Source: Afipia massiliensis (GTDB lineage Bacteria; Pseudomonadota; Alphaproteobacteria; Rhizobiales; Xanthobacteraceae). From it: a stretch of DNA of 64,000 bases. A program made the translations under genes and the position numbers. Numbering within the stretch: the first letter of the stretch is position 1; every line of letters starts with the position of its first letter. The stretch covers positions 3,535,501-3,599,500 of the forward strand of contig NZ_LBIA02000001.1 in the NCBI RefSeq assembly GCF_001006325.2, in the 5' to 3' direction. The notes under the pieces are model-generated. The model worked only from the letters and a program-made list of their open reading frames with translations, did no database searches and had not been told where the DNA came from. Shown here one piece after another: positions 1-64,000 of this stretch.

Positions 1-75
1 GGCGTCGTGGTCTATGCCGCGCTGGCCTTCGCATTCCATCCTCTCGTGATCGGCGTCCCTGTGATTGGAGCTTAA
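1..75 (+). CDS. C-terminal end of a membrane protein (NnrU-like, partial)
   Basis: An open frame runs from the first base to a TAA at 73-75 and encodes a hydrophobic tail of 24 residues (GVVVYAALAFAF then HPLVIGVPVIGA). It stops 3 bases before the panB ATG, so the two genes are probably co-transcribed. The ending in a His-Pro and a short Val/Ile-rich run resembles the C-terminus of NnrU-family integral membrane proteins, which often precede panB in this family. That family assignment is from memory of the neighbourhood and rests on very little sequence. Confidence 0.5.
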   Translation, partial: GVVVYAALAFAFHPLVIGVPVIGA

Positions 76-78
76 GAC

Positions 79-927
79 ATGTCCGTGCAAACAGCGGTGA
101 AGCGCAAGACCGCGCCCGATATCCTCAAGCGCAAGGGCGGCGATCCGATCGTGATGCTGACGTCGTACCATGCGCATACCGCGGCGCTGGTCGACCGGTA
201 TTGCGACGTCATTCTGGTCGGCGACTCGCTCGGCAACGTGATGCACGGCTTCGAGACGACGGTGCCGGTCACGCTCGACATGATGATCCTGCAAGGCCGC
301 GCGGTGATGCGCGGCTCGAAGGAAGCACTCGTCGTGGTGGATATGCCGTTCGGATCGTACGAGGCCTCGAAGGAACAGGCGTTTCATTCCGCCGTGCGCG
401 TGCTGAAGGAAACCCATTGCGGCGCCGTGAAGATGGAAGGCGGCGTGCGCATGGCGGAGACCATCGAGTTTCTCACCACGCGGGGCATTCCGGTGATGGG
501 GCATATCGGCCTCACGCCGCAGTCGATCAACACGCTCGGCAGCTTCAAGTCGCAGGGCAAGGACGAAGCCATCAAGATCGCGGCGGGCGAGAACGGCAGC
601 GGTCCGTTTCAGCAGGATGCCATCGCGGTGGCGCAGGCCGGTGCCTTCTCGATGGTGGTGGAAGCCGTGGCGGAGCCGCTGGCGCGACGCATCACCGAGA
701 TCGTGCAGGTCCCGACCATCGGCATCGGCGCAAGCAATGCGTGCGACGGTCAGGTGCTGGTGCTGGAGGACATGCTCGGCCTGTCGCCTTGGGTGCCGAA
801 GTTCGTCAAGCGCTACGGCAATCTCGGACCCGGCATCGAGGCGGCCATTCAGGACTACGCCCGCGAGGTCCGCTCGCGCGCATTCCCGGGGCCGGAGCAC
901 GTCTACGGCATCAAGCCGAAGGGTTGA
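79..927 (+). CDS. panB: 3-methyl-2-oxobutanoate hydroxymethyltransferase PanB
   Basis: PanB transfers a hydroxymethyl group from 5,10-methylene-THF to 2-oxoisovalerate, giving ketopantoate, the first committed step of pantothenate and CoA synthesis in the cytosol. The 282-residue product has the family length. The substrate and Mg-binding segment [18 protein letters not shown] lies near residue 46, GHIGLTPQ near 139, and a typical VPTIGIGAS segment near 213. panC is not adjacent. The gene follows the partial membrane protein gene by 3 bases and is followed by a strong hairpin at 956-980. Confidence 0.97.
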
Positions 928-955
928 GACGCATTGAACGGGTGTTTCCACAAAA

Positions 956-980
956 AAGCCCGGCGCAGCGCGCCGGGCTT
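956..980. terminator. Terminator hairpin after panB
   Basis: An 11-bp perfect stem (AAGCCCGGCGC paired with GCGCCGGGCTT) with a 3-base loop lies 28 bases after the panB stop. The A-run on its left (952-957) makes it a plausible terminator for minus-strand transcripts as well, such as the porin gene ending at 1056. Confidence 0.8.
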
Positions 981-1055
981 GAGTTTGTGAAACTGGAGAA
1001 ACGATAGAAACGATCAAGACACACGGCGCGACCGTGAGGCCGCGCCGTTGAGGGT

Positions 1056-1808
1056 TTAGAACTTGTAGTTCACGCCGGCGCGAACGACGTGAAACTGGTT
1101 GTCCCAACGTGCGTTGTTCGCCCCGCCAGCGACGATCGGCGAAAGGTTGATGATCGTCTCGTCGCCGAAATCGTAATAGAGATATTCGGCGCGTACCGTC
1201 CAATTGTTCGAGACCGCGTATTCCACACCGCCGCCGGCGACCCAGCCGGATTGTGTACGGCTGACATCGAGCGGGTTGAACGCACCGCCAACGACCAAAT
1301 GGTTACGATAGTTGATGTCTGCCCACGCGCCGCCGCCGGTGCCATAGATCATCCAACGATCCCAAGTGAAACCGAGCCTGCCGCGGATACTCGCCATCCA
1401 GTCTACGCTGCGGTCCTGCAAATGAAACAGACCAGGAAACGGGGCGCCGCCGACGGTGACGGCAGCACTGTTCGTCGTGCGAATTCCCGTTCCGGAGATA
1501 TCGCCCTCGATGCCGAGCACCCAACTTGGTGCGAATTGCCAATTGTAACCGATCTGCCCGCCACCGACGACACCGTTGCTGTCGCTCCCCAATGTTGCCA
1601 CGTCGAGGCCGGGGAAGCCTGTCTGCGTGATGACGACGGATGAGTCGCTCCAACCATAGCCGACATGGATGCCTGCGTAGAAGCCGGTCCAGGTCCAGAT
1701 CGGAGCAACAACTGGTGGTGGGGCCTTGTACCGCGGAGCCATGTCCGCGGCTGATGCGCTGCTGATTGCGAAGGCCAGGAAGGCCGCTGTCGTAAGTAAT
1801 TTCCGCAT
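1056..1808 (-). CDS. Outer-membrane beta-barrel porin-like protein (Omp25/Omp31 type)
   Basis: The product has 250 residues. It starts with a Sec signal peptide ending in ASA-ADMAPRYK, followed by the Pro-rich linker APPPVVAPIWTWTGFYAGIH that introduces the 8-stranded barrel of this alphaproteobacterial family. The rest alternates aromatic and small residues, and the chain ends in NYKF, a terminal aromatic typical of BAM-inserted barrels. The start is supported by GGGGAG six bases upstream. Such proteins are abundant surface barrels; specific cargo cannot be inferred. It stands alone, with the panB terminator on its 3' side. Confidence 0.93.
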   Translation of the reverse strand: MRKLLTTAAFLAFAISSASAADMAPRYKAPPPVVAPIWTWTGFYAGIHVGYGWSDSSVVITQTGFPGLDVATLGSDSNGVVGGGQIGYNWQFAPSWVLGIEGDISGTGIRTTNSAAVTVGGAPFPGLFHLQDRSVDWMASIRGRLGFTWDRWMIYGTGGGAWADINYRNHLVVGGAFNPLDVSRTQSGWVAGGGVEYAVSNNWTVRAEYLYYDFGDETIINLSPIVAGGANNARWDNQFHVVRAGVNYKF

Positions 1809-2208
1809 GATGCACTCCCCATTAAAAAAATGTCTGAGTTTGGCAGTCGAGCCGGAAATGCCCTTAAGAAAATACCATCACAAAAATCCGGCGCTGGCTG
1901 TCACCGGGAAGTCACGCTCGGATGGGTATTTAGCGGGAGGTACGTCAGTATTATTGGCCTAAAGCAGGCGAGGCAGGCCTTGATACAAGGCGGTTTTTCA
2001 CTCGCTGCCGGGGACATGAGGGCATGAAAAATCGACGCTCGCGAACGCGAGTTTTTAAGCCGGAGACTTTCATCGCACGCTGCGTCTCGCGGACATTGTG
2101 TTGAACCGTGCGCAGCTCTGCCACACAACCTGCGCTGCGATTTGAACCCGTTGAAGCACTTGCGCGACCCATTGCTGGAGCGGCTTCGCTCTCAATGGGG
2201 ATATTCGC
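1809..2208. other. 400-bp gene-free region with an isolated hairpin
   Basis: This region lies between the divergent porin and AraC genes. It must contain the porin promoter. I see no convincing coding frame: the 65-residue frame at 1830-2027 has no family signal. The only clear structure is the compact terminator-like hairpin at 2038-2056. Confidence 0.6.
2038..2056 (+). terminator. Orphan rho-independent terminator
   Basis: CTCGCG-AA-CGCGAG followed directly by TTTTT forms a 6-bp GC stem with a 5-U tail on the plus strand. No plus-strand gene ends here; the nearest upstream plus-strand CDS (panB) already has its own terminator and the porin gene between is on the other strand. It may end a small RNA or attenuate transcription into the AraC gene. 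Confidence 0.55.
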
Positions 2209-2592
2209 ATGGAAGGTTGTTTTGTCGTCACGGGCGGATCGCGCATGAGCGCGATCAAGGCGTTTATTCTGGCCGAGATCGACAATCCCGCGCTGTGTCT
2301 CGCAGACGTCGCGGTTCAGCAGGGTATTTCGTCGAGCTACGTCAGAAAACTGTTCGCTGCCGAGGGCGCGAAGTTCGCGACGTACGTTCTCGATACTCGC
2401 ATCGAAAAAGTATTACAGATGCTGACCGATCCGGAGTCGCGCAGTCACTCGATCAGCGCCATCGCGCTGAAGTGCGGGTTCAACGATATCTCTTATTTCA
2501 ACCGGGTCTTCCGCAAGCGCTACGGCTGCACGCCGTCCGACCTGCGCTATGGGCGGCGCGGACTCGACGTCGGGCTTACTGCGACCGGCTGA
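2209..2592 (+). CDS. AraC-family HTH protein lacking a sensor domain
   Basis: The 127-residue product is essentially only the AraC/XylS DNA-binding domain: two helix-turn-helix units (around LADVAVQQGISSSYVRKLF and ISAIALKCGF) and the signature NDISYFNRVFRKRYGCTPSDLR near the C-terminus. Related regulators in this family are usually about 300 residues with an N-terminal ligand-binding domain. Here the frame is closed by a stop at 2152-2154, and I could not recognise a sensor domain upstream in other frames. The start could be 2209 or the ATG at 2245. It may be an N-terminally truncated remnant or a genuine short regulator; DNA-binding residues look intact. Confidence 0.75.
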   Translation: MEGCFVVTGGSRMSAIKAFILAEIDNPALCLADVAVQQGISSSYVRKLFAAEGAKFATYVLDTRIEKVLQMLTDPESRSHSISAIALKCGFNDISYFNRVFRKRYGCTPSDLRYGRRGLDVGLTATG

Positions 2593-2782
2593 GCTGCTCT
2601 TCGGTCACGATCCGCTCGACGTTCTCGGTCTTGCTTCGGATGCGATAGCGCAGGCGTCCGTCCGCCTCGATCGGCATGCAGCCCACGACCGTGTAGACGT
2701 CCGACTGGATTTTCTCGGCGCGGCCCTGGGGACCCTGACCCTGATGATGAACGTCGTCGTTTATCGAAAAGCTGTGTGCCAT
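2576..2782 (-). CDS. Small conserved hypothetical protein (68 aa)
   Basis: The frame starts at an ATG preceded by AGGAG at good spacing and encodes a 68-residue soluble, charged protein. It has an acidic/His-rich N-terminus (INDDVHHQGQGPQG) and a compact C-terminal part with GCMPIEADGRLRYRIRSK. There is no signal peptide or membrane segment. The regular coding texture and the ribosome-binding site argue for a real gene. Its 3' end overlaps the AraC gene tail-to-tail by 17 bases. No function can be assigned. Confidence 0.65.
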   Translation of the reverse strand: MAHSFSINDDVHHQGQGPQGRAEKIQSDVYTVVGCMPIEADGRLRYRIRSKTENVERIVTEEQLSRSQ

Positions 2783-3004
2783 GGAATCTCCTGATGCCGC
2801 GGGTTGTAGCAGCCAGCCGGGGTAAAGCAACGATGGGGACGCGCACACGTTCCAAAACAGTGTTAACGCTTTGATCCGGCTGACTTTGCCTTGTCGCCGC
2901 CATACCGGTACTGTATCCGCCACCGTCACTTAGGGGAGCCGCGCCAACCGCGCGGCAGACGACGGGTTCACACGTTTTCCAAACATACCGAGCGGGACAG
3001 TTAA

Positions 3005-3658
3005 GTGTCTGAAATATTTAATGAAATAGATGAAGACTTGCGCCGGGAGCAGTTCAAGAAGCTCTGGGAGCGATATTCGATCTTCATCATCGCGGCTGCG
3101 ATTCTCATTGTCGCCGGCGTCGGCGGCTGGCGTGGCTACCAATACCTCGAAGCCAAGAAGGCCGCGGAGGCCGGATCGGCCTTTGAGGCTGCCATCGGGC
3201 TGTCCGAGCAGGGCAAGAAGACCGAGGCCGAGGCGGCTTTCGCGAAGATCGCCGCTGACGGTTCCAGGGGCTATCGCGGGCTGGCGCGGCTGCGCGCCGC
3301 TGCGGATGCGGCTGCTGCCGATCCGAAGGCTGCGGCCAAGCTTTACGACGGCATTGCCGCCGATCCGAGCATCGCGGTGACTGAACAGGATCTCGCGCGC
3401 ATTCGCGCCGCAAGCCTGATGATGGAAGCCGAGCCCTACGCGGAGATGCGTCAGCGGCTTGAGCCGGCGAGCGGCGAGGGGCGGACCTTCCGGCATACCG
3501 CGCGCGAACTGCTCGCGTTGTCGGCGTACCGTGCGAATGACGCCACCGCCGCGCGCCAGTGGCTCGACATGATCGGCAACGATGCCCGCACACCGGCGAG
3601 CATGCGCAGCCGTGCCGAAGCATTGCAGGCCCTGCTGCCGCCCGCAGCGAAAAGCTGA
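3005..3658 (+). CDS. Membrane-anchored TPR protein, YfgM-like
   Basis: The 217-residue protein has a cytosolic N-terminus (SEIFNEIDEDLRREQFKKLWERY), one transmembrane helix at about residues 27-45 (FIIAAAILIVAGVGGW), then a periplasmic helical region with tetratricopeptide-like repeats rich in Ala. This is the DUF2133/YfgM architecture; in E. coli YfgM is a periplasmic chaperone partner of the SecYEG-PpiD translocon. The start is GTG. It heads the set TPR protein-lipoprotein-der, the same order as E. coli yfgM-bamB-der, which supports the assignment. Confidence 0.85.
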   Translation: MSEIFNEIDEDLRREQFKKLWERYSIFIIAAAILIVAGVGGWRGYQYLEAKKAAEAGSAFEAAIGLSEQGKKTEAEAAFAKIAADGSRGYRGLARLRAAADAAAADPKAAAKLYDGIAADPSIAVTEQDLARIRAASLMMEAEPYAEMRQRLEPASGEGRTFRHTARELLALSAYRANDATAARQWLDMIGNDARTPASMRSRAEALQALLPPAAKS

Positions 3659-3670
3659 AGCGAGACATCG

Positions 3671-4177
3671 ATGCGCCGCCCGCAACGCTTGATTGCCGCC
3701 ACTGTTCTTGCCGCGATGTCGGTCGCGCTTGCCGGCTGTTCCAGCGGCAGCTTCGATCCGACCGACATGATGGACTGGTTCGACACCAAGAAGAAAATTC
3801 CCGGCGAGCGCCGGCCGGTCTTCCCTGAAGGCGTCCCCGGTGTCGAGCAGGGCGTGCCGAAAGACCTGTACAAGGGCTCGCGTCAGGATCTGGCGCCGGC
3901 GGCCGAGGCTCCGCCGCCTGCGCCGGAGCCCCGAAAGCCGGCCGCACGGTCTGCGGCCCGCGAGGCCGAACCGTTCCCTCAACTGGTGGACGAGCCCAGC
4001 GCGGCCGCGCCGAAGATGAAGAAGCCCAAGCGAACCCGCATCACGGCACCGGAGCCTGACGCAGAGCCTGCACCCGCGCCGCAGCGGCAGCAGGCCGCGC
4101 CGCCGCCGCAGGCCGCACCACAACAGCAGCCATCTTCGTTCCCGGCGCCGTTGCCGAGCGGAGGCTTCGCGCGCTGA
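3671..4177 (+). CDS. Short Pro/Ala-rich lipoprotein in the bamB position
   Basis: The 168-residue product has a lipoprotein signal with lipobox LAGC (Cys 23), a conserved-looking segment (FDTKKKIPGERRPVFPEG and QGVPKDLYKG, residues about 38-75), then a long disordered Pro/Ala/Glu tail. It lies 12 bases after the YfgM-like gene and 99 bases before der, exactly where most proteobacteria encode the BAM lipoprotein BamB. It lacks any beta-propeller. The PGER segment is like the short N-terminal linker of alphaproteobacterial BamB proteins, so it may be a truncated derivative or an unrelated substitute. Function is unknown. Confidence 0.8.
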   Translation: MRRPQRLIAATVLAAMSVALAGCSSGSFDPTDMMDWFDTKKKIPGERRPVFPEGVPGVEQGVPKDLYKGSRQDLAPAAEAPPPAPEPRKPAARSAAREAEPFPQLVDEPSAAAPKMKKPKRTRITAPEPDAEPAPAPQRQQAAPPPQAAPQQQPSSFPAPLPSGGFAR

Positions 4178-4276
4178 CGATTTAAGCCCTCAACGCGGTC
4201 CCCGGATAATCCTAGGGACTGCGCCTTTTGATCCCCTTTATTGACATGAGGTCCGTAAAGGGCGAACGGATCACTC

Positions 4277-5674
4277 ATGTCCTTCACCATTGCCATCATC
4301 GGCCGGCCCAATGTCGGCAAGTCGACCCTGTTCAACCGGCTGGTTGGGCAGAAGCTCGCGCTTGTCGATGACCAGCCGGGCGTGACGCGCGACCGCCGCG
4401 AGGGCGAAGGGCGTCTCGGCGATCTCGAATTCACGCTGATCGATACGGCCGGTCTCGACGAAGGCCCGAAGGGCTCGCTGACCGCACGGATGCAGGAGCA
4501 GACCGAGGCGGCCATCGCCCTGGCCGACGCGTTGATGTTCGTGATCGATGCGCGCGCAGGATTGACGCCGAACGACCGCGCCTTCGCCGATTTCGCGCGC
4601 CGCGCCAACAAGCCGGTGGTGCTCGTCGCCAACAAGAGCGAGGGCAAGGCCGGCGAGGCAGGTGCGATGGAAGCCTACGCACTTGGGCTCGGCGATCCGA
4701 TTCCGATTTCCGCCGAGCACGGCGAAGGGCTGAGCGATCTCTACGACGCGCTGCGCGTGCTGATGCCGGAGCCGGTCGAAGAGGATGACGAAGAGGACGA
4801 TCCGGAGTCGTTCGAGAACGTGGACGGCGAGGATGAAAGTCTTTCGACGCGCCCGATCCGTGTCGCGGTGCTTGGCCGCCCCAATGCCGGCAAGTCGACG
4901 CTGATCAATCGCCTGCTTGGCGAAGAGCGGCTGCTGACCAGTCCCGAAGCCGGAACGACGCGCGATTCCATCGCGGTCGATGTGACGTGGAAGGGCCGCG
5001 AGTTTCGCGTGTTCGACACCGCGGGTTTGCGGCGGCGCTCGCGCATTGAAGACAAGCTGGAAAAGCTGTCCGTGTCCGATGCGCTGCGCGCGGTGCGGTT
5101 CGCTGAAGTCGTCGTACTGATGATGGACTCGCAGAGCAAGTTCGAAGAACAGGATCTGCGGCTCGCCGATCTGATCGAGCGCGAGGGCCGCGCCCTCGTG
5201 ATCGCGGTCAACAAGTGGGATCTGATGGACCGCGCACCGAGCCAGATCGCGAGGCTCCGCGAGGACGCTGACCATTTGCTGCCGCAGGTGAAGGGCATGC
5301 CGGTGGTCGCGGTGTCCGGCATGATGGGCGAGGGCATCGACCGGCTCATGAGCGCGATCGAGGATGCTTACAAGGTCTGGAACCGGCGCACCTCGACCGC
5401 GCAGCTCAATCGCTGGTTCGAGCAGGCGGTTCAGAACAATCCGCCGCCGGCGGTGTCAGGCCGTCGCCTCAAACTCAACTACATCACGCAGAGCAAGGCG
5501 CGTCCGCCGAGCTTTGTGGTGTTCTGCTCGCGCGCTGACGCCGTGCCGGAATCCTATCTGCGCTATCTGGTCAACAGCCTGCGCAGCACGTTCGACCTGC
5601 CCGGGACGCCGATGCGCATTACGCTGCGCGAGAAGGAAAATCCGTTCGCTCATAGAGCGAAGCGGAAGTCCTGA
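4277..5674 (+). CDS. der: Ribosome biogenesis GTPase Der (EngA)
   Basis: Der is a tandem-domain GTPase needed for 50S subunit maturation. The 465-residue product shows two full G domains: G1 at GRPNVGKST and DTAGL and NKSE in the first, and [14 protein letters not shown] and NKWD in the second. They are joined by an acidic linker ([14 protein letters not shown]) and followed by the KH-like C-terminal domain and a basic tail. Length and layout match the family. It closes the yfgM-lipoprotein-der group and is followed by a GC-rich palindrome at 5678-5696. Confidence 0.98.
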
Positions 5675-5677
5675 GCC

Positions 5678-5696
5678 GCCGGACCGATCGTCCGGC
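5678..5696. terminator. Palindrome between convergent genes
   Basis: GCCGGAC-CGATC-GTCCGGC is a perfect 7-bp stem with a 5-base loop, four bases after the der stop and before the converging DUF2147 gene. There is no U-run, so its terminator role is only inferred from position. Confidence 0.45.
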
Positions 5697-5717
5697 GCGC
5701 TCAGATTCAACGCGCGG

Positions 5718-6095
5718 TCAGTTCACCCGCGTCCACGTGGTGGATTTGCAGATCATGCCGCCCATGGCGCAGCCTGCGGTGGTGAGCGTGCTTCCTGACA
5801 GCGACATCTTGCCGGCATAGGTCTTGCCATCTTCGGGATTGAACGCGGAGCCCTTCCACGCATCCGTGCCGTCCGGCTTCATGTCGTAGAAAATACGCTG
5901 GCCGACCTTGGCCGGTGTTTCGATGCCCGGCTTGAGCCAGACAAGCGAACCGCAATACGCCCCGCCGCCGCATGGTCCGATTTTGACGCGGGATGCGCCG
6001 GTGTCGCGCAGCCACGTTCCGCTCGGGTCGCCCGCGAATGCAGGCGTGGCAATGAGTGCGAAAGCTGCAACTGCAGCTGCAATTCTGAATGTCAT
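5718..6095 (-). CDS. Exported DUF2147-like protein
   Basis: The start ATG at 6095 has AGGGGAA upstream; a longer in-frame extension to 6197 looks non-coding. The 125-residue product has a Sec signal (MTFRIAAAVAAFALIATPAFA) followed by GDPSGTWLRDTGASRVKI and CGGGAYCGSLVWL, the hallmark of DUF2147 periplasmic proteins, ending with paired cysteines (GCAMGGMICK). Function of the family is not known; four Cys could form disulfides. It is transcribed after the SDR gene with about 100 bases between them. Confidence 0.88.
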   Translation of the reverse strand: MTFRIAAAVAAFALIATPAFAGDPSGTWLRDTGASRVKIGPCGGGAYCGSLVWLKPGIETPAKVGQRIFYDMKPDGTDAWKGSAFNPEDGKTYAGKMSLSGSTLTTAGCAMGGMICKSTTWTRVN

Positions 6096-6193
6096 TCGGT
6101 TTCCCCTCTGATATGCGCCAGCCTCTTTGTGCCGGTTCGCGCAAATTGAACAGGGGGACCCGACGAGAGTCAATCGCGGCCGGCTGGGCGCGA

Positions 6194-6949
6194 TCACGCC
6201 ACCGGCGTGCGGAAGCTCTTAAGCGACTTGGTCGGATAGTCGAAGAACTTTCCGGTCTCGGTCCATGACGGCGCGCACATCGGCACGATGAACTCCGCCG
6301 CCTGTTCGGGCGTGTCGAGGATCATCGGGTCTTCGCCGGGCATCACGGTCGCGCGCATGCGGGTGCGGATCGGTCCGGGGCTGAACAGGTTGACGCGGAT
6401 CGGCGTGGTCGCGGTTTCGTTCGCCCACACCCGCACGAGGGCATCGAGCGCCGCCTTCGATGCCGCGTAGGGGCCCATATAGGCGGTTGCCTTGCTGGCG
6501 ATGCCCGACGTGATGAACACCGCGCGTCCGGCGTCGGATTTCTGCAGCAACGGCTCCATGCAGCGGATCAACTGGAAATTCGCCGTGGTGTTGACCGCGA
6601 ACATGTTGTTCCAGAATTTCGGCTCGGTATGGCCGAGCGGCGACGACGTCCCCGCGACGCCGGCATTGCCGATCAGAATGTCGAGCTTGCCGTGGCGTTC
6701 GTTCAGTGCAGCGCCCAGACGCGCGATGCCGTCGAGATCGGTCATGTCCAGTGGCACCAGCGTGGCGCTGCCGCCGTCGGCGCGGATGGCGTCGTCGAGT
6801 TCCTCGAGCCCGCCCTGCGTGCGCGCAACGGCAATGACATGCGCGCCGGCGCGCGCCAGCGCACGCGCCGTGGCGTAGCCGATGCCGCGCGATGCGCCGG
6901 TGACGAGAGCGATGCGGGAGGCGAGAGGTTTGGTCATTCTTAAACTCAT
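6194..6949 (-). CDS. Short-chain dehydrogenase/reductase
   Basis: A classical SDR of about 250 residues. The cofactor motif is TGASRGIG near the N-terminus, with NAG at GNAGVAG, a catalytic Ser in ITSGIAS, YxxxK in YAASK, and the PGPIRT segment. The Arg after the second beta strand (VARTQ) suggests NADPH preference. The start may be 6949 or 6937 (MTKPLASR), and neither has a strong ribosome-binding site. In related genomes a gene of this kind lies next to purF; here the acetyltransferase-methyltransferase gene separates them. Substrate unknown. Confidence 0.9.
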   Translation of the reverse strand: MSLRMTKPLASRIALVTGASRGIGYATARALARAGAHVIAVARTQGGLEELDDAIRADGGSATLVPLDMTDLDGIARLGAALNERHGKLDILIGNAGVAGTSSPLGHTEPKFWNNMFAVNTTANFQLIRCMEPLLQKSDAGRAVFITSGIASKATAYMGPYAASKAALDALVRVWANETATTPIRVNLFSPGPIRTRMRATVMPGEDPMILDTPEQAAEFIVPMCAPSWTETGKFFDYPTKSLKSFRTPVA

Positions 6950-7016
6950 CCAGCGAGCGTCATGCTTGGCCTCGTGCCAGCATCCACGCCTTTGCGACAG
7001 GGTTTTATAGACGTGG

Positions 7017-7070
7017 ATGGCCGGGCGAAAGGGCGTTCACGCCCGTCTTCGACGGGCTATGCCCGGCCAT
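7017..7070. repeat. Nested palindromic element
   Basis: ATGGCCGGGC at 7017-7026 pairs with GCCCGGCCAT at 7061-7070. Inside lie two further hairpins, GGGCGT-TC-ACGCCC (7031-7044) and GCCCGTC-TTC-GACGGGC (7041-7057). A partial copy of the outer arm recurs at 7138-7149. This looks like a dispersed palindromic unit of the type common in Bradyrhizobium-like genomes. Confidence 0.7.
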
Positions 7071-7145
7071 GACCGAAAGACGATTGCGCTGGTCTTGCTT
7101 GGTGTGTCTCGAAGCCGGGGCCCGATCCGTGCTACACGGCCGGGC

Positions 7146-8279
7146 ATGACCCTGAACTCTCCACCCGCCGGACGCCCCTGGCGGGCCATGTCGGTTGCAG
7201 ACCTTCCGGCCGTCAATGCGCTGGCCACCCGCATTCATCCGGACTATCCGGAGGATGCTGCGGTGTTTGCCGAGCGCCTGCGGCTGTATGCTGCGGGCTG
7301 CCGGGTGCTGGAGGACGAACAAGGCCTCGTCGCCTATGTCGTCAGCCATCCGTGGCGGCATCTGGAACCGCCGCCGCTGAACGCGTTGCTCGGCGCGCTG
7401 CCGCCGCAGCCGTCGACGTTCTACATCCACGATCTCGCGCTGGCGCCGGAGGCGCAGGGCACCGGGGCGGGAGCGGATATCGTAGCGTTGCTCGCGGATC
7501 ATGCGTCCGCCAGCGGGCTTTCCAGCATGTCTCTGATCGCGGTCAACGGCTCAGCGGGATTCTGGCAACGCCAGGGGTTTGAGTCGGTGGATGACCCGCT
7601 GCTGGACGCCAAGTTGCGCAGCTATGGGGACGACGCACGTTTCATGGCGCGAACGCTTGGGGCCGCCGGATGGCATCCGTCGTCGAAAGAGATCGGCGCG
7701 CTGTACGAGCGTCACGCCACGGCGTTTGACCGGGATCGCGGCAAGCGGCTGGTCGAGCGCGCGTGGTTCGAACGGTTCAGACAGGTTATGCCGGAAGGTG
7801 CGGACGTGCTCGATCTTGGATGCGGATCGGGGGAGCCGGTCGCGCGCTACCTGATCGAGGCGGGACATCGCGTCACCGGTGTGGATTCATCGCCGACGCT
7901 GATCGGCCTCTGCCGCTCGCGCTTCCCGGACGAGACATGGATCGCGGGCGACATGCGCGACGTCTCACTGCCCCGCCACTTCGGCGGCATTGTCGCTTGG
8001 AACAGCTTCTTCCACCTGACCCCGGACGATCAGCGCCGGATGTTCAGGATCTTTCGCGATCACGCGGAGCCCGGCGCCGCGCTGATGTTCACCAGCGGGC
8101 CGGGCGCCGGTGAGGCAATCGGCGCATATCAGGGCGAGGCGCTCTATCACGCGAGCCTCGCTACGGCGGAATATGAGGTGCTTCTCGCGGCGCACGGCTT
8201 TTCAGTCGTGCAGCATGTGGTGGAGGATCCGGATTGCGGAGGCCTGACGGTGTGGCTTACGCGGATGCTACCCGGCTGA
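7146..8279 (+). CDS. GNAT acetyltransferase fused to a SAM methyltransferase
   Basis: The ATG at 7146 starts the conserved region; an upstream in-frame extension to 7017 runs through a palindromic repeat. The 377-residue product has an N-terminal GNAT domain (residues about 12-170) with the acetyl-CoA loop EAQGTGAG at 102-109 and VNGSAGFWQRQGFE. A class I methyltransferase follows (about 180-377) with motif I VLDLGCGSGEP at 221-231, acidic GVDSSP, and GDMRDVSLP. No stop or frame change separates them. Each half looks complete, so this is a natural fusion or a fusion by sequence error. Substrates unknown. It is a plus-strand insertion between SDR and purF. Confidence 0.85.
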   Translation: MTLNSPPAGRPWRAMSVADLPAVNALATRIHPDYPEDAAVFAERLRLYAAGCRVLEDEQGLVAYVVSHPWRHLEPPPLNALLGALPPQPSTFYIHDLALAPEAQGTGAGADIVALLADHASASGLSSMSLIAVNGSAGFWQRQGFESVDDPLLDAKLRSYGDDARFMARTLGAAGWHPSSKEIGALYERHATAFDRDRGKRLVERAWFERFRQVMPEGADVLDLGCGSGEPVARYLIEAGHRVTGVDSSPTLIGLCRSRFPDETWIAGDMRDVSLPRHFGGIVAWNSFFHLTPDDQRRMFRIFRDHAEPGAALMFTSGPGAGEAIGAYQGEALYHASLATAEYEVLLAAHGFSVVQHVVEDPDCGGLTVWLTRMLPG

Positions 8280-8305
8280 CCGGCGCATCCGCGAGAACTC
8301 CGGAC

Positions 8306-9826
8306 TTAGCTCGCTTCGGCCAGCAGCGAGAGCTGGCGCGGCTGCGGCTCGACCTGGTTCTGGTCGGTGAGATTGGTCGGATAGGCGCCGGTGAAGCAGT
8401 GATCCGAGAATTTTGGATTGGCGGGATCGCGGCCCGGCTCGCCCATGGCGCGGTACATGCCGTCCACTGACAGGAACGCCAGCGAATCCGCGCCGATGAT
8501 GTCGCGCATTTCCTCGACGCTGTGGGTGGCGGCGAGCAGTCCGCCGCGGTCCGGCAGGTCGATGCCGTAATAATCGGGATGCAAGATCGGCGGCGAGGCG
8601 AGACGGAAGTGCACTTCCTTCGCGCCGGCGTCGCGCATCATGCGCACAATCTTTTTGGAGGTGGTGCCGCGCACCAGCGAGTCGTCGATCAGGATGATGC
8701 GCTTGCCTTCGATGGCGGCGCGATTCGCCGAATGCTTCATGCGCACACCGAGTTCGCGCACGCTCTGCGTCGGCTGAATGAAAGTGCGGCCGACATAATG
8801 GTTGCGGATGATGCCGAGTTCGAACGGCACGCCGGAATGCTGGCTGTAGCCGACGGCGGCGGGCACGCCGGAATCCGGCACCGGCACCACGACATCGACA
8901 TCGACATGGCTTTCGCGCGCGAGCTGCGCGCCGAACGCCTTGCGGACTTCATAAACCGAGCGACCGCCGACGATGGAGTCCGGCCGCGAGAAATAAATGT
9001 ATTCGAAGATGCAGGGGCGGGGCGGCTGCGGCGGGAACGGCTTGTGGCTTTCCTTGCCGTGCTCGTCGAACACGATGACTTCGCCGGGCTCGATATCGCG
9101 CAGGTAGCGCGCGCCGATGATGTCAAGCGCGCAGGTTTCCGACGCGAGAATAGGACAGCCATCGAGTTCGCCGAGCACCAGCGGGCGGATGCCGAGCGGG
9201 TCGCGCGCGCCGATCAACTTCTTGTTGGTCAGCGACACCAGCGCATAGCCGCCTTCGATGGCGCGCAACGCCTCGATGTAGCGCTCGATGAACCGGCCGC
9301 GTTTGGACTGCGCGACCAGATGCAGGATCACTTCGGTATCGGAGGTGGACTGCATGATGGCGCCGTGGCGGACCAGTTCGTGGCGCAGCGTCAGGCCGTT
9401 GGTGAGATTGCCGTTGTGGGCGACGGCGAAGCCGCCAGCATTGAGTTCGGCGAACAGCGGCTGCACGTTGCGCAGGATGGTGCCGCCGGTGGTTGAATAG
9501 CGGGTATGGCCGACGGCCATGTTGCCGGGCAGGCGCGCGATCACTTCGGCGCGGGAGAAGGTGTCGCCGACGAGGCCGAGGCGGCGTTCGGAATGAAAGC
9601 GGTCGTTGTCGTAGGTGACAATGCCGGCGGCTTCCTGGCCGCGATGCTGAAGCGCGTGAAGGCCGAGCGCTGTGATGGCGGCGGCTTCCGGGTGTCCGAA
9701 GATGCCGAACACGCCGCACTCCTCGCGAAGCGTGTCGCCGTTCAGGTCCTTGTCCAGATCATGGTCGAGATCGTAGTCGGATTTGGAGGGGGGAGTGGGA
9801 GATTGATCGCCAGAAGGGGTTTTCAT
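8306..9826 (-). CDS. purF: Amidophosphoribosyltransferase PurF
   Basis: PurF makes 5-phosphoribosylamine from PRPP and glutamine, the first step of purine synthesis. The ATG at 9826 gives 506 residues; a GTG nine bases upstream is an alternative. An acidic propeptide-like N-terminus (YDLDHDLDKDLNGD) precedes EECGVFGI, where the Cys becomes the N-terminal nucleophile after processing. Further signs are the glutaminase motif HTRYSTTGG and the PRPP loop ILIDDSLVRGTT. It follows cvpA by 43 bases in a conserved order. Confidence 0.98.
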   Translation of the reverse strand: MKTPSGDQSPTPPSKSDYDLDHDLDKDLNGDTLREECGVFGIFGHPEAAAITALGLHALQHRGQEAAGIVTYDNDRFHSERRLGLVGDTFSRAEVIARLPGNMAVGHTRYSTTGGTILRNVQPLFAELNAGGFAVAHNGNLTNGLTLRHELVRHGAIMQSTSDTEVILHLVAQSKRGRFIERYIEALRAIEGGYALVSLTNKKLIGARDPLGIRPLVLGELDGCPILASETCALDIIGARYLRDIEPGEVIVFDEHGKESHKPFPPQPPRPCIFEYIYFSRPDSIVGGRSVYEVRKAFGAQLARESHVDVDVVVPVPDSGVPAAVGYSQHSGVPFELGIIRNHYVGRTFIQPTQSVRELGVRMKHSANRAAIEGKRIILIDDSLVRGTTSKKIVRMMRDAGAKEVHFRLASPPILHPDYYGIDLPDRGGLLAATHSVEEMRDIIGADSLAFLSVDGMYRAMGEPGRDPANPKFSDHCFTGAYPTNLTDQNQVEPQPRQLSLLAEAS

Positions 9827-9869
9827 ATGGTTCACCGCACCCTTGTCTGAAGCAGGACTAGTACCAAGC

Positions 9870-10514
9870 CTAGCGTCCTGCGGCTTTGCCTTCGATCAAT
9901 TGCTTCATCCCGTCACGGGATGATTTTCCGTACCCGCCGTCGTTCCCCACCGTTGCTGTTGTGCGCGGTTCGGGAGCAGCATCGGTCTGCTCCTCGTCGC
10001 CCTTTTTCTTGAACCTCTTCAAGATGGTGTTCTCGGGGTCATCCGGCAAGAGCGTCATCAGCCAATCGCCGGTTCCCTGCAACATCACCCGCGACTTGGC
10101 GCTACGGACCCAATCGGGCTGTTGTTTGTCCGGCACCAGCCAGGCGAAGAACAAAAACGCCACCACCATGATCAATAGTCCGCGAGCGAGCCCGAACAGG
10201 AAACCGAGGGTGCGGTCGAGCGCGCCGATCCGCGAATCCAGGATCATGTCCGAGATACGCACGGTGATGATCGAGACCACGATCAGCGTCAGGATGAATA
10301 CGCCGGCGACAACGGCCACTGCGGCCACGGTCTCGTTGTTGAAGTAGGTTTTCGCGGTCGGCAGCAGCTTCTGGTAGGCGTAGAGCGTCGTCAGGGCGGC
10401 TGCGCCCCACGCGGCGATGGACAGAATCTCGCGCATGAAGCCGCGGATCATCGCCAGAAGGCCCGACAACAACATCACGGCAAGAACGATAATGTCGAGA
10501 AGCGTTATCGGCAT
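9870..10514 (-). CDS. cvpA: CvpA family membrane protein
   Basis: The ATG at 10514 places the first membrane helix right at the N-terminus (PITLLDIIVLAVMLLSGLLAMIRG), as in CvpA proteins; the longer frame begins at a TTG. The 214-residue product has four predicted transmembrane helices and a charged C-terminal tail. CvpA is linked to colicin V production and envelope stress in enterobacteria. The cvpA-purF pair is conserved across proteobacteria and probably forms an operon with radA upstream. Confidence 0.92.
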   Translation of the reverse strand: MPITLLDIIVLAVMLLSGLLAMIRGFMREILSIAAWGAAALTTLYAYQKLLPTAKTYFNNETVAAVAVVAGVFILTLIVVSIITVRISDMILDSRIGALDRTLGFLFGLARGLLIMVVAFLFFAWLVPDKQQPDWVRSAKSRVMLQGTGDWLMTLLPDDPENTILKRFKKKGDEEQTDAAPEPRTTATVGNDGGYGKSSRDGMKQLIEGKAAGR

Positions 10515-10758
10515 CGGATGGTCAGGTCCGCTTTCAGTTTCAGAACTGCGAATCGGGTTGCTCAATCCCCGGATAGCTGACGGCCATATCGCACGTCCCG
10601 CAAGAGCCGGGAACCCGCAAAAAGCCTGACATCAACGGCAAATCTGCATCGCTGCCATGGATCGCCCGTTGCGGTTAACGGTCCGTAGCGGGCGCGGCGT
10701 GAAGCTCTTGCGACGTCGCCGGTTGTATAGCGTCCAGCCTCGCGAGCGTCACCGGAAT

Positions 10759-12198
10759 CTAGCCGTCCTGACTGGCAAATCGCTTGTCTGCTGCAGATTT
10801 TCCCGAAGCTGTGGCTTTACGGCCCCTTGCCGCGATGTCCGCGACCAGCGAGGTGAGCGATCCCACCGTATTGAGGGTCAGTCCGGCGTCGCCCACGGCA
10901 TCGCCGCGGGCTGTTTCGGGGAGAATTGCGCGGCCGAAACCGAGCTTGGCGGCTTCCTTGAGCCGCGCGGACGTTTGGGCCACCGGGCGAACCGCGCCGG
11001 ACAGCGAGATTTCACCGAAATAGACCGCATCGACGGGGAGCGGCGCATTGGCGAGCGACGATACCAGCGCAGCCGCCGCCGCCATGTCGGCTGCGGGCTC
11101 GTTGATGCGCAGGCCGCCGGCGACGTTGAAATAGACGTCGTAGCCGGAGAGCTTGACGCCGCAATGGGCCTCCAGCACCGCCAGCACCATCGACAGGCGG
11201 CTGGACTCCCAGCCCACCACGGCGCGGCGCGGTGTGCCGAGCGTGGTCGGCACCACCAGCGCCTGCAATTCGACCAGCACCGGGCGCGTGCCCTCAAGGC
11301 CGGCGAACACGGCGGTGCCGGGACTGCCGAGATCGCGCTCCGAGAGAAATAGTTCGGACGGATTAGAGACTTCGCGCAGGCCGAGCCCCGTCATTTCGAA
11401 CACGCCGATCTCGTCGGTGGGGCCGAAGCGGTTCTTCACCGCACGCAGGATTCTGAATTGCTGCGAGCCTTCGCCCTCGAAGCTCATCACCGCGTCGACC
11501 ATGTGCTCGACCACGCGCGGGCCGGCGATCTGGCCGTCTTTCGTGACGTGACCGACGAGGATCAGGGCCGCGCCGGATTTCTTGGCAAAACGAATGAGCG
11601 CCTGCGCGGATGCGCGCACCTGCGTCACGGTGCCGGGGGCGGATTCCACCGTGTCGGTCCACATGGTCTGGATGGAATCGATCACGACCAGACGCGGTGG
11701 AGTTCCTTCCGACAGCGTGGCGATGATGTCTTCAACGGAAGTCTGCGCGGCCAGTTGCACGGCGGCGTCCGCAAGGCCGAGACGCGCGGCGCGGAGCCGG
11801 ACCTGCGCGACGGCTTCTTCGCCGGAGATGTAGACCACGCGATGTCCCGCGCGGGCCATCAGGCTGGTCGCTTGCGTGAGCAGTGTCGATTTGCCGATGC
11901 CGGGATCGCCGCCGACCAGCAGCACCGAGCCGCGCACGAAGCCGCCGCCGGTGACGCGATCCAATTCTGTCATTCCCGACGACAGGCGAGGCGCCTCGGG
12001 ACTCGAACCGGTGAGGCTTTCCAGCGCGAACGGCCGACCCTTGCGCTTGGGGCGCAAATTCGCGGGCATGGATGTCGCGCCGGTGGTGTCCTCTTCCGTC
12101 AGCGTGTTCCACTCGCTGCAGGACTCGCACTTGCCCTGCCACTTGTTATAGGCGGCACCGCAATTCTGGCAGACGAAGGAGAGGGCGTTTTTCGCCAT
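10759..12198 (-). CDS. radA: DNA repair protein RadA
   Basis: RadA is a RecA-like ATPase that promotes branch migration during recombination. The 479-residue product has the N-terminal four-Cys zinc finger (CQNCGAAY ... CESCSEW), Walker A GDPGIGKST, the RadA-specific KNRFG motif, and a C-terminal Lon-protease-like domain (GLRINEPAADMAAAAALVSS, catalytically dead in this family). It sits between cvpA-purF and alr-dnaB, matching the alphaproteobacterial order, with two extra genes inserted between it and alr. Confidence 0.98.
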   Translation of the reverse strand: MAKNALSFVCQNCGAAYNKWQGKCESCSEWNTLTEEDTTGATSMPANLRPKRKGRPFALESLTGSSPEAPRLSSGMTELDRVTGGGFVRGSVLLVGGDPGIGKSTLLTQATSLMARAGHRVVYISGEEAVAQVRLRAARLGLADAAVQLAAQTSVEDIIATLSEGTPPRLVVIDSIQTMWTDTVESAPGTVTQVRASAQALIRFAKKSGAALILVGHVTKDGQIAGPRVVEHMVDAVMSFEGEGSQQFRILRAVKNRFGPTDEIGVFEMTGLGLREVSNPSELFLSERDLGSPGTAVFAGLEGTRPVLVELQALVVPTTLGTPRRAVVGWESSRLSMVLAVLEAHCGVKLSGYDVYFNVAGGLRINEPAADMAAAAALVSSLANAPLPVDAVYFGEISLSGAVRPVAQTSARLKEAAKLGFGRAILPETARGDAVGDAGLTLNTVGSLTSLVADIAARGRKATASGKSAADKRFASQDG

Positions 12199-12329
12199 GA
12201 ACGGTGCAACCGGGGGCCAGAAGAGCGGGAATCGAATGTTCTTCTTTTGTTCACGAAGGGCGAACGAAAGTCAACCCCGATATGGAGAATCCCAACGCGG
12301 TGCTGAAGGAGCGGAGCGTCGATGCCTTA

Positions 12330-12824
12330 CTAAGCGAGGCCAATCTGCTTCATGAACGAGAGGTTGTCCCAGAACAAGTATTCCTCGTCCATCACGCCAT
12401 TCGTCCAGTGTCCAACGGTACACATCGCGAGCTTGAACGCCTTGCCAGTCGGGGGGACGGTTTTGCCATCCGGTGTTGGCATCGGCTTGGTGAACGTTCC
12501 TTCCATTTCGCCGATGACGCTAGTCCAGTCGCCGGCGGCGATCCTGACCGGGTGAACCTTGATGCGTGTGTCGGGTGCATAGACGAACATCGCGCTCAGT
12601 TCTTCAATGTGGGGCTTGATGCCCCGGACCTGACGTCCATCGGGCCAATGCACAAGAATATCTTCAGCATGTGTCTCGTGCAGCCGAACCCACTCTTGAT
12701 TGCTAAAGACGTTGAAGTCCAGATCATCGAATTTCGCGAGGTGGACGTTGGCGAGTTGCTCGGCCTCCTCGTATTTTCGTAGCTTGGCTTCCGTGGATTG
12801 GGTGTCCGGTGCGTTATCGACCAT
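12330..12824 (-). CDS. SnoaL-like / ester cyclase family protein
   Basis: The ATG at 12824 is preceded by GGAGG at ideal spacing and gives 164 residues; the frame upstream looks non-coding. The protein reads as an alpha+beta barrel of the NTF2/SnoaL superfamily: an N-terminal helix, WVRLHETHAEDILVHWPDGR, the GIKPHIEELSAMFVYAPDTRIKVHPVRIA segment split here by motif type, and a C-terminal GKTVPPTGKAFKLAM. Members include polyketide cyclases and many uncharacterised proteins. Its substrate is unknown. It lies between radA and the RidA/CnbZ-like gene and may be co-transcribed with the latter. Confidence 0.75.
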   Translation of the reverse strand: MVDNAPDTQSTEAKLRKYEEAEQLANVHLAKFDDLDFNVFSNQEWVRLHETHAEDILVHWPDGRQVRGIKPHIEELSAMFVYAPDTRIKVHPVRIAAGDWTSVIGEMEGTFTKPMPTPDGKTVPPTGKAFKLAMCTVGHWTNGVMDEEYLFWDNLSFMKQIGLA

Positions 12825-12929
12825 GACTTGCCTCCTGCGTCTTTCAATCGGGGGGCGACCCCGGCAGCAGCGGCTTTCGTCGGAAACCAATTTTAGCATA
12901 AGCACGCGCATAGCGCATGTCTTTAAAGC

Positions 12930-13685
12930 CTAACGCGCGTCGATCACCAGTTCGGTCCGCACACACCGCACGTCGACTTCGAATTCCATGCCGATCACCG
13001 GCGGCCACGCCGGATACCAGGCGAGGCCGATCTGACTGATGTTGTCCTCGGCGAATACCGTGTCGAGCAGCGGGCGGATGTCGTGGACGGTGTAGATCTG
13101 CGCCGCGGTAACGGCGGTCCAGTCGCATCCCAGCGCCTCGACGCGGTCGCGCATCGCGTTCATGACGAAGCGTGCCTTGATCTCAAGCCCCTTCAGCGAG
13201 ACGTCACGGCCGCCGACAATGCGGTCGGTGGTGACGCCGTCGCGGATTTCAGGCTTGCCCGAAATCAGGAAGTCGCCCGATGCGCCGGTTTCGGGGACCG
13301 TATAGGTGAAAGCGAAGAACATCGCCTCAGTGGGGACTTCGGTGATCGGCGCAAGGTTGCTGCGCGCCAGCGGATTGATGTCGCCGGCCTTGCATCCCCA
13401 CTGATGCAGCGTCTTCAGATACTCGCCGTTGAACGCCTGAAACTGTTCGACTGTCATGGCGGCGGGCGAGCGCAGTTCGCAGGCGGCGAGCGCCGTGACC
13501 GGGCGGCCCTCGCGTTCGAGGTGCGCCTTGATGAAGGCGAATCCATCGGCCATCGGGATCGGACGCGCGAAACGCACCCGGCGCAGCGCGTAGCCGGGCA
13601 TCGGGGCGACGCCGCTTGAGAACGGCCCGCCGGGCGAGACGATGAACCTGTAGTTTCCGGGTTTGAATTCCGTGACGTCGGGCAT
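12930..13685 (-). CDS. RidA/CnbZ-like protein (possible 2-aminomuconate-type deaminase)
   Basis: The 251-residue product starts PDVTEFKPGNYRFI and contains ALAACELRSPAAMT, DINPLARSNLAPI, and a C-terminal half with TAAQIYTVHDIRPL typical of RidA-like trimeric folds. The overall pattern resembles CnbZ, a 2-amino-5-chloromuconate deaminase, and related uncharacterised proteins. I recognise the family by pattern only, so the activity is tentative. No aromatic-degradation genes surround it. It sits 105 bases upstream (in transcription) of the SnoaL-like gene, within the alr-radA interval where other alphaproteobacteria have no gene. Confidence 0.6.
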   Translation of the reverse strand: MPDVTEFKPGNYRFIVSPGGPFSSGVAPMPGYALRRVRFARPIPMADGFAFIKAHLEREGRPVTALAACELRSPAAMTVEQFQAFNGEYLKTLHQWGCKAGDINPLARSNLAPITEVPTEAMFFAFTYTVPETGASGDFLISGKPEIRDGVTTDRIVGGRDVSLKGLEIKARFVMNAMRDRVEALGCDWTAVTAAQIYTVHDIRPLLDTVFAEDNISQIGLAWYPAWPPVIGMEFEVDVRCVRTELVIDAR

Positions 13686-13706
13686 CGGTCGTCCTTCTTT
13701 TTATTT

Positions 13707-13754
13707 GGGCATGATCTTTCCGAAAACCGGTGCCCACTTTTCGGGATCAAGCCC
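13707..13754. repeat. Palindromic repeat element 3' of alr
   Basis: The 48-bp element runs from GGGCATGATC to GGGATCAAGCCC with internal CCGAAAAC and CACTTTTCGG, an imperfect palindrome. It resembles the dispersed GCATGATC-type repeats of Bradyrhizobium-like genomes. It overlaps the alr stop codon by one base, so it may also serve as the transcript 3' end. Confidence 0.6.
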
Positions 13755-14929
13755 TATTGGCCGCCCTTGTAGACACGAGTGTAGCGCTTGCCGAGGCTGG
13801 TCAGCACCTCGTAGCCGATGGTGTCGAAGTGATGCGCGAGTTCATCGACCGTGATCTCCTTGTTGAGCAGTGTCACCAGCGCGCCGCGGCGGGTTGCGCC
13901 GGGCGGAAGGGCCGTGATGTCGATCGCCATCAGGTCCATCGAGATGCGTCCGGCGACCGGGCAGCGTTTGCCAGCGACCATCGCTTCGGCGCTGCGCATG
14001 TTGTCGATGCTGCCCGCCGCGCGGAAATATCCGTCGGCGTAACCCGCGGTGACGATGGCCAGCTTTGTCGGCTGCCGTGCGGTCCAGGTGCCGCCGTATC
14101 CGACGTGCTCACCCTTCTCGATGTTGCGGACCTGCGCCACGCGCACCTTGAGATCGACCACCGGCAGCACCGGCGTGTCGGCTTCCGGCGTCGGGTTGAC
14201 GCCGTAGAGAGCCGCACCGGGGCGCACCAGATCGAAATGGAATTGGGGCCCGAGAAAAATGCCGGAGGAATTCGCCAGCGAGGCGGGGACGCCGGAAAAC
14301 AGCGATGCGATTTCGCGGAACGCCGCCACCTGCCGTCCGTTCGCCGGATCGTGCAGCATCTCGGCGCTGGTGAGATGGCTCATCACCAGCGAGATGCCGT
14401 GATTGCCGCTCTTGATCCGCGGAAGCAGCGCCTGCGCTTCCATGACGCGAAAGCCGAGGCGATTCATGCCGGTGTCGATATGGATCGCCGCTTTGCCGTC
14501 CCAGCCGCTGGTGGTGCGGAACGCGTCCCATTCGGCGAGTTCGGTGGCGTCGCCGATCACCGGACGGCAATCGATCTTCGCATACTGGTCGCCCGCGCCC
14601 GGAAAAAATCCGTCGAGCACGTAGATCGCGGAGGTCGCCGTGACCTCGCGTGCCGCGCGCGCCTCATCGAGGGTTGCGACGAAGAACGTCCGGCAACCGG
14701 CCTTCGCCAGCGCGCGGGTCACCTGCGTGATGCCGCAGCCATAGGCGTCGGCCTTCACGACAGCGGCGCAATCCGCAGGCACGGCCTGACTGCCGAGCTT
14801 GCGCCAGTTGGCGACGATGGCGTCGAGGTCGATGGTCAGGATGCCGGTCGCGCCGGCAGGCAAGGGCGCGTCTGCGGCGACGGCAGCAGTAGCGTTGTCG
14901 GGAGACTTGAGGTCGGAAGCAGGAGTCAT
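13754..14929 (-). CDS. alr: Alanine racemase
   Basis: This PLP enzyme interconverts L- and D-alanine for peptidoglycan. The 391-residue product has the PLP lysine in VVKADAYGCG, the HIDTGMNRLGF segment, RPGAALYG, and the C-terminal beta domain with VGYGGTWTA and the second catalytic Tyr region. An N-terminal extension of about 25 residues rich in Ala and Asp precedes the fold; it is not a clear signal peptide. It lies 77 bases downstream of dnaB in the conserved dnaB-alr-radA order. Confidence 0.97.
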   Translation of the reverse strand: MTPASDLKSPDNATAAVAADAPLPAGATGILTIDLDAIVANWRKLGSQAVPADCAAVVKADAYGCGITQVTRALAKAGCRTFFVATLDEARAAREVTATSAIYVLDGFFPGAGDQYAKIDCRPVIGDATELAEWDAFRTTSGWDGKAAIHIDTGMNRLGFRVMEAQALLPRIKSGNHGISLVMSHLTSAEMLHDPANGRQVAAFREIASLFSGVPASLANSSGIFLGPQFHFDLVRPGAALYGVNPTPEADTPVLPVVDLKVRVAQVRNIEKGEHVGYGGTWTARQPTKLAIVTAGYADGYFRAAGSIDNMRSAEAMVAGKRCPVAGRISMDLMAIDITALPPGATRRGALVTLLNKEITVDELAHHFDTIGYEVLTSLGKRYTRVYKGGQ

Positions 14930-15005
14930 TGGCTCAGCAAAGGGTTCGCAGCGAGTTTGATTCAGAAAACTCTAGCACACTCTTTGCGCGCGGAAGTACC
15001 GCCGA

Positions 15006-16505
15006 TCAGCCAAATCGCTCAGGCAACTGGGCATCCGGCGCGAGATCACCGAAACGCGTGACGCTGGCATCGAACTGCAGGTTGATGGTGCCGGTGGGGC
15101 CGTGACGCTGCTTGCCGATGATGACTTCGGCCTTGCCGTGCACCAGCGACATGTCGAGTTGCCACTTTTCGTGTTCGGGGGTGCCGGGGCGCGGCTCCTT
15201 GCTCTGCAGATAGTATTCCTCGCGGTACACGAACAGCACCACGTCGGCGTCCTGTTCGATCGATCCCGATTCACGCAAGTCGGAGAGTTGCGGGCGCTTG
15301 TCGTCGCGGCTTTCGACCTGACGCGACAACTGCGACAGTGCGATGATCGGAACGCTCAGCTCCTTGGCCAGCGCCTTGAGGCCGGTGGTGATTTCGGTGA
15401 TTTCCTGCACGCGGTTGTCGGAGCGGCGGCCCGATCCTGACAGAAGCTGGATGTAATCGATGATCAGAAGATCGAGACCCTTCTGCCGCTTCAGCCGCCG
15501 CGCGCGCGCGGTGAGCTGCGAGATCGACAGGCCGCCGCTGTCATCGACGTAGAACGGCAGGTTCTGCATTTCGATAGAGTGGTCGCGGATCTTGTCGAAG
15601 TCGGATTCGCTGATGCCGCCGCGGCGGATCGAGCTCGACGAGATGCCCGTGCGCTCGGCGAGAATACGTGTGGCGAGCTGCTCCGCCGACATTTCGAGCG
15701 AGAAGAAGCCGACGATGCCGCCATCGACGGACTTCATCTGGCCGTCGGCCTGTACTTCGCCGCGCCATGCTCGCGCAATATTAAAGGCGATGTTGGTTGC
15801 CAGCGCGGTCTTGCCCATCGCCGGGCGGCCGGCGAGGACGATCAGATCGGATGGCTGCAGGCCGCCCATCTTCGTGTCCATTTCGCGCAGGCCGGAGGCC
15901 AATCCCGACAGATTGCCGTCGCGGCTGTAGGCGGCCGCGGCCATGTCGACCGCAACCGTCAATGCCTGCGAGAATTTCTGGAAGCCGCCGTCGTAGCGGC
16001 CGGACTCGGCGAGATCGTAAAGCTTTTTCTCGGCGTCCTCGATCTGCGCGCGGGGCGCGAAGTCCACCGGCGCGTCGAACGCGACATTGACCATGTCTTC
16101 GCCGACGCGGATGAGATCGCGCCGGATCGAGAGATCATAGACGGTGCGCCCGTAGTCCTGCGCGTTGATGATGGTCGTTGCTTCGGCGGCGAGGCGGGCA
16201 AGGTATTGTCCGACCGTCATGCCGCCGATGTCAGTATCGGCGGGAACAAACGTCTTGAGCGTCACCGGAGTGGCGATCTTGCCGGCGCGGATCAGGCTGG
16301 CGGAGGTCTCGAAGATCAGCGAATGGATCGGCTCGAAGAAGTGCTTCGGCTCAAGGAAATCCGAGACGCGGTAGAACGCATCGTTGTTGACGAGGATGGC
16401 GCCGAGAAGTCCCTGTTCGGCCTCGATATTATGGGGCGCAACCCTGTAAGCGGGCGTGCCGGCCTCCGGCGCGAGCTTGATAATGTTCGAATCGGTAATC
16501 GCCAT
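15006..16505 (-). CDS. dnaB: Replicative DNA helicase DnaB
   Basis: DnaB is the hexameric 5'-3' fork helicase. The ATG at 16505 gives 499 residues starting AITDSNIIKLAPE; the frame continues upstream to 16682 but that part has no family similarity. The N-terminal domain contains PHNIEAEQGLLGAILVNN; the RecA-like domain has Walker A GRPAMGKTALA, Walker B LLIIDYIQLL and DLRESGSIEQDADVV. No intein is present. The next gene downstream is alr. Confidence 0.98.
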   Translation of the reverse strand: MAITDSNIIKLAPEAGTPAYRVAPHNIEAEQGLLGAILVNNDAFYRVSDFLEPKHFFEPIHSLIFETSASLIRAGKIATPVTLKTFVPADTDIGGMTVGQYLARLAAEATTIINAQDYGRTVYDLSIRRDLIRVGEDMVNVAFDAPVDFAPRAQIEDAEKKLYDLAESGRYDGGFQKFSQALTVAVDMAAAAYSRDGNLSGLASGLREMDTKMGGLQPSDLIVLAGRPAMGKTALATNIAFNIARAWRGEVQADGQMKSVDGGIVGFFSLEMSAEQLATRILAERTGISSSSIRRGGISESDFDKIRDHSIEMQNLPFYVDDSGGLSISQLTARARRLKRQKGLDLLIIDYIQLLSGSGRRSDNRVQEITEITTGLKALAKELSVPIIALSQLSRQVESRDDKRPQLSDLRESGSIEQDADVVLFVYREEYYLQSKEPRPGTPEHEKWQLDMSLVHGKAEVIIGKQRHGPTGTINLQFDASVTRFGDLAPDAQLPERFG

Positions 16506-16858
16506 GAGTATTGAATGTTCTTCTAATCGGACCAAAGCAGGGCAAGGCAGGAGACTGACCCAACTCATAGGCCTGTCCGTTCGTCGCTCAAAATGATTCA
16601 AGCAAGCTATCCCCCACCAACACGCCGCAGTGGAGAAGATGGCGGAAACGCTTGATTTGCGCCGCGCGATCGTTTCGCGCACGTCATTCAGCGAAACTTC
16701 CGGGCGGCTGTTTCAGGCTTGCTTCAAACGATTGCCTGAAGCTGCTGACATACAAGACAGATGATCAGCCACATGGCTCTGATGTCAGGGAGTTCCACCG
16801 AAAGAACTTCGCAAAAAGAACGCTGCCTCCAATTGGGAAGCGGCGGTATCATAAGAAA
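16506..16858. other. Gene-free region upstream of dnaB
   Basis: About 350 bases separate the dnaB start from the tRNA-like pair. It should hold the dnaB promoter. I see no coding frame, repeat or clear terminator for the tRNA-like transcripts. Confidence 0.6.
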
Positions 16859-16944
16859 TGGAGGAAAGGGACAGGATTCGAACCTTCGACACGGTTTCCC
16901 GTGTGCCGCGTTAGCGGTGCCTTAAGCCACTCAGCCACCTTTCC
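16859..16944 (-). pseudogene. tRNA-Ser-like gene without an anticodon loop
   Basis: The minus strand reads as a type II tRNA with encoded CCA (complement of 16859-16861). The acceptor stem GGAAAGG/CCTTTCC is perfect; the D arm has GTGGCTTAAGGC; a long variable arm ACACGG-GAAA-CCGTGT has six perfect pairs; the T loop is TTCGAAT. The anticodon arm, however, is only CCGC-TAAC-GCGG: four pairs and four loop bases where a normal arm has five pairs and seven. The T stem has one mismatch and one extra base lies between it and the acceptor. The discriminator base is U, not the G expected for serine. Probably a decayed tRNA-Ser, but acceptor and variable arms are oddly intact. Confidence 0.7.
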
Positions 16945-16974
16945 AAGACTTCAAACTTCAAAGACTTCAAAACT

Positions 16975-17050
16975 TGGAGGCCCAGCCTGGATTTGAACCA
17001 GGATATGAAGCGTTTGCCGCGCTCCCGCGTAGACTTTCCGCCACCGGGCC
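16975..17050 (-). pseudogene. tRNA-Cys-like gene with G33 and no D-loop GG
   Basis: The minus strand folds as a standard-length 76-base tRNA including CCA. Acceptor GGCCCGG pairs with CTGGGCC (one G-U); the T arm CCTGG-TTCAAAT-CCAGG is perfect; the anticodon stem GAGCG/CGCTT closes a seven-base loop CGGCAAA. In register the anticodon is GCA (Cys) and the discriminator is U73, both cysteine identity elements, but position 33 is G instead of the universal U. The D loop (GAAAGTCTA) lacks the G18-G19 pair that docks onto the T loop. It is probably non-functional in normal decoding. Confidence 0.7.
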
Positions 17051-17245
17051 ATGCATCAAGCGTGCACCAACAGTTGGACCCGCGCAATTACAGATCGAGT
17101 CGTTGGTTAATGTGCGTCAGCGAAAGGGCGATATATCAGATTGAGCTGCCTGTGGATTCACCATAGGTTTCGGCGGCGCGTGGCGATCCTGACTAGCGGG
17201 CTGGGATCTAAGGAGCTTCCTTTCCCCTGAAACGAGAGGTTCAAG

Positions 17246-17623
17246 ATGGTTACGAGCGTGAAGCAGTTGATGGCTGAAGCCAACGCAGCAGTTCCGAAGA
17301 TCACTCCGGCCGAGGCGCGCGAGATGATTGCAAAAGGCAATACGCTGGTGGTCGACGTGCGCGATGCGCACGAGGTGGAGAAGAGCGGCAAGATTGCCGG
17401 GGCGGTCAATGTCTCGCGCGGCATGCTGGAATTCCGCGCCGATCCTGAATCGCCTTATCACGACAAGAATTTCGCCAAGGACAAAACTGTCATCGTTTAT
17501 TGCGCGTCCGGTGGCCGATCCGCGCTGAGCGGCAAGGCGCTCAAGGATTTGGGTTACGGCGAAGTCTTCAACGCCGGCGCCTTCAAGGACTGGGCGGAAA
17601 GCGGTGGGGCGGTCGAAGCCTGA
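17246..17623 (+). CDS. Rhodanese-like domain protein
   Basis: A single-domain rhodanese of 125 residues with no signal peptide. ITPAEAREMIAKGNTLVVDVRDAHE opens the fold and the active-site loop is CASGGRS, with the catalytic Cys that carries a persulfide, followed by LKDLGY and GAFKDWAESGG. Single-domain proteins of this kind move sulfane sulfur; the acceptor here is unknown. The ribosome-binding site is GAGAGG. It is adjacent to the tRNA-Cys-like gene but on the other strand. Confidence 0.92.
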   Translation: MVTSVKQLMAEANAAVPKITPAEAREMIAKGNTLVVDVRDAHEVEKSGKIAGAVNVSRGMLEFRADPESPYHDKNFAKDKTVIVYCASGGRSALSGKALKDLGYGEVFNAGAFKDWAESGGAVEA

Positions 17624-17655
17624 TCCTGGCACTGCGTCCGGATCGCTAGATCGGC

Positions 17656-18906
17656 TTATTCGCCCGCGAGCCGCAGCACCGGACGCTTGGTCGCCTCGGC
17701 CTCGCGCAGCCGCTGCTCCTCGCGGGCGATGTAGTCGCGCGTGATCGGAACCACACCTTGCCGTTTGCTGAGCTGAATCTGGAACACCATCATGCTCTGC
17801 TTGCGAAACGACATCTCGGACGACGCAAGGTAGAATTCCCACATCCGCACAAAGCGTTCGTCGTACAGCTTCGCAGCTTCCTCGCGGCGGGCGAGGAAGC
17901 GCTCGCGCCACGCCTTCAACGTTTCGGCGTAGTGCAGCCGCAGGACTTCAACGTCATTGACCAGAAGTCCGGCCCGCTCGATCGCAGGCAGCACCTCGGA
18001 TAATGCCGGAATATAGCCGCCGGGGAAAATGTACTTTGCGATCCACGGATTGGTGATGCCGGGGCCTTCCGAACGCCCGATCGAATGCAGCACCATCACC
18101 CCGTCGTCGGCGAGCAGTTCCGCGCAGCGCTTGAAGTAGGTGTCGTAGTAATCGACGCCCACATGTTCGAACATGCCGACGGAGACGATGCGGTCGAACG
18201 GACCGGGTGTCTCACGATAATCCTGCAGACGGAATTCGGCGCGGCCGGTCAGGTTCAATTCACCGGCGCGTGCGTTCGATACGCCGAGTTGTTCCTCGGA
18301 CAGGGTGACGCCGGTCACCTTCGCGCCGGTCATTCCCGCAAGGTAAAGGCCGAGGCCGCCCCAGCCGGACCCGATGTCGAGCAGGCGGTGATCCGGCTTG
18401 ACCAGCAGCTTGGCGGCGAGGTGGCGCTTCTTGGCGAGCTGCGCGTCGTCGAGCGTCGACTCCGGCGTCTCGAAGTATGCGCAACTGTATTGCATATCGG
18501 CGTCGAGGAAGAGGCGATACAGCCGCCCGTCGAGATCGTAGTGGCTGGCGACGTTGCGCTTCGAACGCTCGGGTGGATTGAACTGCTGCCAGTGCCGGAT
18601 CAGGTAACGGAGCCACCACCGCACCCTCGACCAGCGCGGCACCATGTCGGGCTGGTTAAGCGCGATGGCCAGGAGGTCCGCGATCGAGCCGTTTTCGACG
18701 ATAAAGTCGCCGTCCGTATAGATCTCTCCGATGGCCAGTTCCGGATCGAGCAGCAGATGCCGCTGGGCCTCCGCTGTCAGGAATCTGACCGAGACGGGCC
18801 GGCCCGTTCCGTCGCCGCAGGTAAAGGTGGCGCCGCTTGACGTCGTGAACGTCACCGAGCCCCGGCGGATGAACTGGCTCAGGAAAAACCGCAGCAGGCG
18901 ATCCAT
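17656..18906 (-). CDS. cfa: Cyclopropane-fatty-acyl-phospholipid synthase
   Basis: The enzyme adds a methylene from SAM across cis double bonds of membrane phospholipid acyl chains. Start choice is 18906 (MDRLLRFFLSQF); ATG 18915 and TTG 18921 are alternatives. About 416 residues. An N-terminal lipid-binding region with AIGEIYTDGDFIVENGSI precedes the methyltransferase fold with LLDIGSGWGGLGLYLA and VSVGMFEHVG. The ending matches the family. It converges on the rhodanese gene. A fatty acid desaturase gene lies about 6 kb away, but no shared regulation is visible. Confidence 0.94.
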   Translation of the reverse strand: MDRLLRFFLSQFIRRGSVTFTTSSGATFTCGDGTGRPVSVRFLTAEAQRHLLLDPELAIGEIYTDGDFIVENGSIADLLAIALNQPDMVPRWSRVRWWLRYLIRHWQQFNPPERSKRNVASHYDLDGRLYRLFLDADMQYSCAYFETPESTLDDAQLAKKRHLAAKLLVKPDHRLLDIGSGWGGLGLYLAGMTGAKVTGVTLSEEQLGVSNARAGELNLTGRAEFRLQDYRETPGPFDRIVSVGMFEHVGVDYYDTYFKRCAELLADDGVMVLHSIGRSEGPGITNPWIAKYIFPGGYIPALSEVLPAIERAGLLVNDVEVLRLHYAETLKAWRERFLARREEAAKLYDERFVRMWEFYLASSEMSFRKQSMMVFQIQLSKRQGVVPITRDYIAREEQRLREAEATKRPVLRLAGE

Positions 18907-19197
18907 CGAACGCATGTCCAACGATCCAATGTGGTCTCACATGTAGATAAATGTTGGTATTTTTTGTTCCGGTTTCAATCGTATTTTGACGTAGGCCGGG
19001 GTCGTGGAAGGCTGATCTGCATTTTTGTCTGGTGAGTCGATGGCGGCATGCCGAAAGGGCGGCTGCCAACAGGTTCACGCAGTTGCGAAATCTCGGTACT
19101 TCCATTCGCGGCATAATCCGCTAAAGGTGACCGCGAGGCTGAGGGCAGGGCTGGGGCCGCCATCTGACCTTTGCTGGCTTAGATCTGGAGACCTTGG

Positions 19198-20064
19198 ATG
19201 TTGAGCCGAGCGCTCATTTTGGCGGCGGTGGCTTTTGTGTTGGGCTGTTTCGGGGCGACCTCGGCGGACGCGCAGAATCTTGAAGCCGGCAAGCCTCCCT
19301 CCCAGATTTTCTCCAGCACCTGCTCGCTCTGCCACAAGAGTTCGCGCGGATTGCTGAAAAGCGTCTCACCCGGATCGCTGCCGGGCTTCTTGCGCCAGCA
19401 CTACACCACGAGCACCGACATGGCCGCGGCCATGAGCGCCTATGTCCTCTCCAATGGCGCCGCCAATGCAGCGCCGGGCGGGGGCAATCTGACGAGACAA
19501 GGGCAGGAGGCGAAAGGCGGCCGACCCGCGCAGGAGCCGGGTCCCGAGCAGGCAGCGAAGGGCCGCAAGCCGCCGACACAGGAAGCCGCACGACCGGACG
19601 CCGACGGATTGCAGAGCGGTGCGCCCGACCCTCAAACGATGACGGCCCGCCAGAAGGCTGCGGCCGAGCGAAGGGCGGCGAGGCAGGCCGCGCGCGAGGC
19701 TGCCAGGGCCGCGAAAGCCCCCGCGCCGCCGAAGATCGAAGACCGGCACGGAGTGCAGAAGGATGAGCCGGCCGCGGATTCAGCCAAGCAGGACGCAGGC
19801 AAGACCGAACCTGCAAAGGACTCCGACAAGAGAGAAACCGCGAAGGTCGAGGGAACGCGTCCGGACCCGGTGCCCGCTGTGACGCCTGCGCCAAAGGAAG
19901 GTGCGAAACCGGCCGAGGTAGCTGCTGCACCCCCGAAGGAAGATGTCCCGTCGGGTCCGTTGACCATCGACATCGGTCCTGCACCGCCACCGCCGGCGCC
20001 GGTGGTTCCGGTCGGACCGCCGCCGGTTCCTGCCGGTAACCCTGAACCGCCGATCTCCCGCTAA
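19198..20064 (+). CDS. Exported CxxCH protein with a long disordered tail
   Basis: The 288-residue product has a Sec signal (cleavage likely after ADA, residue 25) and a short folded part of about 65 residues containing CSLCH at residues 42-46, a c-type haem attachment motif. TDMAAAMSAYVLSNG follows and could give an axial Met. From about residue 95 to the end the protein is low-complexity, rich in Ala, Pro, Lys and Glu. This suggests a minimal monohaem cytochrome c on a flexible tether, or a structural protein with a chance motif. An LGC at residues 15-17 is a weak lipobox alternative. No oxidase genes are nearby. Confidence 0.75.
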   Translation: MLSRALILAAVAFVLGCFGATSADAQNLEAGKPPSQIFSSTCSLCHKSSRGLLKSVSPGSLPGFLRQHYTTSTDMAAAMSAYVLSNGAANAAPGGGNLTRQGQEAKGGRPAQEPGPEQAAKGRKPPTQEAARPDADGLQSGAPDPQTMTARQKAAAERRAARQAAREAARAAKAPAPPKIEDRHGVQKDEPAADSAKQDAGKTEPAKDSDKRETAKVEGTRPDPVPAVTPAPKEGAKPAEVAAAPPKEDVPSGPLTIDIGPAPPPPAPVVPVGPPPVPAGNPEPPISR

Positions 20065-20125
20065 ACCCATCCGGGCAGCGCATGCGGATCTGCCGCGCGA
20101 TGGCTCTTGTTTCCATCAGAGCAAA

Positions 20126-20147
20126 ACTCTAGAGTGATACTCTAGTG
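20126..20147. promoter_or_regulatory. Putative operator upstream of TetR gene
   Basis: The perfect 10-bp palindrome ACTCTAGAGT (20126-20135) is followed 13 bases on by a second copy of its half, ACTCTAGTG (20139-20147). Both lie immediately upstream of the TetR-thioesterase pair, a typical place for autoregulation. Confidence 0.5.
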
Positions 20148-20162
20148 ATCACGAGGGCCGTC

Positions 20163-20747
20163 ATGGCGGGTGTGCGCGACGATCTGCTGACAGCGGCTTT
20201 GGCTGTATTCGATCAGGACGGTTTCGATGGCGCGACGGTCGCCGCGATCCGAGAGCGTGCCGGTGCGTCCAACGGCAGCTTCTTCCACTTCTTCGGCTCC
20301 AAGCGCGAGCTGGCCGGCACGCTGTTTCTCGAAGTGCTGCGGCGCTACCACATCGCCATGCTCGACGTGATCGATCCGCCGCCGGATGCTGCGGAGGGTA
20401 TCGCCCGTTTGATCCGCACCCATCTGGCATGGGTCGTCGACAACCGCCGCGAAGCCAATTTCCTGTTCGAGATATCGCGCAGCGAGTGGGCGCAGGATGT
20501 GCGCGACGCACGCAAGGCGCGGAATGCAACAGTCGCGGAGGGTGTCGAGGCGTGGCGCGCGCCGTTGGTCGCGGGCGGTGAACTGCGGCCTATGCAGGCC
20601 TCGCTGTTCTTCAGTCAGATCATCGGTCCCGCGCAGTTCGTCTGCCGCGCATGGCTGTCGGGCCGCGATCCATCCGATCCGCGCGACCACGCCGATGGGT
20701 TGATTGCGTGCGCTGTCCGCGCATTGACGGCAGGGGGAGAGCGATAA
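20163..20747 (+). CDS. TetR-family transcriptional regulator
   Basis: The ATG at 20163 (MAGVRDDLLTAAL) gives 194 residues. The N-terminal helix-turn-helix reads VAAIRERAGASNGSFFHFFGSKREL, a classic TetR signature, followed by an all-helical ligand domain. The stop codon overlaps the ATG of the thioesterase gene by one base (TAATG), indicating translational coupling. Together with the upstream palindromes this suggests that it controls itself and the thioesterase in response to an acyl-type ligand; the ligand is inference. Confidence 0.92.
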   Translation: MAGVRDDLLTAALAVFDQDGFDGATVAAIRERAGASNGSFFHFFGSKRELAGTLFLEVLRRYHIAMLDVIDPPPDAAEGIARLIRTHLAWVVDNRREANFLFEISRSEWAQDVRDARKARNATVAEGVEAWRAPLVAGGELRPMQASLFFSQIIGPAQFVCRAWLSGRDPSDPRDHADGLIACAVRALTAGGER

Positions 20748-21208
20748 TGCTTCAGGCTGATACAGAGTTCACACCGATCGCGGCGCACATCCGCAACAAC
20801 GTCATGCGTCAGGGATTCATGACTCATGTCGGCGCGGAGGTCACCGATCTCACGCGCGGCGGCTGTGTGCTGTCGGTGGATCGCCGGCCGGAACTGTTGC
20901 AGCAGAACGGCTTCTTCCACGGCGGTGTAACGGCGTTCCTGATCGACAACGCGACCACGATCGCAGCCGCGACCGTGAAGGGTCAGGCGGCGCTGACCGC
21001 AGAATACAAGTTGAACCTGCTCGCACCGGCGTCGGGCGAACGGTTGATCTGCCGCGCGCGCGTGGTGAAGCCGGGGCGGCAGGTGTCGGTCGTCGCAGCG
21101 GATGTCTTTTGCATCATCGACGGTGCGGAGAAGCACACTGCGACCGCGCTGGCATCGATTGCGATGCTCGATCAAGCCATCGTGCCGAAGGTGGTGAGCC
21201 CGGCCTGA
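20747..21208 (+). CDS. PaaI-type hotdog thioesterase
   Basis: The 153-residue product has the hotdog-fold pattern of PaaI/YdiI acyl-CoA thioesterases: the central NGFFHGGVTAFLIDNATTIAA, with HGG at the start of the hot-dog helix and an acidic residue in it, then TAEYKLNLLAPASGERLICRARV. These enzymes hydrolyse acyl-CoA or aryl-CoA esters. The gene is coupled to the TetR gene by a one-base overlap. Confidence 0.88.
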   Translation: MLQADTEFTPIAAHIRNNVMRQGFMTHVGAEVTDLTRGGCVLSVDRRPELLQQNGFFHGGVTAFLIDNATTIAAATVKGQAALTAEYKLNLLAPASGERLICRARVVKPGRQVSVVAADVFCIIDGAEKHTATALASIAMLDQAIVPKVVSPA

Positions 21209-21278
21209 ACTACAGCTGGGAGTCTGCGATCCTGCGATGGGAGTGATCCATCTCGATCGAAGCGCACTCTCTCCGCTC

Positions 21279-21338
21279 ATTCCCGCGAAAGCGGGAATCC
21301 AGCACTTAGAAAATCTGGGTCCCCGCTTTCGCGGGGAC
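21279..21338. repeat. Twin-hairpin dispersed repeat
   Basis: ATTCCCGC-GAAA-GCGGGAAT (21279-21298) is followed after 20 bases by GTCCCCGC-TTTC-GCGGGGAC (21319-21338). The two hairpins have complementary loops and near-complementary stems. It sits between convergent genes and resembles intergenic palindromes found in many copies in these bacteria. Confidence 0.65.
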
Positions 21339-21367
21339 GACCGGGGATTTGAGGTCGGACAGAAACG

Positions 21368-21398
21368 AAAAGCCCGATCTCGATGAGACCGGGCTTTT
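21368..21398 (-). terminator. Terminator of rplI
   Basis: AAAAGCCCG pairs with CGGGCTTTT, with an inner TCTC/GAGA stem and one A-C mismatch. On the minus strand it ends in a U-run and lies 30 bases after the rplI stop. Confidence 0.8.
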
Positions 21399-21428
21399 GG
21401 GTTTTGTGGTTCGGCTTGCGCCGGAGTC

Positions 21429-22034
21429 TTACTTCTCTTCGGCAGGTGCTTCGGCCGGCTCGGCAACTTCGTCGTGCTGCGCTTCCGGATCGAAGAACTC
21501 GCCGGCGGCGGCGATGGCTTCGGCAGCCGCGTCGCGATCTTCCTGACGGCTGTTGACGTCTTCGCCGCGGTTGATGCGCTCGGCTTCGGCCTCGGAGCGA
21601 GCAACCGTCGTCGACACGTGGACTTCGACTTCAGGATGCACAGCGATGGTGATCTTGTGCTGGCCGATGGTCTTGATCGGCGCGTCGAGCAGCACCTGCT
21701 GACGGTTCAGCGAAACGCCGTCGGCTTCGAGGGCGGCCATGATGTCGCGCACCGACACCGAGCCGTAAAGCTGGCCGGTTTCCGACGCCTGACGGATGAT
21801 GACGACGTTGCGGCCGTCGATCTTCTCGGCGACCTTGGTGGCTTCACCCTTGGCCTGGATGTTCTTGGCCTCGAGATCGGCCTTCATGCCGTCGTACTTC
21901 TCGCGGTTTTCCTTGGTCGCGCGCAGCGCCTTGTTGCGCTTGAGCAGGAAGTTGCGGGCGAACCCGTCCTTCACTTTGACCACATCGCCCATCTGGCCGA
22001 GCTTGGCCACGCGTTCCAGCAGAATGACTTCCAT
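21429..22034 (-). CDS. rplI: 50S ribosomal protein L9
   Basis: L9 binds 23S rRNA near the L1 stalk. The ATG at 22034 gives [19 protein letters not shown], the exact family start, then [19 protein letters not shown]. The 201-residue length reflects an acidic C-terminal extension of about 45 residues, common in Rhizobiales. The operon order rpsF-rpsR-DUF2232-rplI is conserved. Confidence 0.98.
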
Positions 22035-22089
22035 TTGAGTTCTCCGTTGAGTCTGAGTTGAGTTGAAGATGTTGCGTTCAGGTTGAAGA

Positions 22090-23055
22090 TCAGGAACTCG
22101 GCAGGGGCGGTGGCCCGCGCCGGTTCCAGTAGGCTTGTCGAATTCCAAGAACAGCATCGGCGAGGCCGAGGCCGATCATTCCAATCAGCGGCCAGCCGAT
22201 GAACAGCGTCCCGGCATAGGCGGCGCCGAGCACGAAAGCGCGGCCCGAAAATGCCTGCGTCACGGTATGCAGCACCGCAAACCCCGTGATCGCATAAGCC
22301 ATCAGCAGCGCCGCGCTGACGATCTGCGCCAGCATCGCCAGCAGCCCGCCGGTAAAGCAGAGCACGACTGCGACCAGCAGCGCGCCCAGCACCATCCTCG
22401 GCAGTGTGGTGGTGCGCAGGTCGGGCCATGGCCGCATCAGGCGGCCGGATGTGGTCGTGATCTTGGCGGAGAGCCACAGATTGAGTGTCAGCGTTACCAT
22501 CGCGATGATGGTCGCGGCACCTGGCGCAACCGCCACCAGTGCGTCGACCACCCGTTCGCTTTCACCCGCAGGCGTGACAGCCCCGCGCCCGATGATGCGC
22601 AGCAGTCCGCGGCGCAGCGCGCCGTTGATGCTCTCTGCGTCGCTGCCCAGTGTGAGCAGCGCGCTGATCGTGGTGAGGATGGCGAATGCTGCGATCCACA
22701 TCAGGATGCGACCGGTTGGATACCAGTCGAGCGCCGGCGCGAGATTTGCCAGTTGTGGATCGTTCGAGACCGGACGCGCCAGCAGCGTCAGGTATCCAAG
22801 CCACCATGCGGGCAGGGCGATGCTGAGCGCGAACGCTGCCATATAGGGGAAACCGAAAATGCCGCCGAGGCCGAGCGCAGCGACAATCCCGCCGATCAGT
22901 GCGGTGGCCGATCCCCAGCCCAGCGCAGCGACCATCAACGGCAGCGGCGCGAGGTAAAACAGCACGATCGAGATCAGCGCGCCGGACACGATCGACGCGA
23001 ACATCAATGCCGACGCCAGGCCGGCCGCGACTGCTATGAGGATGCTCGTCATCAT
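22090..23055 (-). CDS. DUF2232 polytopic membrane protein
   Basis: The 321-residue protein (start ATG 23055 or 23052) has about eight hydrophobic helices, including [18 protein letters not shown] and [20 protein letters not shown]. It matches the DUF2232/YybS-like family that sits between rpsR and rplI in many alphaproteobacteria. Its function is not known; an energy-coupling or transport role has been suggested for relatives. It is co-directional with the ribosomal genes. Confidence 0.88.
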
Positions 23056-23190
23056 CAGCTGTCCCGCTCCTTTCGAGCGGTTAGAGGCCCCGAAGACCCC
23101 AACCATCCACCGTGGGACGACCCCGCAGTGTTATGAGATTAAAATCAAGAGAGTCGCGAGCGCGCGGAGGCCGCGCGCTCGCTGTATCGT

Positions 23191-23430
23191 TTAGCGGATC
23201 ACGTAAGGCAGAAGGCCGAGGAACCGCGAGCGCTTGATGGCGCGGGCGAGTTCACGCTGCTTCTTTGCCGACACGGCCGTAATGCGGCTCGGCACGATCT
23301 TGCCGCGCTCGGACACGTAACGCATCAGCAGCTTCGAATCCTTGTAGTCGATCTTCGGCGCGTTCGGGCCCGTGAACGGGCACGTTTTACGGCGGCGGAA
23401 GAACGGACGGCGTGCACCTGCTTCAGCCAT
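23191..23430 (-). CDS. rpsR: 30S ribosomal protein S18
   Basis: S18 binds S6 and the 16S rRNA central domain. The 79-residue product contains [19 protein letters not shown] and [20 protein letters not shown], both diagnostic. It lies 5 bases after rpsF, its usual partner. Confidence 0.98.
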
Positions 23431-23435
23431 GTGTC

Positions 23436-23912
23436 TTACTCCTCAACCGCTGCAGTTGCGTCTTCGTCGCGCGGACGGCGCGGACCACGATCACCACGGA
23501 AACCACCGCCTTCGCGGTCGCCGCCACGGAAGCCACCGCCTTCGCGGTCGCCACGGAAGCCGCCGCCACCGCGCTCGTCGCGGTCACGCTCGGCCTTGCG
23601 CATCATGGCGGAGGGGCCTTCCTCCAGCTCATCGACGCGGACGGTGATGTAACGGATGACGTCTTCGTTGATGCGTTCCTGACGCTCGATCTCGGCGACC
23701 ACCGCTGCGGGGCCATCGATGTTGAGCAGCATGAAATGCGCCTTGCGGTTCTTGTGCATGCGATAGGTGAGGGAGCGCACGCCCCAGTTCTCGGTCTTGG
23801 TGACCTTGCCGCCGAGACCTTCGATCACACCGGTAATCTGCGTGGTGAATTCTTCGACCTGCTGGGCGCTCGCATCCTGACGCGCGAGAAAAACATGCTC
23901 GTAAAGAGGCAT
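23436..23912 (-). CDS. rpsF: 30S ribosomal protein S6 with RGG-rich tail
   Basis: The ATG at 23912 ([13 protein letters not shown]) gives 158 residues. Residues 1-100 are the ferredoxin-like S6 core, including [19 protein letters not shown]. The tail from about 110 carries three GGGFRG units (residues 116-140) interspersed with Arg-Asp, then an acidic end. At DNA level this gives a run of near-identical 30-base repeats at about 23490-23570. Tails of this type occur in Rhizobiales S6, though copy number varies. Confidence 0.98.
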
Positions 23913-24180
23913 GGGAGTCCTTTCCAATGTTAGCGCGGTTCCTGGCGGCAAGCCCTTCGAGACCTTCGGAAAGGACCTCGATATTGCTCAGAAGGCGGAA
24001 GCACGGGACGACGGACCGACTGGCCCTGCCGCATCAATCAAACTGGAATGTCAGACTGGTGAGACCGTCCGTTCAGCTCCCGGCCGGGATCCACGGATGG
24101 CGCGGTTATAAGGATTCCGGGGCTGTTTGCAAGGCGCTGGATACGCTTGATGACCGCCAGATCTGCCTTGATCCATTTGT

Positions 24181-24195
24181 TTGTATGACATACAA
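24181..24195. promoter_or_regulatory. Perfect palindromic operator of the TetR-desaturase operon
   Basis: TTGTATG-A-CATACAA is a perfect 15-bp palindrome located 49 bases upstream of the TetR start codon. It fits the size and symmetry of TetR-family operators. The surrounding 23913-24243 interval otherwise holds no gene and separates rpsF from this operon. Confidence 0.7.
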
Positions 24196-24243
24196 TTAGA
24201 TGGCTGCGAATGGCCTCGGACGAGTCGGCTGCGAGAGCGCGAG

Positions 24244-24951
24244 ATGAAAACCATATCTCCCAGAGGTGGTGGTCGCGATCCGAAACACGCATCCCGTGCG
24301 ACCCGCACGGCAGGGCGGCAGATGCGGTCGCGGCTGCTCGATGCGGCCAGCGGCCTGTTCAAGGAACGCGGGGTGGCTGGCACCTCAATCGCCGAAATCG
24401 CAGCAGCGGCAGACGCTTTCCCAAGCCAAGTCACCTACTACTTCCGTACCAAGGAAGCGCTGTTCGTCGAGGCGGCCTGCCGCGACGTGCTGTATGTCGC
24501 CCGCGCCGCTGAGCAGAACGCCGGCAAACAGCTTTCACCGAATGATTACACCCGTTCGCTGGTCGAAAGCGTGATGCGGACGGATGCCGTCGGCTTCTTT
24601 GTCGAAGCGATGACGCTGACCCGCCGCCGCCAGGATCTTGCTCCGCTGGTGGAGCGCACCGTCGAGCGGCTGCACTCCGAAGGGTTGCGCGCCTATGCCG
24701 CCGAGATGATCGCGCGCGGATGGCATTCGCGCCTTGATCCGGAAACGAGCGCGCGGCGTTTCTGGGCAATTACGATCGGCGTGACCATCGAGGGACACGC
24801 GATGGGGCGATCCTCCGAGGATCTCGTCGCCGAGATGCTGCGCCTGCTTGGACCTCAGGCCGATGTCGCCGCCGATGGCGCGCGGCTCCGGCTCGTCGGC
24901 GCGGCGGATTCCCCCGATGAAACGCCACAAAACAAAAAGGAGAAGCGCTAA
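24244..24951 (+). CDS. TetR-family regulator of a fatty acid desaturase
   Basis: The ATG at 24244 gives 235 residues; a TTG at 24181 would start inside the operator palindrome and is unlikely. The HTH reads TSIAEIAAAADAFPSQVTYYFRTKEALF. The C-terminal domain is helical, with VGFFVEAMTLTRRRQDLAPLVERT. The stop overlaps the desaturase ATG by one base. By analogy with DesT/FabR-type TetR proteins it may sense acyl-CoA and adjust membrane unsaturation; this is inference from context. Confidence 0.92.
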   Translation: MKTISPRGGGRDPKHASRATRTAGRQMRSRLLDAASGLFKERGVAGTSIAEIAAAADAFPSQVTYYFRTKEALFVEAACRDVLYVARAAEQNAGKQLSPNDYTRSLVESVMRTDAVGFFVEAMTLTRRRQDLAPLVERTVERLHSEGLRAYAAEMIARGWHSRLDPETSARRFWAITIGVTIEGHAMGRSSEDLVAEMLRLLGPQADVAADGARLRLVGAADSPDETPQNKKEKR

Positions 24952-25976
24952 TGAATGCTCCACGCATCCGTGCACGTGACCTCATGACCGAGCAGGAATT
25001 GATGGAGGTGCGCACGCGCTCGACGTGGAAGGGTGTCGCGCTGATCGCGCACGCCTGGGCTCTCATCCTTGGATCGATTGCGATGGTTGCAGTCTGGCCG
25101 AATCCATTCACATTTCTGTTGGCGGTCGGCATCATCGGCTCGCGTCAGCTTGGCCTTGCGATCCTGATGCACGACGGGGCCCATGGCAGTCTCGCGAACG
25201 GCGACAAACTGAACATGTTTCTCAGCCAGTGGTTTTGCGCTTATCCGGTTTTCGCGGAGACGCGGGCCTATCGCCGCTATCATCTTCAGCATCACGCCCA
25301 TACGCAGCAGGACAACGACCCGGACCTGATTCTGTCTGCGCCGTTTCCGATCACGCAGCCTAGCTACCGGCGGAAATTCTGGCGCGATATTACCGGCCAG
25401 ACCGGCTACCAGCAGCGCAAGGCGCAGTTTCTGAATGCGATTGGCGAGCCCGCATGGCCGTTGCGGCAGCGCGCTGCGAATTTCTGGGAGAAGCTCGGCC
25501 CGCAGATCGTGGTCAATGCGATTTTGTTCGCAGGACTGGCGGCGGCAGGCGTGTGGTGGGCTTATCCGTTGCTCTGGCTTACGCCTCTGATGACGTGGAT
25601 GATGGTGATCAGCCGCGTCCGCAACATCGCGGAACACGCCGTCGTGCCGGACAGCAACGATCCGCTACGCAACACGCGCACCACGCGTGCAGGCTTCCTC
25701 GAACGGCTGTTCGTCGCGCCGTATTATGTCAACTACCATCTCGAACACCATCTGCTGTTCTACGTGCCTTGCTACAATCTGCGGCGCGTGCACGAAATCC
25801 TGACGCGCGGTCCGCATGCTGCACGGATGGAAGTGCAGCCGAGCTACGCCGCAGTACTGCGGCTCGCGACGTCGCGTCCGAAGGATCAGGATCGGCCGGG
25901 CGAGCTTGTCAGCAACGTGCGGCGCGCGCGTACCGGCGCGGTGGTTGACGGCAACCAGGCGGCGTCAGGCTTCTAG
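24951..25976 (+). CDS. Membrane fatty acid desaturase
   Basis: The 341-residue integral membrane protein has the three histidine boxes of the acyl desaturase family: HDGAHG near residue 75, HLQHHAH near 113, and NYHLEHH near 262, which bind a di-iron centre. Hydrophobic segments flank them (ALIAHAWALILGSIAMVAV, VVNAILFAGLAAAGVWWAY). The regiospecificity is unknown, and some relatives act on carotenoids or aldehydes rather than fatty acids. It is translationally coupled to the TetR gene. Confidence 0.9.
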   Translation: MNAPRIRARDLMTEQELMEVRTRSTWKGVALIAHAWALILGSIAMVAVWPNPFTFLLAVGIIGSRQLGLAILMHDGAHGSLANGDKLNMFLSQWFCAYPVFAETRAYRRYHLQHHAHTQQDNDPDLILSAPFPITQPSYRRKFWRDITGQTGYQQRKAQFLNAIGEPAWPLRQRAANFWEKLGPQIVVNAILFAGLAAAGVWWAYPLLWLTPLMTWMMVISRVRNIAEHAVVPDSNDPLRNTRTTRAGFLERLFVAPYYVNYHLEHHLLFYVPCYNLRRVHEILTRGPHAARMEVQPSYAAVLRLATSRPKDQDRPGELVSNVRRARTGAVVDGNQAASGF

Positions 25977-25990
25977 CCTCGGACAGCGGC

Positions 25991-26188
25991 TTAACGCTGT
26001 TCCGATGTCGAATGCGGCCTCGCCAGACCCGTTGTTCCAGGCGGTGCCTTGTCCGTAGTGGCGACGACGGTTGGGCTGATGTCGAACGCGGTCACCAGCG
26101 CTGCTCCGAATACCGCAAGGAGAACGGCCGCGAAGATCAGGACAGGTGCCAAGGCTAATGTTTGTGGCTTGCGAGGGTCTTCTTCCAT
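25991..26188 (-). CDS. Small single-helix membrane protein (65 aa)
   Basis: The ATG at 26188 with GTGGAG upstream gives a 65-residue protein with one strong hydrophobic helix (LALAPVLIFAAVLLAVFGAA) and a short polar tail. The frame continues upstream to 26341 without a plausible protein. It converges with the desaturase gene at 15 bases. No family is recognised; it could be a real small protein or chance. Confidence 0.45.
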   Translation of the reverse strand: MEEDPRKPQTLALAPVLIFAAVLLAVFGAALVTAFDISPTVVATTDKAPPGTTGLARPHSTSEQR

Positions 26189-26300
26189 GTGCGCACTCCA
26201 CTGAGCGCCCCAAAGGGAAAACGCGCACGCGGGGTCAGAGTTCCATCTGATCGACAGGTCCGCGGCTGATCGGGCTTGCGCAACACAGCCGCGACGGGTG

Positions 26301-28256
26301 TCACACACCGAAGACACTCCGCACCCCGTTCGCCGCTCCATCCGGCAGCCTCCGGGCCAGTTGGCCAGCCATCGGAAAACGCGCGAGGATAGCCAGCATT
26401 CTGAGGGGGATTTTTTGCCGCATCGAGAGGTGGCCGCTCAACTCCCACAGATGAGAGCAGGCGATCACCACGCGCTCGTGATTATCCAGAGTAATTCCGC
26501 TGCGAAGATCTGCCAGGACGCTCCGCACGAACCGGGGGGCAAAAAACTGCCGGGCATAAAAGCGGTGTAGTTCGGGTTCGTCCGGGAACGTGGCAACGAG
26601 TTTGCTGAAATACTTCATGCGCGATTGCGCCATCAGTTTTCCATAAGACGTCGATGCGGTGTGAATGCGCCAGATCGTCAATGGCTGGTCGATATAGACG
26701 CTGCGATAGCCGCGGCAGAACATCCGCAGGAAAAGATCGTCGTCTTCATAGCCCATGAACTGTTCGTCGAAGCCTCCCACCGCGTCGAACGCGTCCCTTG
26801 ATATCAGCGATGCCCCCGGCAGGATGAACATATCCTGTTGGAGGCAGCACTGCAGGGTCCGCTTGGGATGTTCGTTTTTCTGGGTGTCGAGAACCGAGTG
26901 GCACACCATCCGGCCGTTGCCGTTGATCTCATCGAGATTTGAATAGGTCCAGCCAAGCGGCAACCGCGATTTCCGCAAAAACGGTTTCTCAAGCTCTGTC
27001 AGATGATCCGCATACCAAATGTCGTCTTGGTCGAGGAAAGCGATCAGGTCCGCCGCCGAATGCCGCACGCCGAAATTCCGCGCCGATCCCTGGCCGCCGT
27101 TCTTTTTTGAGAGGAACCTTATCTTCGGATTGGCTGCGGCCATGCTTGCGACAATGGAGGGGCCGCTATCGGTCGAGCCATCGTCAACAACGATAATCTC
27201 GTCAGCCTTGCGTTCCTGCGCCAGGACGCTTTCGAGCGCGGTGCGGATATAGCTGGCGCCGTTGTAAAGCGGAATGACGGCTGCGATTTTGTATCCATCC
27301 ACGGCGGCATCCATGCCGTGTCCCGTCGCGACGTCGAGGCCAAGGCCCGTATCCGCAGTCGAAACGGTTTTCCGCGAACGCTTCTCCGTGTTGTGATACG
27401 CCAGCAGAACCTGGCTATTGAGCCGCTCAAGCATCGCATCGAGATGCCGAAGCATTGCTGGATCAAGCCAGCCCCCGGCGGCCGCGCTCCGGAGCTGGTC
27501 GGTGGCGAAGGCGCGTGCCACGCGGCCGGTGAACGTTTCGAAATACGGTTCGAACGCACGTTCCAGGCGGCGCACGAGTTCTTCATTCCTGCACGAGTAG
27601 GCAATCAGCAGGCCGGGATCAAAGCCTGTGGGTGAAAGCCCATGCCATTCCCAGTCCAAAATCGACAGCCTGGGAGCGGTCAGATTGCTCCAGTTCAGAT
27701 CATTGTGAGACAGCCGCCATTCGCTCTGCTGAAACTCATGCTCAATCTGATTTGTATCGGAAAGCCATTCTTGCAAAGCTTCGGGCGAAACATGAATTTG
27801 CGCCGATGTGTTGCTGGCCAAACCATCGAGCGCTTGTTTGAGGTCGCCGATCCAGTCGTCCGTAACACTGGCGGCAGATGGGCCTGCCCACGGGTTCACT
27901 TCAATAGCGGTGTCTGCAAGCGTGACAAGCCGCGCGGTCCAGTGAACGTTTCCGTTCACCCAATTGCTTTGTTCGACAAGCACAGGTTTCGGAACGCCGG
28001 TAATTGTATCAGCTGCGATGTCGGCCTTAAGCAGCCGGTTGTCGGTTGACGCGGCCCCTGCAACCCTGAGCCACAACTGGCGGCCGTCTGCCGTTTCAAC
28101 ACGCGCTCCGGCGGTGCGGTCGGAGTAGCCTCCATTGATGTCCGGCGTGACCGGCCGAACATTCAGGCGAGCGCATGCCTCATGGAATCTTTCGACGATC
28201 CCCGCTTTCTCAAAACCGAGTTCGTGCGGGGCAATGTTCACCGGTCGCCAGTTCAT
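26301..28256 (-). CDS. Aminoglycoside-phosphotransferase-like kinase fused to a GT2 glycosyltransferase
   Basis: The ATG at 28256 gives 651 residues. Residues about 15-290 are a choline-kinase/APH-type fold: a nucleotide-loop region around GGYSDRTAG, catalytic loop HNDLNWSN at 184-191 and metal-binding DWEW at 201-204. A linker of about 30 residues leads to a family 2 glycosyltransferase: AAVIPLYNGASYI at 325, DDGST at 358-362, DQDD at 409-412 and GGFDEQFMGYEDDDLFLRM. No membrane helix is evident. The pair suggests phosphorylation of a sugar or alcohol and glycosyl transfer to the same glycan. The AT-rich upstream and less biased composition hint at horizontal acquisition. Confidence 0.85.
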   Translation of the reverse strand: MNWRPVNIAPHELGFEKAGIVERFHEACARLNVRPVTPDINGGYSDRTAGARVETADGRQLWLRVAGAASTDNRLLKADIAADTITGVPKPVLVEQSNWVNGNVHWTARLVTLADTAIEVNPWAGPSAASVTDDWIGDLKQALDGLASNTSAQIHVSPEALQEWLSDTNQIEHEFQQSEWRLSHNDLNWSNLTAPRLSILDWEWHGLSPTGFDPGLLIAYSCRNEELVRRLERAFEPYFETFTGRVARAFATDQLRSAAAGGWLDPAMLRHLDAMLERLNSQVLLAYHNTEKRSRKTVSTADTGLGLDVATGHGMDAAVDGYKIAAVIPLYNGASYIRTALESVLAQERKADEIIVVDDGSTDSGPSIVASMAAANPKIRFLSKKNGGQGSARNFGVRHSAADLIAFLDQDDIWYADHLTELEKPFLRKSRLPLGWTYSNLDEINGNGRMVCHSVLDTQKNEHPKRTLQCCLQQDMFILPGASLISRDAFDAVGGFDEQFMGYEDDDLFLRMFCRGYRSVYIDQPLTIWRIHTASTSYGKLMAQSRMKYFSKLVATFPDEPELHRFYARQFFAPRFVRSVLADLRSGITLDNHERVVIACSHLWELSGHLSMRQKIPLRMLAILARFPMAGQLARRLPDGAANGVRSVFGV

Positions 28257-28574
28257 ATTTATGCTTTCGGAAAAATAACTTACAAAATAAGTGCATAATA
28301 TCACGGAGGTTGGCCGCTAATGCCGAGCATTGTGAGGCAAATAGAGGCACGCAATACACTCTTTCGGGTGAACCGCCGTGGTTTCTTGACGGCACAGTAA
28401 ATTCGGCAATGAGCCGATCTGGGACCGGCATTCGGGTGGTTCATTGGCCGACCGGCCTATTGACCGGGCGGTTCAGGGCCCGCAACGCGCCGGCCCATAT
28501 CGGCTCCGCCGCGCCGCAGCTTGACACCCGCCGCCCCGGCGGTGTCTTACGGCCTATCTTTTCAGGGGACCTCC
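28257..28574. other. Intergenic region before fabD
   Basis: The first 60 bases beside the kinase-glycosyltransferase gene are AT-rich and include AAATAACTTACAAAATAAG, the likely promoter of that gene. The rest rises in GC toward fabD. No coding frame is convincing. Confidence 0.5.
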
Positions 28575-29528
28575 ATGACAGCAGCATTCACCTTTCCGGG
28601 ACAGGGATCGCAGACGGTCGGTATGGGCAAGGCGCTCGCCGACGCATTTCCAGCGGCCAGGGCCGTGTTCGACGAGGTCGATGCGGCGCTCGGTCAAAAG
28701 CTCACCGCTATCATCTGGGACGGACCGGCGGAGACGCTGCAACTGACCGAGAACGCCCAGCCGGCGCTGATGGCGGTGTCGCTGGCGACATTGCGCGTGC
28801 TGGAAACCGAGGCCGGGATCGACATCGCGCGCGACGCGGCGTTCGTCGCCGGTCATTCGCTCGGCGAATACTCCGCGCTGGCGGCGGCGGGCAGCTTCTC
28901 GATCAGCGATACCGCGAAGCTGCTGCGCACGCGCGGTCTCGCCATGCAGAAGGCCGTGCCGGTCGGCGTCGGCGCGATGGCCGCGCTGCTGGGACTGGAT
29001 TACGAGGCCGCGGTTGCGGTGGCGGAAGAAGCTGCGCAGAACGAGGTCTGTCAGGCCGCCAACGACAATGGCGGCGGGCAGGTGGTGGTCTCCGGCGACA
29101 AGGCTGCCGTCGAGCGCGCGCTTGAGATCGCCAAGACCAAGGGCGCCAAGCGCGCGATGCTTCTTCCCGTGTCGGCGCCGTTCCATTGCCGCCTGATGCA
29201 GCCCGCGGCGGACGCGATGGCGCAGGCGCTGGCCGGCGTGACCATCAACAAGCCGAAGGCGCCGCTGGTGTCCAACGTGCTGGCCTCCGCGATCACCGAT
29301 CCGGACGAAATCCGCAAGCGGCTGGTCGAGCAGGTCACCGGCACCGTGCGCTGGCGCGAGAGCGTTGCGTATATGGCCAGCAACGGAGTGACGCATTTCC
29401 TCGAGATTGGTGCCGGCAAGGTGCTGTCCGGTCTGGTCAAGCGCATTGCCGACGGCGCGGTGGGCGTATCGGTCGGTGGACCGGGCGACATCGAGGCTGC
29501 GAAGGCGGCCGTCGCGGCGTCGAAATAG
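28575..29528 (+). CDS. fabD: Malonyl CoA-ACP transacylase FabD
   Basis: FabD loads malonyl groups onto ACP. The ATG at 28575 has AGGGGACCTCC upstream and gives 317 residues: TFPGQGSQTVGMGKAL at the start, the nucleophile Ser95 in GHSLG, the catalytic His in VSAPFHCRLM, and NVLASAITDP. It is the first gene of the fab set, but ssrA, eutBC and a cyclase gene separate it from fabG. Confidence 0.98.
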   Translation: MTAAFTFPGQGSQTVGMGKALADAFPAARAVFDEVDAALGQKLTAIIWDGPAETLQLTENAQPALMAVSLATLRVLETEAGIDIARDAAFVAGHSLGEYSALAAAGSFSISDTAKLLRTRGLAMQKAVPVGVGAMAALLGLDYEAAVAVAEEAAQNEVCQAANDNGGGQVVVSGDKAAVERALEIAKTKGAKRAMLLPVSAPFHCRLMQPAADAMAQALAGVTINKPKAPLVSNVLASAITDPDEIRKRLVEQVTGTVRWRESVAYMASNGVTHFLEIGAGKVLSGLVKRIADGAVGVSVGGPGDIEAAKAAVAASK

Positions 29529-29583
29529 GTTCGGGGTACGTCCGGCCGCCTATTGTCGCACCGGAACCGTGGCGTTTTGCACG

Positions 29584-29611
29584 TTACAAAACCGGAAATC
29601 GTGCCTATATT
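29584..29611 (+). promoter_or_regulatory. Probable promoter of ssrA
   Basis: TTACAA (29584-29589) and TATATT (29606-29611) are separated by 16 bases, placing a start near 29618, just upstream of the tmRNA acceptor piece. Confidence 0.5.
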
Positions 29612-29617
29612 GGTCTT

Positions 29618-29955
29618 GTCGCAAGACGATGGCGCTGAATCTCAACGCGGACAATAAGTAGACCCGGGGGGCAGTACCCCGGCGCCTCCACCAGAAGCGG
29701 TTAGAGCTTTAATTCTCATTTCGGTGAGATCGGTTTGATCGTGAACCGTTTCTGATGGGGGCGAAATAGGTTCGATGCTTGTTATGAAGCCTTGAAGTGT
29801 GCCCGGCATGATACCGCCGTTATCGGGTCAAAACCTAAATGCAAACGATAACGTTCGCATGAATGAAGTGCGCCTCGCGGCGTAACCATTCGGGGTAGGT
29901 ACACCTAGCAACAGAACGGCCATGGCCGCGTCACCTTCGGGTGGCGCGGCTTTTA
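29618..29955 (+). ncRNA. ssrA: Transfer-messenger RNA, permuted two-piece type
   Basis: The acceptor half comes first and ends in CCA at 29691-29693, after a T-arm-like GGGGGGCAGTACCCC. A 63-base linker (29694-29756) folds back on itself with GAAGCGGTT/AACCGTTTC. The coding half starts at 29757 with GGGGGCG, which pairs with CGCCTCC before the discriminator A at 29690 to form the acceptor stem. The tag frame runs from GCA at 29841 to TAA at 29883-29885 and encodes ANDNVRMNEVRLAA. A hairpin with GCCGCG and CGCGGC arms and a T-run at 29925-29955 ends the gene. tmRNA with SmpB rescues stalled ribosomes. Exact 5' and internal ends are estimated. Confidence 0.93.
29925..29955 (+). terminator. Terminator of ssrA
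   Basis: GCCGCG-TCACC and GGGTGG-CGCGGC form a strong stem around TTC, followed by TTTTATTTAT. It overlaps the 3' end of the converging eutC frame's downstream region and may act for both. Confidence 0.75.
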
Positions 29956-29956
29956 T

Positions 29957-30763
29957 TTATCTCGATGGCGGCAGGCGAACCGCGTTCGCGTTTCCCGCGA
30001 GCAGGGCCAGATCGCTTTCATCCTTGAGGTCCACGCCGGTCAGCCTGCGCGTGAGCGCTTCGCGCACCAGCCACGCCAGCTTGAATGCCGCGGCGGCGTA
30101 GCTCAATCCTTCGGGCCGCACATTGGAGATGCAATTGCGTCCGGCATCGTTGCGCCCGCGGAACGGTGCGTGCGTGATGTAAATGCCAAGACTGTCCGGC
30201 GAACTCAGCCCCGGCCGTTCGCCGATCAGCATGATCGACAGCTTCGCCTGCAACAGTTCTGCGATCTCGTCGGCCAGCGCGACGCGCGCCTGCGTGGCGA
30301 TGACGACCGGTGCCCGCTTCAGTTCATCCGCAAGCAGTGGCTTCAACGCGGCAAGCAGCGGCGCAGCGTGACGGTCCACCGCCAGCGACGACAGCCCATC
30401 GCCAATCACGATGCAGATGTCGCTGCGCTGGATGGGTGCTGCACGCAGCTTGGCGATCTCGTCGGGATCGATCACGCGCCCCAGATCCGGCCGCCGCAGG
30501 TAGGTGGTGCGGTCCGTCGCGCGGCTATGGACATGCGCGACGGTCCATCCCTGCGCGCGTAGCGCCGCCTCTAGCTTCGGCACATCGAGTGCTGCCTGAA
30601 TCGCGTCACGCGCCATCGCATGGGCCCAGCCGAAGCGTAACACCTCGTCGGTCGGCATGCCTGCACCGGCGCGCCCAAGTGCAAGCCGCGCCGGCGTGAC
30701 GCTGCGCCATTCGCTCCAGGGACTTTCCGTGACGTTGTTTTCGGTGTCTTTCTTGTCCGTCAT
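29957..30763 (-). CDS. eutC: Ethanolamine ammonia-lyase small subunit
   Basis: EutC, with EutB, converts ethanolamine to acetaldehyde and ammonia using adenosylcobalamin. The ATG at 30763 gives 268 residues, with ARLALGRAGAGMPTDEVLRF, IVIGDGLSSLAV, LIGERPGLSSPDSLGIYITH and RNCISNVRPEGL, all EutC landmarks involved in cofactor binding. Its start overlaps the eutB stop by 4 bases. No eutA, microcompartment or permease genes are adjacent. Confidence 0.97.
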   Translation of the reverse strand: MTDKKDTENNVTESPWSEWRSVTPARLALGRAGAGMPTDEVLRFGWAHAMARDAIQAALDVPKLEAALRAQGWTVAHVHSRATDRTTYLRRPDLGRVIDPDEIAKLRAAPIQRSDICIVIGDGLSSLAVDRHAAPLLAALKPLLADELKRAPVVIATQARVALADEIAELLQAKLSIMLIGERPGLSSPDSLGIYITHAPFRGRNDAGRNCISNVRPEGLSYAAAAFKLAWLVREALTRRLTGVDLKDESDLALLAGNANAVRLPPSR

Positions 30764-32154
30764 GCGACCAGCGACTTGAGATTGCCCATGCCGCCGAGCA
30801 GCGCGTTGGGCGAGGGCGGGCGCAGCCGGCCCTCGGCGTCGGTGATCTGCATGCGTTGCAGCCACGCCTCGAACTCCGGCGCGCGTTTCAGGCCCATGGT
30901 TTCGCGCAGGAATAGCGCATCGTGAAACGACGTGCTCTGGTAGTTGAGCATGACGTCGTCCGCGCCCGGAACGCCCATGATGAAATTGATGCCGGCTGCG
31001 CCGAGCAGCACCAGCAGCGTGTCCATGTCGTCCTGATCGGCTTCGGCGTGGTTGGTGTAGCAAATATCGCAACCCAGCGGCAGGCCGAGCAGCTTGCCGC
31101 AGAAATGATCCTCCAGCCCGGCGCGGATGATCTGCTTGCCGTCGTAGAGATATTCGGGGCCGATGAAACCAACCACGGTGTTGATTAGCAGCGGCTTGTA
31201 GCGCCGCGCCAGTGCGTAGGCGCGCGCCTCGCAGGTCTGCTGATCGACCCCAAAATTCGCGTCCGCCGACAGCGCGCTGCCCTGACCGGTCTCGAAGTAC
31301 ATCACGTTGTCGCCGACGGTGCCGCGCTTCAGCGACAGGGCAGCGTCCCGCGCCTCGTCCAGAAGTTCTGGCGTCACGCCGAAAGAGAGGTTGGTCTTCT
31401 CGGTGCCGCCGATCGACTGGAACACGAGATCCACCGGTGCGCCGCTTTCCGCAAGCTGGATCGTGTTGGTGACATGGGTGAGTACGCAGCTCTGCGTCGG
31501 GATTTCGAAACGCTGAATCACCTCGTCCAGCATGCGCAGCAGGTTGCCAAGCACCGGCATGCTGTCGGAGACGGGGTTGATGCCGATCACCGCATCGCCC
31601 GATCCCATCAGCAAACCGTCGAGGGTGGATGCCGCGATGCCGCGCAAGTCGTCTGTGGGGTGGTTCGGCTGGAGCCGCACCGAGAGATGCCCTTCGAGTC
31701 CGATGGTGTCGCGGAAGCGGGTGATGACGCGGCGCTTGCGCGCCACCGCGATCAGATCCTGATTGCGCATGATCTTGGACACCGCCGCGACCATTTCCGG
31801 CGTGAGGCCCGGCGCAAGTGCCGCGAGTGTCTCGGTCGTCGCCTGTTCCGACAGCAGCCAGTTGCGGAAATCGCCGACGGTCATATGCGACACCGGCGCG
31901 AACGCGGTCGCGTCGTGGCTGTCGATGATCAACCGCGTGATGTTGTCGTCCTCATAGGGGATCAGGGCCTCCGTGAGGAACTGCCTGAGCGGTACGTCCG
32001 CCAGCACATGACGCGCCGCCATCCGTTCCTGCGCGGAGGCCGCGCCAATGCCGGCGAGGGTATCGCCCGAGCGCGCAGGGCTGGCATAGGCCATGACCTG
32101 CTTCAGGTCGTCGAACGCGAAGAGCTGTGACGCGATGGCGGTGCGATAGCGCAT
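30760..32154 (-). CDS. eutB: Ethanolamine ammonia-lyase large subunit
   Basis: The catalytic TIM-barrel subunit, 464 residues, of family length. Diagnostic segments are IPYEDDNITRLIID, LQPNHPTDDLRGIAASTLDGLL split across two strands, NPVSDSM, MYFETGQGSALSADAN, and GLPLGCDICYTNHAEADQDDMD near the substrate site. It is coupled to eutC by ATGA overlap and together they form a minimal eutBC operon for use of ethanolamine as nitrogen source; B12 supply genes are elsewhere. Confidence 0.97.
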   Translation of the reverse strand: MRYRTAIASQLFAFDDLKQVMAYASPARSGDTLAGIGAASAQERMAARHVLADVPLRQFLTEALIPYEDDNITRLIIDSHDATAFAPVSHMTVGDFRNWLLSEQATTETLAALAPGLTPEMVAAVSKIMRNQDLIAVARKRRVITRFRDTIGLEGHLSVRLQPNHPTDDLRGIAASTLDGLLMGSGDAVIGINPVSDSMPVLGNLLRMLDEVIQRFEIPTQSCVLTHVTNTIQLAESGAPVDLVFQSIGGTEKTNLSFGVTPELLDEARDAALSLKRGTVGDNVMYFETGQGSALSADANFGVDQQTCEARAYALARRYKPLLINTVVGFIGPEYLYDGKQIIRAGLEDHFCGKLLGLPLGCDICYTNHAEADQDDMDTLLVLLGAAGINFIMGVPGADDVMLNYQSTSFHDALFLRETMGLKRAPEFEAWLQRMQITDAEGRLRPPSPNALLGGMGNLKSLVA

Positions 32155-32215
32155 CGGTAGCTGTCCTCGTTCAATTGCGGCTAAGCCCTAACTGACAACA
32201 TCTCGTGGGACGCTG

Positions 32216-33475
32216 CTATCCCTGTTTCCAAAATCGCTCATTGGGCGTCATCCCGTCTGAATCAGAGGAATATTCGGGTCTGATGCGATTGAGGTAATGC
32301 ATGTTCACTAAACCCTTGTGCTTTACTTCGACGGCGCCGCGCGCTTCCGTCTCGAAACGCGCTTGAATGTGCGGCCATGTCGACTCGGCAATACTGATGC
32401 GGCCCGGAACGCCAGCAGCTTCGACGCGCTCGGCAATGTTCACAGTGTTCCCCCAAATGTCATAGGTGAATTTGTGCTTTCCAACGACGCCAGCGATAAC
32501 CGGTCCGGTGTTAATTCCGATCCTCACCTGCCAAGCCGGCAAGTGCAGCTTCTCGCGCTGCCGATTGAGTTTGGCGGTGTGTTCGAGAATTTCCAGCGCA
32601 CATAACGCGGTATCAATTGCATGGGAGCGATTGGGTTCCGGTACGCCGCCAACGGCCAGATAGGCATCTCCGATCGTCTTGAGTTTTTCCAGGCGATGTC
32701 TGGCCATGATATCGTCGAACTTTGTGAAGTGCTGGTCGAGCTGATCGATGACGCTCGCCGGCTCCATTGTTTCCACGAGGCGGGTGAAGCCGCTGAAATC
32801 GATAAAGATCACGGTCGCAGAGTCGAAGAAACGCGGCTGAACGCGCTCCGTCGCCTTAAGCTCGTCCGCGATCGATCGTGGCAGAATATTCAGGAGCAGA
32901 CGATCCGACACCGCTTGCTCGGCAACTGCGCGGTCGCGCGCGAGCCCCAATTCGAGCAGCATCTCGTTGCGCTGAAGCAACTGCCGGCGCAGTTCGAGAT
33001 GAACCATCGTCTGCCGCGATAGTCGCCTTAATGCCTCCCGCTGCTCAAAGGTCAGTTCACGCGGCTTGAAGTCGATGATGCACAATGTACCCAAGGCGTG
33101 ACCTTCTTGGGTGATGAGTGGAACGCCGCAATAGAAGCGCAGTTGGAATTCACCGGTCACAAGCGGGTTGGCGCTGAATCTTTGATCCTTTTCCAGGTCG
33201 GGAACATAGAGGATGTCGTTGTTGCAGATCGCGGCGCTGCAAATCGAAATTTCCCGCGGACATTCGGTAAGGTCCGCAGGGAGAAGGCCATACTTTGCCT
33301 TGATCCATTGCCGCGATGCGTCCACGAAACTGACCAAGGCGGCAGGGCAGTCGCAAATCTGCCCCGCCAATTCGGCGATTTCGTCGAACCCGATTTCCGG
33401 AAGTGTGTCGAGAATTGCGTAGTTTTTTAGCGCTTCTAGGCGTCCGGGCTCGTTGGCTGGCGTCGTGAGGTTCAT
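32216..33475 (-). CDS. GAF domain-class III adenylate cyclase
   Basis: The 419-residue soluble protein has an N-terminal GAF domain (residues about 25-165, with FCGVPLITQEGHALGTLCIID-type core) and, after a coiled linker (about 170-205), a class III cyclase homology domain. Metal-binding Asp lies in IFIDFSGFTRL; the purine-specifying Lys is in LKTIGDAYLAVGG and Asp in YDIWGNTVNIAERV, the pattern expected for ATP rather than GTP. It probably makes cAMP in response to a ligand or redox signal bound by GAF. It lies after eutB in the same direction but 61 bases separate them head to tail in the opposite order. Confidence 0.92.
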   Translation of the reverse strand: MNLTTPANEPGRLEALKNYAILDTLPEIGFDEIAELAGQICDCPAALVSFVDASRQWIKAKYGLLPADLTECPREISICSAAICNNDILYVPDLEKDQRFSANPLVTGEFQLRFYCGVPLITQEGHALGTLCIIDFKPRELTFEQREALRRLSRQTMVHLELRRQLLQRNEMLLELGLARDRAVAEQAVSDRLLLNILPRSIADELKATERVQPRFFDSATVIFIDFSGFTRLVETMEPASVIDQLDQHFTKFDDIMARHRLEKLKTIGDAYLAVGGVPEPNRSHAIDTALCALEILEHTAKLNRQREKLHLPAWQVRIGINTGPVIAGVVGKHKFTYDIWGNTVNIAERVEAAGVPGRISIAESTWPHIQARFETEARGAVEVKHKGLVNMHYLNRIRPEYSSDSDGMTPNERFWKQG

Positions 33476-33771
33476 GAGAAACCCTTCGCGCTAACTCGGA
33501 TCAAGAACAGAGATCAATTGCGATAGTAGGACTGTCTCATGCCTGACGCCACCATGCGTCGCCTGTCGCTGAAGAACTCGCGGTCGGCATTAGTCTCTGT
33601 TGCGACGCAAGAGATTAGGCAAGGAAAGTGCCACGGACCGCGGCGGCCGGGCCGGCCGGGGCGGTTTTTGTGGCAAGAGACCGGGCAGGGGTCATTGACG
33701 AACGGCGTTTTCTTGCGGCAAACGAAGCGCAATCTTTGACCCATACCCGGGACTTCTCCCAAGGGGGCAAC

Positions 33772-34509
33772 ATGTTCGATTTGACAGGCAGGACGGCGCT
33801 CGTGACCGGAGCGACGGGCGGCATCGGCGGCGCGATCGCGCGGGCGTTGCACGCACAGGGCGCCACGGTTGCGATCTCGGGCACCCGGCGCGAGGCGCTC
33901 GATACCCTCGCAGGCGAACTGAAAGAGCGCGTGTATGTGCTGCCGTGCAATCTTTCCGACATGGCCGAGGTCGAAGCACTGGTTCCTGCCGCCGAGAAGG
34001 CGATGGGTCAGCTCGATATTCTCGTGGCCAATGCGGGCATCACGCGGGACAACCTCTTTGTCCAGTTGCGCGACGAAGACTTCGACGACGTCATCCGGGT
34101 GAATCTCACCGCGACGTTCCGGCTGGCGCGCGCCGCGACCAAGCTGATGATGCGCAAGCGGTTCGGCCGAATCATCGCGATCACCTCGGTGGTCGGCGTG
34201 ACCGGCAATGCCGGGCAGGGCAATTACGCGGCATCGAAGGCCGGCCTGATCGGCATGATGAAATCGGTGGGGGCGGAATATGCGCGCCGCAATGTGACAG
34301 CCAACTGCATTGCACCCGGCTTCATTGCAACGCCGATGACCGACGTTTTGAATGAAAAGCAACGCGAAGGGGTGCTGGCCAAGGTGCCTGCCGGGCGGCT
34401 CGGAACGCCGGAAGATATCGCTGCGGCGGCAGTCTATCTCGCGTCCAACGAGGCGGCCTATGTGACCGGCCAGACCATCCATGTTAACGGCGGTATGGCA
34501 ATGATTTAA
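33772..34509 (+). CDS. fabG: 3-oxoacyl-ACP reductase FabG
   Basis: FabG reduces beta-ketoacyl-ACP with NADPH. The ATG at 33772 follows CAAGGGGGCAAC and gives 245 residues: TGATGGIGGAIA cofactor motif, NAGITRDN, catalytic Ser in ITSVVGVTGN, YAASK, and the FabG-typical NCIAPGFIATPMTD and GGMAMI end. The upstream frame to 33628 is not part of the protein. The 296 bases before it are the divergent promoter region shared with the cyclase gene. Confidence 0.97.
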   Translation: MFDLTGRTALVTGATGGIGGAIARALHAQGATVAISGTRREALDTLAGELKERVYVLPCNLSDMAEVEALVPAAEKAMGQLDILVANAGITRDNLFVQLRDEDFDDVIRVNLTATFRLARAATKLMMRKRFGRIIAITSVVGVTGNAGQGNYAASKAGLIGMMKSVGAEYARRNVTANCIAPGFIATPMTDVLNEKQREGVLAKVPAGRLGTPEDIAAAAVYLASNEAAYVTGQTIHVNGGMAMI

Positions 34510-34813
34510 GGCCCGTTCCGCAGGGATTTTGTCAAGCGGGACAGGCCGGTGGACGGGGGCCGGGGCCTTGTGGTCAACTCCGGGGAAGTATGGTAACCGA
34601 ACGGCACTCGGTTGGGGAAAACGCCATTGCAGGATCGCCAAACCCCGTATATTGCCGTTCCGGCGCCAGCCGCCGTTTTCGGTCACTTCGCCGCTATGGC
34701 GAAGGTACGGGGACGCGTGGTACGGACGGCACGAATTCGCATTTTTTTTCGCACCGCGAGGGGCTCGTATCGTTTTGCGGTCGAGTTTAATGGAACAAGC
34801 ACGAGGTTAAACG
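34510..34813. other. Intergenic leader of acpP
   Basis: This 304-base stretch between fabG and acpP contains a T8 run at about 34741-34750 but no gene. It probably holds an independent acpP promoter and a long 5' leader. Confidence 0.5.
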
Positions 34814-35053
34814 ATGAGTGAGATTGGCGAGCGAGTTAAGAAGATTGTGGTCGAGCACCTTGGTGTCGAGCCAGAGAAGGTTGTGGATGCTGCCAGCTTC
34901 ATCGACGATCTCGGCGCAGACAGCCTCGACACCGTCGAACTCGTGATGGCGTTCGAAGAGGAATTCGGCTGCGAAATTCCAGACGATGCCGCGGAAACCA
35001 TTCTCACCGTGGGCGACGCCACCAAGTTTCTCGAGAAAAACGCAAAGAGCTGA
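34814..35053 (+). CDS. acpP: Acyl carrier protein
   Basis: ACP carries the growing acyl chain on a 4'-phosphopantetheine arm. The 79-residue acidic product has the attachment Ser37 in [18 protein letters not shown]. It lies between fabG and fabF, as is usual. Confidence 0.98.
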
Positions 35054-35163
35054 CGCCACCGCGCAGCCATGACGACGAGCGGCGGGTTGTAATCGAACGA
35101 CCCGCCGTCTTGCTGTCATAGCGGCGTTTGTTGGCGTTCGCCGATCGTACCGGAGAAGAACGT

Positions 35164-36429
35164 ATGCGGAGGGTTGTCGTCACGGGTCTGGGCATGGTTT
35201 CGCCGCTCGCGAATGGTGTCGAGCAAACCTGGAAACGCATCCTCAATGGCGACAGTGGCGCCAGCCGTATCGAGAAATTCGAAGTTTCCGATCTGACCTG
35301 CCAGATCGCATGCATGGTTCCGCGCGGCGACGGCACCAACGGCACCTTCAATCCTGACGACTGGATGGAGCCGAAGGAGCAGCGCAAGGTCGACGATTTC
35401 ATCATTTTCGCGATGGCGGCCGCGAGCCAGGCGCTCGACGACGCCAACTGGCATCCGGCCACCGAGGAAGACCGCTGTGCTACCGGCACCATGATCGGTT
35501 CCGGCATCGGCGGCATCGAGGGCATCGGCGAAGCCGCCGTGATCCTGAAGGAGCGCGGGCCGCGCAAGCTGTCGCCGTTCTTCATTCCCGGCCGTCTGAT
35601 CAATCTCGCGTCGGGTTACGTTTCGATCAAGCACGGCCTCAAAGGTCCGAACCATGCGGTTGTCACCGCTTGCTCGACCGGCGCACACGCCATCGGCGAC
35701 GCCAGCCGTCTGATCGCCTTCGGCGATGCCGACGTGATGGTTGCGGGCGGCGCCGAGTCCGCCGTCAACCGTCTCGCCATGGGCGGTTTCTGTGCGCTGC
35801 GCGCGATGGCCACCAAGTACAACGACAATCCGACCATCGCATCGCGGCCCTACGACAAGGATCGCGACGGCTTCGTGATGGGTGAGGGCGCAGGCGTCGT
35901 GGTGCTCGAGGAATACGAGCACGCCAAAAAGCGCGGCGCAAAGATTTACGCCGAGGTCGTGGGCTATGGCCTGTCCGGCGATGCCTATCACATTACCGCT
36001 CCGGCCGAAGACGGCGACGGCGCGTACCGCTGCATGAGCGCTGCGATGAAGCGTGCGGGCGTGACGGCCTCCGACATCGACTACATCAACGCACACGGAA
36101 CCTCGACGCCGCTCGGCGACGAGATCGAGCTTGGCGCAGCGCAACGTCTGCTTGGCAATGCGGCGTCGAAGGTTTCGATGTCATCGACCAAGTCGTCCAC
36201 CGGCCATCTGCTCGGTGCGGCAGGCGCCATCGAAGCGATTTTCTGCGTTCTCGCGATTCGGGATAATGTCGCGCCGCCGACGATCAATCTCGACAATCCC
36301 TCCGTCGAGACGGCGATCGATCTCGTCCCGAACAAGGCAAGGCCACGCGAGATCAACGTGGCCCTGTCGAACTCATTCGGATTCGGCGGCACCAACGCTT
36401 CGCTGGTCGTCCGGCGTCTGGCAAACTAA
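35164..36429 (+). CDS. fabF: 3-oxoacyl-ACP synthase II FabF
   Basis: FabF condenses malonyl-ACP with acyl-ACP during chain elongation. The ATG at 35164 (MRRVVVTGLGMVSPL) gives 421 residues. Active-site Cys170 lies in TACSTGAHAIG; the two histidines are in NAHGTSTPLGD and STGHLLGAAGA; the C-terminal NSFGFGGTNASLV is typical of KAS II. A long hairpin at 36467-36502 follows the gene. Confidence 0.97.
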   Translation: MRRVVVTGLGMVSPLANGVEQTWKRILNGDSGASRIEKFEVSDLTCQIACMVPRGDGTNGTFNPDDWMEPKEQRKVDDFIIFAMAAASQALDDANWHPATEEDRCATGTMIGSGIGGIEGIGEAAVILKERGPRKLSPFFIPGRLINLASGYVSIKHGLKGPNHAVVTACSTGAHAIGDASRLIAFGDADVMVAGGAESAVNRLAMGGFCALRAMATKYNDNPTIASRPYDKDRDGFVMGEGAGVVVLEEYEHAKKRGAKIYAEVVGYGLSGDAYHITAPAEDGDGAYRCMSAAMKRAGVTASDIDYINAHGTSTPLGDEIELGAAQRLLGNAASKVSMSSTKSSTGHLLGAAGAIEAIFCVLAIRDNVAPPTINLDNPSVETAIDLVPNKARPREINVALSNSFGFGGTNASLVVRRLAN

Positions 36430-36466
36430 GCGTCTCGAGCTAAAGAGAAGACTTAAAGGCTGTAGA

Positions 36467-36502
36467 AATGAGGCAAAACTGTCTTCACGGTTTTGCCTCA
36501 TT
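36467..36502. terminator. Long hairpin between fabF and mltG
   Basis: AATGAGGCAAAAC and GTTTTGCCTCATT form a perfect 13-bp stem around a 10-base loop, 37 bases after the fabF stop. There is no clear U-run after it, so it could be a terminator, an RNA-stability element or a regulatory hairpin ahead of mltG. Confidence 0.55.
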
Positions 36503-36584
36503 CGGACATAATTTCTCTCACGACTGCGCGTATAATTACTGAATCAATAATATTTAAACCGCCGGCAGAATTCAGGTTGCTTCG

Positions 36585-37925
36585 ATGAGCCAGAGACCTC
36601 CCATTGCGCCCCGCAGTCCGCGCGCGGCGCTCGAGCCCGAACAGGTGCCGCAGCCGCCAAAGCATTCGCAGCGCGCACGAAGCACGCTCGTTGTGGTCGG
36701 GAACGCGATCTTTACGTTCCTGATTGTCGCGATGTTGCTGGCTGGCGGCGTCTTCTTCTACGGCAAGAAGACGATCGAGGCCAAAGGTCCGCTTGCCGAA
36801 GACAAGGTCGTCAACATTCCCCCGCGCGCGGGTATGACCGATATCGGCGACATCCTTCAGCGCAACGGCGTGATCACGGCTGACCGCTGGACATTCATCG
36901 GCAGCGTCCTGGCGCTCAATGCGCGGTCGGGTCTGAAGTCCGGCGAATATCTGTTCCAGAAGAACGCCAGCCTGCGCGACGTCATCGGCACCATCGTCGA
37001 AGGCAAGGTGGTGCAGCATTCCATCACCATTCCGGAAGGCCTGACGTCTGAGCAGATCGTCGCCCGGCTTCAGGAGAATGATATTTTCGCGGGCTCGCTG
37101 AAAGAGCAGCCGCGTGAAGGCACGCTGCTGCCCGACACCTACAACTTCCCGCGTGGCACGCCGCGCGATCAGGTGATCCACCGTATGCAGCAGGCGCAGA
37201 AGAAGGTGCTTGCCGAAGTCTGGGCTCGCCGCAATCCCGACATTCCTGTCCGCTCGCCCGAGCAACTCGTCACGCTGGCGTCCATCGTCGAAAAGGAAAC
37301 CGGCCGGGCCGACGAGCGCAGCCGCGTCGCCGCCGTTTTCACGAATCGTTTGCGCCAGCGCATCAAGCTGCAGTCCGATCCGACCATCATTTACGGCCTG
37401 GTCGGTGGCAAGGGCACGCTCGGCCGGCCGATCAAGCGCAGCGAGATCACGCAACCGTCGCCGTACAACACCTATGTGATCGACGCACTTCCGCCGGGAC
37501 CGATCGCCAATCCCGGCCGGGCCTCGCTCGAAGCCACCGCCAATCCGGCGCGGACCCGCGATCTGTTCTTCGTCGCCGACGGCACCGGCGGCCATTCGTT
37601 CACTGAAACCTACGACCAGCACCAGAAGGGCGTTGCGAAGCTGCGTGCGATGGAACGCCAGCAGCAGAACGACACCGTGGATGCCGACGATCAGCCTCCG
37701 GTCGCGGCTGTCCCAGCGCCTGCAACAGGCGCGCCTGCGGCTCCCGCCAAGCCGAGCGCGCCCCCAAAGGCCGCTCCGAAGGCCGCAGCCCCGAAGGCCT
37801 CGGCACCTGCCAGCATCATCGCCAACGAGCCGGTGGCGGACGCAGCCTCGCGCAAACGCACCGCAAAGCGCGCCCCGGCTGCGGCACCCGCCGAGCCGGA
37901 GCCCGAAGAAGAGAAGACGCAGTAA
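36585..37925 (+). CDS. mltG: Endolytic murein transglycosylase MltG
   Basis: MltG cleaves nascent glycan strands and sets their length. The 446-residue protein has a Pro-rich cytosolic N-terminus, one membrane helix (about residues 36-58), a LysM-like part and the YceG domain with PEGLTSEQIV, EGTLLPDTYNFP, catalytic Glu in ASIVEKETG and SRVAAVFTNRL, LQSDPTIIYGL and the YNTYVIDALPPGPIANPG signature. The last 100 residues are a disordered Ala/Pro/Lys tail, longer than in E. coli. The order fabF-mltG-yicC-gmk is conserved in alphaproteobacteria. Confidence 0.96.
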   Translation: MSQRPPIAPRSPRAALEPEQVPQPPKHSQRARSTLVVVGNAIFTFLIVAMLLAGGVFFYGKKTIEAKGPLAEDKVVNIPPRAGMTDIGDILQRNGVITADRWTFIGSVLALNARSGLKSGEYLFQKNASLRDVIGTIVEGKVVQHSITIPEGLTSEQIVARLQENDIFAGSLKEQPREGTLLPDTYNFPRGTPRDQVIHRMQQAQKKVLAEVWARRNPDIPVRSPEQLVTLASIVEKETGRADERSRVAAVFTNRLRQRIKLQSDPTIIYGLVGGKGTLGRPIKRSEITQPSPYNTYVIDALPPGPIANPGRASLEATANPARTRDLFFVADGTGGHSFTETYDQHQKGVAKLRAMERQQQNDTVDADDQPPVAAVPAPATGAPAAPAKPSAPPKAAPKAAAPKASAPASIIANEPVADAASRKRTAKRAPAAAPAEPEPEEEKTQ

Positions 37926-38043
37926 CGCTGCCCTCTCTTGCGTGCCTTGCCGATTTCAGGGACAAGCTCAGTCCTGACGTGAGCCGGTTGACCGGCTCGC
38001 AATCTGCATTGTTCTGAACACCAGAGACGGAGACACTTTCGCG

Positions 38044-38931
38044 ATGGCGCTGTCGAGCATGACCGGCTTTGCGCGAAGCCACGGCACCAGCGGACCCTAT
38101 GCGTTCGAATGGGAATTGAAATCGGTCAACGCCAAGGGCTTTGATTTCCGGCTGCGGGTGCCCGCAGGGTGGGATGATGTCGAGACCGCAGCCCGCAAGC
38201 GCGCCACCGAATTGCTGTCGCGCGGCACCGTCTACGCCAACCTCACAGTGAAACGCACCGGTGCGGCTTCGGTCGTGCGCATCAACGAGGACGTTCTGTC
38301 CTCGATTCTGAAAGTCGCGGGCGAGATTTCCGCGCGCACCGATGCCGTTGCGCCGAGCGTCGACGGATTGCTCGGGATCAAGGGCGTCATCGAAGTCGTC
38401 GAGCCGGAGAGCGACGAGGCCGAAATGCAGGCCGCACGCGCCGCCGTCTCAGCGTCGTTCGAGCAGGCGCTGCAAAGCCTGATCGACATGCGCAAGCGCG
38501 AAGGCATATCCCTCGGCCAGATTCTGACCCAGCGCATGGATGAGATCGAACGTCTTGCGCAAAAGGCGGAAGCTGCCCCCGGTCGGAAGCCCGAGGCGAT
38601 TCGGGCGCGGCTCGCCGAGCAAATCACGGTACTGCTGGAAACGTCGGATCGCTTCGACGCCGACCGGCTCAGCCAGGAAGCGCTGATGATCGCGGCGAAG
38701 GCCGACATCCGCGAAGAACTCGACCGCATCGCCTCGCATATCGCGCAGACCCGCGAACTGCTCGGCAAGGGCGGGGCGGTGGGGCGGCGGCTGGATTTCC
38801 TGGCGCAGGAATTCAACCGCGAGGTCAACACCACCTGCTCGAAGTCGAACGACATCGAACTGACCAACACCGGGCTTGAGATGAAGAGCGTTGTCGAGCA
38901 GTTTCGCGAGCAGGTCCAGAATCTGGAGTAA
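38044..38931 (+). CDS. YicC-family endoribonuclease
   Basis: The 295-residue product begins with SMTGFARSHG and contains ELKSVNAKGFDFRLRVPAG, both YicC N-terminal hallmarks, and ends with the DUF1732 region FLAQEFNREVNTTCSKSND and TNTGLEMKSVVEQFREQVQN. E. coli YicC is an RNase that acts on small RNAs such as RyhB. It is 7 bases upstream of gmk, a widespread pairing. Confidence 0.95.
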   Translation: MALSSMTGFARSHGTSGPYAFEWELKSVNAKGFDFRLRVPAGWDDVETAARKRATELLSRGTVYANLTVKRTGAASVVRINEDVLSSILKVAGEISARTDAVAPSVDGLLGIKGVIEVVEPESDEAEMQAARAAVSASFEQALQSLIDMRKREGISLGQILTQRMDEIERLAQKAEAAPGRKPEAIRARLAEQITVLLETSDRFDADRLSQEALMIAAKADIREELDRIASHIAQTRELLGKGGAVGRRLDFLAQEFNREVNTTCSKSNDIELTNTGLEMKSVVEQFREQVQNLE

Positions 38932-38937
38932 GCGGAC

Positions 38938-39594
38938 ATGGCGGCGGGGGGCACCTTGAGAGACGGTGAGCGGCGCGGGCTGATGTTCGTGCTGTCGTCG
39001 CCATCGGGCGCAGGCAAATCCACCCTGGCGCGTATGTTGATCGACAAGATCCACGATCTGCGGATGTCGGTGTCGGTGACAACGCGCGCGAAGCGTCCCG
39101 GCGAAGTTGACGGCGAGCATTATTACTTCATCGACAAGCCGAAGTTCGACGCCATGGTGAAGGGCAACGAACTGCTCGAACATGCGCCGGTGTTTGACAA
39201 TTTCTACGGCACCCCGCGCAAGCCGGTGGAGGATGCGCTGACCTCAGGTCAGGATGTGCTGTTCGATATCGACTGGCAGGGCACGCAGCAATTGCGCGAG
39301 AAGGCCCGCGCCGATGTCGTCAGCGTTTTCATCCTGCCGCCGTCGGCAGCGGATCTTGAGAAGCGGCTGCATACCCGCGCGCAGGATACGGATGAAGTTA
39401 TCCGCGGCCGTATGAGCCGCGCCAGCCACGAACTCAGCCACTGGGCGGAATACGACTACGTCGTCACCAACAGCGATCTCGACGAGGCGTATTCGCAGGT
39501 CGTGACCATCCTCAAGGCCGAGCGGCTCAAGCGCGAACGCCAGACCGGCCTGTCGGCCTTCGTCCGCGAATTGCAAAAGCAATTGGAGAAGTAA
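38938..39594 (+). CDS. gmk: Guanylate kinase
   Basis: Gmk phosphorylates GMP to GDP with ATP. The 218-residue product has the P-loop SSPSGAGKSTLARML, the GMP-binding VTTRAKRPGEVDGEHYYF segment, and DIDWQGTQQLRE. The start at 38938 gives a short N-terminal extension. It is the last gene of the fab-mltG-yicC group and ends in the hairpin at 39593. Confidence 0.97.
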   Translation: MAAGGTLRDGERRGLMFVLSSPSGAGKSTLARMLIDKIHDLRMSVSVTTRAKRPGEVDGEHYYFIDKPKFDAMVKGNELLEHAPVFDNFYGTPRKPVEDALTSGQDVLFDIDWQGTQQLREKARADVVSVFILPPSAADLEKRLHTRAQDTDEVIRGRMSRASHELSHWAEYDYVVTNSDLDEAYSQVVTILKAERLKRERQTGLSAFVRELQKQLEK

Positions 39595-39617
39595 GCGGCG
39601 GGTTGCGCCCGCCGCTT
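39593..39617. terminator. Hairpin between convergent gmk and exported-protein genes
   Basis: AAGCGGCGGG-TTGCG-CCCGCCGCTT is a perfect 10-bp stem that overlaps the gmk stop codon. It probably stabilises the 3' ends of both convergent transcripts. Confidence 0.6.
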
Positions 39618-39631
39618 ATGAAGCAGGCAGC

Positions 39632-40696
39632 TTAAGCTGCCGAACGCTTCGAGGCGCGCGACAGCAATTGCTCGATCTCATCGGCAGTATCGTCCAGCAT
39701 GCGCGGCTCTTCCAGCACGCGTGGCTGGGGCAGGGCGTGCGCGTGGTTGAGCGGTATCACGAGCGGTGGATTGTCCTGCAGAATTGCCTCGTTGGACACG
39801 TTCAAGTCCCAGATCGGACGGCGCTGACCGTAGGTGCGGTCGTCTTCACGCGGCTTCGGCCGGAAGTATTTGAACAGCAACGGGCCGAGGATCGCGGCGA
39901 GCGCCAGCACGCCGACGAGAATGCTCAACAGGATTCTGACAGACATGCCCTCGGTTTCCGCAGCGGCCGTGGACTGCTGTGGTTGCGGTGACGCTGCGCC
40001 TGTCGTCATCGCAGGCGCGGGCGACGGGGCCGGCGTTGCAGCGGCGGTGGCGAGACGCTCCGCCGTGAGAGCCGGAGTTGCTTGCGCAGGTTGCGGCATA
40101 GCGGCGGGCCGGTCGCTGGCAGTAGCGGCTGCGGCTGGTTCGGGCCAGCGCGTCGCGACGTTCCAGCCTTGCTTGTTTGCGCCCGGAGCAGGAGCAGGCT
40201 GCATCGCAGCCGCTTGGTTATCGTTGCGGACATCGGCGTTGGCGGAAGGGCCCGGCATCGGCGGCCAGGTTGTTTCCGCAAGCGACGGATCTTCATCCGG
40301 CGTTCCAGCGGTCAGTTCCGCCCGCGCGTTCGCGATGGATTTCTGCATGGGTTTTTTCGCGGCTTCCTGTTTCGGTGAAGGCGCGATCTTTGTCGGAGGA
40401 GGTGTATCCTGTTCGGCGGTGCCTGATGACGCCGGCGCAGTCGCCGCTGTCTTTTTTGTTTTCGCGCCTGCGTCTCCGAGATACCAGCACTTGCGCTTGG
40501 TGCCCTTCTCGACTCGGTAATACCAGTGCCCGCCGGCTGGCGTCGTGGCCTTTGGACCGGGAAGGCACTCGTCGGCGGCATTGGCGGTGCTTCCCGCTGC
40601 CGCGCTGGCGGGATTTCCCGATGCCGATGTGATGCCGAAAGTTGAAACGCAGCCGGTGATGGCGGCAAAAGCAATTGCGGCGGTGCGGTTTGACAT
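39632..40696 (-). CDS. Exported hypothetical protein with C-terminal membrane helix
   Basis: The ATG at 40696 follows GGGGGACAGA and gives 354 residues. A signal-like N-terminus is followed by ECLPGPKATTPAGGHWYYR and KGTKRKCWYLGD, a paired-Cys motif found in many Bradyrhizobium-type hypothetical proteins. A long Ala/Pro-rich disordered region comes next, then one membrane helix (ILLSILVGVLALAAILGPLLF) and a basic cytosolic tail. It could be a periplasmic-facing anchored protein. Function unknown. Confidence 0.82.
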   Translation of the reverse strand: MSNRTAAIAFAAITGCVSTFGITSASGNPASAAAGSTANAADECLPGPKATTPAGGHWYYRVEKGTKRKCWYLGDAGAKTKKTAATAPASSGTAEQDTPPPTKIAPSPKQEAAKKPMQKSIANARAELTAGTPDEDPSLAETTWPPMPGPSANADVRNDNQAAAMQPAPAPGANKQGWNVATRWPEPAAAATASDRPAAMPQPAQATPALTAERLATAAATPAPSPAPAMTTGAASPQPQQSTAAAETEGMSVRILLSILVGVLALAAILGPLLFKYFRPKPREDDRTYGQRRPIWDLNVSNEAILQDNPPLVIPLNHAHALPQPRVLEEPRMLDDTADEIEQLLSRASKRSAA

Positions 40697-40908
40697 TCTG
40701 TCCCCCTTACGCAACACGAACTCATTCTCGCGTTAGCTTCTCGGTGACAAGTTGGGTCGGAATAGGCCGCAAATCCGGACAGGCTAAGGCTTAATTCGGG
40801 CGGGCGCGCAGGCGGCCATTTGCTCAATTCTGGCTGGCATTCGGGAACCTGCATGGCGTAACGAGAGCATGCGCTGCGCGTCGCGCTGAACATTTGAGGA
40901 CTCGATCG

Positions 40909-41583
40909 TTGATCCCCTGGACCCTGCTGGATACCGCGCAAATTCCCGGCGGCGGCGAACTTCGCCTGATGCGCCGCGGAACTGAATTCTCCATCAAGCT
41001 CGGCCAGAACGAACTGATGAACAGCCGCCTCAGCGGTTCGGAGCAGGCGCTGGCCACGCTCGCGTGCAGACGCATCCAGACACGCGAACGGCCACGCATG
41101 CTGATCGGTGGCCTCGGCATGGGATTTACGCTGCGTGCGGCGCTCGCTGTGCTCGGCCCCAAAGCCGAGATCGTTGTCGCCGAACTGGTGCCGTCCGTCG
41201 TGGCGTGGGCGCGCGGCGAGATGGCGGAGATGTTCGGCGAAAGTCTGACGGATCCGCGCGTCACGATCCGCGAAGAGGATGTCAGCCAGATCATCCGGTC
41301 TGCACGTGCGGCTTACGACACCATCCTGCTCGACGTCGATAACGGCCCCGAGGGCCTGACTCGCGAGTCCAACGATGCGCTGTATGATCTGAAAGGGCTG
41401 ACTGCGGCGCGTGTGGCGCTGCGACCCGGCGGCGTTCTGGCCGTGTGGTCGTCAGGACCAGATCCGCGTTTCACCCAGCGGCTCCGCAAGGCCGGCTTCG
41501 ATGTGAATGAAGTCCCGGTTCGAGCCAACGGACCACGTGGCGGCGCGCGCCACGTGATCTGGACTGCGGTTCGGCCCGATTAG
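40909..41583 (+). CDS. Spermidine-synthase-like methyltransferase-fold protein
   Basis: The TTG at 40909 has TTGAGGA upstream at good spacing and is preferred to the TTG at 40894; it gives 224 residues. The fold has RMLIGGLGMGFTLRAAL (motif I), EIVVAELVPSVVAWARG with the acidic residue, and YDTILLDVDNGPEGL. This matches the SpeE-like subgroup of Rossmann methyltransferases, but the polyamine-site residues are not evident, so a true aminopropyltransferase role is doubtful. Confidence 0.8.
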   Translation: MIPWTLLDTAQIPGGGELRLMRRGTEFSIKLGQNELMNSRLSGSEQALATLACRRIQTRERPRMLIGGLGMGFTLRAALAVLGPKAEIVVAELVPSVVAWARGEMAEMFGESLTDPRVTIREEDVSQIIRSARAAYDTILLDVDNGPEGLTRESNDALYDLKGLTAARVALRPGGVLAVWSSGPDPRFTQRLRKAGFDVNEVPVRANGPRGGARHVIWTAVRPD

Positions 41584-41597
41584 TCCGATGCTGGACG

Positions 41598-42656
41598 TCA
41601 GTTTTTCAGCATGATGCGGCCGACGACCTTGCCGGCACGCAACTGGTCGATCCACTTCTGTGCATCGGCCATCGGCTCTTCCTGCATTGGGGTCGGCTTG
41701 AGTTTGCCAGCGCGGGCCAGCGCCATCAACTCATGACCTTCCGCGAGCGTGCCGACCATGAAACCTTCGATGGTCATGCGCTTGTAGATCCATTGCACCA
41801 TCGGCACGCTGAAGTTGCCGCCCATCAGGCCCGACACGACGATCTTGCCGCCGCGCGCTAGCACCGCCATCGCGAATGCCATGGACTTCTCGTTGCCCGC
41901 GAAATCGACCACTTCGTCGAAGCCACCATCGGTTTCCTTCAGGATGCGCTTGACGATGTCGGCTTCGGACGGATCGTAGGCCACCGATGCGCCGTTCTTG
42001 AGCGCGGTCTCGCGTGCAGCGGGGCTAAGGTCGGCCACCGAGATTGGCTGCTTGAACATCGCACCGGCAAACGAAAGACCCATCATGCCGACGCCGCCGA
42101 GACCGATTAGCAGGATGTTGCGCTGGCGCGGACGATCGACAAGGCGCTTGAGCGCGCCATAGGCCGTGACGCCCGAGCACATCAGGGTCGCCGCGACGTT
42201 GACCGGCAGCGGATCGTACTCGAGCAGATATTTCGCATCCGGCACCAGAACGTGGGTGGCAAAGCCGCCGTCGATCGAGACGCCGAGGAAGCGCTGCTTG
42301 GCGCACAGGTTCTCGTCGCCGTTCTGGCAGTCGCGGCACTGGCCGCAGCCGATCCACGGGAAAACGGCGCGCTTCGCGCCGATCAGCGCCTTGTCCACGT
42401 CGGGACCGACTTCATCGACAACGCCGGCGATTTCATGCCCGAGCGTGAACGGGAGAACCATGCCGCGCGTGGTGTCGAGTTTCTTGCCGCCGCCCAGATC
42501 CGCATAGCCGTCCTGGATGTGCAGGTCCGAATGGCACAGGCCGCAGCGCTCGATGCGCACCAGAACTTCCCGGCCTTGAGGCTTCGGGCTCTCCACGATG
42601 GTTTCGCAGAGCGGAGCATCGAACTTCACGAGGGACTGGCGGCGCATCTGAGCCAT
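41598..42656 (-). CDS. Zinc-dependent alcohol dehydrogenase
   Basis: A medium-chain dehydrogenase of 352 residues. Catalytic zinc ligands lie in GLCHSDLHIQDG and GHEIAG; structural zinc cysteines are in CGQCRDCQNGDENLC; the Rossmann motif is GLGGVGMMGL. An Asp after the second strand (VADLS) suggests NAD. Substrate unknown, though the family includes enzymes active on primary alcohols and aromatic aldehydes. It is 13 bases upstream of rsmA's end, transcribed in the same direction. Confidence 0.94.
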   Translation of the reverse strand: MAQMRRQSLVKFDAPLCETIVESPKPQGREVLVRIERCGLCHSDLHIQDGYADLGGGKKLDTTRGMVLPFTLGHEIAGVVDEVGPDVDKALIGAKRAVFPWIGCGQCRDCQNGDENLCAKQRFLGVSIDGGFATHVLVPDAKYLLEYDPLPVNVAATLMCSGVTAYGALKRLVDRPRQRNILLIGLGGVGMMGLSFAGAMFKQPISVADLSPAARETALKNGASVAYDPSEADIVKRILKETDGGFDEVVDFAGNEKSMAFAMAVLARGGKIVVSGLMGGNFSVPMVQWIYKRMTIEGFMVGTLAEGHELMALARAGKLKPTPMQEEPMADAQKWIDQLRAGKVVGRIMLKN

Positions 42657-42669
42657 TGGGCTTTCTCCG

Positions 42670-43536
42670 TTACGGTGTCTTTGATTTTGCGGCTGTTATA
42701 TCGGTCAATTCCCGCGCCATGGCAACAAAGCCGGACACCGGAATAGTCTCGGCCCGGCGGGTCGGTTCGACGCCTGCCGCGGCGGCAAGGGCGGCCGGAT
42801 CGACGCCGAGCGATTTGAGGCTCTGCCGCAGCATCTTTCTGCGCTGGCCGAATGCCGCCGCGGCGACCCGCTCCAGCGCACGCCGGTCGCAGGGCTCGGG
42901 CGCGGCGCGCGGGATCAGCCGCACCACGGACGACGTGACCTTGGGCGGCGGCACGAAGGCGCCGGGTGCGATGTCGAACAGGATCTTGGTTTCGGCGCGC
43001 CAGTTCGCCAGCACGCCGAGCCGGCCATAGGCATCGTCATTCTCGCGGGCGACGATGCGCTCGGCGACTTCGCGCTGAAACATCAGCACCATCATGTCGT
43101 ACCACGGCGGCCACGGCTCGGCGCACAGCCAGTCGATCAGAAGCACGGTCGCGATATTGTAGGGTAGGTTGGCGACGATCTTGGCGCGCTCCCCGTTGAG
43201 GTGCGGTCGCGGATCGAATGTCATCGCATCGGCGTTCACGATGGTGAGGCGGCCGGGGTAGCGCTGCGCGATTTCTTCAAGGGCCGGGATCGCGCGCTCG
43301 TCGCGTTCCACAGCGATCACGCGCTTGACGCCCTGTGCCAGCAACGCGCGGGTCAGTCCTCCGGGGCCGGGGCCGATTTCGACAATGGTGGCGTCTTCCA
43401 GCGGTGCAGCTGCACGCGCGATGCGTGATGTCAGGTTGAGATCGAGCAGGAAATTCTGGCCAAGCGATTTGCGCGCGGAGAGTTCAAAGCGGCGGATCAC
43501 GTCGCTGAGCGGCGGCAGGTCGTCGATGGCGGTCAT
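42670..43536 (-). CDS. rsmA: 16S rRNA dimethyladenosine transferase RsmA (KsgA)
   Basis: RsmA dimethylates two adjacent adenines near the 3' end of 16S rRNA. The 288-residue product has [17 protein letters not shown], motif [16 protein letters not shown], acidic [12 protein letters not shown], and the catalytic [10 protein letters not shown]. Its start overlaps the pdxA stop by 4 bases. It is the last gene of the lptG-lptD-surA-pdxA-rsmA cluster. Confidence 0.98.
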
Positions 43537-44540
43537 GTGTTTGATGCCGCCGCCATTTGTGCGGCAAGGCGAAGCGCCGCGATCAGGCTGGATGGATTGG
43601 CGCGGCCGGTGCCTGCGATATCAAATGCGGTGCCGTGATCCGGCGAGGTGCGGATGAACGGCAAGCCCAGCGTAACGTTGACGCCATCGTCGAATGCGAT
43701 GGTCTTGATCGGGATCAATGCCTGATCGTGGTACATGCAGATCGCGCAATCGTAGGTTTTTCGCGCGGCTTCGTGAAACATCGTGTCGGCGGGAAGCGGG
43801 CCGCGCACGTCGATGCCGTCCTGCTGGAGTATGGCAACGGCCGGTGCGATGATCGATTGATCCTCGGTGCCGAGGGTGCCGTCCTCGCCGGCATGCGGGT
43901 TGAGCCCGGATATCGCAAGGCGCGGGCGGGCAATGCCAAGCCGCGCTTTCAGGTCCGCCGCGACGATGCGTCCGGTCCGGGCAATCAGATCGCTGGTGAG
44001 CTGCGCGATGGCGTCGCGCAGCGGCAGATGGATCGTCACCGGAACGACGGCAAGCTCAGGCGACCACAGCATCATCACCGGATGCGGCACCGTGCCGTTC
44101 ACGGCTGCGGAAAGCTGCGCGAGAAATTCGGTATGGCCCGGATGGGAAAAGCCCGCGCGATAGAGCACGCTCTTGGCGATCGGATTGGTGACCACCGCGC
44201 TGGCGCGTCCGGAAATCACATCCGCGACGGCGTGGCGGATCGATGCGATGGCCGCCGGTGCGCTGCTGTCGTCGGGATTGCCGGGTTTCGCTGTGGCCGC
44301 GATTCCTGTTTTGACGATCGGAAGCGCGTCGGCGAAGAGTTCCGCGGCATCCTCGGCGCTCGCATCGGCGAGTGCGATAGTTGCGCCCAGCACGCGGGCG
44401 CGCTCCGTGATGAACGCGCTGTCGCCAATCAGGTAGAATGCGGGAAGGTCGAGTTCGCGGCGGTTCAGCCATGCCGCGATCGCGATGTCAGGGCCAATGC
44501 CTGCGGGCTCGCCGAGCGTCAGCGCCAGCGCTTTGCTCAT
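43533..44540 (-). CDS. pdxA: 4-hydroxythreonine-4-phosphate dehydrogenase PdxA
   Basis: PdxA oxidises 4-phosphohydroxy-L-threonine in pyridoxal phosphate synthesis. The ATG at 44540 ([19 protein letters not shown]) gives 335 residues with metal-binding His in [24 protein letters not shown], and [16 protein letters not shown]. It lies 41 bases after surA. Confidence 0.97.
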
Positions 44541-44581
44541 GGCGGCTCTGATCATGGCAGCGCTGTCGCGGTTGAGCTCAT

Positions 44582-45511
44582 TTATTTTCGTATCTCGATC
44601 ATCGCGCCCTTGCGGACTTCCTGAAGATACGACTTGGATTTGGCTTCGTACTTCTGGTTATAAATTTTCTCGCGCGCCGCGCGCTTGGCCGGTGTGTCCG
44701 CCTTGGTCGGCTTGCGGCTGCACAGCGCCACCATTTCGACGCCTTGCTTGGTGACTTCCGGCGGCGTCAGTTTGCCGACAGGTGTTTTGTCGAGCAGTTC
44801 ACGCAAGGCCGGCGGCAGATCCGCCGAGGTCTTGGTCAGTTGATCGCGGATCGCGGCATCGCGCATCGAACGGAACAGCGACTGCGCTTCATCGCAACTC
44901 TGAATCCGGCTGCGAAGCAATTCCGCTTCCTTGCGGCGTGCTTCGATGGCGCTCGACGGCGAGCCGCGCGGCACGATCAGAACGATCGGACGAACGAGAT
45001 ACTCGAAGCTTTCGCCTTCCTTGGTGTCGGACGGTTCGATTCCGGCGAGGTCCTTCTCCGGCACCAGCAGGTTCGACTGGAACCGCCCGCGTACCAGGTT
45101 GCCCCATGTCATGTCGGCCTTGATGCGGTTTTTGAGCGTCTCGGGACGGATGCCGTGGCCCTCCAGCGTTTTCGACAACTGCTCGGGATTCATGCGCATG
45201 CGCGACGCCATGTTGCCGTACGCACCGTCGACGTCAGACGATGACATATCGAGGCCGTATCGCTTGGCTTCCTTGACCTTGAGCTTGTCGTCGATCAGTT
45301 CTTCGAGCGCTTCCTGCCGCGAGATCGCCTTCTGCGTCGTAAGCTTGGTCAGCTTGATGCGCTGCTCGATGTCGAAATTGGTAATGGCCTCGCCATTCAC
45401 CATGGCCGCTACGGATTGCGCCATGACAGTCGAGCCGAAACCCGACACGGCGAGCAGGGCGGCCGCGAGTGCAGCTGTTCGTGCGTAGCGAAAAAGAAAA
45501 GTCGCGATCAT
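44582..45511 (-). CDS. surA: SurA-like periplasmic chaperone
   Basis: SurA escorts outer-membrane proteins through the periplasm. The ATG at 45511 gives about 309 residues (45526 is an alternative). A signal peptide ends at VMA-QS, then the SurA N-terminal domain: VAAMVNGEAITNFDIEQRI, LEELIDDKLKVKEAKRYG. The parvulin prolyl isomerase domain is poorly conserved, as in other Rhizobiales. It follows lptD, whose product is a SurA client. Confidence 0.93.
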   Translation of the reverse strand: MIATFLFRYARTAALAAALLAVSGFGSTVMAQSVAAMVNGEAITNFDIEQRIKLTKLTTQKAISRQEALEELIDDKLKVKEAKRYGLDMSSSDVDGAYGNMASRMRMNPEQLSKTLEGHGIRPETLKNRIKADMTWGNLVRGRFQSNLLVPEKDLAGIEPSDTKEGESFEYLVRPIVLIVPRGSPSSAIEARRKEAELLRSRIQSCDEAQSLFRSMRDAAIRDQLTKTSADLPPALRELLDKTPVGKLTPPEVTKQGVEMVALCSRKPTKADTPAKRAAREKIYNQKYEAKSKSYLQEVRKGAMIEIRK

Positions 45512-45695
45512 ATTCAAACCCGTCATCAAACCGGTCTTGGCGGAGGCTGGAGATTCCAGCGGGTATTCAGCAATATCAACCCCGAGTTTGCGGCGTTAAT
45601 ACGCGCATCCGATGCTCCCGGCGGTTCCCGTGACTATACGGTGCGCGCCCTGAAACCTGCAATCGAGTTGGCTGCACCACCCAGCTACCAGAATA

Positions 45696-48176
45696 TTACT
45701 GAGCAGCGCTAAATGACGTGCCGCCGATGGTGCGCAGGCCGATCTGCAGCATGATGCGGTGATCGGTGACGGGACTCGTGTAGCTCTTCGAGGTATACGC
45801 GTAGTCCGTGATGTAGTTGGCCGCGATGATGAAGCAGTCGTCTACGTAGCCCGCGCCCACGATGTACTGATTGACCGTCTGGTTAGCGATGTCGTAGCGC
45901 AGTGCGCCCGACAGCATCCAGTTGGTGGCTACCTTGATCGATCCGGTGGCCACGACGCCTTCGCGGCGCGTGAGGAAGCCGAGTTCAGGTTGTGCGTCGT
46001 AATTGCCGTACAGCAGGCTCACCCCGAAGCGGTCGAAACTAGCCCGGCCTTCGAGTTCGAAACGCCGCACAGTTCCCGTTGCCTCGTCGAGCCGGGTGCG
46101 GGCGATCAGACTGTAAATTCTGTTGGGTTGATAGGCGATGCGAGCGACATAGTCGGAGCGGGCGGTTTCAAGGCCACTGCCGATGCCGGTGTTGGTGGGA
46201 TCCTGCACGGCGAACGAGTTCAGGCCGAACAGTTGATAGGACTGTCCGAACAACACATTGACGAAGCCGCCACGGTCGAACTGCGTCGTCGCCTGGACGC
46301 CGACATTGGCGCGGCCGCCGCCTTCGACGCGATCGTAGCCGGAGAATTTATCGACGCGGAACAGATTGCTGTCGTCAAACGTGAAGCTCTGTGCGTCTTC
46401 GTTGGGAAGGCGGCCGGCGCTCGGTTCGTTCGGCCGGATGATCAACTGGCCGATCGGTTCGATCGTCGTCGTGCCCCATGGCTGCACGTTGATGAATGGA
46501 TAGCGATACTCGAGTCCGACCGTCGGCATTAGGCGCGCTGTCTGCGTCGAGCCGATCGGCAGGTAATTGGAAACGCCAGGCTGGTTGTCGATGTTGGCGC
46601 TGATCACGTCACCGCGCAGCGACGCGAACGGCGTGAAGATCTGCCCGATGGAATCGGTGAACGACCGGCGCCATTCCACCTCGGCCGTCAGCCGCGTGTA
46701 GTCGCCGGGAATACCGCGCAGGAGGCATTGCGATCGGGTTCTCGCCAGCGGGTCGGCCGAGGTCGGCAGGCAATACCCAGCGGCGAATGCTGTCGGGTTG
46801 ATCGCGTCAAATGAGGCGGTCTGGCGGCTCAGGCTGGTGAAGTTTGCCTTATAGCTGAACTCGCCGCCGAGAACGTTGCGGTTGAGCACGTTGGAATAAT
46901 CGATCACCGGATGAACGATCGGAATTGTGCTTTGATCGTCGGCGGCCGAATAGCCGAGGAAGTGCATCACGCGCGCGTCGAAATAACTGCGGTTGCCGAC
47001 GCCGGTGAGATAGATCTGCGACAAGCCCGTATCGGGCGTCAGCAGGAATGCGTTAAGCGCGTTCTTGTACGGGCCCAAGCCGTAGTCAAAGAAGAACGAT
47101 TTATCCGAGACGGCGACCGCATCCCAGCCCCAGACCCATTTGTCGTTCAACGCGAACTGGCCTTTGGTATCAATGCCGCCGCGGAACTCGCGATCGCCGG
47201 GTTCGCCGTTGAACTGCTTTTGATCGTTCTGGCGAATGCCATAGCCACGGATTTCGTAAGCGCCATTGATCAGGCGCTGACGGAATTCGCCCTGCAACAA
47301 CAGGCCCTGCTTGGTGGTGTAGCGCGGCGACACGGTCGCGTCATAGTCTGGAGCCAACGCGAAGTAATAGGGCACCTCGATGCCGACACCGTAGCGCGTG
47401 CTCGACGAATAGTTCGGAATCAGGAAGCCGCTCTTGCGCTTGACCGTCGGGTCCGGCGTCGAGAAGAACGGCAGATACGCGATCGGCTGGCCGAAGAATT
47501 CGAGGCGCGCGTCCTCGAAGTACAGCATCTTCTCGGTCTGGTTGTGGATGATGCGCGCACCCTTGACCTGCCACAGCGGCGGTTTCTTCGGATTGTCCTT
47601 ACAGGCTGCGCAGGCAGTGTAGACGCCGTTCTGGAAAATCGTGACCTCGCCGCCGGTGCGATCCGCGCGCGTCGCCGCCATGCGGGTCTGATCGGCGGTG
47701 TCGAGCCGCAGCGAATCGACGAAGCCGTCACGGTAATCGTCCGACAGGTCGAGCAGGTTGGCGTAGGTGATCTTGCCGTCAGGGTCGGTCAACCGGACGT
47801 TGCCTTCGGCATGCAGGCGCTTGGTCTTCTGGTCATAGATGACCTTGTCGGCCTCGAGCGTCGATCCGTTGTAGTAGATCTGGACGCTGCCGACCGCCGA
47901 GACACGCGAATTGTTGTAGTCGTAATTGACCTCCGCGGCCTGCACGAGCATCTGCCCGTCATTGGCCTGCTGGGCCGGCTTCTGCTTGGGCGGCTTGGGC
48001 GGCTGGGGATTGTATCGGAAGGATTGCTGGGCCGACGCGGGTGTCACACCCGCGTTGCCGAAGCCGGCTGCCAGGCCAAGCCCCAGAACTGCAGACATGA
48101 CCAAGCTTTGACGGCGCAAGCGAATGCGCCGCCTGAACGCAGGCGTCCGTCCTTGGAGGGCGGCGACAACGGCCAC
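45696..48176 (-). CDS. lptD: LPS-assembly outer membrane protein LptD
   Basis: LptD inserts LPS into the outer leaflet. The GTG at 48176 overlaps the lptG stop by one base (TAGTG) with GGAGG upstream, giving 826 residues. A signal-like stretch ends at ASA-QQ, then a Pro/Lys-rich linker, the OstA/LptA-like jellyroll (VQAAEVNYDYNNSRVSAVG, EADKVIYDQKTKRLHAEGN), a CAACK pair, and a large barrel ending ...GLRTIGGTSF. Paired cysteines suggest the inter-domain disulfides typical of LptD. Confidence 0.97.
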   Translation of the reverse strand: MAVVAALQGRTPAFRRRIRLRRQSLVMSAVLGLGLAAGFGNAGVTPASAQQSFRYNPQPPKPPKQKPAQQANDGQMLVQAAEVNYDYNNSRVSAVGSVQIYYNGSTLEADKVIYDQKTKRLHAEGNVRLTDPDGKITYANLLDLSDDYRDGFVDSLRLDTADQTRMAATRADRTGGEVTIFQNGVYTACAACKDNPKKPPLWQVKGARIIHNQTEKMLYFEDARLEFFGQPIAYLPFFSTPDPTVKRKSGFLIPNYSSSTRYGVGIEVPYYFALAPDYDATVSPRYTTKQGLLLQGEFRQRLINGAYEIRGYGIRQNDQKQFNGEPGDREFRGGIDTKGQFALNDKWVWGWDAVAVSDKSFFFDYGLGPYKNALNAFLLTPDTGLSQIYLTGVGNRSYFDARVMHFLGYSAADDQSTIPIVHPVIDYSNVLNRNVLGGEFSYKANFTSLSRQTASFDAINPTAFAAGYCLPTSADPLARTRSQCLLRGIPGDYTRLTAEVEWRRSFTDSIGQIFTPFASLRGDVISANIDNQPGVSNYLPIGSTQTARLMPTVGLEYRYPFINVQPWGTTTIEPIGQLIIRPNEPSAGRLPNEDAQSFTFDDSNLFRVDKFSGYDRVEGGGRANVGVQATTQFDRGGFVNVLFGQSYQLFGLNSFAVQDPTNTGIGSGLETARSDYVARIAYQPNRIYSLIARTRLDEATGTVRRFELEGRASFDRFGVSLLYGNYDAQPELGFLTRREGVVATGSIKVATNWMLSGALRYDIANQTVNQYIVGAGYVDDCFIIAANYITDYAYTSKSYTSPVTDHRIMLQIGLRTIGGTSFSAAQ

Positions 48177-49264
48177 TACCCGTCCTCCTGGTACAGCAAA
48201 GCCAAAAATCCCGAGAGGCCGCCCACGCAAACAGGCAACCACGCGGCAGCGAGCGGATGCATCAACTCGGCCTTGCTTAAATCTTCAGTTACTTTCGAGA
48301 GGACATAGAGCAGAAACCCTGCTGCAACGCCACTCAAAACCATCTTTTGCACGCCGCCGAAGCGGAAGAACCGCAAGCTCACAGCGGCTGCGAGCATCAC
48401 CATTGCAGCCAGTAAAAATGGGCGTGCGATGAGCTTCTGGTACTGCAGGCGGTAACCGGCTGTGGCCTGGCCGGAGTTCTCGGACGATCTGATGTAGTCC
48501 GGGAGTTGCCAAAATGACACGGTTTCGGGAGTGGAGAAGCTGTTCCGGACCTGGGCCGGGGTGAGGCTCGTGACCAGTGTAAAGGTATCTTGTTCCTCTG
48601 GCGGGCTATCGAGCTTGTACCTGCGTACCTGTTTGAACACCCACTGGCCGGGTTCAAGGGTGGCTTCCTTCGCCTCGATTCGTTCCCTGAAAACGCCGGA
48701 CGTGTCGTATCTGAATACCGTGATGCCGGTCAGGAGCGCGCCTTGTCCCTGGCTCCGGGCGGCGTTGATGATGCTCTGTCCTTCGCTGGTCGACTGATTG
48801 AGCCAGAAGCCTGCGCCATCCTGGTTCGCCGGCGCACCATCAGTGAAGATCTTGGTCTCCATGCTCTTGGCGCGTTCGAGCATCTCCGCCGACATCGGAT
48901 TGTAGAGCACAGTTGCAAGGACACCGAGGATGAGTGCGCTGAGCAGGGCAGGAGTTATGAACTGCCAGGCCGAGATGCCGGAGGCGCGCGCCACCACGAG
49001 TTCGAGCCGTCGCGACAAGGCGAGGAACGACACCATTGCACCGATCAGAATGCAGAACGGCATCAGTTTTTCGAGCGACAGCGGCACGCGAAACAGCGCG
49101 GTCTGCGCGACAAAGAGACCCGACAGATTCGGCACGCTTCCGGCGCGGCGCATCAGTTCGATGTAGTCGACGGTAATGACCAGCACGAAGATCGCGCCGA
49201 AGGTCATGACCGATGCGATCACGAAACGGGCGGCGAAATAGCGTGCGAGAATTGTCGTTACCAT
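48176..49264 (-). CDS. lptG: LPS export permease LptG
   Basis: LptG is one half of the inner-membrane permease LptB2FG. The ATG at 49264 (MVTTILARYFAARF) gives 362 residues with six membrane helices, two near the N-terminus plus LEKLMPFCILIGAMVSFLALSRR, a periplasmic beta-jellyroll, and four at the end (VQKMVLSGVAAGFLLYVLSKV). It is coupled to lptD. The partner gene lptF, normally directly upstream, is absent. Confidence 0.96.
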   Translation of the reverse strand: MVTTILARYFAARFVIASVMTFGAIFVLVITVDYIELMRRAGSVPNLSGLFVAQTALFRVPLSLEKLMPFCILIGAMVSFLALSRRLELVVARASGISAWQFITPALLSALILGVLATVLYNPMSAEMLERAKSMETKIFTDGAPANQDGAGFWLNQSTSEGQSIINAARSQGQGALLTGITVFRYDTSGVFRERIEAKEATLEPGQWVFKQVRRYKLDSPPEEQDTFTLVTSLTPAQVRNSFSTPETVSFWQLPDYIRSSENSGQATAGYRLQYQKLIARPFLLAAMVMLAAAVSLRFFRFGGVQKMVLSGVAAGFLLYVLSKVTEDLSKAELMHPLAAAWLPVCVGGLSGFLALLYQEDG

Positions 49265-49470
49265 GCGCGCTTCCGCCTCACGCCAACGCCCACCGCCGGA
49301 CGAGCCGTGCGGTCGCGATAGTCCGGGCGGACGACGGCATTGCCGTCCGGGCAACAGTGGTATCGATCGAGCCCATCGGGCAGTTGTATCCCCAACTCCA
49401 GCCGGATTTCGTGAGCGCGCCCAAACCTCTTGCGAAGTTCCCCCAGGCGCGGAATCGAGCTTTCCGGCAC
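49258..49470 (-). CDS. Possible small protein ahead of lptG
   Basis: A 70-residue frame with a GTG start at 49470 ends in a TAA that overlaps the lptG start region by 7 bases. It begins PESSIPRLGELRKRF and includes YHCCPDGNAVVRPDYRD. The ribosome-binding site is weak. It occupies the slot where lptF is expected and could be an artefact of a deletion there, not a gene. Confidence 0.3.
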   Translation of the reverse strand: MPESSIPRLGELRKRFGRAHEIRLELGIQLPDGLDRYHCCPDGNAVVRPDYRDRTARPAVGVGVRRKRAW

Positions 49471-49735
49471 ATTCTTATTTCATAGCATCCCTTTGATTGG
49501 TCAACAAAATGGCCGACCTGAGGCTGGGTGCCAACTGTGGTTAATAAAACATCATCGTTGCTTTGGGGCCACTCCGGGGGCAAGCGGCTGCTGCCGTAGG
49601 CGGGCTTGATTGCGGCGCGCTTGGCAGCGCACGCCGGAACGCGTCATAGTGCGCCGTCTTATGTCCCGAATCTGAGCGTCCGCCGGATTCTGGTCCCTTT
49701 GCTGCGCAAGCCGCGACTATCTGGAGGATTTGCTT
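49265..49735. other. Region between lptG and pepA lacking lptF
   Basis: In related bacteria this interval carries lptF, about 1.1 kb. Here it is only 471 bases. A minus-strand ATG at 49376 begins MGSID and then runs 32 codons to a stop at 49278. MGSID matches the start of LptF proteins of this family as I remember them, so this may be the scar of an in-cluster deletion. Confidence 0.5.
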
Positions 49736-51238
49736 ATGACCGACGCCGTGAAGGTCGGCTTCGTACCGTTTTCCGCTGCCCCACGCGGCGTTCTGGTGGT
49801 GTTCTGCGACGAAACGCTCAAGTTCGGGCCCGCAACGATCAAGGCGCTGGGAACTGCGGCGAACGCCGTCAAACGCGCCGCGACAATGAACCAGTTCAAG
49901 GCGAAAAGCGGCTCCACGATGGATATCCTGGCGCCGGAAGGCCTCAAGGCCGGCCGCCTGATCGTCCTCAGCGCCGGCAAGATAGCTTCGCTGAAGGACC
50001 GCGACTTCCTGAAATTCGGCGGCAAGATCGCCGCCAAGATCACCGCCGGCACGGAGGCCGTCACGGTTCTCGCCGAGCTTCCATCGGGTGCGATGAAGGG
50101 ATCGCAGGCCGCGTCGGTCGCATCGGGCGTCCGGCTGCGCGCCTATCGGTTCAACCGTTACAAGACCACGAAAAAGGACGGCGACAACGCGCCGCTGCGC
50201 GCGCAGTTCTCGGTCGCGGTCGCCGATGTCGCTGCGGCACGCAAGGCGTTCGCGCCGGAGAATCATATTGTGGACGGCGTGCTGGTCGCGCGCGATCTCG
50301 TCAATGAACCGCCGAACGTGCTGTTCCCCGCGGAATTCGCGCGGCGTGCAGCACTGCTGCGGAAACTCGGCGTCAAGGTCGAGATTCTCGACGTCAAGGC
50401 GATGACGAAACTCGGCATGGGCGCGCTGCTCGGCGTCTCGCAAGGTTCGGAACACGACGGCCGCATGGTCATCATGCGCTGGAACGGCGGCAAGGCCGGT
50501 GAGCAGCCAATTGCTTTCGTCGGCAAGGGCGTGTGCTTCGACACCGGCGGCATTTCAATCAAGCCGGCCGGCAGCATGGAAGACATGAAGGGCGACATGG
50601 GCGGCGCGGCCTGCGTCGTTGGCCTGATGCACGCGCTGGCCGCACGCAAGGCGAAGGTGAATGTGGTCGGCGCGATCGGCCTCGTTGAAAACATGCCGGA
50701 CGGCAACGCGCAGCGGCCCGGCGATATCGTCACATCGATGTCGGGACAGACCATCGAGATCATTAATACCGATGCCGAAGGCCGCCTCGTGCTGGCCGAC
50801 GTGCTTTGGTATGTGGCGAAAAAGCACAAGCCGAAGTTCATGGTCGATCTGGCGACTCTCACCGGCGCGATCATGGTTGCGCTCGGTGTCGATTACGCAG
50901 GCATGTTCTCGAATGACGACAAGCTTGCGGAACGTCTGACGGCTGCGGGGCAGGAGACCGGCGAGCGCGTGTGGCGCATGCCACTCGGTCCCGAATACGA
51001 CAAGCAGATCGACTCGCAGTTCGCCGACATGAAGAACACCGGCAGCCGCAACGGCGGTTCGATCACCGCGGCGCAGTTCCTGAAGCGTTTCGTCGATGAT
51101 ACGCCGTGGGCGCATCTCGATATCGCCGGTACGGCGATGGGGGTTCCCGCGTCGGATCTGAACCGCAGCTGGGGATCGGGATACGGCGTGCGCTTGCTGA
51201 ACAAGCTGGTGGCGGACAACTACGAGGCGAAGCGCTGA
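49736..51238 (+). CDS. pepA: Leucyl aminopeptidase
   Basis: PepA is a two-zinc M17 aminopeptidase. The ATG at 49736 has GGAGG upstream and gives 500 residues. Metal and catalytic residues are in [18 protein letters not shown] split as GVCFDTGG and [16 protein letters not shown], and the family signature [12 protein letters not shown]. It is divergent from the lpt operon and followed by holC, a common alphaproteobacterial arrangement. Confidence 0.98.
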
Positions 51239-51249
51239 AGGCCCTTCGG

Positions 51250-51370
51250 CGTCATTGCGAGGAGCGCTTGCGACGAAGCAATCCAGTTCTTGCTGTTTCC
51301 AAGGCTGGATTGCTTCGCGGAGCCTGTCATCGGGCGGCGCTTTGCGCCGACCCGTTGGCTCGCAATGACG
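51250..51370. repeat. Dispersed nested inverted repeat
   Basis: CGTCATTGCGAG (51250-51261) is the inverted copy of CTCGCAATGACG (51359-51370), and inside it GAAGCAATCCAG (51275-51286) pairs with CTGGATTGCTTC (51305-51316). Elements of this sequence type are widespread intergenic repeats in alphaproteobacteria. It fills the pepA-holC gap. Confidence 0.75.
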
Positions 51371-51392
51371 ACTTGCAACCTGGCGGCACGCG

Positions 51393-51845
51393 ATGACCGA
51401 AGTCCTGTTCTATCATCTGCAAGATACGGCACTTGAGAAGGTGTTGCCGCCGCTGCTTGAGAAATCGCTTGAGCGCGGATGGCGCGTCGCTGTGCAGACC
51501 GGATCGGAAGAGCGCGCGGAAGTGCTCGACGCGCATCTGTGGACGTATCGCGACGATTCCTTTTTGCCGCACAGCACATGGCGGGAGAGCGACGTCGCGA
51601 ACCAACCGATCGTTCTCACCGTGGATGATGGCAATCCGAACAATGCCAATGTCAGGTTTATCGTCGATGCCGCAGGTTTGCCCAAGGATTGCGCGACATA
51701 TGACCGCGTGGTTCTCGTTTTCAACGGCGACGACGATGAAGCTCTCAGCGTCGCTCGCGCGGCTTGGGCGGACGGCAAATCGCGCGGTCTGGATCTGACG
51801 TACTGGCAGACCGATGAACGCGGCAAATGGCAGAAGCGGGCGTAA
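51393..51845 (+). CDS. holC: DNA polymerase III chi subunit
   Basis: Chi links the clamp loader to single-stranded-DNA-binding protein. The 150-residue product reads TEVLFYHLQDTALEKVLPPLLEKSL split in two halves, then LWTYRDDSFLPHS and NQPIVLTVDDGNPNNANVRF, all diagnostic of HolC. It follows pepA across a repeat element. Confidence 0.95.
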   Translation: MTEVLFYHLQDTALEKVLPPLLEKSLERGWRVAVQTGSEERAEVLDAHLWTYRDDSFLPHSTWRESDVANQPIVLTVDDGNPNNANVRFIVDAAGLPKDCATYDRVVLVFNGDDDEALSVARAAWADGKSRGLDLTYWQTDERGKWQKRA

Positions 51846-52105
51846 GCTGAAGCACGATGACAATTGCGTAACGCGGCTTCTCTCGCCGCGCTGCGCGCCG
51901 GTCCGCGTTAACAATACAGTCTTTTTTCGTTGACCAGACCGGCGGTTAGCCACCATGGTGCCGCAAAGGGGTGGTGGAAGGCCAGACGAGCGCAGTGATC
52001 GGCGAGTGTTCCATCTTGTCGCCCAAAGACGCGCAAATGATTCTTTAGGCATTTGCTTTAAGTGATGTCCTGGTTCCGAAACGCGCAGCAAGCGCTGAAG
52101 TTGGT

Positions 52106-52648
52106 GTGAGAACGAATTTGAGCGTCCTGCGTAAAAGCATCCATGTCCGGCAGTTGGCGGCCCTTGTCATCCTGGCCCCCATGATGGCTGGCTGCGGCGG
52201 ACTGTCCGACTTCTCGCTCAAGGACCAGGAATGGTTCGCGCGACCAGGCAGGATTTTCAAAGGCGGCAATAGCGCGATTGAAACGCCGCCGCTGAGTTCG
52301 TCGAAGGAAGTCTCGCAGAGCGACCTGATTTCGTCAGATGGTCAATGTCCGGGCATGCCTGCAGCCGGCGCGCCTGCCGATGCCAACGCATCGTCGGAAG
52401 GTCAGGTCTCCGTGGCTCCGGTCGCGCTGGGTCATACCGAATGCGATGTCGCGCGTGCGATTCCTGTCGCGCCCGACAACGTCAACCTGTCGAGCAATGC
52501 GCGCGGTGACCGCGTCGCGCTCATTACCTGGCGGAGCGGACCGCGCCCCGGCGCCTATACATTCACGTCCGGCCGCCTGACGTCGATCGAACGTGTCGAT
52601 GTGCCGCCGCCCGAGAAGCCCGCGCGCGGGACCAAGAAGCGCTCCTAA
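52106..52648 (+). CDS. Hypothetical lipoprotein
   Basis: The 180-residue frame starts at GTG 52106 or TTG 52118. A hydrophobic leader ends in the lipobox MAGC (PMMAGCGG), then LSDFSLKDQEWFARPGRIF, a Ser-rich linker, and a C-terminal domain with AIPVAPDNVNLSSNARGDR and a TFTSGRLTSIERV strand pair. It is probably an inner- or outer-membrane lipoprotein restricted to this family. Function unknown. Confidence 0.82.
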   Translation: MRTNLSVLRKSIHVRQLAALVILAPMMAGCGGLSDFSLKDQEWFARPGRIFKGGNSAIETPPLSSSKEVSQSDLISSDGQCPGMPAAGAPADANASSEGQVSVAPVALGHTECDVARAIPVAPDNVNLSSNARGDRVALITWRSGPRPGAYTFTSGRLTSIERVDVPPPEKPARGTKKRS

Positions 52649-52652
52649 ATTT

Positions 52653-54527
52653 TCAGCCTGCCGCTTCGTCGTAGGACGAGCTTGCTTCCAGCCACTCGTC
52701 CTCTGCGCGTTGCAGCGCATCGGCCGCACTTGCGCGGGCCTTGGTGAGTTGTGCTGCCTGTTTCGGATCGCGCTTGAACAGATCGGGCAGGGCAAGCGCG
52801 ACATCGATCTTCTCGATGATGCCGGTGATCCGCGCGATCTCGCTTTCCGCGTTCGAGATTTTCTGCTTGAGCGGGACGCGCTTTTCCTTGGGACGCTGCG
52901 GTTTGTCGCGGCCGTTGCCGCGCTCATTGCCAGCGCGGTCGCGGCTTGAAGCGCGCATGCCGCGCGCGGTCAGCACAGACCGGCGATAGTCGTCGAGATC
53001 GCCGTCGTAAGGCGTCACGGCGCGGTCGGCGACCACCCACAACTGATCGGCGCAGGCTTCGATCAGGTAGCGATCATGCGAGACCATGATGATCGCGCCG
53101 GGAAAGTCGTTGATGGCTTCCGCGAGCGCTGCGCGGCTGTCGATATCCAGATGGTTGGTCGGCTCGTCGAGAATGATCATGTTCGGGCCGTAGAATGTCG
53201 CAAGCCCGAGCAGAAGCCGCGCCTTCTCGCCGCCGGACAGCGAACTCACTTTGGTGTCGCCAGCCTTGCCGGAAAACCCGATGGCGCCGGTGCGGGCGCG
53301 CACTTTGGTTTCCGTCTCGTGCGGCATCAGCCTGCGCAGATGATCGTAAGCCGAGCCCTCGAGATCGAGTTCGTCGGTCTGATGCTGCGCGAAGTATCCG
53401 ACCGACAGCTTGTCGGCGCGCACGACCTTGCCGGAAAACGGCGGGAGCTTGCCGGCGAGCAGTTTCACCAGCGTCGATTTGCCGTTGCCGTTGGAGCCGA
53501 GCAGCGCGATGCGATCATCGTCGTCGATGCGCAGCGTGACGTTGTTGAGCACCGGCTTTGCCGGATCGTATCCGACCGACACACCGTCCACCGCGATAAT
53601 AGGCGGCGAGAGAATCTTGTCGGGCGTCGGAAATGTGATCTCGCGAACGTCCTGCGTCACGAGCGCCGTGACCGGCTTCATCCGCTCCAGCATTTTCACG
53701 CGCGATTGCGCCTGCTTGGCTTTCGAAGCCTTCGCCTTGAAGCGATCGACGAACGCCTGCAACCGCTTGCGCTCGTCCATCTGCTTCTTGGCATGCTTGG
53801 CGTCGAGCATCTCGCGGGTGGCGCGCTGTTCCTCGAACGACGAATAGGTGCCCTTGTAGAGCGTGAGCTTGCCGCGATCGAGATGCAGGATCTGATCGAC
53901 GGACGTATCGAGCAGGTCGCGGTCGTGGCTGATGACGATCACGGTGCGTGGATAGTTCGCAAGATGATCCTCGAGCCAGAGCGTGCCTTCAAGATCGAGG
54001 TAGTTGGTCGGCTCGTCGAGCAGAAGAAGGTCAGGCGCCGCGAACAGCGTCGCCGCCAGCGCCACGCGCATGCGCCAGCCGCCGGAGAATTCCGAGCAGG
54101 AGCGCAATTGATCGGCGGCGGAGAAACCGAGGCCGGAGAGAATGGCCGCGGCGCGGGCAGGGGCGGAATGCGCATCGATGTCCACGAGCCGGGTCTGGAT
54201 ATCCGCGATGCGATGCGGATCGTGGGCGGTTTCCGCCTCATGCAGCAGCGCGGCGCGCTCCAGATCCGCCTTGAGAACGACGTCGATCAGGCTCTCCGGG
54301 CCATCGGGCGCTTCCTGCGCGAGGCTGCCCACGCGCCAGCGCGGCGGAATCGAAATTGAGCCGGTTTCTGTCGGCAATTCGCCTCGAATGGCGTGAAACA
54401 GCGTCGATTTGCCGACGCCGTTGCGTCCGACGAAGCCAACGCGCGCGCCCGGCACGATTTGCACCGTGCTTTGGTCGATCAAAAGGCGTCCGGCGATCCG
54501 GATGGAGATGTCATTGATGGAGAGCAT
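52653..54527 (-). CDS. ABC-F family ATPase
   Basis: The 624-residue soluble protein has two ABC nucleotide-binding domains: GRNGVGKST, FSGGWRMRVALA and LLLLDEPTNYLD in the first, GSNGNGKST, LSGGEKARLLLG and IILDEPTNHLD in the second. They are joined by the arm/linker with many Lys (HAKKQMDERKRLQAFVDR). A C-terminal coiled coil follows. ABC-F proteins act on the ribosome as translation factors; this one is closest in layout to YheS/Uup. Its stop lies 4 bases from the lipoprotein stop. Confidence 0.95.
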   Translation of the reverse strand: MLSINDISIRIAGRLLIDQSTVQIVPGARVGFVGRNGVGKSTLFHAIRGELPTETGSISIPPRWRVGSLAQEAPDGPESLIDVVLKADLERAALLHEAETAHDPHRIADIQTRLVDIDAHSAPARAAAILSGLGFSAADQLRSCSEFSGGWRMRVALAATLFAAPDLLLLDEPTNYLDLEGTLWLEDHLANYPRTVIVISHDRDLLDTSVDQILHLDRGKLTLYKGTYSSFEEQRATREMLDAKHAKKQMDERKRLQAFVDRFKAKASKAKQAQSRVKMLERMKPVTALVTQDVREITFPTPDKILSPPIIAVDGVSVGYDPAKPVLNNVTLRIDDDDRIALLGSNGNGKSTLVKLLAGKLPPFSGKVVRADKLSVGYFAQHQTDELDLEGSAYDHLRRLMPHETETKVRARTGAIGFSGKAGDTKVSSLSGGEKARLLLGLATFYGPNMIILDEPTNHLDIDSRAALAEAINDFPGAIIMVSHDRYLIEACADQLWVVADRAVTPYDGDLDDYRRSVLTARGMRASSRDRAGNERGNGRDKPQRPKEKRVPLKQKISNAESEIARITGIIEKIDVALALPDLFKRDPKQAAQLTKARASAADALQRAEDEWLEASSSYDEAAG

Positions 54528-54626
54528 GGCGGGCTTTTACGAAACAGGCCGCCGAACGCAACTGCTTTGTCAGGTCGAATTGTGACGGATGGCGGCGCTT
54601 TTGGCGTGCGCGACCCGGCTATTGGA

Positions 54627-54648
54627 GCAAACGCGCTAGCGCGTTTGC
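54627..54648. repeat. 22-bp perfect palindrome
   Basis: A perfect 22-bp palindrome centred on GCGCTAGCGC with outer arms GCAAAC/GTTTGC. It overlaps the 3' end of the small minus-strand gene at 54636. It may be a repeat unit of a dispersed family or a terminator. Confidence 0.6.
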
Positions 54649-54842
54649 ATGTCCGGCACCAGCGAGGGAGCCTTTTCGCCATCGAGCTCGGGCAAACGTG
54701 CGATCACCGCGCGCAGGCGCTGCGACATGTCCGGCGACTCGCGATTGAGCGCATCGCGCAGCTTTTCGCCGATGCCTTGCCAGACGGCCTCGCAGTGGAT
54801 GTGATCGAGATGGACGTCCCGCGTGTCGACTCGATTGGGCAT
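54636..54842 (-). CDS. Small hypothetical protein (68 aa)
   Basis: The ATG at 54842 gives 68 residues: PNRVDTRDVHLDHIHCEAV, a helical amphipathic middle (IGEKLRDALNRESPDM) and RLRAVIARLPELD. The protein looks soluble and folded, with no signal peptide. A TTG start at 54854 is possible. It sits alone between the ABC-F gene and the His-rich pair; its 3' end lies in the palindrome at 54627. Family not recognised. Confidence 0.55.
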   Translation of the reverse strand: MPNRVDTRDVHLDHIHCEAVWQGIGEKLRDALNRESPDMSQRLRAVIARLPELDGEKAPSLVPDMQTR

Positions 54843-54991
54843 GGCGTGTTCCAATTCGTTTCAACTTCAATTCAAATTACACCGGACCAAGTCCACAGGG
54901 GTGAATTCGTTCAGACGTTCGCGCCGGATGGTGAGCAACCGGTAAAAATTAAAACTTCGGGAACCGGGAACTTGCGATGAGGATGAAGAAA

Positions 54992-55020
54992 GCCCCCGAA
55001 CAGTGTCACCTGCCGGGGGC
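54992..55020 (-). terminator. Terminator of the first His/Gly-rich gene
   Basis: GCCCCCG and CGGGGGC arms enclose a 15-base loop; on the minus strand the stem is followed by TTTCTTC. It is 33 bases past the stop at 55053. Confidence 0.75.
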
Positions 55021-55052
55021 CTGAAGTCTGGGAGAAGCGGATTGCGATCTGC

Positions 55053-55313
55053 TTAGTAGCAGACGTTCACCACGCGGTAGCGCAGGCCATACGGCGTATC
55101 GACCAGGCGCTTCACGTAGCAGCCGCCATAACCGCCGCCGTAGCCGCCGGCGAAGAAGCCGTACCCGCCACCCCAGTGGCCGTGGCCGTGATGGTGACCA
55201 TGATGATGGTGATGATGCCAGCCCTTGCCCTTGGCTGAAGCGGCGGTGGGAAGCATGGCGGCGGTGGACAGAGCAGCGACAGCAGCCAGTCCAAGAACGA
55301 GTTTGCGCAACAT
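55053..55313 (-). CDS. Exported His/Gly-rich protein, copy A
   Basis: The 86-residue product has a signal peptide ending near ASA-KG, then a cluster of 12 histidines within 17 residues (about residues 33-49), a Gly/Tyr/Phe stretch, and a conserved C-terminal domain GGCYVKRLVDTPYGLRYRVV ending in NVCY. The two cysteines probably form a disulfide. The His cluster suggests metal binding. It is a paralogue of the gene at 55483 and both have their own terminators. Confidence 0.85.
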   Translation of the reverse strand: MLRKLVLGLAAVAALSTAAMLPTAASAKGKGWHHHHHHGHHHGHGHWGGGYGFFAGGYGGGYGGCYVKRLVDTPYGLRYRVVNVCY

Positions 55314-55411
55314 GACAAGTCTCCTTCGGTTTGGCGCGGGGCGCCTTGATGTGTCCCTGCATGTCTGTCGATGCGTCCGTGCGGATGGTTCGATCCGCCG
55401 GTGCGAAAAAA

Positions 55412-55436
55412 GACCGGCCGCTTTTGGCGGCCGGTC
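55412..55436 (-). terminator. Terminator of the second His/Gly-rich gene
   Basis: GACCGGCCGC and GCGGCCGGTC form a 10-bp stem; the A6 run at 55406-55411 becomes a U-run on the minus transcript. It lies 46 bases past the stop. Confidence 0.8.
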
Positions 55437-55482
55437 AAGTCCGGGAACCGGGTTCGGGGAAGTCAGGAAAGCAATCGCTGGA

Positions 55483-55782
55483 TCAGTAGCAGCGATTTAC
55501 CAGCCGCTCCCGATAGCCCCACGGGGTCGGAACCAGACGGCGCACGTAACAGCCGCCGTAACCGCCACCTGCAAAGTAACTCGGAGCGCCCCAGCCGCGA
55601 CCGCCCCAGCCACGATGATGATGGTGGTGATGACCGCCATGTCCACCGTGCCAGCCGCCGTGTCCGCCGCCACCCAAGACACCGACGCTGCGCCATTCCC
55701 GCGCCGAGGCAGCCGAAGGCGTCAATGCAGCCGCACCGAGAGCTGCCGCCGCGATGCATACAAGTGCGAGTTTGCGAAACAT
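55483..55782 (-). CDS. Exported His/Gly-rich protein, copy B
   Basis: The ATG at 55782 has AAGGAG six bases upstream and gives 99 residues. A signal peptide ends at ASA-RE, followed by a Gly/His segment with a run of six His, a Trp/Gly region, and the C-terminal motif GGCYVRRLVPTPWGYRERLV ending NRCY. This end aligns almost residue by residue with copy A, so the pair arose by duplication. It may bind metal in the periplasm or at the surface; no direct evidence of function. Confidence 0.85.
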   Translation of the reverse strand: MFRKLALVCIAAAALGAAALTPSAASAREWRSVGVLGGGGHGGWHGGHGGHHHHHHRGWGGRGWGAPSYFAGGGYGGCYVRRLVPTPWGYRERLVNRCY

Positions 55783-56106
55783 GGTCATCTCCTTAAGTTC
55801 GCTGCGAGGCGTGGGCGGGATACGCCAAACCTCGCTGCTCATAAAGTTAGACCCGCGATCCTGAACCTGACCGTGCTGGCCGGGTCAGTCAGCGTTCATG
55901 TTGATGAAATCGGAGTAAGCTTGGAAGTAAGCCTTGGGAGAGGTTGATAAAATCGAAGCAGGGCTTGGCAGGAGCGCGCTGCGGGGGTATCGGGGGCGTG
56001 ATGTCGTCCATCCCGGGCGGGCTCTGGTATACCAGCTTGCCGTCGCATCACCGCGCCGTTATAAGCGCGGCAACCCTTCCAACAGACCCTTCCAAGGACA
56101 GTTATC
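55783..56106. other. Intergenic region before ndk
   Basis: A divergent region of 324 bases carrying the promoters of copy B and ndk. I see no gene or strong structure. Confidence 0.5.
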
Positions 56107-56529
56107 ATGGCGATTGAGCGCACCTTTTCGATTATCAAGCCGGACGCGACCGCGCGCAATCTGACCGGCGCCGTCAACGCCATTATCGAAAAGGCCGGAC
56201 TGAAGATCGTTGCGCAAAAGCGCATCCTGATGACCCGCGCCCAGGCCGAGACGTTCTACGCCGTGCACAAGGCGCGTCCGTTCTTCGGCGAACTGGTCGA
56301 TTTCATGATTTCCGGCCCGGTGGTGGTCCAGGTCCTCGAAGGCGAGGGCGCCATCCTGAAGTATCGCGACGTGATGGGCGCGACCGATCCGTCGAAGGCC
56401 GCTGACGGCACCATCCGCAAGGCGCACGCCAAGTCGATCGGCGAGAACTCGGTGCATGGTTCGGACGCTGCCGAAACCGCGACGATCGAGATCGCGCAGT
56501 TCTTTGCAGGAAATGAAATCGTCGGCTGA
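56107..56529 (+). CDS. ndk: Nucleoside diphosphate kinase
   Basis: Ndk transfers the gamma-phosphate among nucleoside di- and triphosphates. The 140-residue product has the family length, [20 protein letters not shown] split at the KPDA motif, and catalytic His in [13 protein letters not shown]. It is followed by the TerC-like gene 37 bases on. Confidence 0.98.
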
Positions 56530-56566
56530 GTAACAGCCGCACTAAATTGGCCGGGGGGCCTTTGAC

Positions 56567-57403
56567 GTGAACTGGATTGCGCAGATCTTCGATCCCGCCT
56601 CCATCGGCGGTCTCGTCACTCAGTTCGAGAGTGAGATTCAGCACCCCCAGTTCTGGGTCGCCCTGACCAAGATCATCTGGATCAACGTGCTGTTGTCCGG
56701 TGACAACGCGCTGGTGATTGCGCTGGCATGCCGCGGACTGCAACCCAGTCAGCGCGTATGGGGCATGGTGCTGGGTGCGGGTGTTGCGGTTTTCCTGCGC
56801 ATCATCTTCACCTTCATCGTCGTGACGCTGATGACGATTCCGTTCCTCAAGCTGATCGGCGGACTGGCGCTGATCGTCATCGCGGCGAAACTCCTCGTGC
56901 CTGAAAAGGAAGACGAGGACGGCGTGCAGGCCGCGGCCCATCTGTGGGCGGCGGTGCGCATCGTCGCCATCGCCGACATCATCATGAGCCTCGACAACGT
57001 CATCGCGGTCGCGGCCGCCGCCAACGGCAGCATCGTGCTGATGGTGCTCGGCCTTGCGATCAGCATTCCGATGATCGTGGCCGGAGCTGCGCTGATCATG
57101 GCGCTGCTCGACCGCATGCCGGCCTTGATCTGGCTGGGCGCAGCACTGCTGGGCTGGATCGCGGGCGAGGTGATCGCCACCGATCCTGCCGTTGTGCCCT
57201 TGCTGCACAGTGTGCTCAACGGCCACATCGCGCTCGATCTCGATACGACCTCGACGATGTTCGGCTTCGCCAGGCATCTCAAGTTCGATGGCGAGATCGG
57301 CGAGATCACGCTCGCATTGCTCGGCGTGATCGTGGTGCTGGCGGTGGGTACGGTCTGGCGCCGCCGCGCATTGCGCGAACACGAAGCACCTGCGGCGGCC
57401 TGA
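56567..57403 (+). CDS. TerC/YjbE-family integral membrane protein
   Basis: The GTG at 56567 gives 278 residues with seven or so membrane helices. Diagnostic repeats are INVLLSGDNALVIALA and IADIIMSLDNVIAVAA, with Asp-Asn pairs inside helices likely to bind metal. Family members export Mn2+ or Ca2+, or load metal onto exoenzymes. No yybP-ykoY manganese riboswitch can precede it because only 37 bases separate it from ndk. Confidence 0.92.
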   Translation: MNWIAQIFDPASIGGLVTQFESEIQHPQFWVALTKIIWINVLLSGDNALVIALACRGLQPSQRVWGMVLGAGVAVFLRIIFTFIVVTLMTIPFLKLIGGLALIVIAAKLLVPEKEDEDGVQAAAHLWAAVRIVAIADIIMSLDNVIAVAAAANGSIVLMVLGLAISIPMIVAGAALIMALLDRMPALIWLGAALLGWIAGEVIATDPAVVPLLHSVLNGHIALDLDTTSTMFGFARHLKFDGEIGEITLALLGVIVVLAVGTVWRRRALREHEAPAAA

Positions 57404-57422
57404 GGCCGCGACACTTAGCGCA

Positions 57423-58472
57423 TTACCACTTCAACTCGACGCCCAGCGTCCCCTGGTGCGACTGGTATCCGTCGCGGAACCTGCCGTCGTAGTTGGCGTA
57501 AAGCCGAGCCGCATTGCTGAAGATCCAGGACGCGGCAGCACCCGCGTCGGCACCGTTCCGACTTTCGCCAATGCCTTGCACGCTGATCGCGTTGTTGCCG
57601 AGGCTGACCTGAACCGCGCCGATGTTCTGCGCGAAGTTATCGACGAACTTGCCATACACCGACACGTCGATCGCCTGCTGGCCGACGATCCAGTAATGGC
57701 CGACTTCCGCGCCGGCCAGTACACGGGCGCGTTCGCCGTGCCCGGCGGCGACCGTCACCGGATTGAGGCCGCCGACCTCCGAGAAACTGTCTGTGCGCGC
57801 CGAAACGTATTCGAGTGCGACCTTGGGCACGATCCGGCTCTGGCCGAAGGAGTAGGTATAGTTGAGCTCGCCGAGCACGCCGTCGATGCTGCCGCGATAG
57901 TTCGCGAGCGCGCCGCCGATCAATGTGGCGCGGGTTGAACTGATCCGCGCGAAACCATGAACCGCCGCCATCGCCACCGTCCACGGGCCGTTGACGTATG
58001 ATGCGTTGACGCCAAGCTGCGTCATGCCGAGCGTTGCGGATTGCAGCGCGAGCGGTACATCGATCCAGGTGTGACTCTGATCGACCGAAAATCCGACGTT
58101 CAGGCCGGGCGCAACGGTGGTGCCGATGCCGCCGACGATCCCAAGCGTCCCGCGCTTGTCGCCGACGAAGGTGCCTTGTGCGGCCGTGCGCGCGCGGATG
58201 CCGTAGGTTTCCGCCCATGTCCGGTACAGCGGCTCGGCGGTGCTTTGCGACGCGCCACCGCCGCCGGAATTATCCCGCGCTGCGTATCCGTAGGTCGCTT
58301 CACGTGCGAGACGTTGCAGAAAGCTGCTGCCGATGTCGAATTGCGCGGCGTTGACCGAGAATTGGGCGTTGTTGTCAGTGACGCCCGGGACGGGTGGTAC
58401 GAATTGTGCGCTGGCGTTTGAGGCCGCGCACATCGCGGTCAGGCCGGCCACAGTCGCGTGCAGCACCTTCAT
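57423..58472 (-). CDS. Autotransporter-type outer membrane beta-barrel protein
   Basis: The ATG at 58472 (signal MKVLHATVAGLTAMCAASNA) gives 349 residues; 58508 is an alternative. After a short passenger-like N-terminus, residues about 95-349 form an autotransporter beta-domain: TWAETYGIRARTAAQG, GIVGGIGTTVAPGLNVGFSV, YRGSIDGVLGELNYTYSFG, ending GTLGVELKW with terminal Trp. The passenger is tiny, so this may serve as a porin-like barrel. It converges on the TerC-like gene. Confidence 0.88.
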   Translation of the reverse strand: MKVLHATVAGLTAMCAASNASAQFVPPVPGVTDNNAQFSVNAAQFDIGSSFLQRLAREATYGYAARDNSGGGGASQSTAEPLYRTWAETYGIRARTAAQGTFVGDKRGTLGIVGGIGTTVAPGLNVGFSVDQSHTWIDVPLALQSATLGMTQLGVNASYVNGPWTVAMAAVHGFARISSTRATLIGGALANYRGSIDGVLGELNYTYSFGQSRIVPKVALEYVSARTDSFSEVGGLNPVTVAAGHGERARVLAGAEVGHYWIVGQQAIDVSVYGKFVDNFAQNIGAVQVSLGNNAISVQGIGESRNGADAGAAASWIFSNAARLYANYDGRFRDGYQSHQGTLGVELKW

Positions 58473-58826
58473 GCGCCTCAAGCCCGGTCGCGATGCTGTC
58501 ATTCTCATAAAAACGGAACTCAAATGGATTTGCTGCAACCGCGTCCCGCGATTAGCCGCGAATCCAACGCTTGCGTCAACGTGCCGCCGCGCAGACCGGA
58601 GCCATTCGCACCCTCTGTGTTGCTCGCGCCACAGGCATTTTGTGGCTTCGTACCGTCTTGCTAAGACGAAATTTTCGTGTTGGGATTGTTGCTGCAATCG
58701 GATTTGGGCCGTTCGGCTGTGCACTTGGAAGACACTACATCCAGCAAAACATTTGAAGCCCGCTAGCGGCGTGGCACGCGATGAGCGTGACCGCGTCTTT
58801 TTTATATCTGAACGAGGAGACGGACG
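58473..58826. other. Region upstream of the cold shock gene
   Basis: These 354 bases lie between the divergent barrel protein and the cold shock gene. The part before 58827 is AT-richer than average and likely contains the long 5' leader typical of cold shock genes. No other gene is visible. Confidence 0.5.
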
Positions 58827-59030
58827 TTGGCAAAAGGTACGGTGAAGTGGTTCAACCCGACCAAAGGCTACGGGTTCATCAAACCGGTGGTCGGTGACAA
58901 GGACGTGTTCGTTCACATCTCGGCGGTGGAACGCGCAGGGCTTTCCACCCTCAACGAAAACCAGACTGTCGAATACGATCTCGTGGATAATCGCGGCAAG
59001 TCATCCGCGGAAAACCTGAAAGTTTCCTGA
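58827..59030 (+). CDS. Cold shock protein (CspA family)
   Basis: The TTG start follows GAGGAG and gives 67 residues. RNA-binding motifs KGYGFIKP (RNP1) and VFVHISAVE (RNP2) are intact; it begins AKGTVKWFNPTKG. Such proteins melt RNA structure during cold or growth transitions. The gene ends in a strong terminator. Confidence 0.97.
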   Translation: MAKGTVKWFNPTKGYGFIKPVVGDKDVFVHISAVERAGLSTLNENQTVEYDLVDNRGKSSAENLKVS

Positions 59031-59056
59031 TCGCGACATAACGGGAATGCGATGCT

Positions 59057-59082
59057 CCCCCGGCCACCAGCCGGGGGTTTTT
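59057..59082 (+). terminator. Terminator of the cold shock gene
   Basis: CCCCCGGC-CACCA-GCCGGGGG followed by TTTTT is a classic rho-independent terminator 27 bases after the stop. Confidence 0.9.
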
Positions 59083-59192
59083 GTTTGTGCCTTCGAGTTC
59101 GGCGGCGCAGAGCGTGAATTCTGCGTGATCGCTGTTTCGTACCTTGAACGGTTGGCTGGCCTGTGCGTTGCCAGAGGACACTGAGGATCAAT

Positions 59193-60527
59193 ATGTACAG
59201 CAATAGCCGCACCATCCTTCTGCTTGGGGCACTTGCCCTGACCTTGGCCGCCTGCAATGAGCAGGCGAACGTCCCCATTGAGCAGGGTTACGGCCCCAAG
59301 CCGACGTTGCCGGAGCCGAAGAGTTCGTGGATACCGACGGTCAAGATCGCCACCGCCACGGGTTGGCCATCCGGTGAAAAGCCGACGGCAGCGGACGGGT
59401 TTTCAGTGACGGCGCTCGCGTCCGGCCTGGATCATCCACGCACGCTGTTCGTATTGCCGAACGGCGACGTGCTGGTTGCGGAAACCAATGCCCCGCCGAA
59501 GCCCGATGACGGCGGCGGAATCAAGGGGTGGGTAACCAAGAAGGTGATGGGACGTGCAGGCGCAGGCGTGCCGAGCGCGAACCGCATCACGCTGCTGCGT
59601 GACGCGGACGGCGATGGCAAGGCCGAGACGAAATCCGTCTTTCTCGAAAATCTGAATTCGCCGTTCGGCATGGCGCTGGTGGGCAATGATTTCTACGTCG
59701 CCAACACCGATGCGATCATGAAGTTCACCTACCGCGACGGCGACACCAGGATCACGACGGCCGGCACCAAGGTGGCGGATCTGCCAGGCGGCCGGCGCAA
59801 TCATCACTGGACCAAGGATCTGATCGCCGGTCCCGACGGGACGAAGCTCTATGCGACCGTCGGCTCCAACAGCAATGTCGGCGAAAACGGCATGGAGGCA
59901 GAGAAGGATCGCGCGGCCGTTCTCGAAATCGACATCGCGACAGGCTCGTCGCGGGTGTTCGCGTCGGGACTGCGTAATCCGAACGGGCCCGCGTGGCAGC
60001 CGCAGAGCGGCGCGCTGTGGGTTGCGGTCAATGAGCGCGACGAAATCGGCAGCGATCTCGTGCCTGACTACATGACGTCCGTGAAGGACGGCGGGTTCTA
60101 CGGCTGGCCTTACAGCTACTTTGGCCAGCATGTGGACGTGCGCGTCAGCCCGCCGCGTCCGGACCTTGTGGCCAAGGCGATCGTGCCGGACTACGCGCTC
60201 GGGCCGCACACCGCGTCGCTCGGACTGACGTTCTATCAGGGCGATCTGTTTTCAGAGTCGTTCAAGAATGGCGCGTTCGTCGGCCAACACGGATCATGGA
60301 ACAGGAATCCGCGCAGCGGCTACAAGGTGATCTTTGTGCCGTTCAAGGACGGTATGCCGTCCGGCAAGCCGCAGGATATCCTCACCGGATTTCTCAACGA
60401 CCAGGGAGAAGCGCGTGGCAGGCCGGTGGGCGTGGCGATCGACAAGCAGGGTGCGCTGCTGGTGGCCGACGACGTCGGCAACATGGTGTGGCGCGTGACC
60501 CCTGCGGCAAAGTCCGCGTCTAGGTAA
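59193..60527 (+). CDS. Lipoprotein sorbosone-dehydrogenase-like (PQQ-type beta-propeller)
   Basis: The ATG at 59193 with GAGGA upstream gives 444 residues. A lipobox (LTLAAC) anchors it in the membrane. The rest is a six-bladed propeller of the soluble glucose/sorbosone dehydrogenase family: GLDHPRTLFVLPNGDVLVAE, SPFGMALVGNDFYVANTD, GSNSNVGENGMEAEKDRAAV split, RNPNGPAWQPQSGALW, and GQHGSWNRNPRSGYKVIFVP. Relatives oxidise aldose sugars with PQQ; the substrate here is unknown. Its end overlaps the converging purN by 8 bases. Confidence 0.9.
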   Translation: MYSNSRTILLLGALALTLAACNEQANVPIEQGYGPKPTLPEPKSSWIPTVKIATATGWPSGEKPTAADGFSVTALASGLDHPRTLFVLPNGDVLVAETNAPPKPDDGGGIKGWVTKKVMGRAGAGVPSANRITLLRDADGDGKAETKSVFLENLNSPFGMALVGNDFYVANTDAIMKFTYRDGDTRITTAGTKVADLPGGRRNHHWTKDLIAGPDGTKLYATVGSNSNVGENGMEAEKDRAAVLEIDIATGSSRVFASGLRNPNGPAWQPQSGALWVAVNERDEIGSDLVPDYMTSVKDGGFYGWPYSYFGQHVDVRVSPPRPDLVAKAIVPDYALGPHTASLGLTFYQGDLFSESFKNGAFVGQHGSWNRNPRSGYKVIFVPFKDGMPSGKPQDILTGFLNDQGEARGRPVGVAIDKQGALLVADDVGNMVWRVTPAAKSASR

Positions 60528-61173
60528 TCGCCGGCACGATCAGCGCGGTATCAGGACCTGCATTGCCGGTCTTGCAGAAGCCGTTCTCGAGCCGCGTGCC
60601 GCCGCTGGCGACGAGGCGCAGCGCATCCGGATAAATCCGATGCTCGACGCCGAGGACACGCACAGCCAGCGCGTCCGGCGTATCGTCGTCATGCACCGCG
60701 ACCGCGCCCTGCATGACGATCGGACCGGAGTCCATTTCCGGCACCACGAAATGAACCGTCGCGCCGTGAATCTTGACGCCGTCGGCCAGCGCGCGCTCGT
60801 GGGTATGCAGGCCGCGATAGGACGGCAGCAGGGCCGGGTGGATATTGAGCATCCGTCCCTCCCACTGCTTGACGAACCACGGCGTCAGCAGGCGCATGAA
60901 TCCTGCTAGGCAGACCAGTTCGATGTTGTGGGCCACAAGCACGTCATGCAGCTTGCGCTCGAATGCTTCGCGGTCCTTGCCGAACGGCTTGCTTTCCACG
61001 GTCGCGGTCTCGATCCCGGCGTCGCTCGCCTTTGCCAGTCCCCCGGCGCCCGCGATGTTGGAGATCACCAGAACGATCTCTGCGGGATAGTCCTTGGCCT
61101 TCGCGGCCTCGATCAGCGCGGTCATGTTCGAGCCGCGGCCCGAAATCAGAATGGCGACGCGGCGTCGTACCAT
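60520..61173 (-). CDS. purN: Phosphoribosylglycinamide formyltransferase PurN
   Basis: PurN formylates GAR with 10-formyl-THF in purine synthesis. The 217-residue product has ILISGRGSNMTALIEA, AGFMRLLTPWFV, the catalytic NIHPALLPSYRGLHTH and the Asp in VPEMDSGPIV. It starts one base after the purM stop, so it is translationally coupled. Confidence 0.98.
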   Translation of the reverse strand: MVRRRVAILISGRGSNMTALIEAAKAKDYPAEIVLVISNIAGAGGLAKASDAGIETATVESKPFGKDREAFERKLHDVLVAHNIELVCLAGFMRLLTPWFVKQWEGRMLNIHPALLPSYRGLHTHERALADGVKIHGATVHFVVPEMDSGPIVMQGAVAVHDDDTPDALAVRVLGVEHRIYPDALRLVASGGTRLENGFCKTGNAGPDTALIVPAIT

Positions 61174-61174
61174 C

Positions 61175-62248
61175 TCAATCCGCCAGGTTGAGGTGGCCGT
61201 CGTAAATCACGCGCTCGTCGCCTGATGCTTCGACCACTTCGCCAAGATCCACGACGCGCTCGCCATTCTGCGAGAATACGTCCATCACCTCGGCGAGCTG
61301 TTCGCGCTTGACGATCGCGATCATACCGATGCCGCAGTTGAAGGTGCGCAGCAATTCGAGTTCGGCAATGTTGCCCTCGCGCGCCAGCCACTTGAACACC
61401 GGCAACACCGGCACGGCGGTCAGATCAATGCGGACGCCGAGATGCTTCGGCAGTACGCGCGGGATATTGTCGGTGAAGCCGCCGCCGGTGATGTGGGCGA
61501 GGCCCTTGACCGCGCCGGTCTGGCGGATCGCCGCAAGGCAAGACTTCACATAGAGCTTGGTCGGCGTGAGCAGCGCTCCGCCGAGCGTCATCACGGGCGC
61601 GAACGGCGCCGGCGCGTCGAACGTCACGCCGGATTTCTCGACGACCTTGCGCACCAGCGAAAAGCCATTGGAATGGACGCCGGAGGAGGCGAGGCCGATC
61701 ACCGCGTCGCCGGGACCGATGTTCTTGTGCGGCAGCAGCGTGCCGCGTTCGGCCGCGCCCACCGCGAAGCCCGCGAGGTCATAGTCGCCGTCCTTGTAGA
61801 GGCCGGGCATTTCGGCGGTCTCGCCGCCGATCAGCGCGCAGCCGGATTCACGGCAGCCTTCGGCGACGCCCGCCACAATCGAGGCGGTGGCCTCGGGGTC
61901 GAGCTTGCCACAGGCGAAGTAGTCCAGAAAGAACAGCGGTTCCGCACCTTGAACGACGAGATCGTTGACCGACATCGCCACGAGGTCGATGCCTATGCCG
62001 CCGTGGATCCCGGTCTCGATGGCGATCTTGACCTTGGTGCCGACGCCGTCTGTGGCGGCAACCAGCACAGGGTCCTTGAAACCCGCAGCCTTGAGGTCAA
62101 ACAGGCCGCCGAAACCACCGATTTCGGCATCGGCGCCCGGCCGTGCGGTGGCGCGCACCATTGGCTTGATGAGGTCAACCAGCCGGTTTCCGGCGTCGAT
62201 ATCGACGCCAGCGGAGGAGTAGGTCAGGCCGGATTTTTGATCGGTCAT
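61175..62248 (-). CDS. purM: Phosphoribosylformylglycinamidine cyclo-ligase PurM
   Basis: PurM makes AIR from FGAM with ATP. The ATG at 62248 gives 357 residues: [52 protein letters not shown] split, [11 protein letters not shown], and [15 protein letters not shown]. It precedes purN in a two-gene operon. Its upstream region holds an inverted repeat and the divergent CDP-alcohol transferase gene. Confidence 0.98.
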
Positions 62249-62595
62249 ACTAACCACCACACCAGGTTTCCGTGAGTTAGCCGGTGGTTACGTCGGATTT
62301 TGCGCTGGCGCAATGGCTGGTGGACGGGCTGTGCATAGCTAGGAGAACGGGACTTCTGACGGCGGGGCGTCCTGAAGTGGATTTGACATTCGCACCCGGC
62401 TCAACCGCAAGCGCGCAATGCGAATGTCAAATCCAAAACTGCTCTGGAAGCTTATACTTGCCAATGGTCCTTCGATTCTAACATTTGCAAAAGCGCCCCC
62501 TGAAACGGGACGCCAATGCTGGAATCCGACCGCCCGCCGCATCCTATGCAAGGCTGTGGGGGGCCGCTAAAAGACGGAGAGCCGGGAAAAAGCGC
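62249..62595. other. Divergent promoter region of purM and the phosphatidyltransferase gene
   Basis: A 347-base gene-free region. Apart from the inverted repeat at 62378-62435 I see no coding frame or riboswitch-like fold. Confidence 0.5.
62378..62435. repeat. 17-bp perfect inverted repeat
   Basis: TGGATTTGACATTCGCA (62378-62394) and TGCGAATGTCAAATCCA (62419-62435) are exact inverted copies separated by 24 bases. The element could form a strong hairpin or a cruciform. It may be a dispersed repeat or a two-site operator. Confidence 0.75.
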
Positions 62596-63141
62596 GTGAA
62601 TCTGCCGAACATCATCACTCTTGGCCGCATCTTGCTGGTGCCGGTCATCGTCTGGGCGATCGCGTCGAACCAGATGACCATCGCTTTTGTGATCTTCGTC
62701 GTGGCGGGGGTCAGCGATGCTATCGACGGGTTCCTCGCCAAGCGGTTCAACATGGCGACCGAAATCGGGGCGCTGCTCGATCCGGTCGCCGACAAGGCGC
62801 TGCTGGTGTCGATCTATGTCGCGCTCGGAATCTCGGGTGACATTCCGCGCTGGCTGGTGATCCTGGTGGTGTCGCGCGATTTCATGATTGTGGGCGCGGT
62901 GATCATCTCGTGGATTCTCGACAATCCCGTTCCGATGAAGCCGCTGATGGTGTCCAAGCTCAACACCGTGGCGCAGGTGGCGTTCGCCGCACTGGTGCTG
63001 GCATCGCTTGGTTTCGGTTTCAGTACAGCGCCTTACGAGATCGCGTTGATGTTGTGTGTCACGGTCTTGACGCTGCTTTCGGTGTCCTTCTATCTCGTCG
63101 AGTGGGCAAGGCACATGAGTGCAGGCGCTCCAACGCCTTGA
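62596..63141 (+). CDS. CDP-alcohol phosphatidyltransferase (PgsA-like)
   Basis: The GTG at 62596 (NLPNIITLGRILLVPVIV) gives 181 residues. The CDP-alcohol signature reads DAIDGFLAKRFNMATEIGALLDPVADK, here broken as DAIDGFLAKR, TEIGALLDP and VADK, with all catalytic Asp present. Four to six membrane helices surround it. It probably makes phosphatidylglycerolphosphate or cardiolipin precursors from CDP-diacylglycerol; the exact alcohol is uncertain. It is 40 bases upstream of hdaA. Confidence 0.93.
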   Translation: MNLPNIITLGRILLVPVIVWAIASNQMTIAFVIFVVAGVSDAIDGFLAKRFNMATEIGALLDPVADKALLVSIYVALGISGDIPRWLVILVVSRDFMIVGAVIISWILDNPVPMKPLMVSKLNTVAQVAFAALVLASLGFGFSTAPYEIALMLCVTVLTLLSVSFYLVEWARHMSAGAPTP

Positions 63142-63181
63142 ATGCGATGATGGCCGCGTATTGCGTACCTGGAGTGACTGC

Positions 63182-63865
63182 GTGGTAGTCCGCGTCCGCC
63201 CTCGTCAATTGGCCCTTGCGTTGCCGCACGCGGAGAGCCTGACGCGCGACAATTTTCTGGAAGGTTCCGCGAACGCGCAGGCGCTTGCCCTGATCGATGC
63301 GTGGCCGGATTGGCCCAACCGCGTGATGATGCTGGTGGGGCCCGAGGGCAGCGGCAAAAGCCATCTCGCGTCGATCTGGGCGGATGAGGCGGGCGCGCGG
63401 TCGGTCGCGGCACATACGCTGACACCGGACAATGTGCCGGGCGAGCTCGCGACCGGAGCGCTGGTTGTGGACGATCTCGACCCCGCGTCATTCGACGATC
63501 GCGCGCTGTTTCACCTGCTCAACCTCGCACGCGAAGACGAGGCCTATATCCTGATGACGGGGCGGGCGCAGCCGTCCTCGTTCGCGGTGACGTTGCACGA
63601 CCTGCGGTCGCGGTTGCGGGCGGTGCCGGTGGTGACGCTGACGCCGCCGGACGATCAGTTGTTTCGCGCGCTGATCGTCAAGTTCTGCGCCGACCGGCAG
63701 ATGAGTGTGGACGAGAGCATTGTCAGCTATCTCGCGACCCGCATCGAACGCTCGTTCGCGGCGGCGCGGCGAGCGGTCGAACAGCTCGACGAAGAGGCGC
63801 TTCGGCAGCGCCGCCCGGTGACCCGCGCGCTGGCGGCGGAAGTGCTGAAAGACACTGCGGCCTGA
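63182..63865 (+). CDS. hdaA: DnaA-related regulatory protein HdaA
   Basis: The GTG at 63182 with GGAG seven bases upstream gives 227 residues. It is a short AAA+ protein like DnaA domain III without the DnaA DNA-binding domain: RQLALALPHAESLTRDNFLEG split, clamp-binding QLALALP near the N-terminus, Walker A GPEGSGKSHLA, Walker B LVVDDLD, and ERSFAAARRAVEQLD. HdaA with the beta clamp stimulates ATP hydrolysis by DnaA and prevents over-initiation. Confidence 0.93.
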   Translation: MVVRVRPRQLALALPHAESLTRDNFLEGSANAQALALIDAWPDWPNRVMMLVGPEGSGKSHLASIWADEAGARSVAAHTLTPDNVPGELATGALVVDDLDPASFDDRALFHLLNLAREDEAYILMTGRAQPSSFAVTLHDLRSRLRAVPVVTLTPPDDQLFRALIVKFCADRQMSVDESIVSYLATRIERSFAAARRAVEQLDEEALRQRRPVTRALAAEVLKDTAA

Positions 63866-63904
63866 CCGCGCAGGGACTTGGTCATTAACCGGTCCTGGCT
63901 CATC

Positions 63905-63922
63905 ATGTCATCGAACTGTCAT
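63905..63922 (+). promoter_or_regulatory. PHO box
   Basis: ATGTCAT-CGAA-CTGTCAT matches the PhoB consensus of two CTGTCAT repeats with 4 bases between, at 11-bp pitch. It lies 72 bases before the start of the next gene. Confidence 0.8.
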
Positions 63923-63993
63923 GACAGTGGCACATTGTCTCTGTGGAACGGGCCTAAGGTCCGGTCTGATGACATGATATGAGGTTTCGCTTC

Positions 63994-64000
63994 ATGGACG
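63994..64000 (+). CDS. Start of the next gene, probably polyphosphate kinase (partial)
   Basis: ATGGACG begins a gene cut by the window edge, preceded by TGAGGTTTCGCTTC with a GAGG ribosome-binding site. The PHO box and the usual order purM-phosphatidyltransferase-hdaA-ppk in this family suggest ppk. Only two codons are visible, so identity is inference from context. Confidence 0.45.

Follow-up and report, generated by a model that had tools for sequence, protein, structure and literature searches.

Several described systems resemble the RNA that we report here. The non-proteinogenic tRNA-Gly of Staphylococcus aureus is a paralogous tRNA used for non-ribosomal transfer in building the peptidoglycan bridge (PMC4052509, PMC8007984); changes in its T stem, A51-U63 among them, have been proposed to explain how it escapes EF-Tu, and the change from G51 to A51 is described among the marks of this cell-wall tRNA (PMC4052509). 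The RNA from Afipia shares A51-U63, and a comparable role is what we propose for it; however, the S. aureus tRNA has a UCC anticodon and carries glycine, whereas the Afipia RNA has a truncated anticodon arm and a T-stem bulge. The tRNA-Other of Bacillus cereus is described as a tRNA-like gene with no function in translation (PMC3399842), as the Afipia gene would be, judged from its sequence; tRNA-Other is located beside a genomic island and is contained in larger RNAs, whereas the Afipia genes form two families in 13 genomes, and one of them (family A) seemingly ends at its own terminator.

Allo-tRNAs are tRNA-Ser-like molecules with 8/4 or 9/3 acceptor/T branches that carry identity elements for seryl-tRNA synthetase (SerRS) and are extra to the normal set, and selC* tRNA-Cys is an unusual tRNA with a one-base bulge in its T stem (PMC7609411). 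Unlike the Allo-tRNAs, the Afipia RNA has no anticodon and has a 7/5 branch with a bulge; unlike selC* tRNA-Cys (bulge at 51a, 8/4 branch, a UCA anticodon in the described cases, and charging with Cys), it is Ser-like and its bulge lies in the 3′ strand. The tRNA-like domain of tmRNA is charged and has no anticodon arm, so the Afipia RNA shares with it a tRNA-like structure that lacks this arm; however, tmRNA carries Ala and an mRNA-like part, whereas the Afipia RNA stands alone as an 86-nt cloverleaf that includes a D arm and a long variable arm. Among the matches listed in our search of titles and abstracts of open-licence PMC articles, we found no description of a conserved bacterial tRNA without an anticodon arm.

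Results

Structure of the short-arm gene

The window, that is, the whole 64,000-nucleotide stretch that we analyzed, is from the genome of Afipia massiliensis (4,495,198 bases, one contig). Its minus strand, read from 16944 to 16859, encodes a serine-type class II tRNA-like cloverleaf with an anticodon arm of 12 nt instead of the normal 17 (Table 1). The elements occur in the order GGAAAGG-TG-D arm-A-CCGC TAAC GCGG-C-ACACGG GAAA CCGTGT-C-GAAGG TTCGAAT CCT(G)TC-CCTTTCC-T-CCA, that is, a 7-bp acceptor stem, T8 and G9, a D arm with a 3-bp stem, the shortened anticodon arm, a variable arm of 6 bp capped by a GAAA loop, a T arm whose loop is the standard TTCGAAT, and a 3′ end with U73 and an encoded CCA. 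The first-pass annotation, made from the sequence alone, had described a long-variable-arm tRNA with the anticodon arm CCGC-TAAC-GCGG, a U discriminator, and CCA, and the minus-strand reading confirms this description; absent from that annotation was the unpaired base at 16872, in the T-stem 3′ strand, an extra base needed by none of the 49 genes that ARAGORN calls in the A. massiliensis genome. Free-energy folds of the gene did not reproduce the full cloverleaf, with z only −1.3 to −1.7.

Table 1. Features of the short-arm locus, with coordinates in the window.
Feature	Coordinates	Strand	Basis or comment
Short-arm tRNA-Ser-like gene, family A	16859..16944	-	86 nt including CCA; covariance-model match, recurs in relatives
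Acceptor stem, 5′ strand GGAAAGG, pairs with 16863-16869	16938..16944	-	7/7 pairs kept in 12 distinct genes; A-U/G-C exchange at 4-69
D arm, GAGTGG loop, 3-bp stem	16919..16935	-	Sequence reading and alignment
Anticodon-arm remnant CCGC-TAAC-GCGG, 12 nt	16906..16917	-	Arm of 10, 12 or 14 nt in relatives
Long variable arm ACACGG-GAAA-CCGTGT, main serine identity feature	16889..16904	-	Identity role as described in PMC9976931
T arm, TTCGAAT loop, one extra base in 3′ strand	16870..16887	-	Sequence and alignment of relatives
Bulged T-stem base between positions 63 and 64	16872..16872	-	Extra base in 12/12 distinct aligned genes
Discriminator U73 and encoded CCA	16859..16862	-	Sequence reading
Second tRNA-Cys-like gene, upstream neighbor; loop CGGCAAA (G33, not U33), U73, CCA	16975..17050	-	ARAGORN; beside family A in 11/11
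Anticodon loop of second tRNA-Cys; GCA kept, position 33 is G	17013..17019	-	Sequence reading
Intrinsic terminator CGCCGCTTCC-CAATT-GGAGGCAGCG (one mismatch), then TTCTTTTT	16813..16845	-	Terminator scan

Two families in Afipia

We built a covariance model from nine short-arm genes and ran it over 29 Afipia genomes. Neither the model nor alignment A4 includes the decayed family A copy in genome G004 (alignment A1 does), identical rows were entered once, and G043:C771, a contig-end copy of the same family A sequence, was not counted as a third gene. Short-arm genes (<90 nt) were found in 13 of the 29 genomes. Family A, to which the gene in the window belongs (U73, 12-nt arm), occurs in 11 genomes (G000, G001, G004, G013, G016, G017, G019, G041, G042, G043, and G044); family B, with G73, occurs in 10 (G000, G001, G002, G013, G014, G017, G019, G041, G042, and G043), and its A. 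massiliensis member (genome G000) is located at G000:C1:3880745-3880828. The acceptor stem of family B (GGAGAGG/CCTCTCC, with one G-U pair in G042) and its G73 are as in the normal tRNA-Ser(CGA); its arm, CCGC-RY-GCGG, is 10 nt long, with a 4-nt insertion in G013 that makes it 14 nt. Thus, the arm is 10, 12, or 14 nt in the short-arm genes and never 17.

As 16 of the 29 genomes are without the gene, it is not essential to the genus. Full-arm orthologues in close relatives, which the first-pass annotation held would speak against a function, were not found: each of the 16 non-carriers has no more than four matches to the model, as many as there are normal tRNA-Ser isoacceptors, and in 26 genomes ARAGORN calls no tRNA-Ser within the stretch (up to 1.4 kb) upstream of dnaB. 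Separately, A. clevelandensis has a seventh model match (G013:C1:1811900-1811989; 90 nt, 53 bits) besides its two short-arm genes and four normal tRNA-Ser genes.

Searches beyond the 29 genomes returned the short-arm gene from Afipia. An exact DNA pattern run over the GTDB r220 species genomes (84,980) matched 18 stretches, all of them in Afipia (A. massiliensis, A. birgiae, A. clevelandensis, and further strains and MAGs). In a family-wide model search of 391 genomes from 47 genera, 128 genomes, Afipia included, had a match at 1e-14, a threshold that could miss more diverged short-arm genes; among the matches listed, no short-arm gene was found outside Afipia at this threshold, all being 90 nt, the normal length. 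A spacing pattern that demands exact GGTTCGAATCC, run over 385 alphaproteobacterial genomes, hit 90; beyond the two A. massiliensis genes themselves, the matches were read by eye as tRNA-Tyr.

We also considered a mobile element and rejected this reading. Nine of 72,556 plasmid records matched, all at 60–80% identity and none a short-arm relative; the plasmid spans exceed the matched query segment by 4–5 nt, which a normal arm would produce, and the two that we read are tRNA-Ser(CGA). The exact short-arm pattern is absent from IMG/VR, and two of four phage matches, when examined, both proved to be a different Ser-like tRNA with a shortened loop. This tRNA has the arm GTCCT-AACGC-AGGAC in Aeromonas phage B614 (L196:291-373, annotated as tRNA-Arg) and an AATGC loop in Aeromonas phage avDM4 (L197:286-380, unannotated), that is, either a 5-nt loop or 4 bp with a 7-nt loop that lacks U33; it may represent an independent instance of a serine tRNA that does not decode.

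Detection and relation to normal tRNA-Ser

A combined tRNA and tmRNA scan of the window with ARAGORN did not call the short-arm gene; its sole call was the tRNA-Cys at 17050-16975. With the Rfam tRNA model RF00005, family A scores 23.9 bits and family B 23.4 bits, both under the 29-bit cut-off, so that both families fall into a blind spot of detection. Predicted pseudogenes and tRNAs of undetermined type were, as described, removed from a 2026 survey that examined 4-bp anticodon stems across 42,109 genomes (PMC13092985). The A. massiliensis genome holds a third sub-threshold tRNA-like match (G000:C1:371985-372059, 15.9 bits), also uncalled by ARAGORN.

All four normal tRNA-Ser genes (GGA, CGA, TGA, and GCT) are present in A. 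massiliensis, so decoding does not depend on the short-arm gene. Family B is closest to tRNA-Ser(CGA), with 69 of 83 aligned bases identical (83%), followed by tRNA-Ser(GGA) with 67 of 83 (81%); relative to tRNA-Ser(CGA), it has a 7-nt gap over the anticodon loop (its placement ambiguous by one base) and one inserted T-stem base. Family A shows roughly the same distance to each of the four isoacceptors (73–77%), and we dropped its derivation by deletion from tRNA-Ser(GCU) for this reason.

We also considered that the gene could be a remnant or relative of tRNA-Sec or allo-tRNA. The Rfam tRNA-Sec model RF01852 does match the gene in the window, weakly, with 25 bits, and unusual acceptor-T branches are described for both allo-tRNA and selC* tRNA-Cys (PMC7609411); however, the score is well under the gathering score of 47, the acceptor stem stops at 7 bp (U8 is opposite C and adds no eighth pair), an anticodon is lacking, and family B is nearest to the organism's own tRNA-Ser(CGA). 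As the acceptor/T branch of the short-arm genes is 7/5 plus one bulged base instead of 8/4 or 9/3, geometry and score together led us to reject tRNA-Sec and allo-tRNA as identities, and we consider even a remote kinship of this kind extremely improbable.

Conservation and decay

Family B has a mean identity of 96.2% in the comparison of eight of its ten carriers (without G002 and G043), whereas the 100 bp upstream (partly PilZ coding sequence) have 66.0% and the 100 bp downstream 48.9%; tRNA-Ser(CGA) has 99.4% in the same genomes. For family A, compared in seven of 11 carriers (without G043 and without G004, G016, and G044, in which it occupies other locations), the mean identity is 97.5%, and the 60-bp flanks have 65.4% and 53.3%. 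Thus, the short-arm genes are almost as conserved as tRNA-Ser(CGA), and because they recur at 96–97.5% mean identity while their flanks have drifted to 49–66%, their tRNA features are far beyond chance; judged by this comparison, the short-arm gene is real and recurrent, not a one-off.

In the 12 distinct genes, 25 of 25 pairs are standard, a count that overstates the mini-stem of family B, whose innermost pair is impossible, as it would leave a loop of only 2 nt; for family B, a realistic hairpin is ACCG-CRYG-CGGU. Two pairs, 4-69 in the acceptor and 50-64 in the T stem, have both of their bases exchanged, always between A and B, so they count as two inter-family differences and not as many independent events. 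The variable arm has 6 bp in all 12 genes. All 12 also have A51-U63 where the four normal tRNA-Ser genes of A. massiliensis have G51-C63; however, because A51-U63 is common in other isotypes (18 of the 49 regular tRNA genes of this genome), it is weak evidence, and the really unusual feature of the T stem is the bulge alone. The sequences thus show that the acceptor stem, the D and T loops, and the long variable arm are kept under selection, whereas the anticodon loop is lost.

These data bear on the alternative that the genes are pseudogenes, duplicates of a tRNA-Ser that lost the anticodon arm by deletion and persist by chance. Decay does occur: the family A copy in G004 has stem mismatches and broken pairs, and in G015, read by eye, only a T-arm-like remnant is found beside the tRNA-Cys where the sister genome G016 has the gene (in which the encoded CCA reads CCG). 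However, chance persistence is largely refuted by the difference in identity between genes and flanks, and the double-sided changes between the families also argue against it, as does the dnaB tree (27 genomes, including one whose dnaB is partial; read without support values), in which the ten B carriers form one clade that includes no non-carriers; the A carriers are scattered. We judge this alternative very unlikely. The suggestion in the first-pass annotation of a recent pseudogene is therefore contradicted for most carriers, as the genes are found in 13 of 29 genomes at nearly the conservation of tRNA-Ser(CGA), with decay in G004 and G015; its other suggestion, a tRNA-like RNA used outside translation, fits.

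Genomic surroundings and the second tRNA-Cys

In all 11 carriers, family A is preceded by a second, odd tRNA-Cys; this pair occurs in four different surroundings. In eight of the 11, it is located between this tRNA-Cys and dnaB (in G013, 2 kb away; for G043 and G017, as seen at contig ends); in G004, G016, and G044, it is elsewhere, still behind the tRNA-Cys, in three surroundings that share no gene. Thus, the position upstream of dnaB, which the first-pass annotation proposed to follow across Nitrobacteraceae, holds for most family A carriers, whereas the gene itself was seen only in Afipia and three of its 11 carriers have it at other sites.

In our own scan, performed without a shuffle control, a strong hairpin and T run directly follow family A in nine of 11 loci, those of G016 and G044 being unrelated in sequence; G013 and G004 have only poor or distant matches. 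The terminator in the window is, by itself, at chance level (one found versus 1.0 expected in shuffles). Family A appears to be transcribed with the odd tRNA-Cys and to end at its own terminator, as read from the layout of these loci. At all ten family B loci, a PilZ gene precedes the short-arm gene by 16–35 nt (as identified by Pfam for the A. massiliensis protein only), and family B is without a clear terminator, with one weak match in the ten loci. The PilZ-domain gene encodes 88 aa and is located upstream of family B on the same strand (L066:8444-8710, +).

A further explanation that the same conservation data fit is a regulatory decoy or sensor: the RNA could have SerRS, RNase P, an enzyme that modifies tRNA, or another RNA as its binding partner and act by titration or by reporting serine charging, with no transfer of serine. 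The Bacillus cereus pseudo-tRNA offers a precedent as a tRNA-like element inside a regulatory RNA (PMC3399842), and family B, so close behind the PilZ gene, could be part of a longer RNA. However, a decoy has no obvious need for CCA, an exact acceptor stem, or a T-stem bulge, and the seemingly self-terminated family A does not suggest a longer regulatory RNA; we consider this explanation rather unlikely.

The second tRNA-Cys is itself extra, that is, a normal tRNA-Cys(GCA) gives a full-length match (92–100% identical) in all 29 Afipia genomes. At position 33, the odd gene has G in the window; other carriers have A or C, except G004 and G016, which have U. Decoding requires U33. GCA and U73, both retained in the window, are described as cysteine identity elements (PMC9976931). 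With these kept and U33 lost, the two partners, tRNA-Cys and tRNA-Ser, may follow the same pattern, in which charging is kept and decoding is let go.

Other unusual tRNA-Cys genes were seen in these genomes. A related tRNA-Cys near carB (L083:8895-8969, minus strand) keeps GCA and has U33 changed to C in A. massiliensis; in 11 other Afipia genomes, ARAGORN gives the tRNA-Cys near carB a 6-nt loop. The G009 copy has lost GCA. The odd tRNA-Cys genes at G000:C1:2251894-2251968 and 3552475-3552550 are called by ARAGORN and are absent from the RF00005 list even at E 10. Partial 3′ copies of the normal tRNA-Cys (G017:C70:16055-16098; G043:C200:549-595 and 1758-1801) are 44–47 nt long, 96–100% identical, and at most 3 kb from an intact gene, the pattern left by elements that integrate into tRNA genes.

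Synthetases and a possible user enzyme

A dedicated second SerRS was not seen: the SerRS N-domain (PF02403) has a single match in each of 27 of the 29 genomes and none in G016 (250 contigs) and G043 (84% complete). Nor was a dedicated second CysRS: PF01406 identifies one CysRS with >340 bits in 26 of 29 genomes, two pieces in G008, and only weak matches in G009 and G043, and the remaining matches are weak and partial. FemABX/GNAT transferases are described to include known users of seryl- and other aminoacyl-tRNAs (PMC12945691). As a candidate partner enzyme, PF09924 has no match in the 29 Afipia genomes and matches seven of 14 control genomes; PF14028 likewise has none in the 29, but also none in the 14 controls, and so is uninformative.

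Discussion

We consider it highly likely that the short-arm RNA is functional and does not decode. That it is charged with serine is probable: serine identity is described as independent of the anticodon (PMC9976931), so charging of an RNA with this arm is plausible. Whether it then acts as a serine donor we put at about even. Our best reading, to which we give an even chance, is that the gene is a functional derivative of tRNA-Ser that was taken out of translation and serves as a seryl donor elsewhere.

In the mechanism that we envisage, the short-arm gene would be transcribed, family A together with the odd tRNA-Cys up to its own terminator, and the RNA would be charged by the housekeeping SerRS, because that enzyme relies on the variable arm and the acceptor end and not on the anticodon. 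The discriminator of family A is U73 instead of the preferred G73, which could lower its charging with serine. The seryl-RNA would be unable to pair with a codon, the T-stem bulge and A51-U63 would probably weaken its hand-over to EF-Tu, and the seryl group would then be available to a putative non-ribosomal transferase.

An unusual role on the ribosome would also accommodate a charged RNA of this shape, that is, codon-independent entry into the A site with a protein in place of the anticodon arm, as SmpB replaces this arm for tmRNA. A charged tRNA-like RNA without an anticodon arm that enters the ribosome is indeed described in tmRNA (PMC3985003); however, no reading frame is attached to the 86-nt gene, and its T-stem bulge would argue against ordinary delivery by EF-Tu, so that we regard such a role as highly improbable. 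Identity with tmRNA itself was rejected, as there is no mRNA-like tag frame and a terminator-like site lies directly behind the gene.

The seryl-donor reading can be extended, tentatively and with more doubt than confidence, to a second tRNA set in Afipia: an anticodon-less tRNA-Ser and a broken-loop tRNA-Cys, made as a paired transcript, would serve an as yet undescribed non-ribosomal pathway as its dedicated seryl and cysteinyl donors.

The comparative evidence indicates that this RNA family is real and selected, seen so far only in Afipia. The known non-ribosomal tRNA-Gly is described as retaining its anticodon, so that charging and decoding are difficult to separate there (PMC8007984); a natural tRNA in which the charging end is kept and the reading end is lost separates the two cleanly. 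If the RNA is charged, it would mark a pathway that uses seryl-tRNA and that could be traced by pull-down; if the reading as a donor pair is true, Afipia would have a natural bacterial aminoacyl donor without any anticodon.
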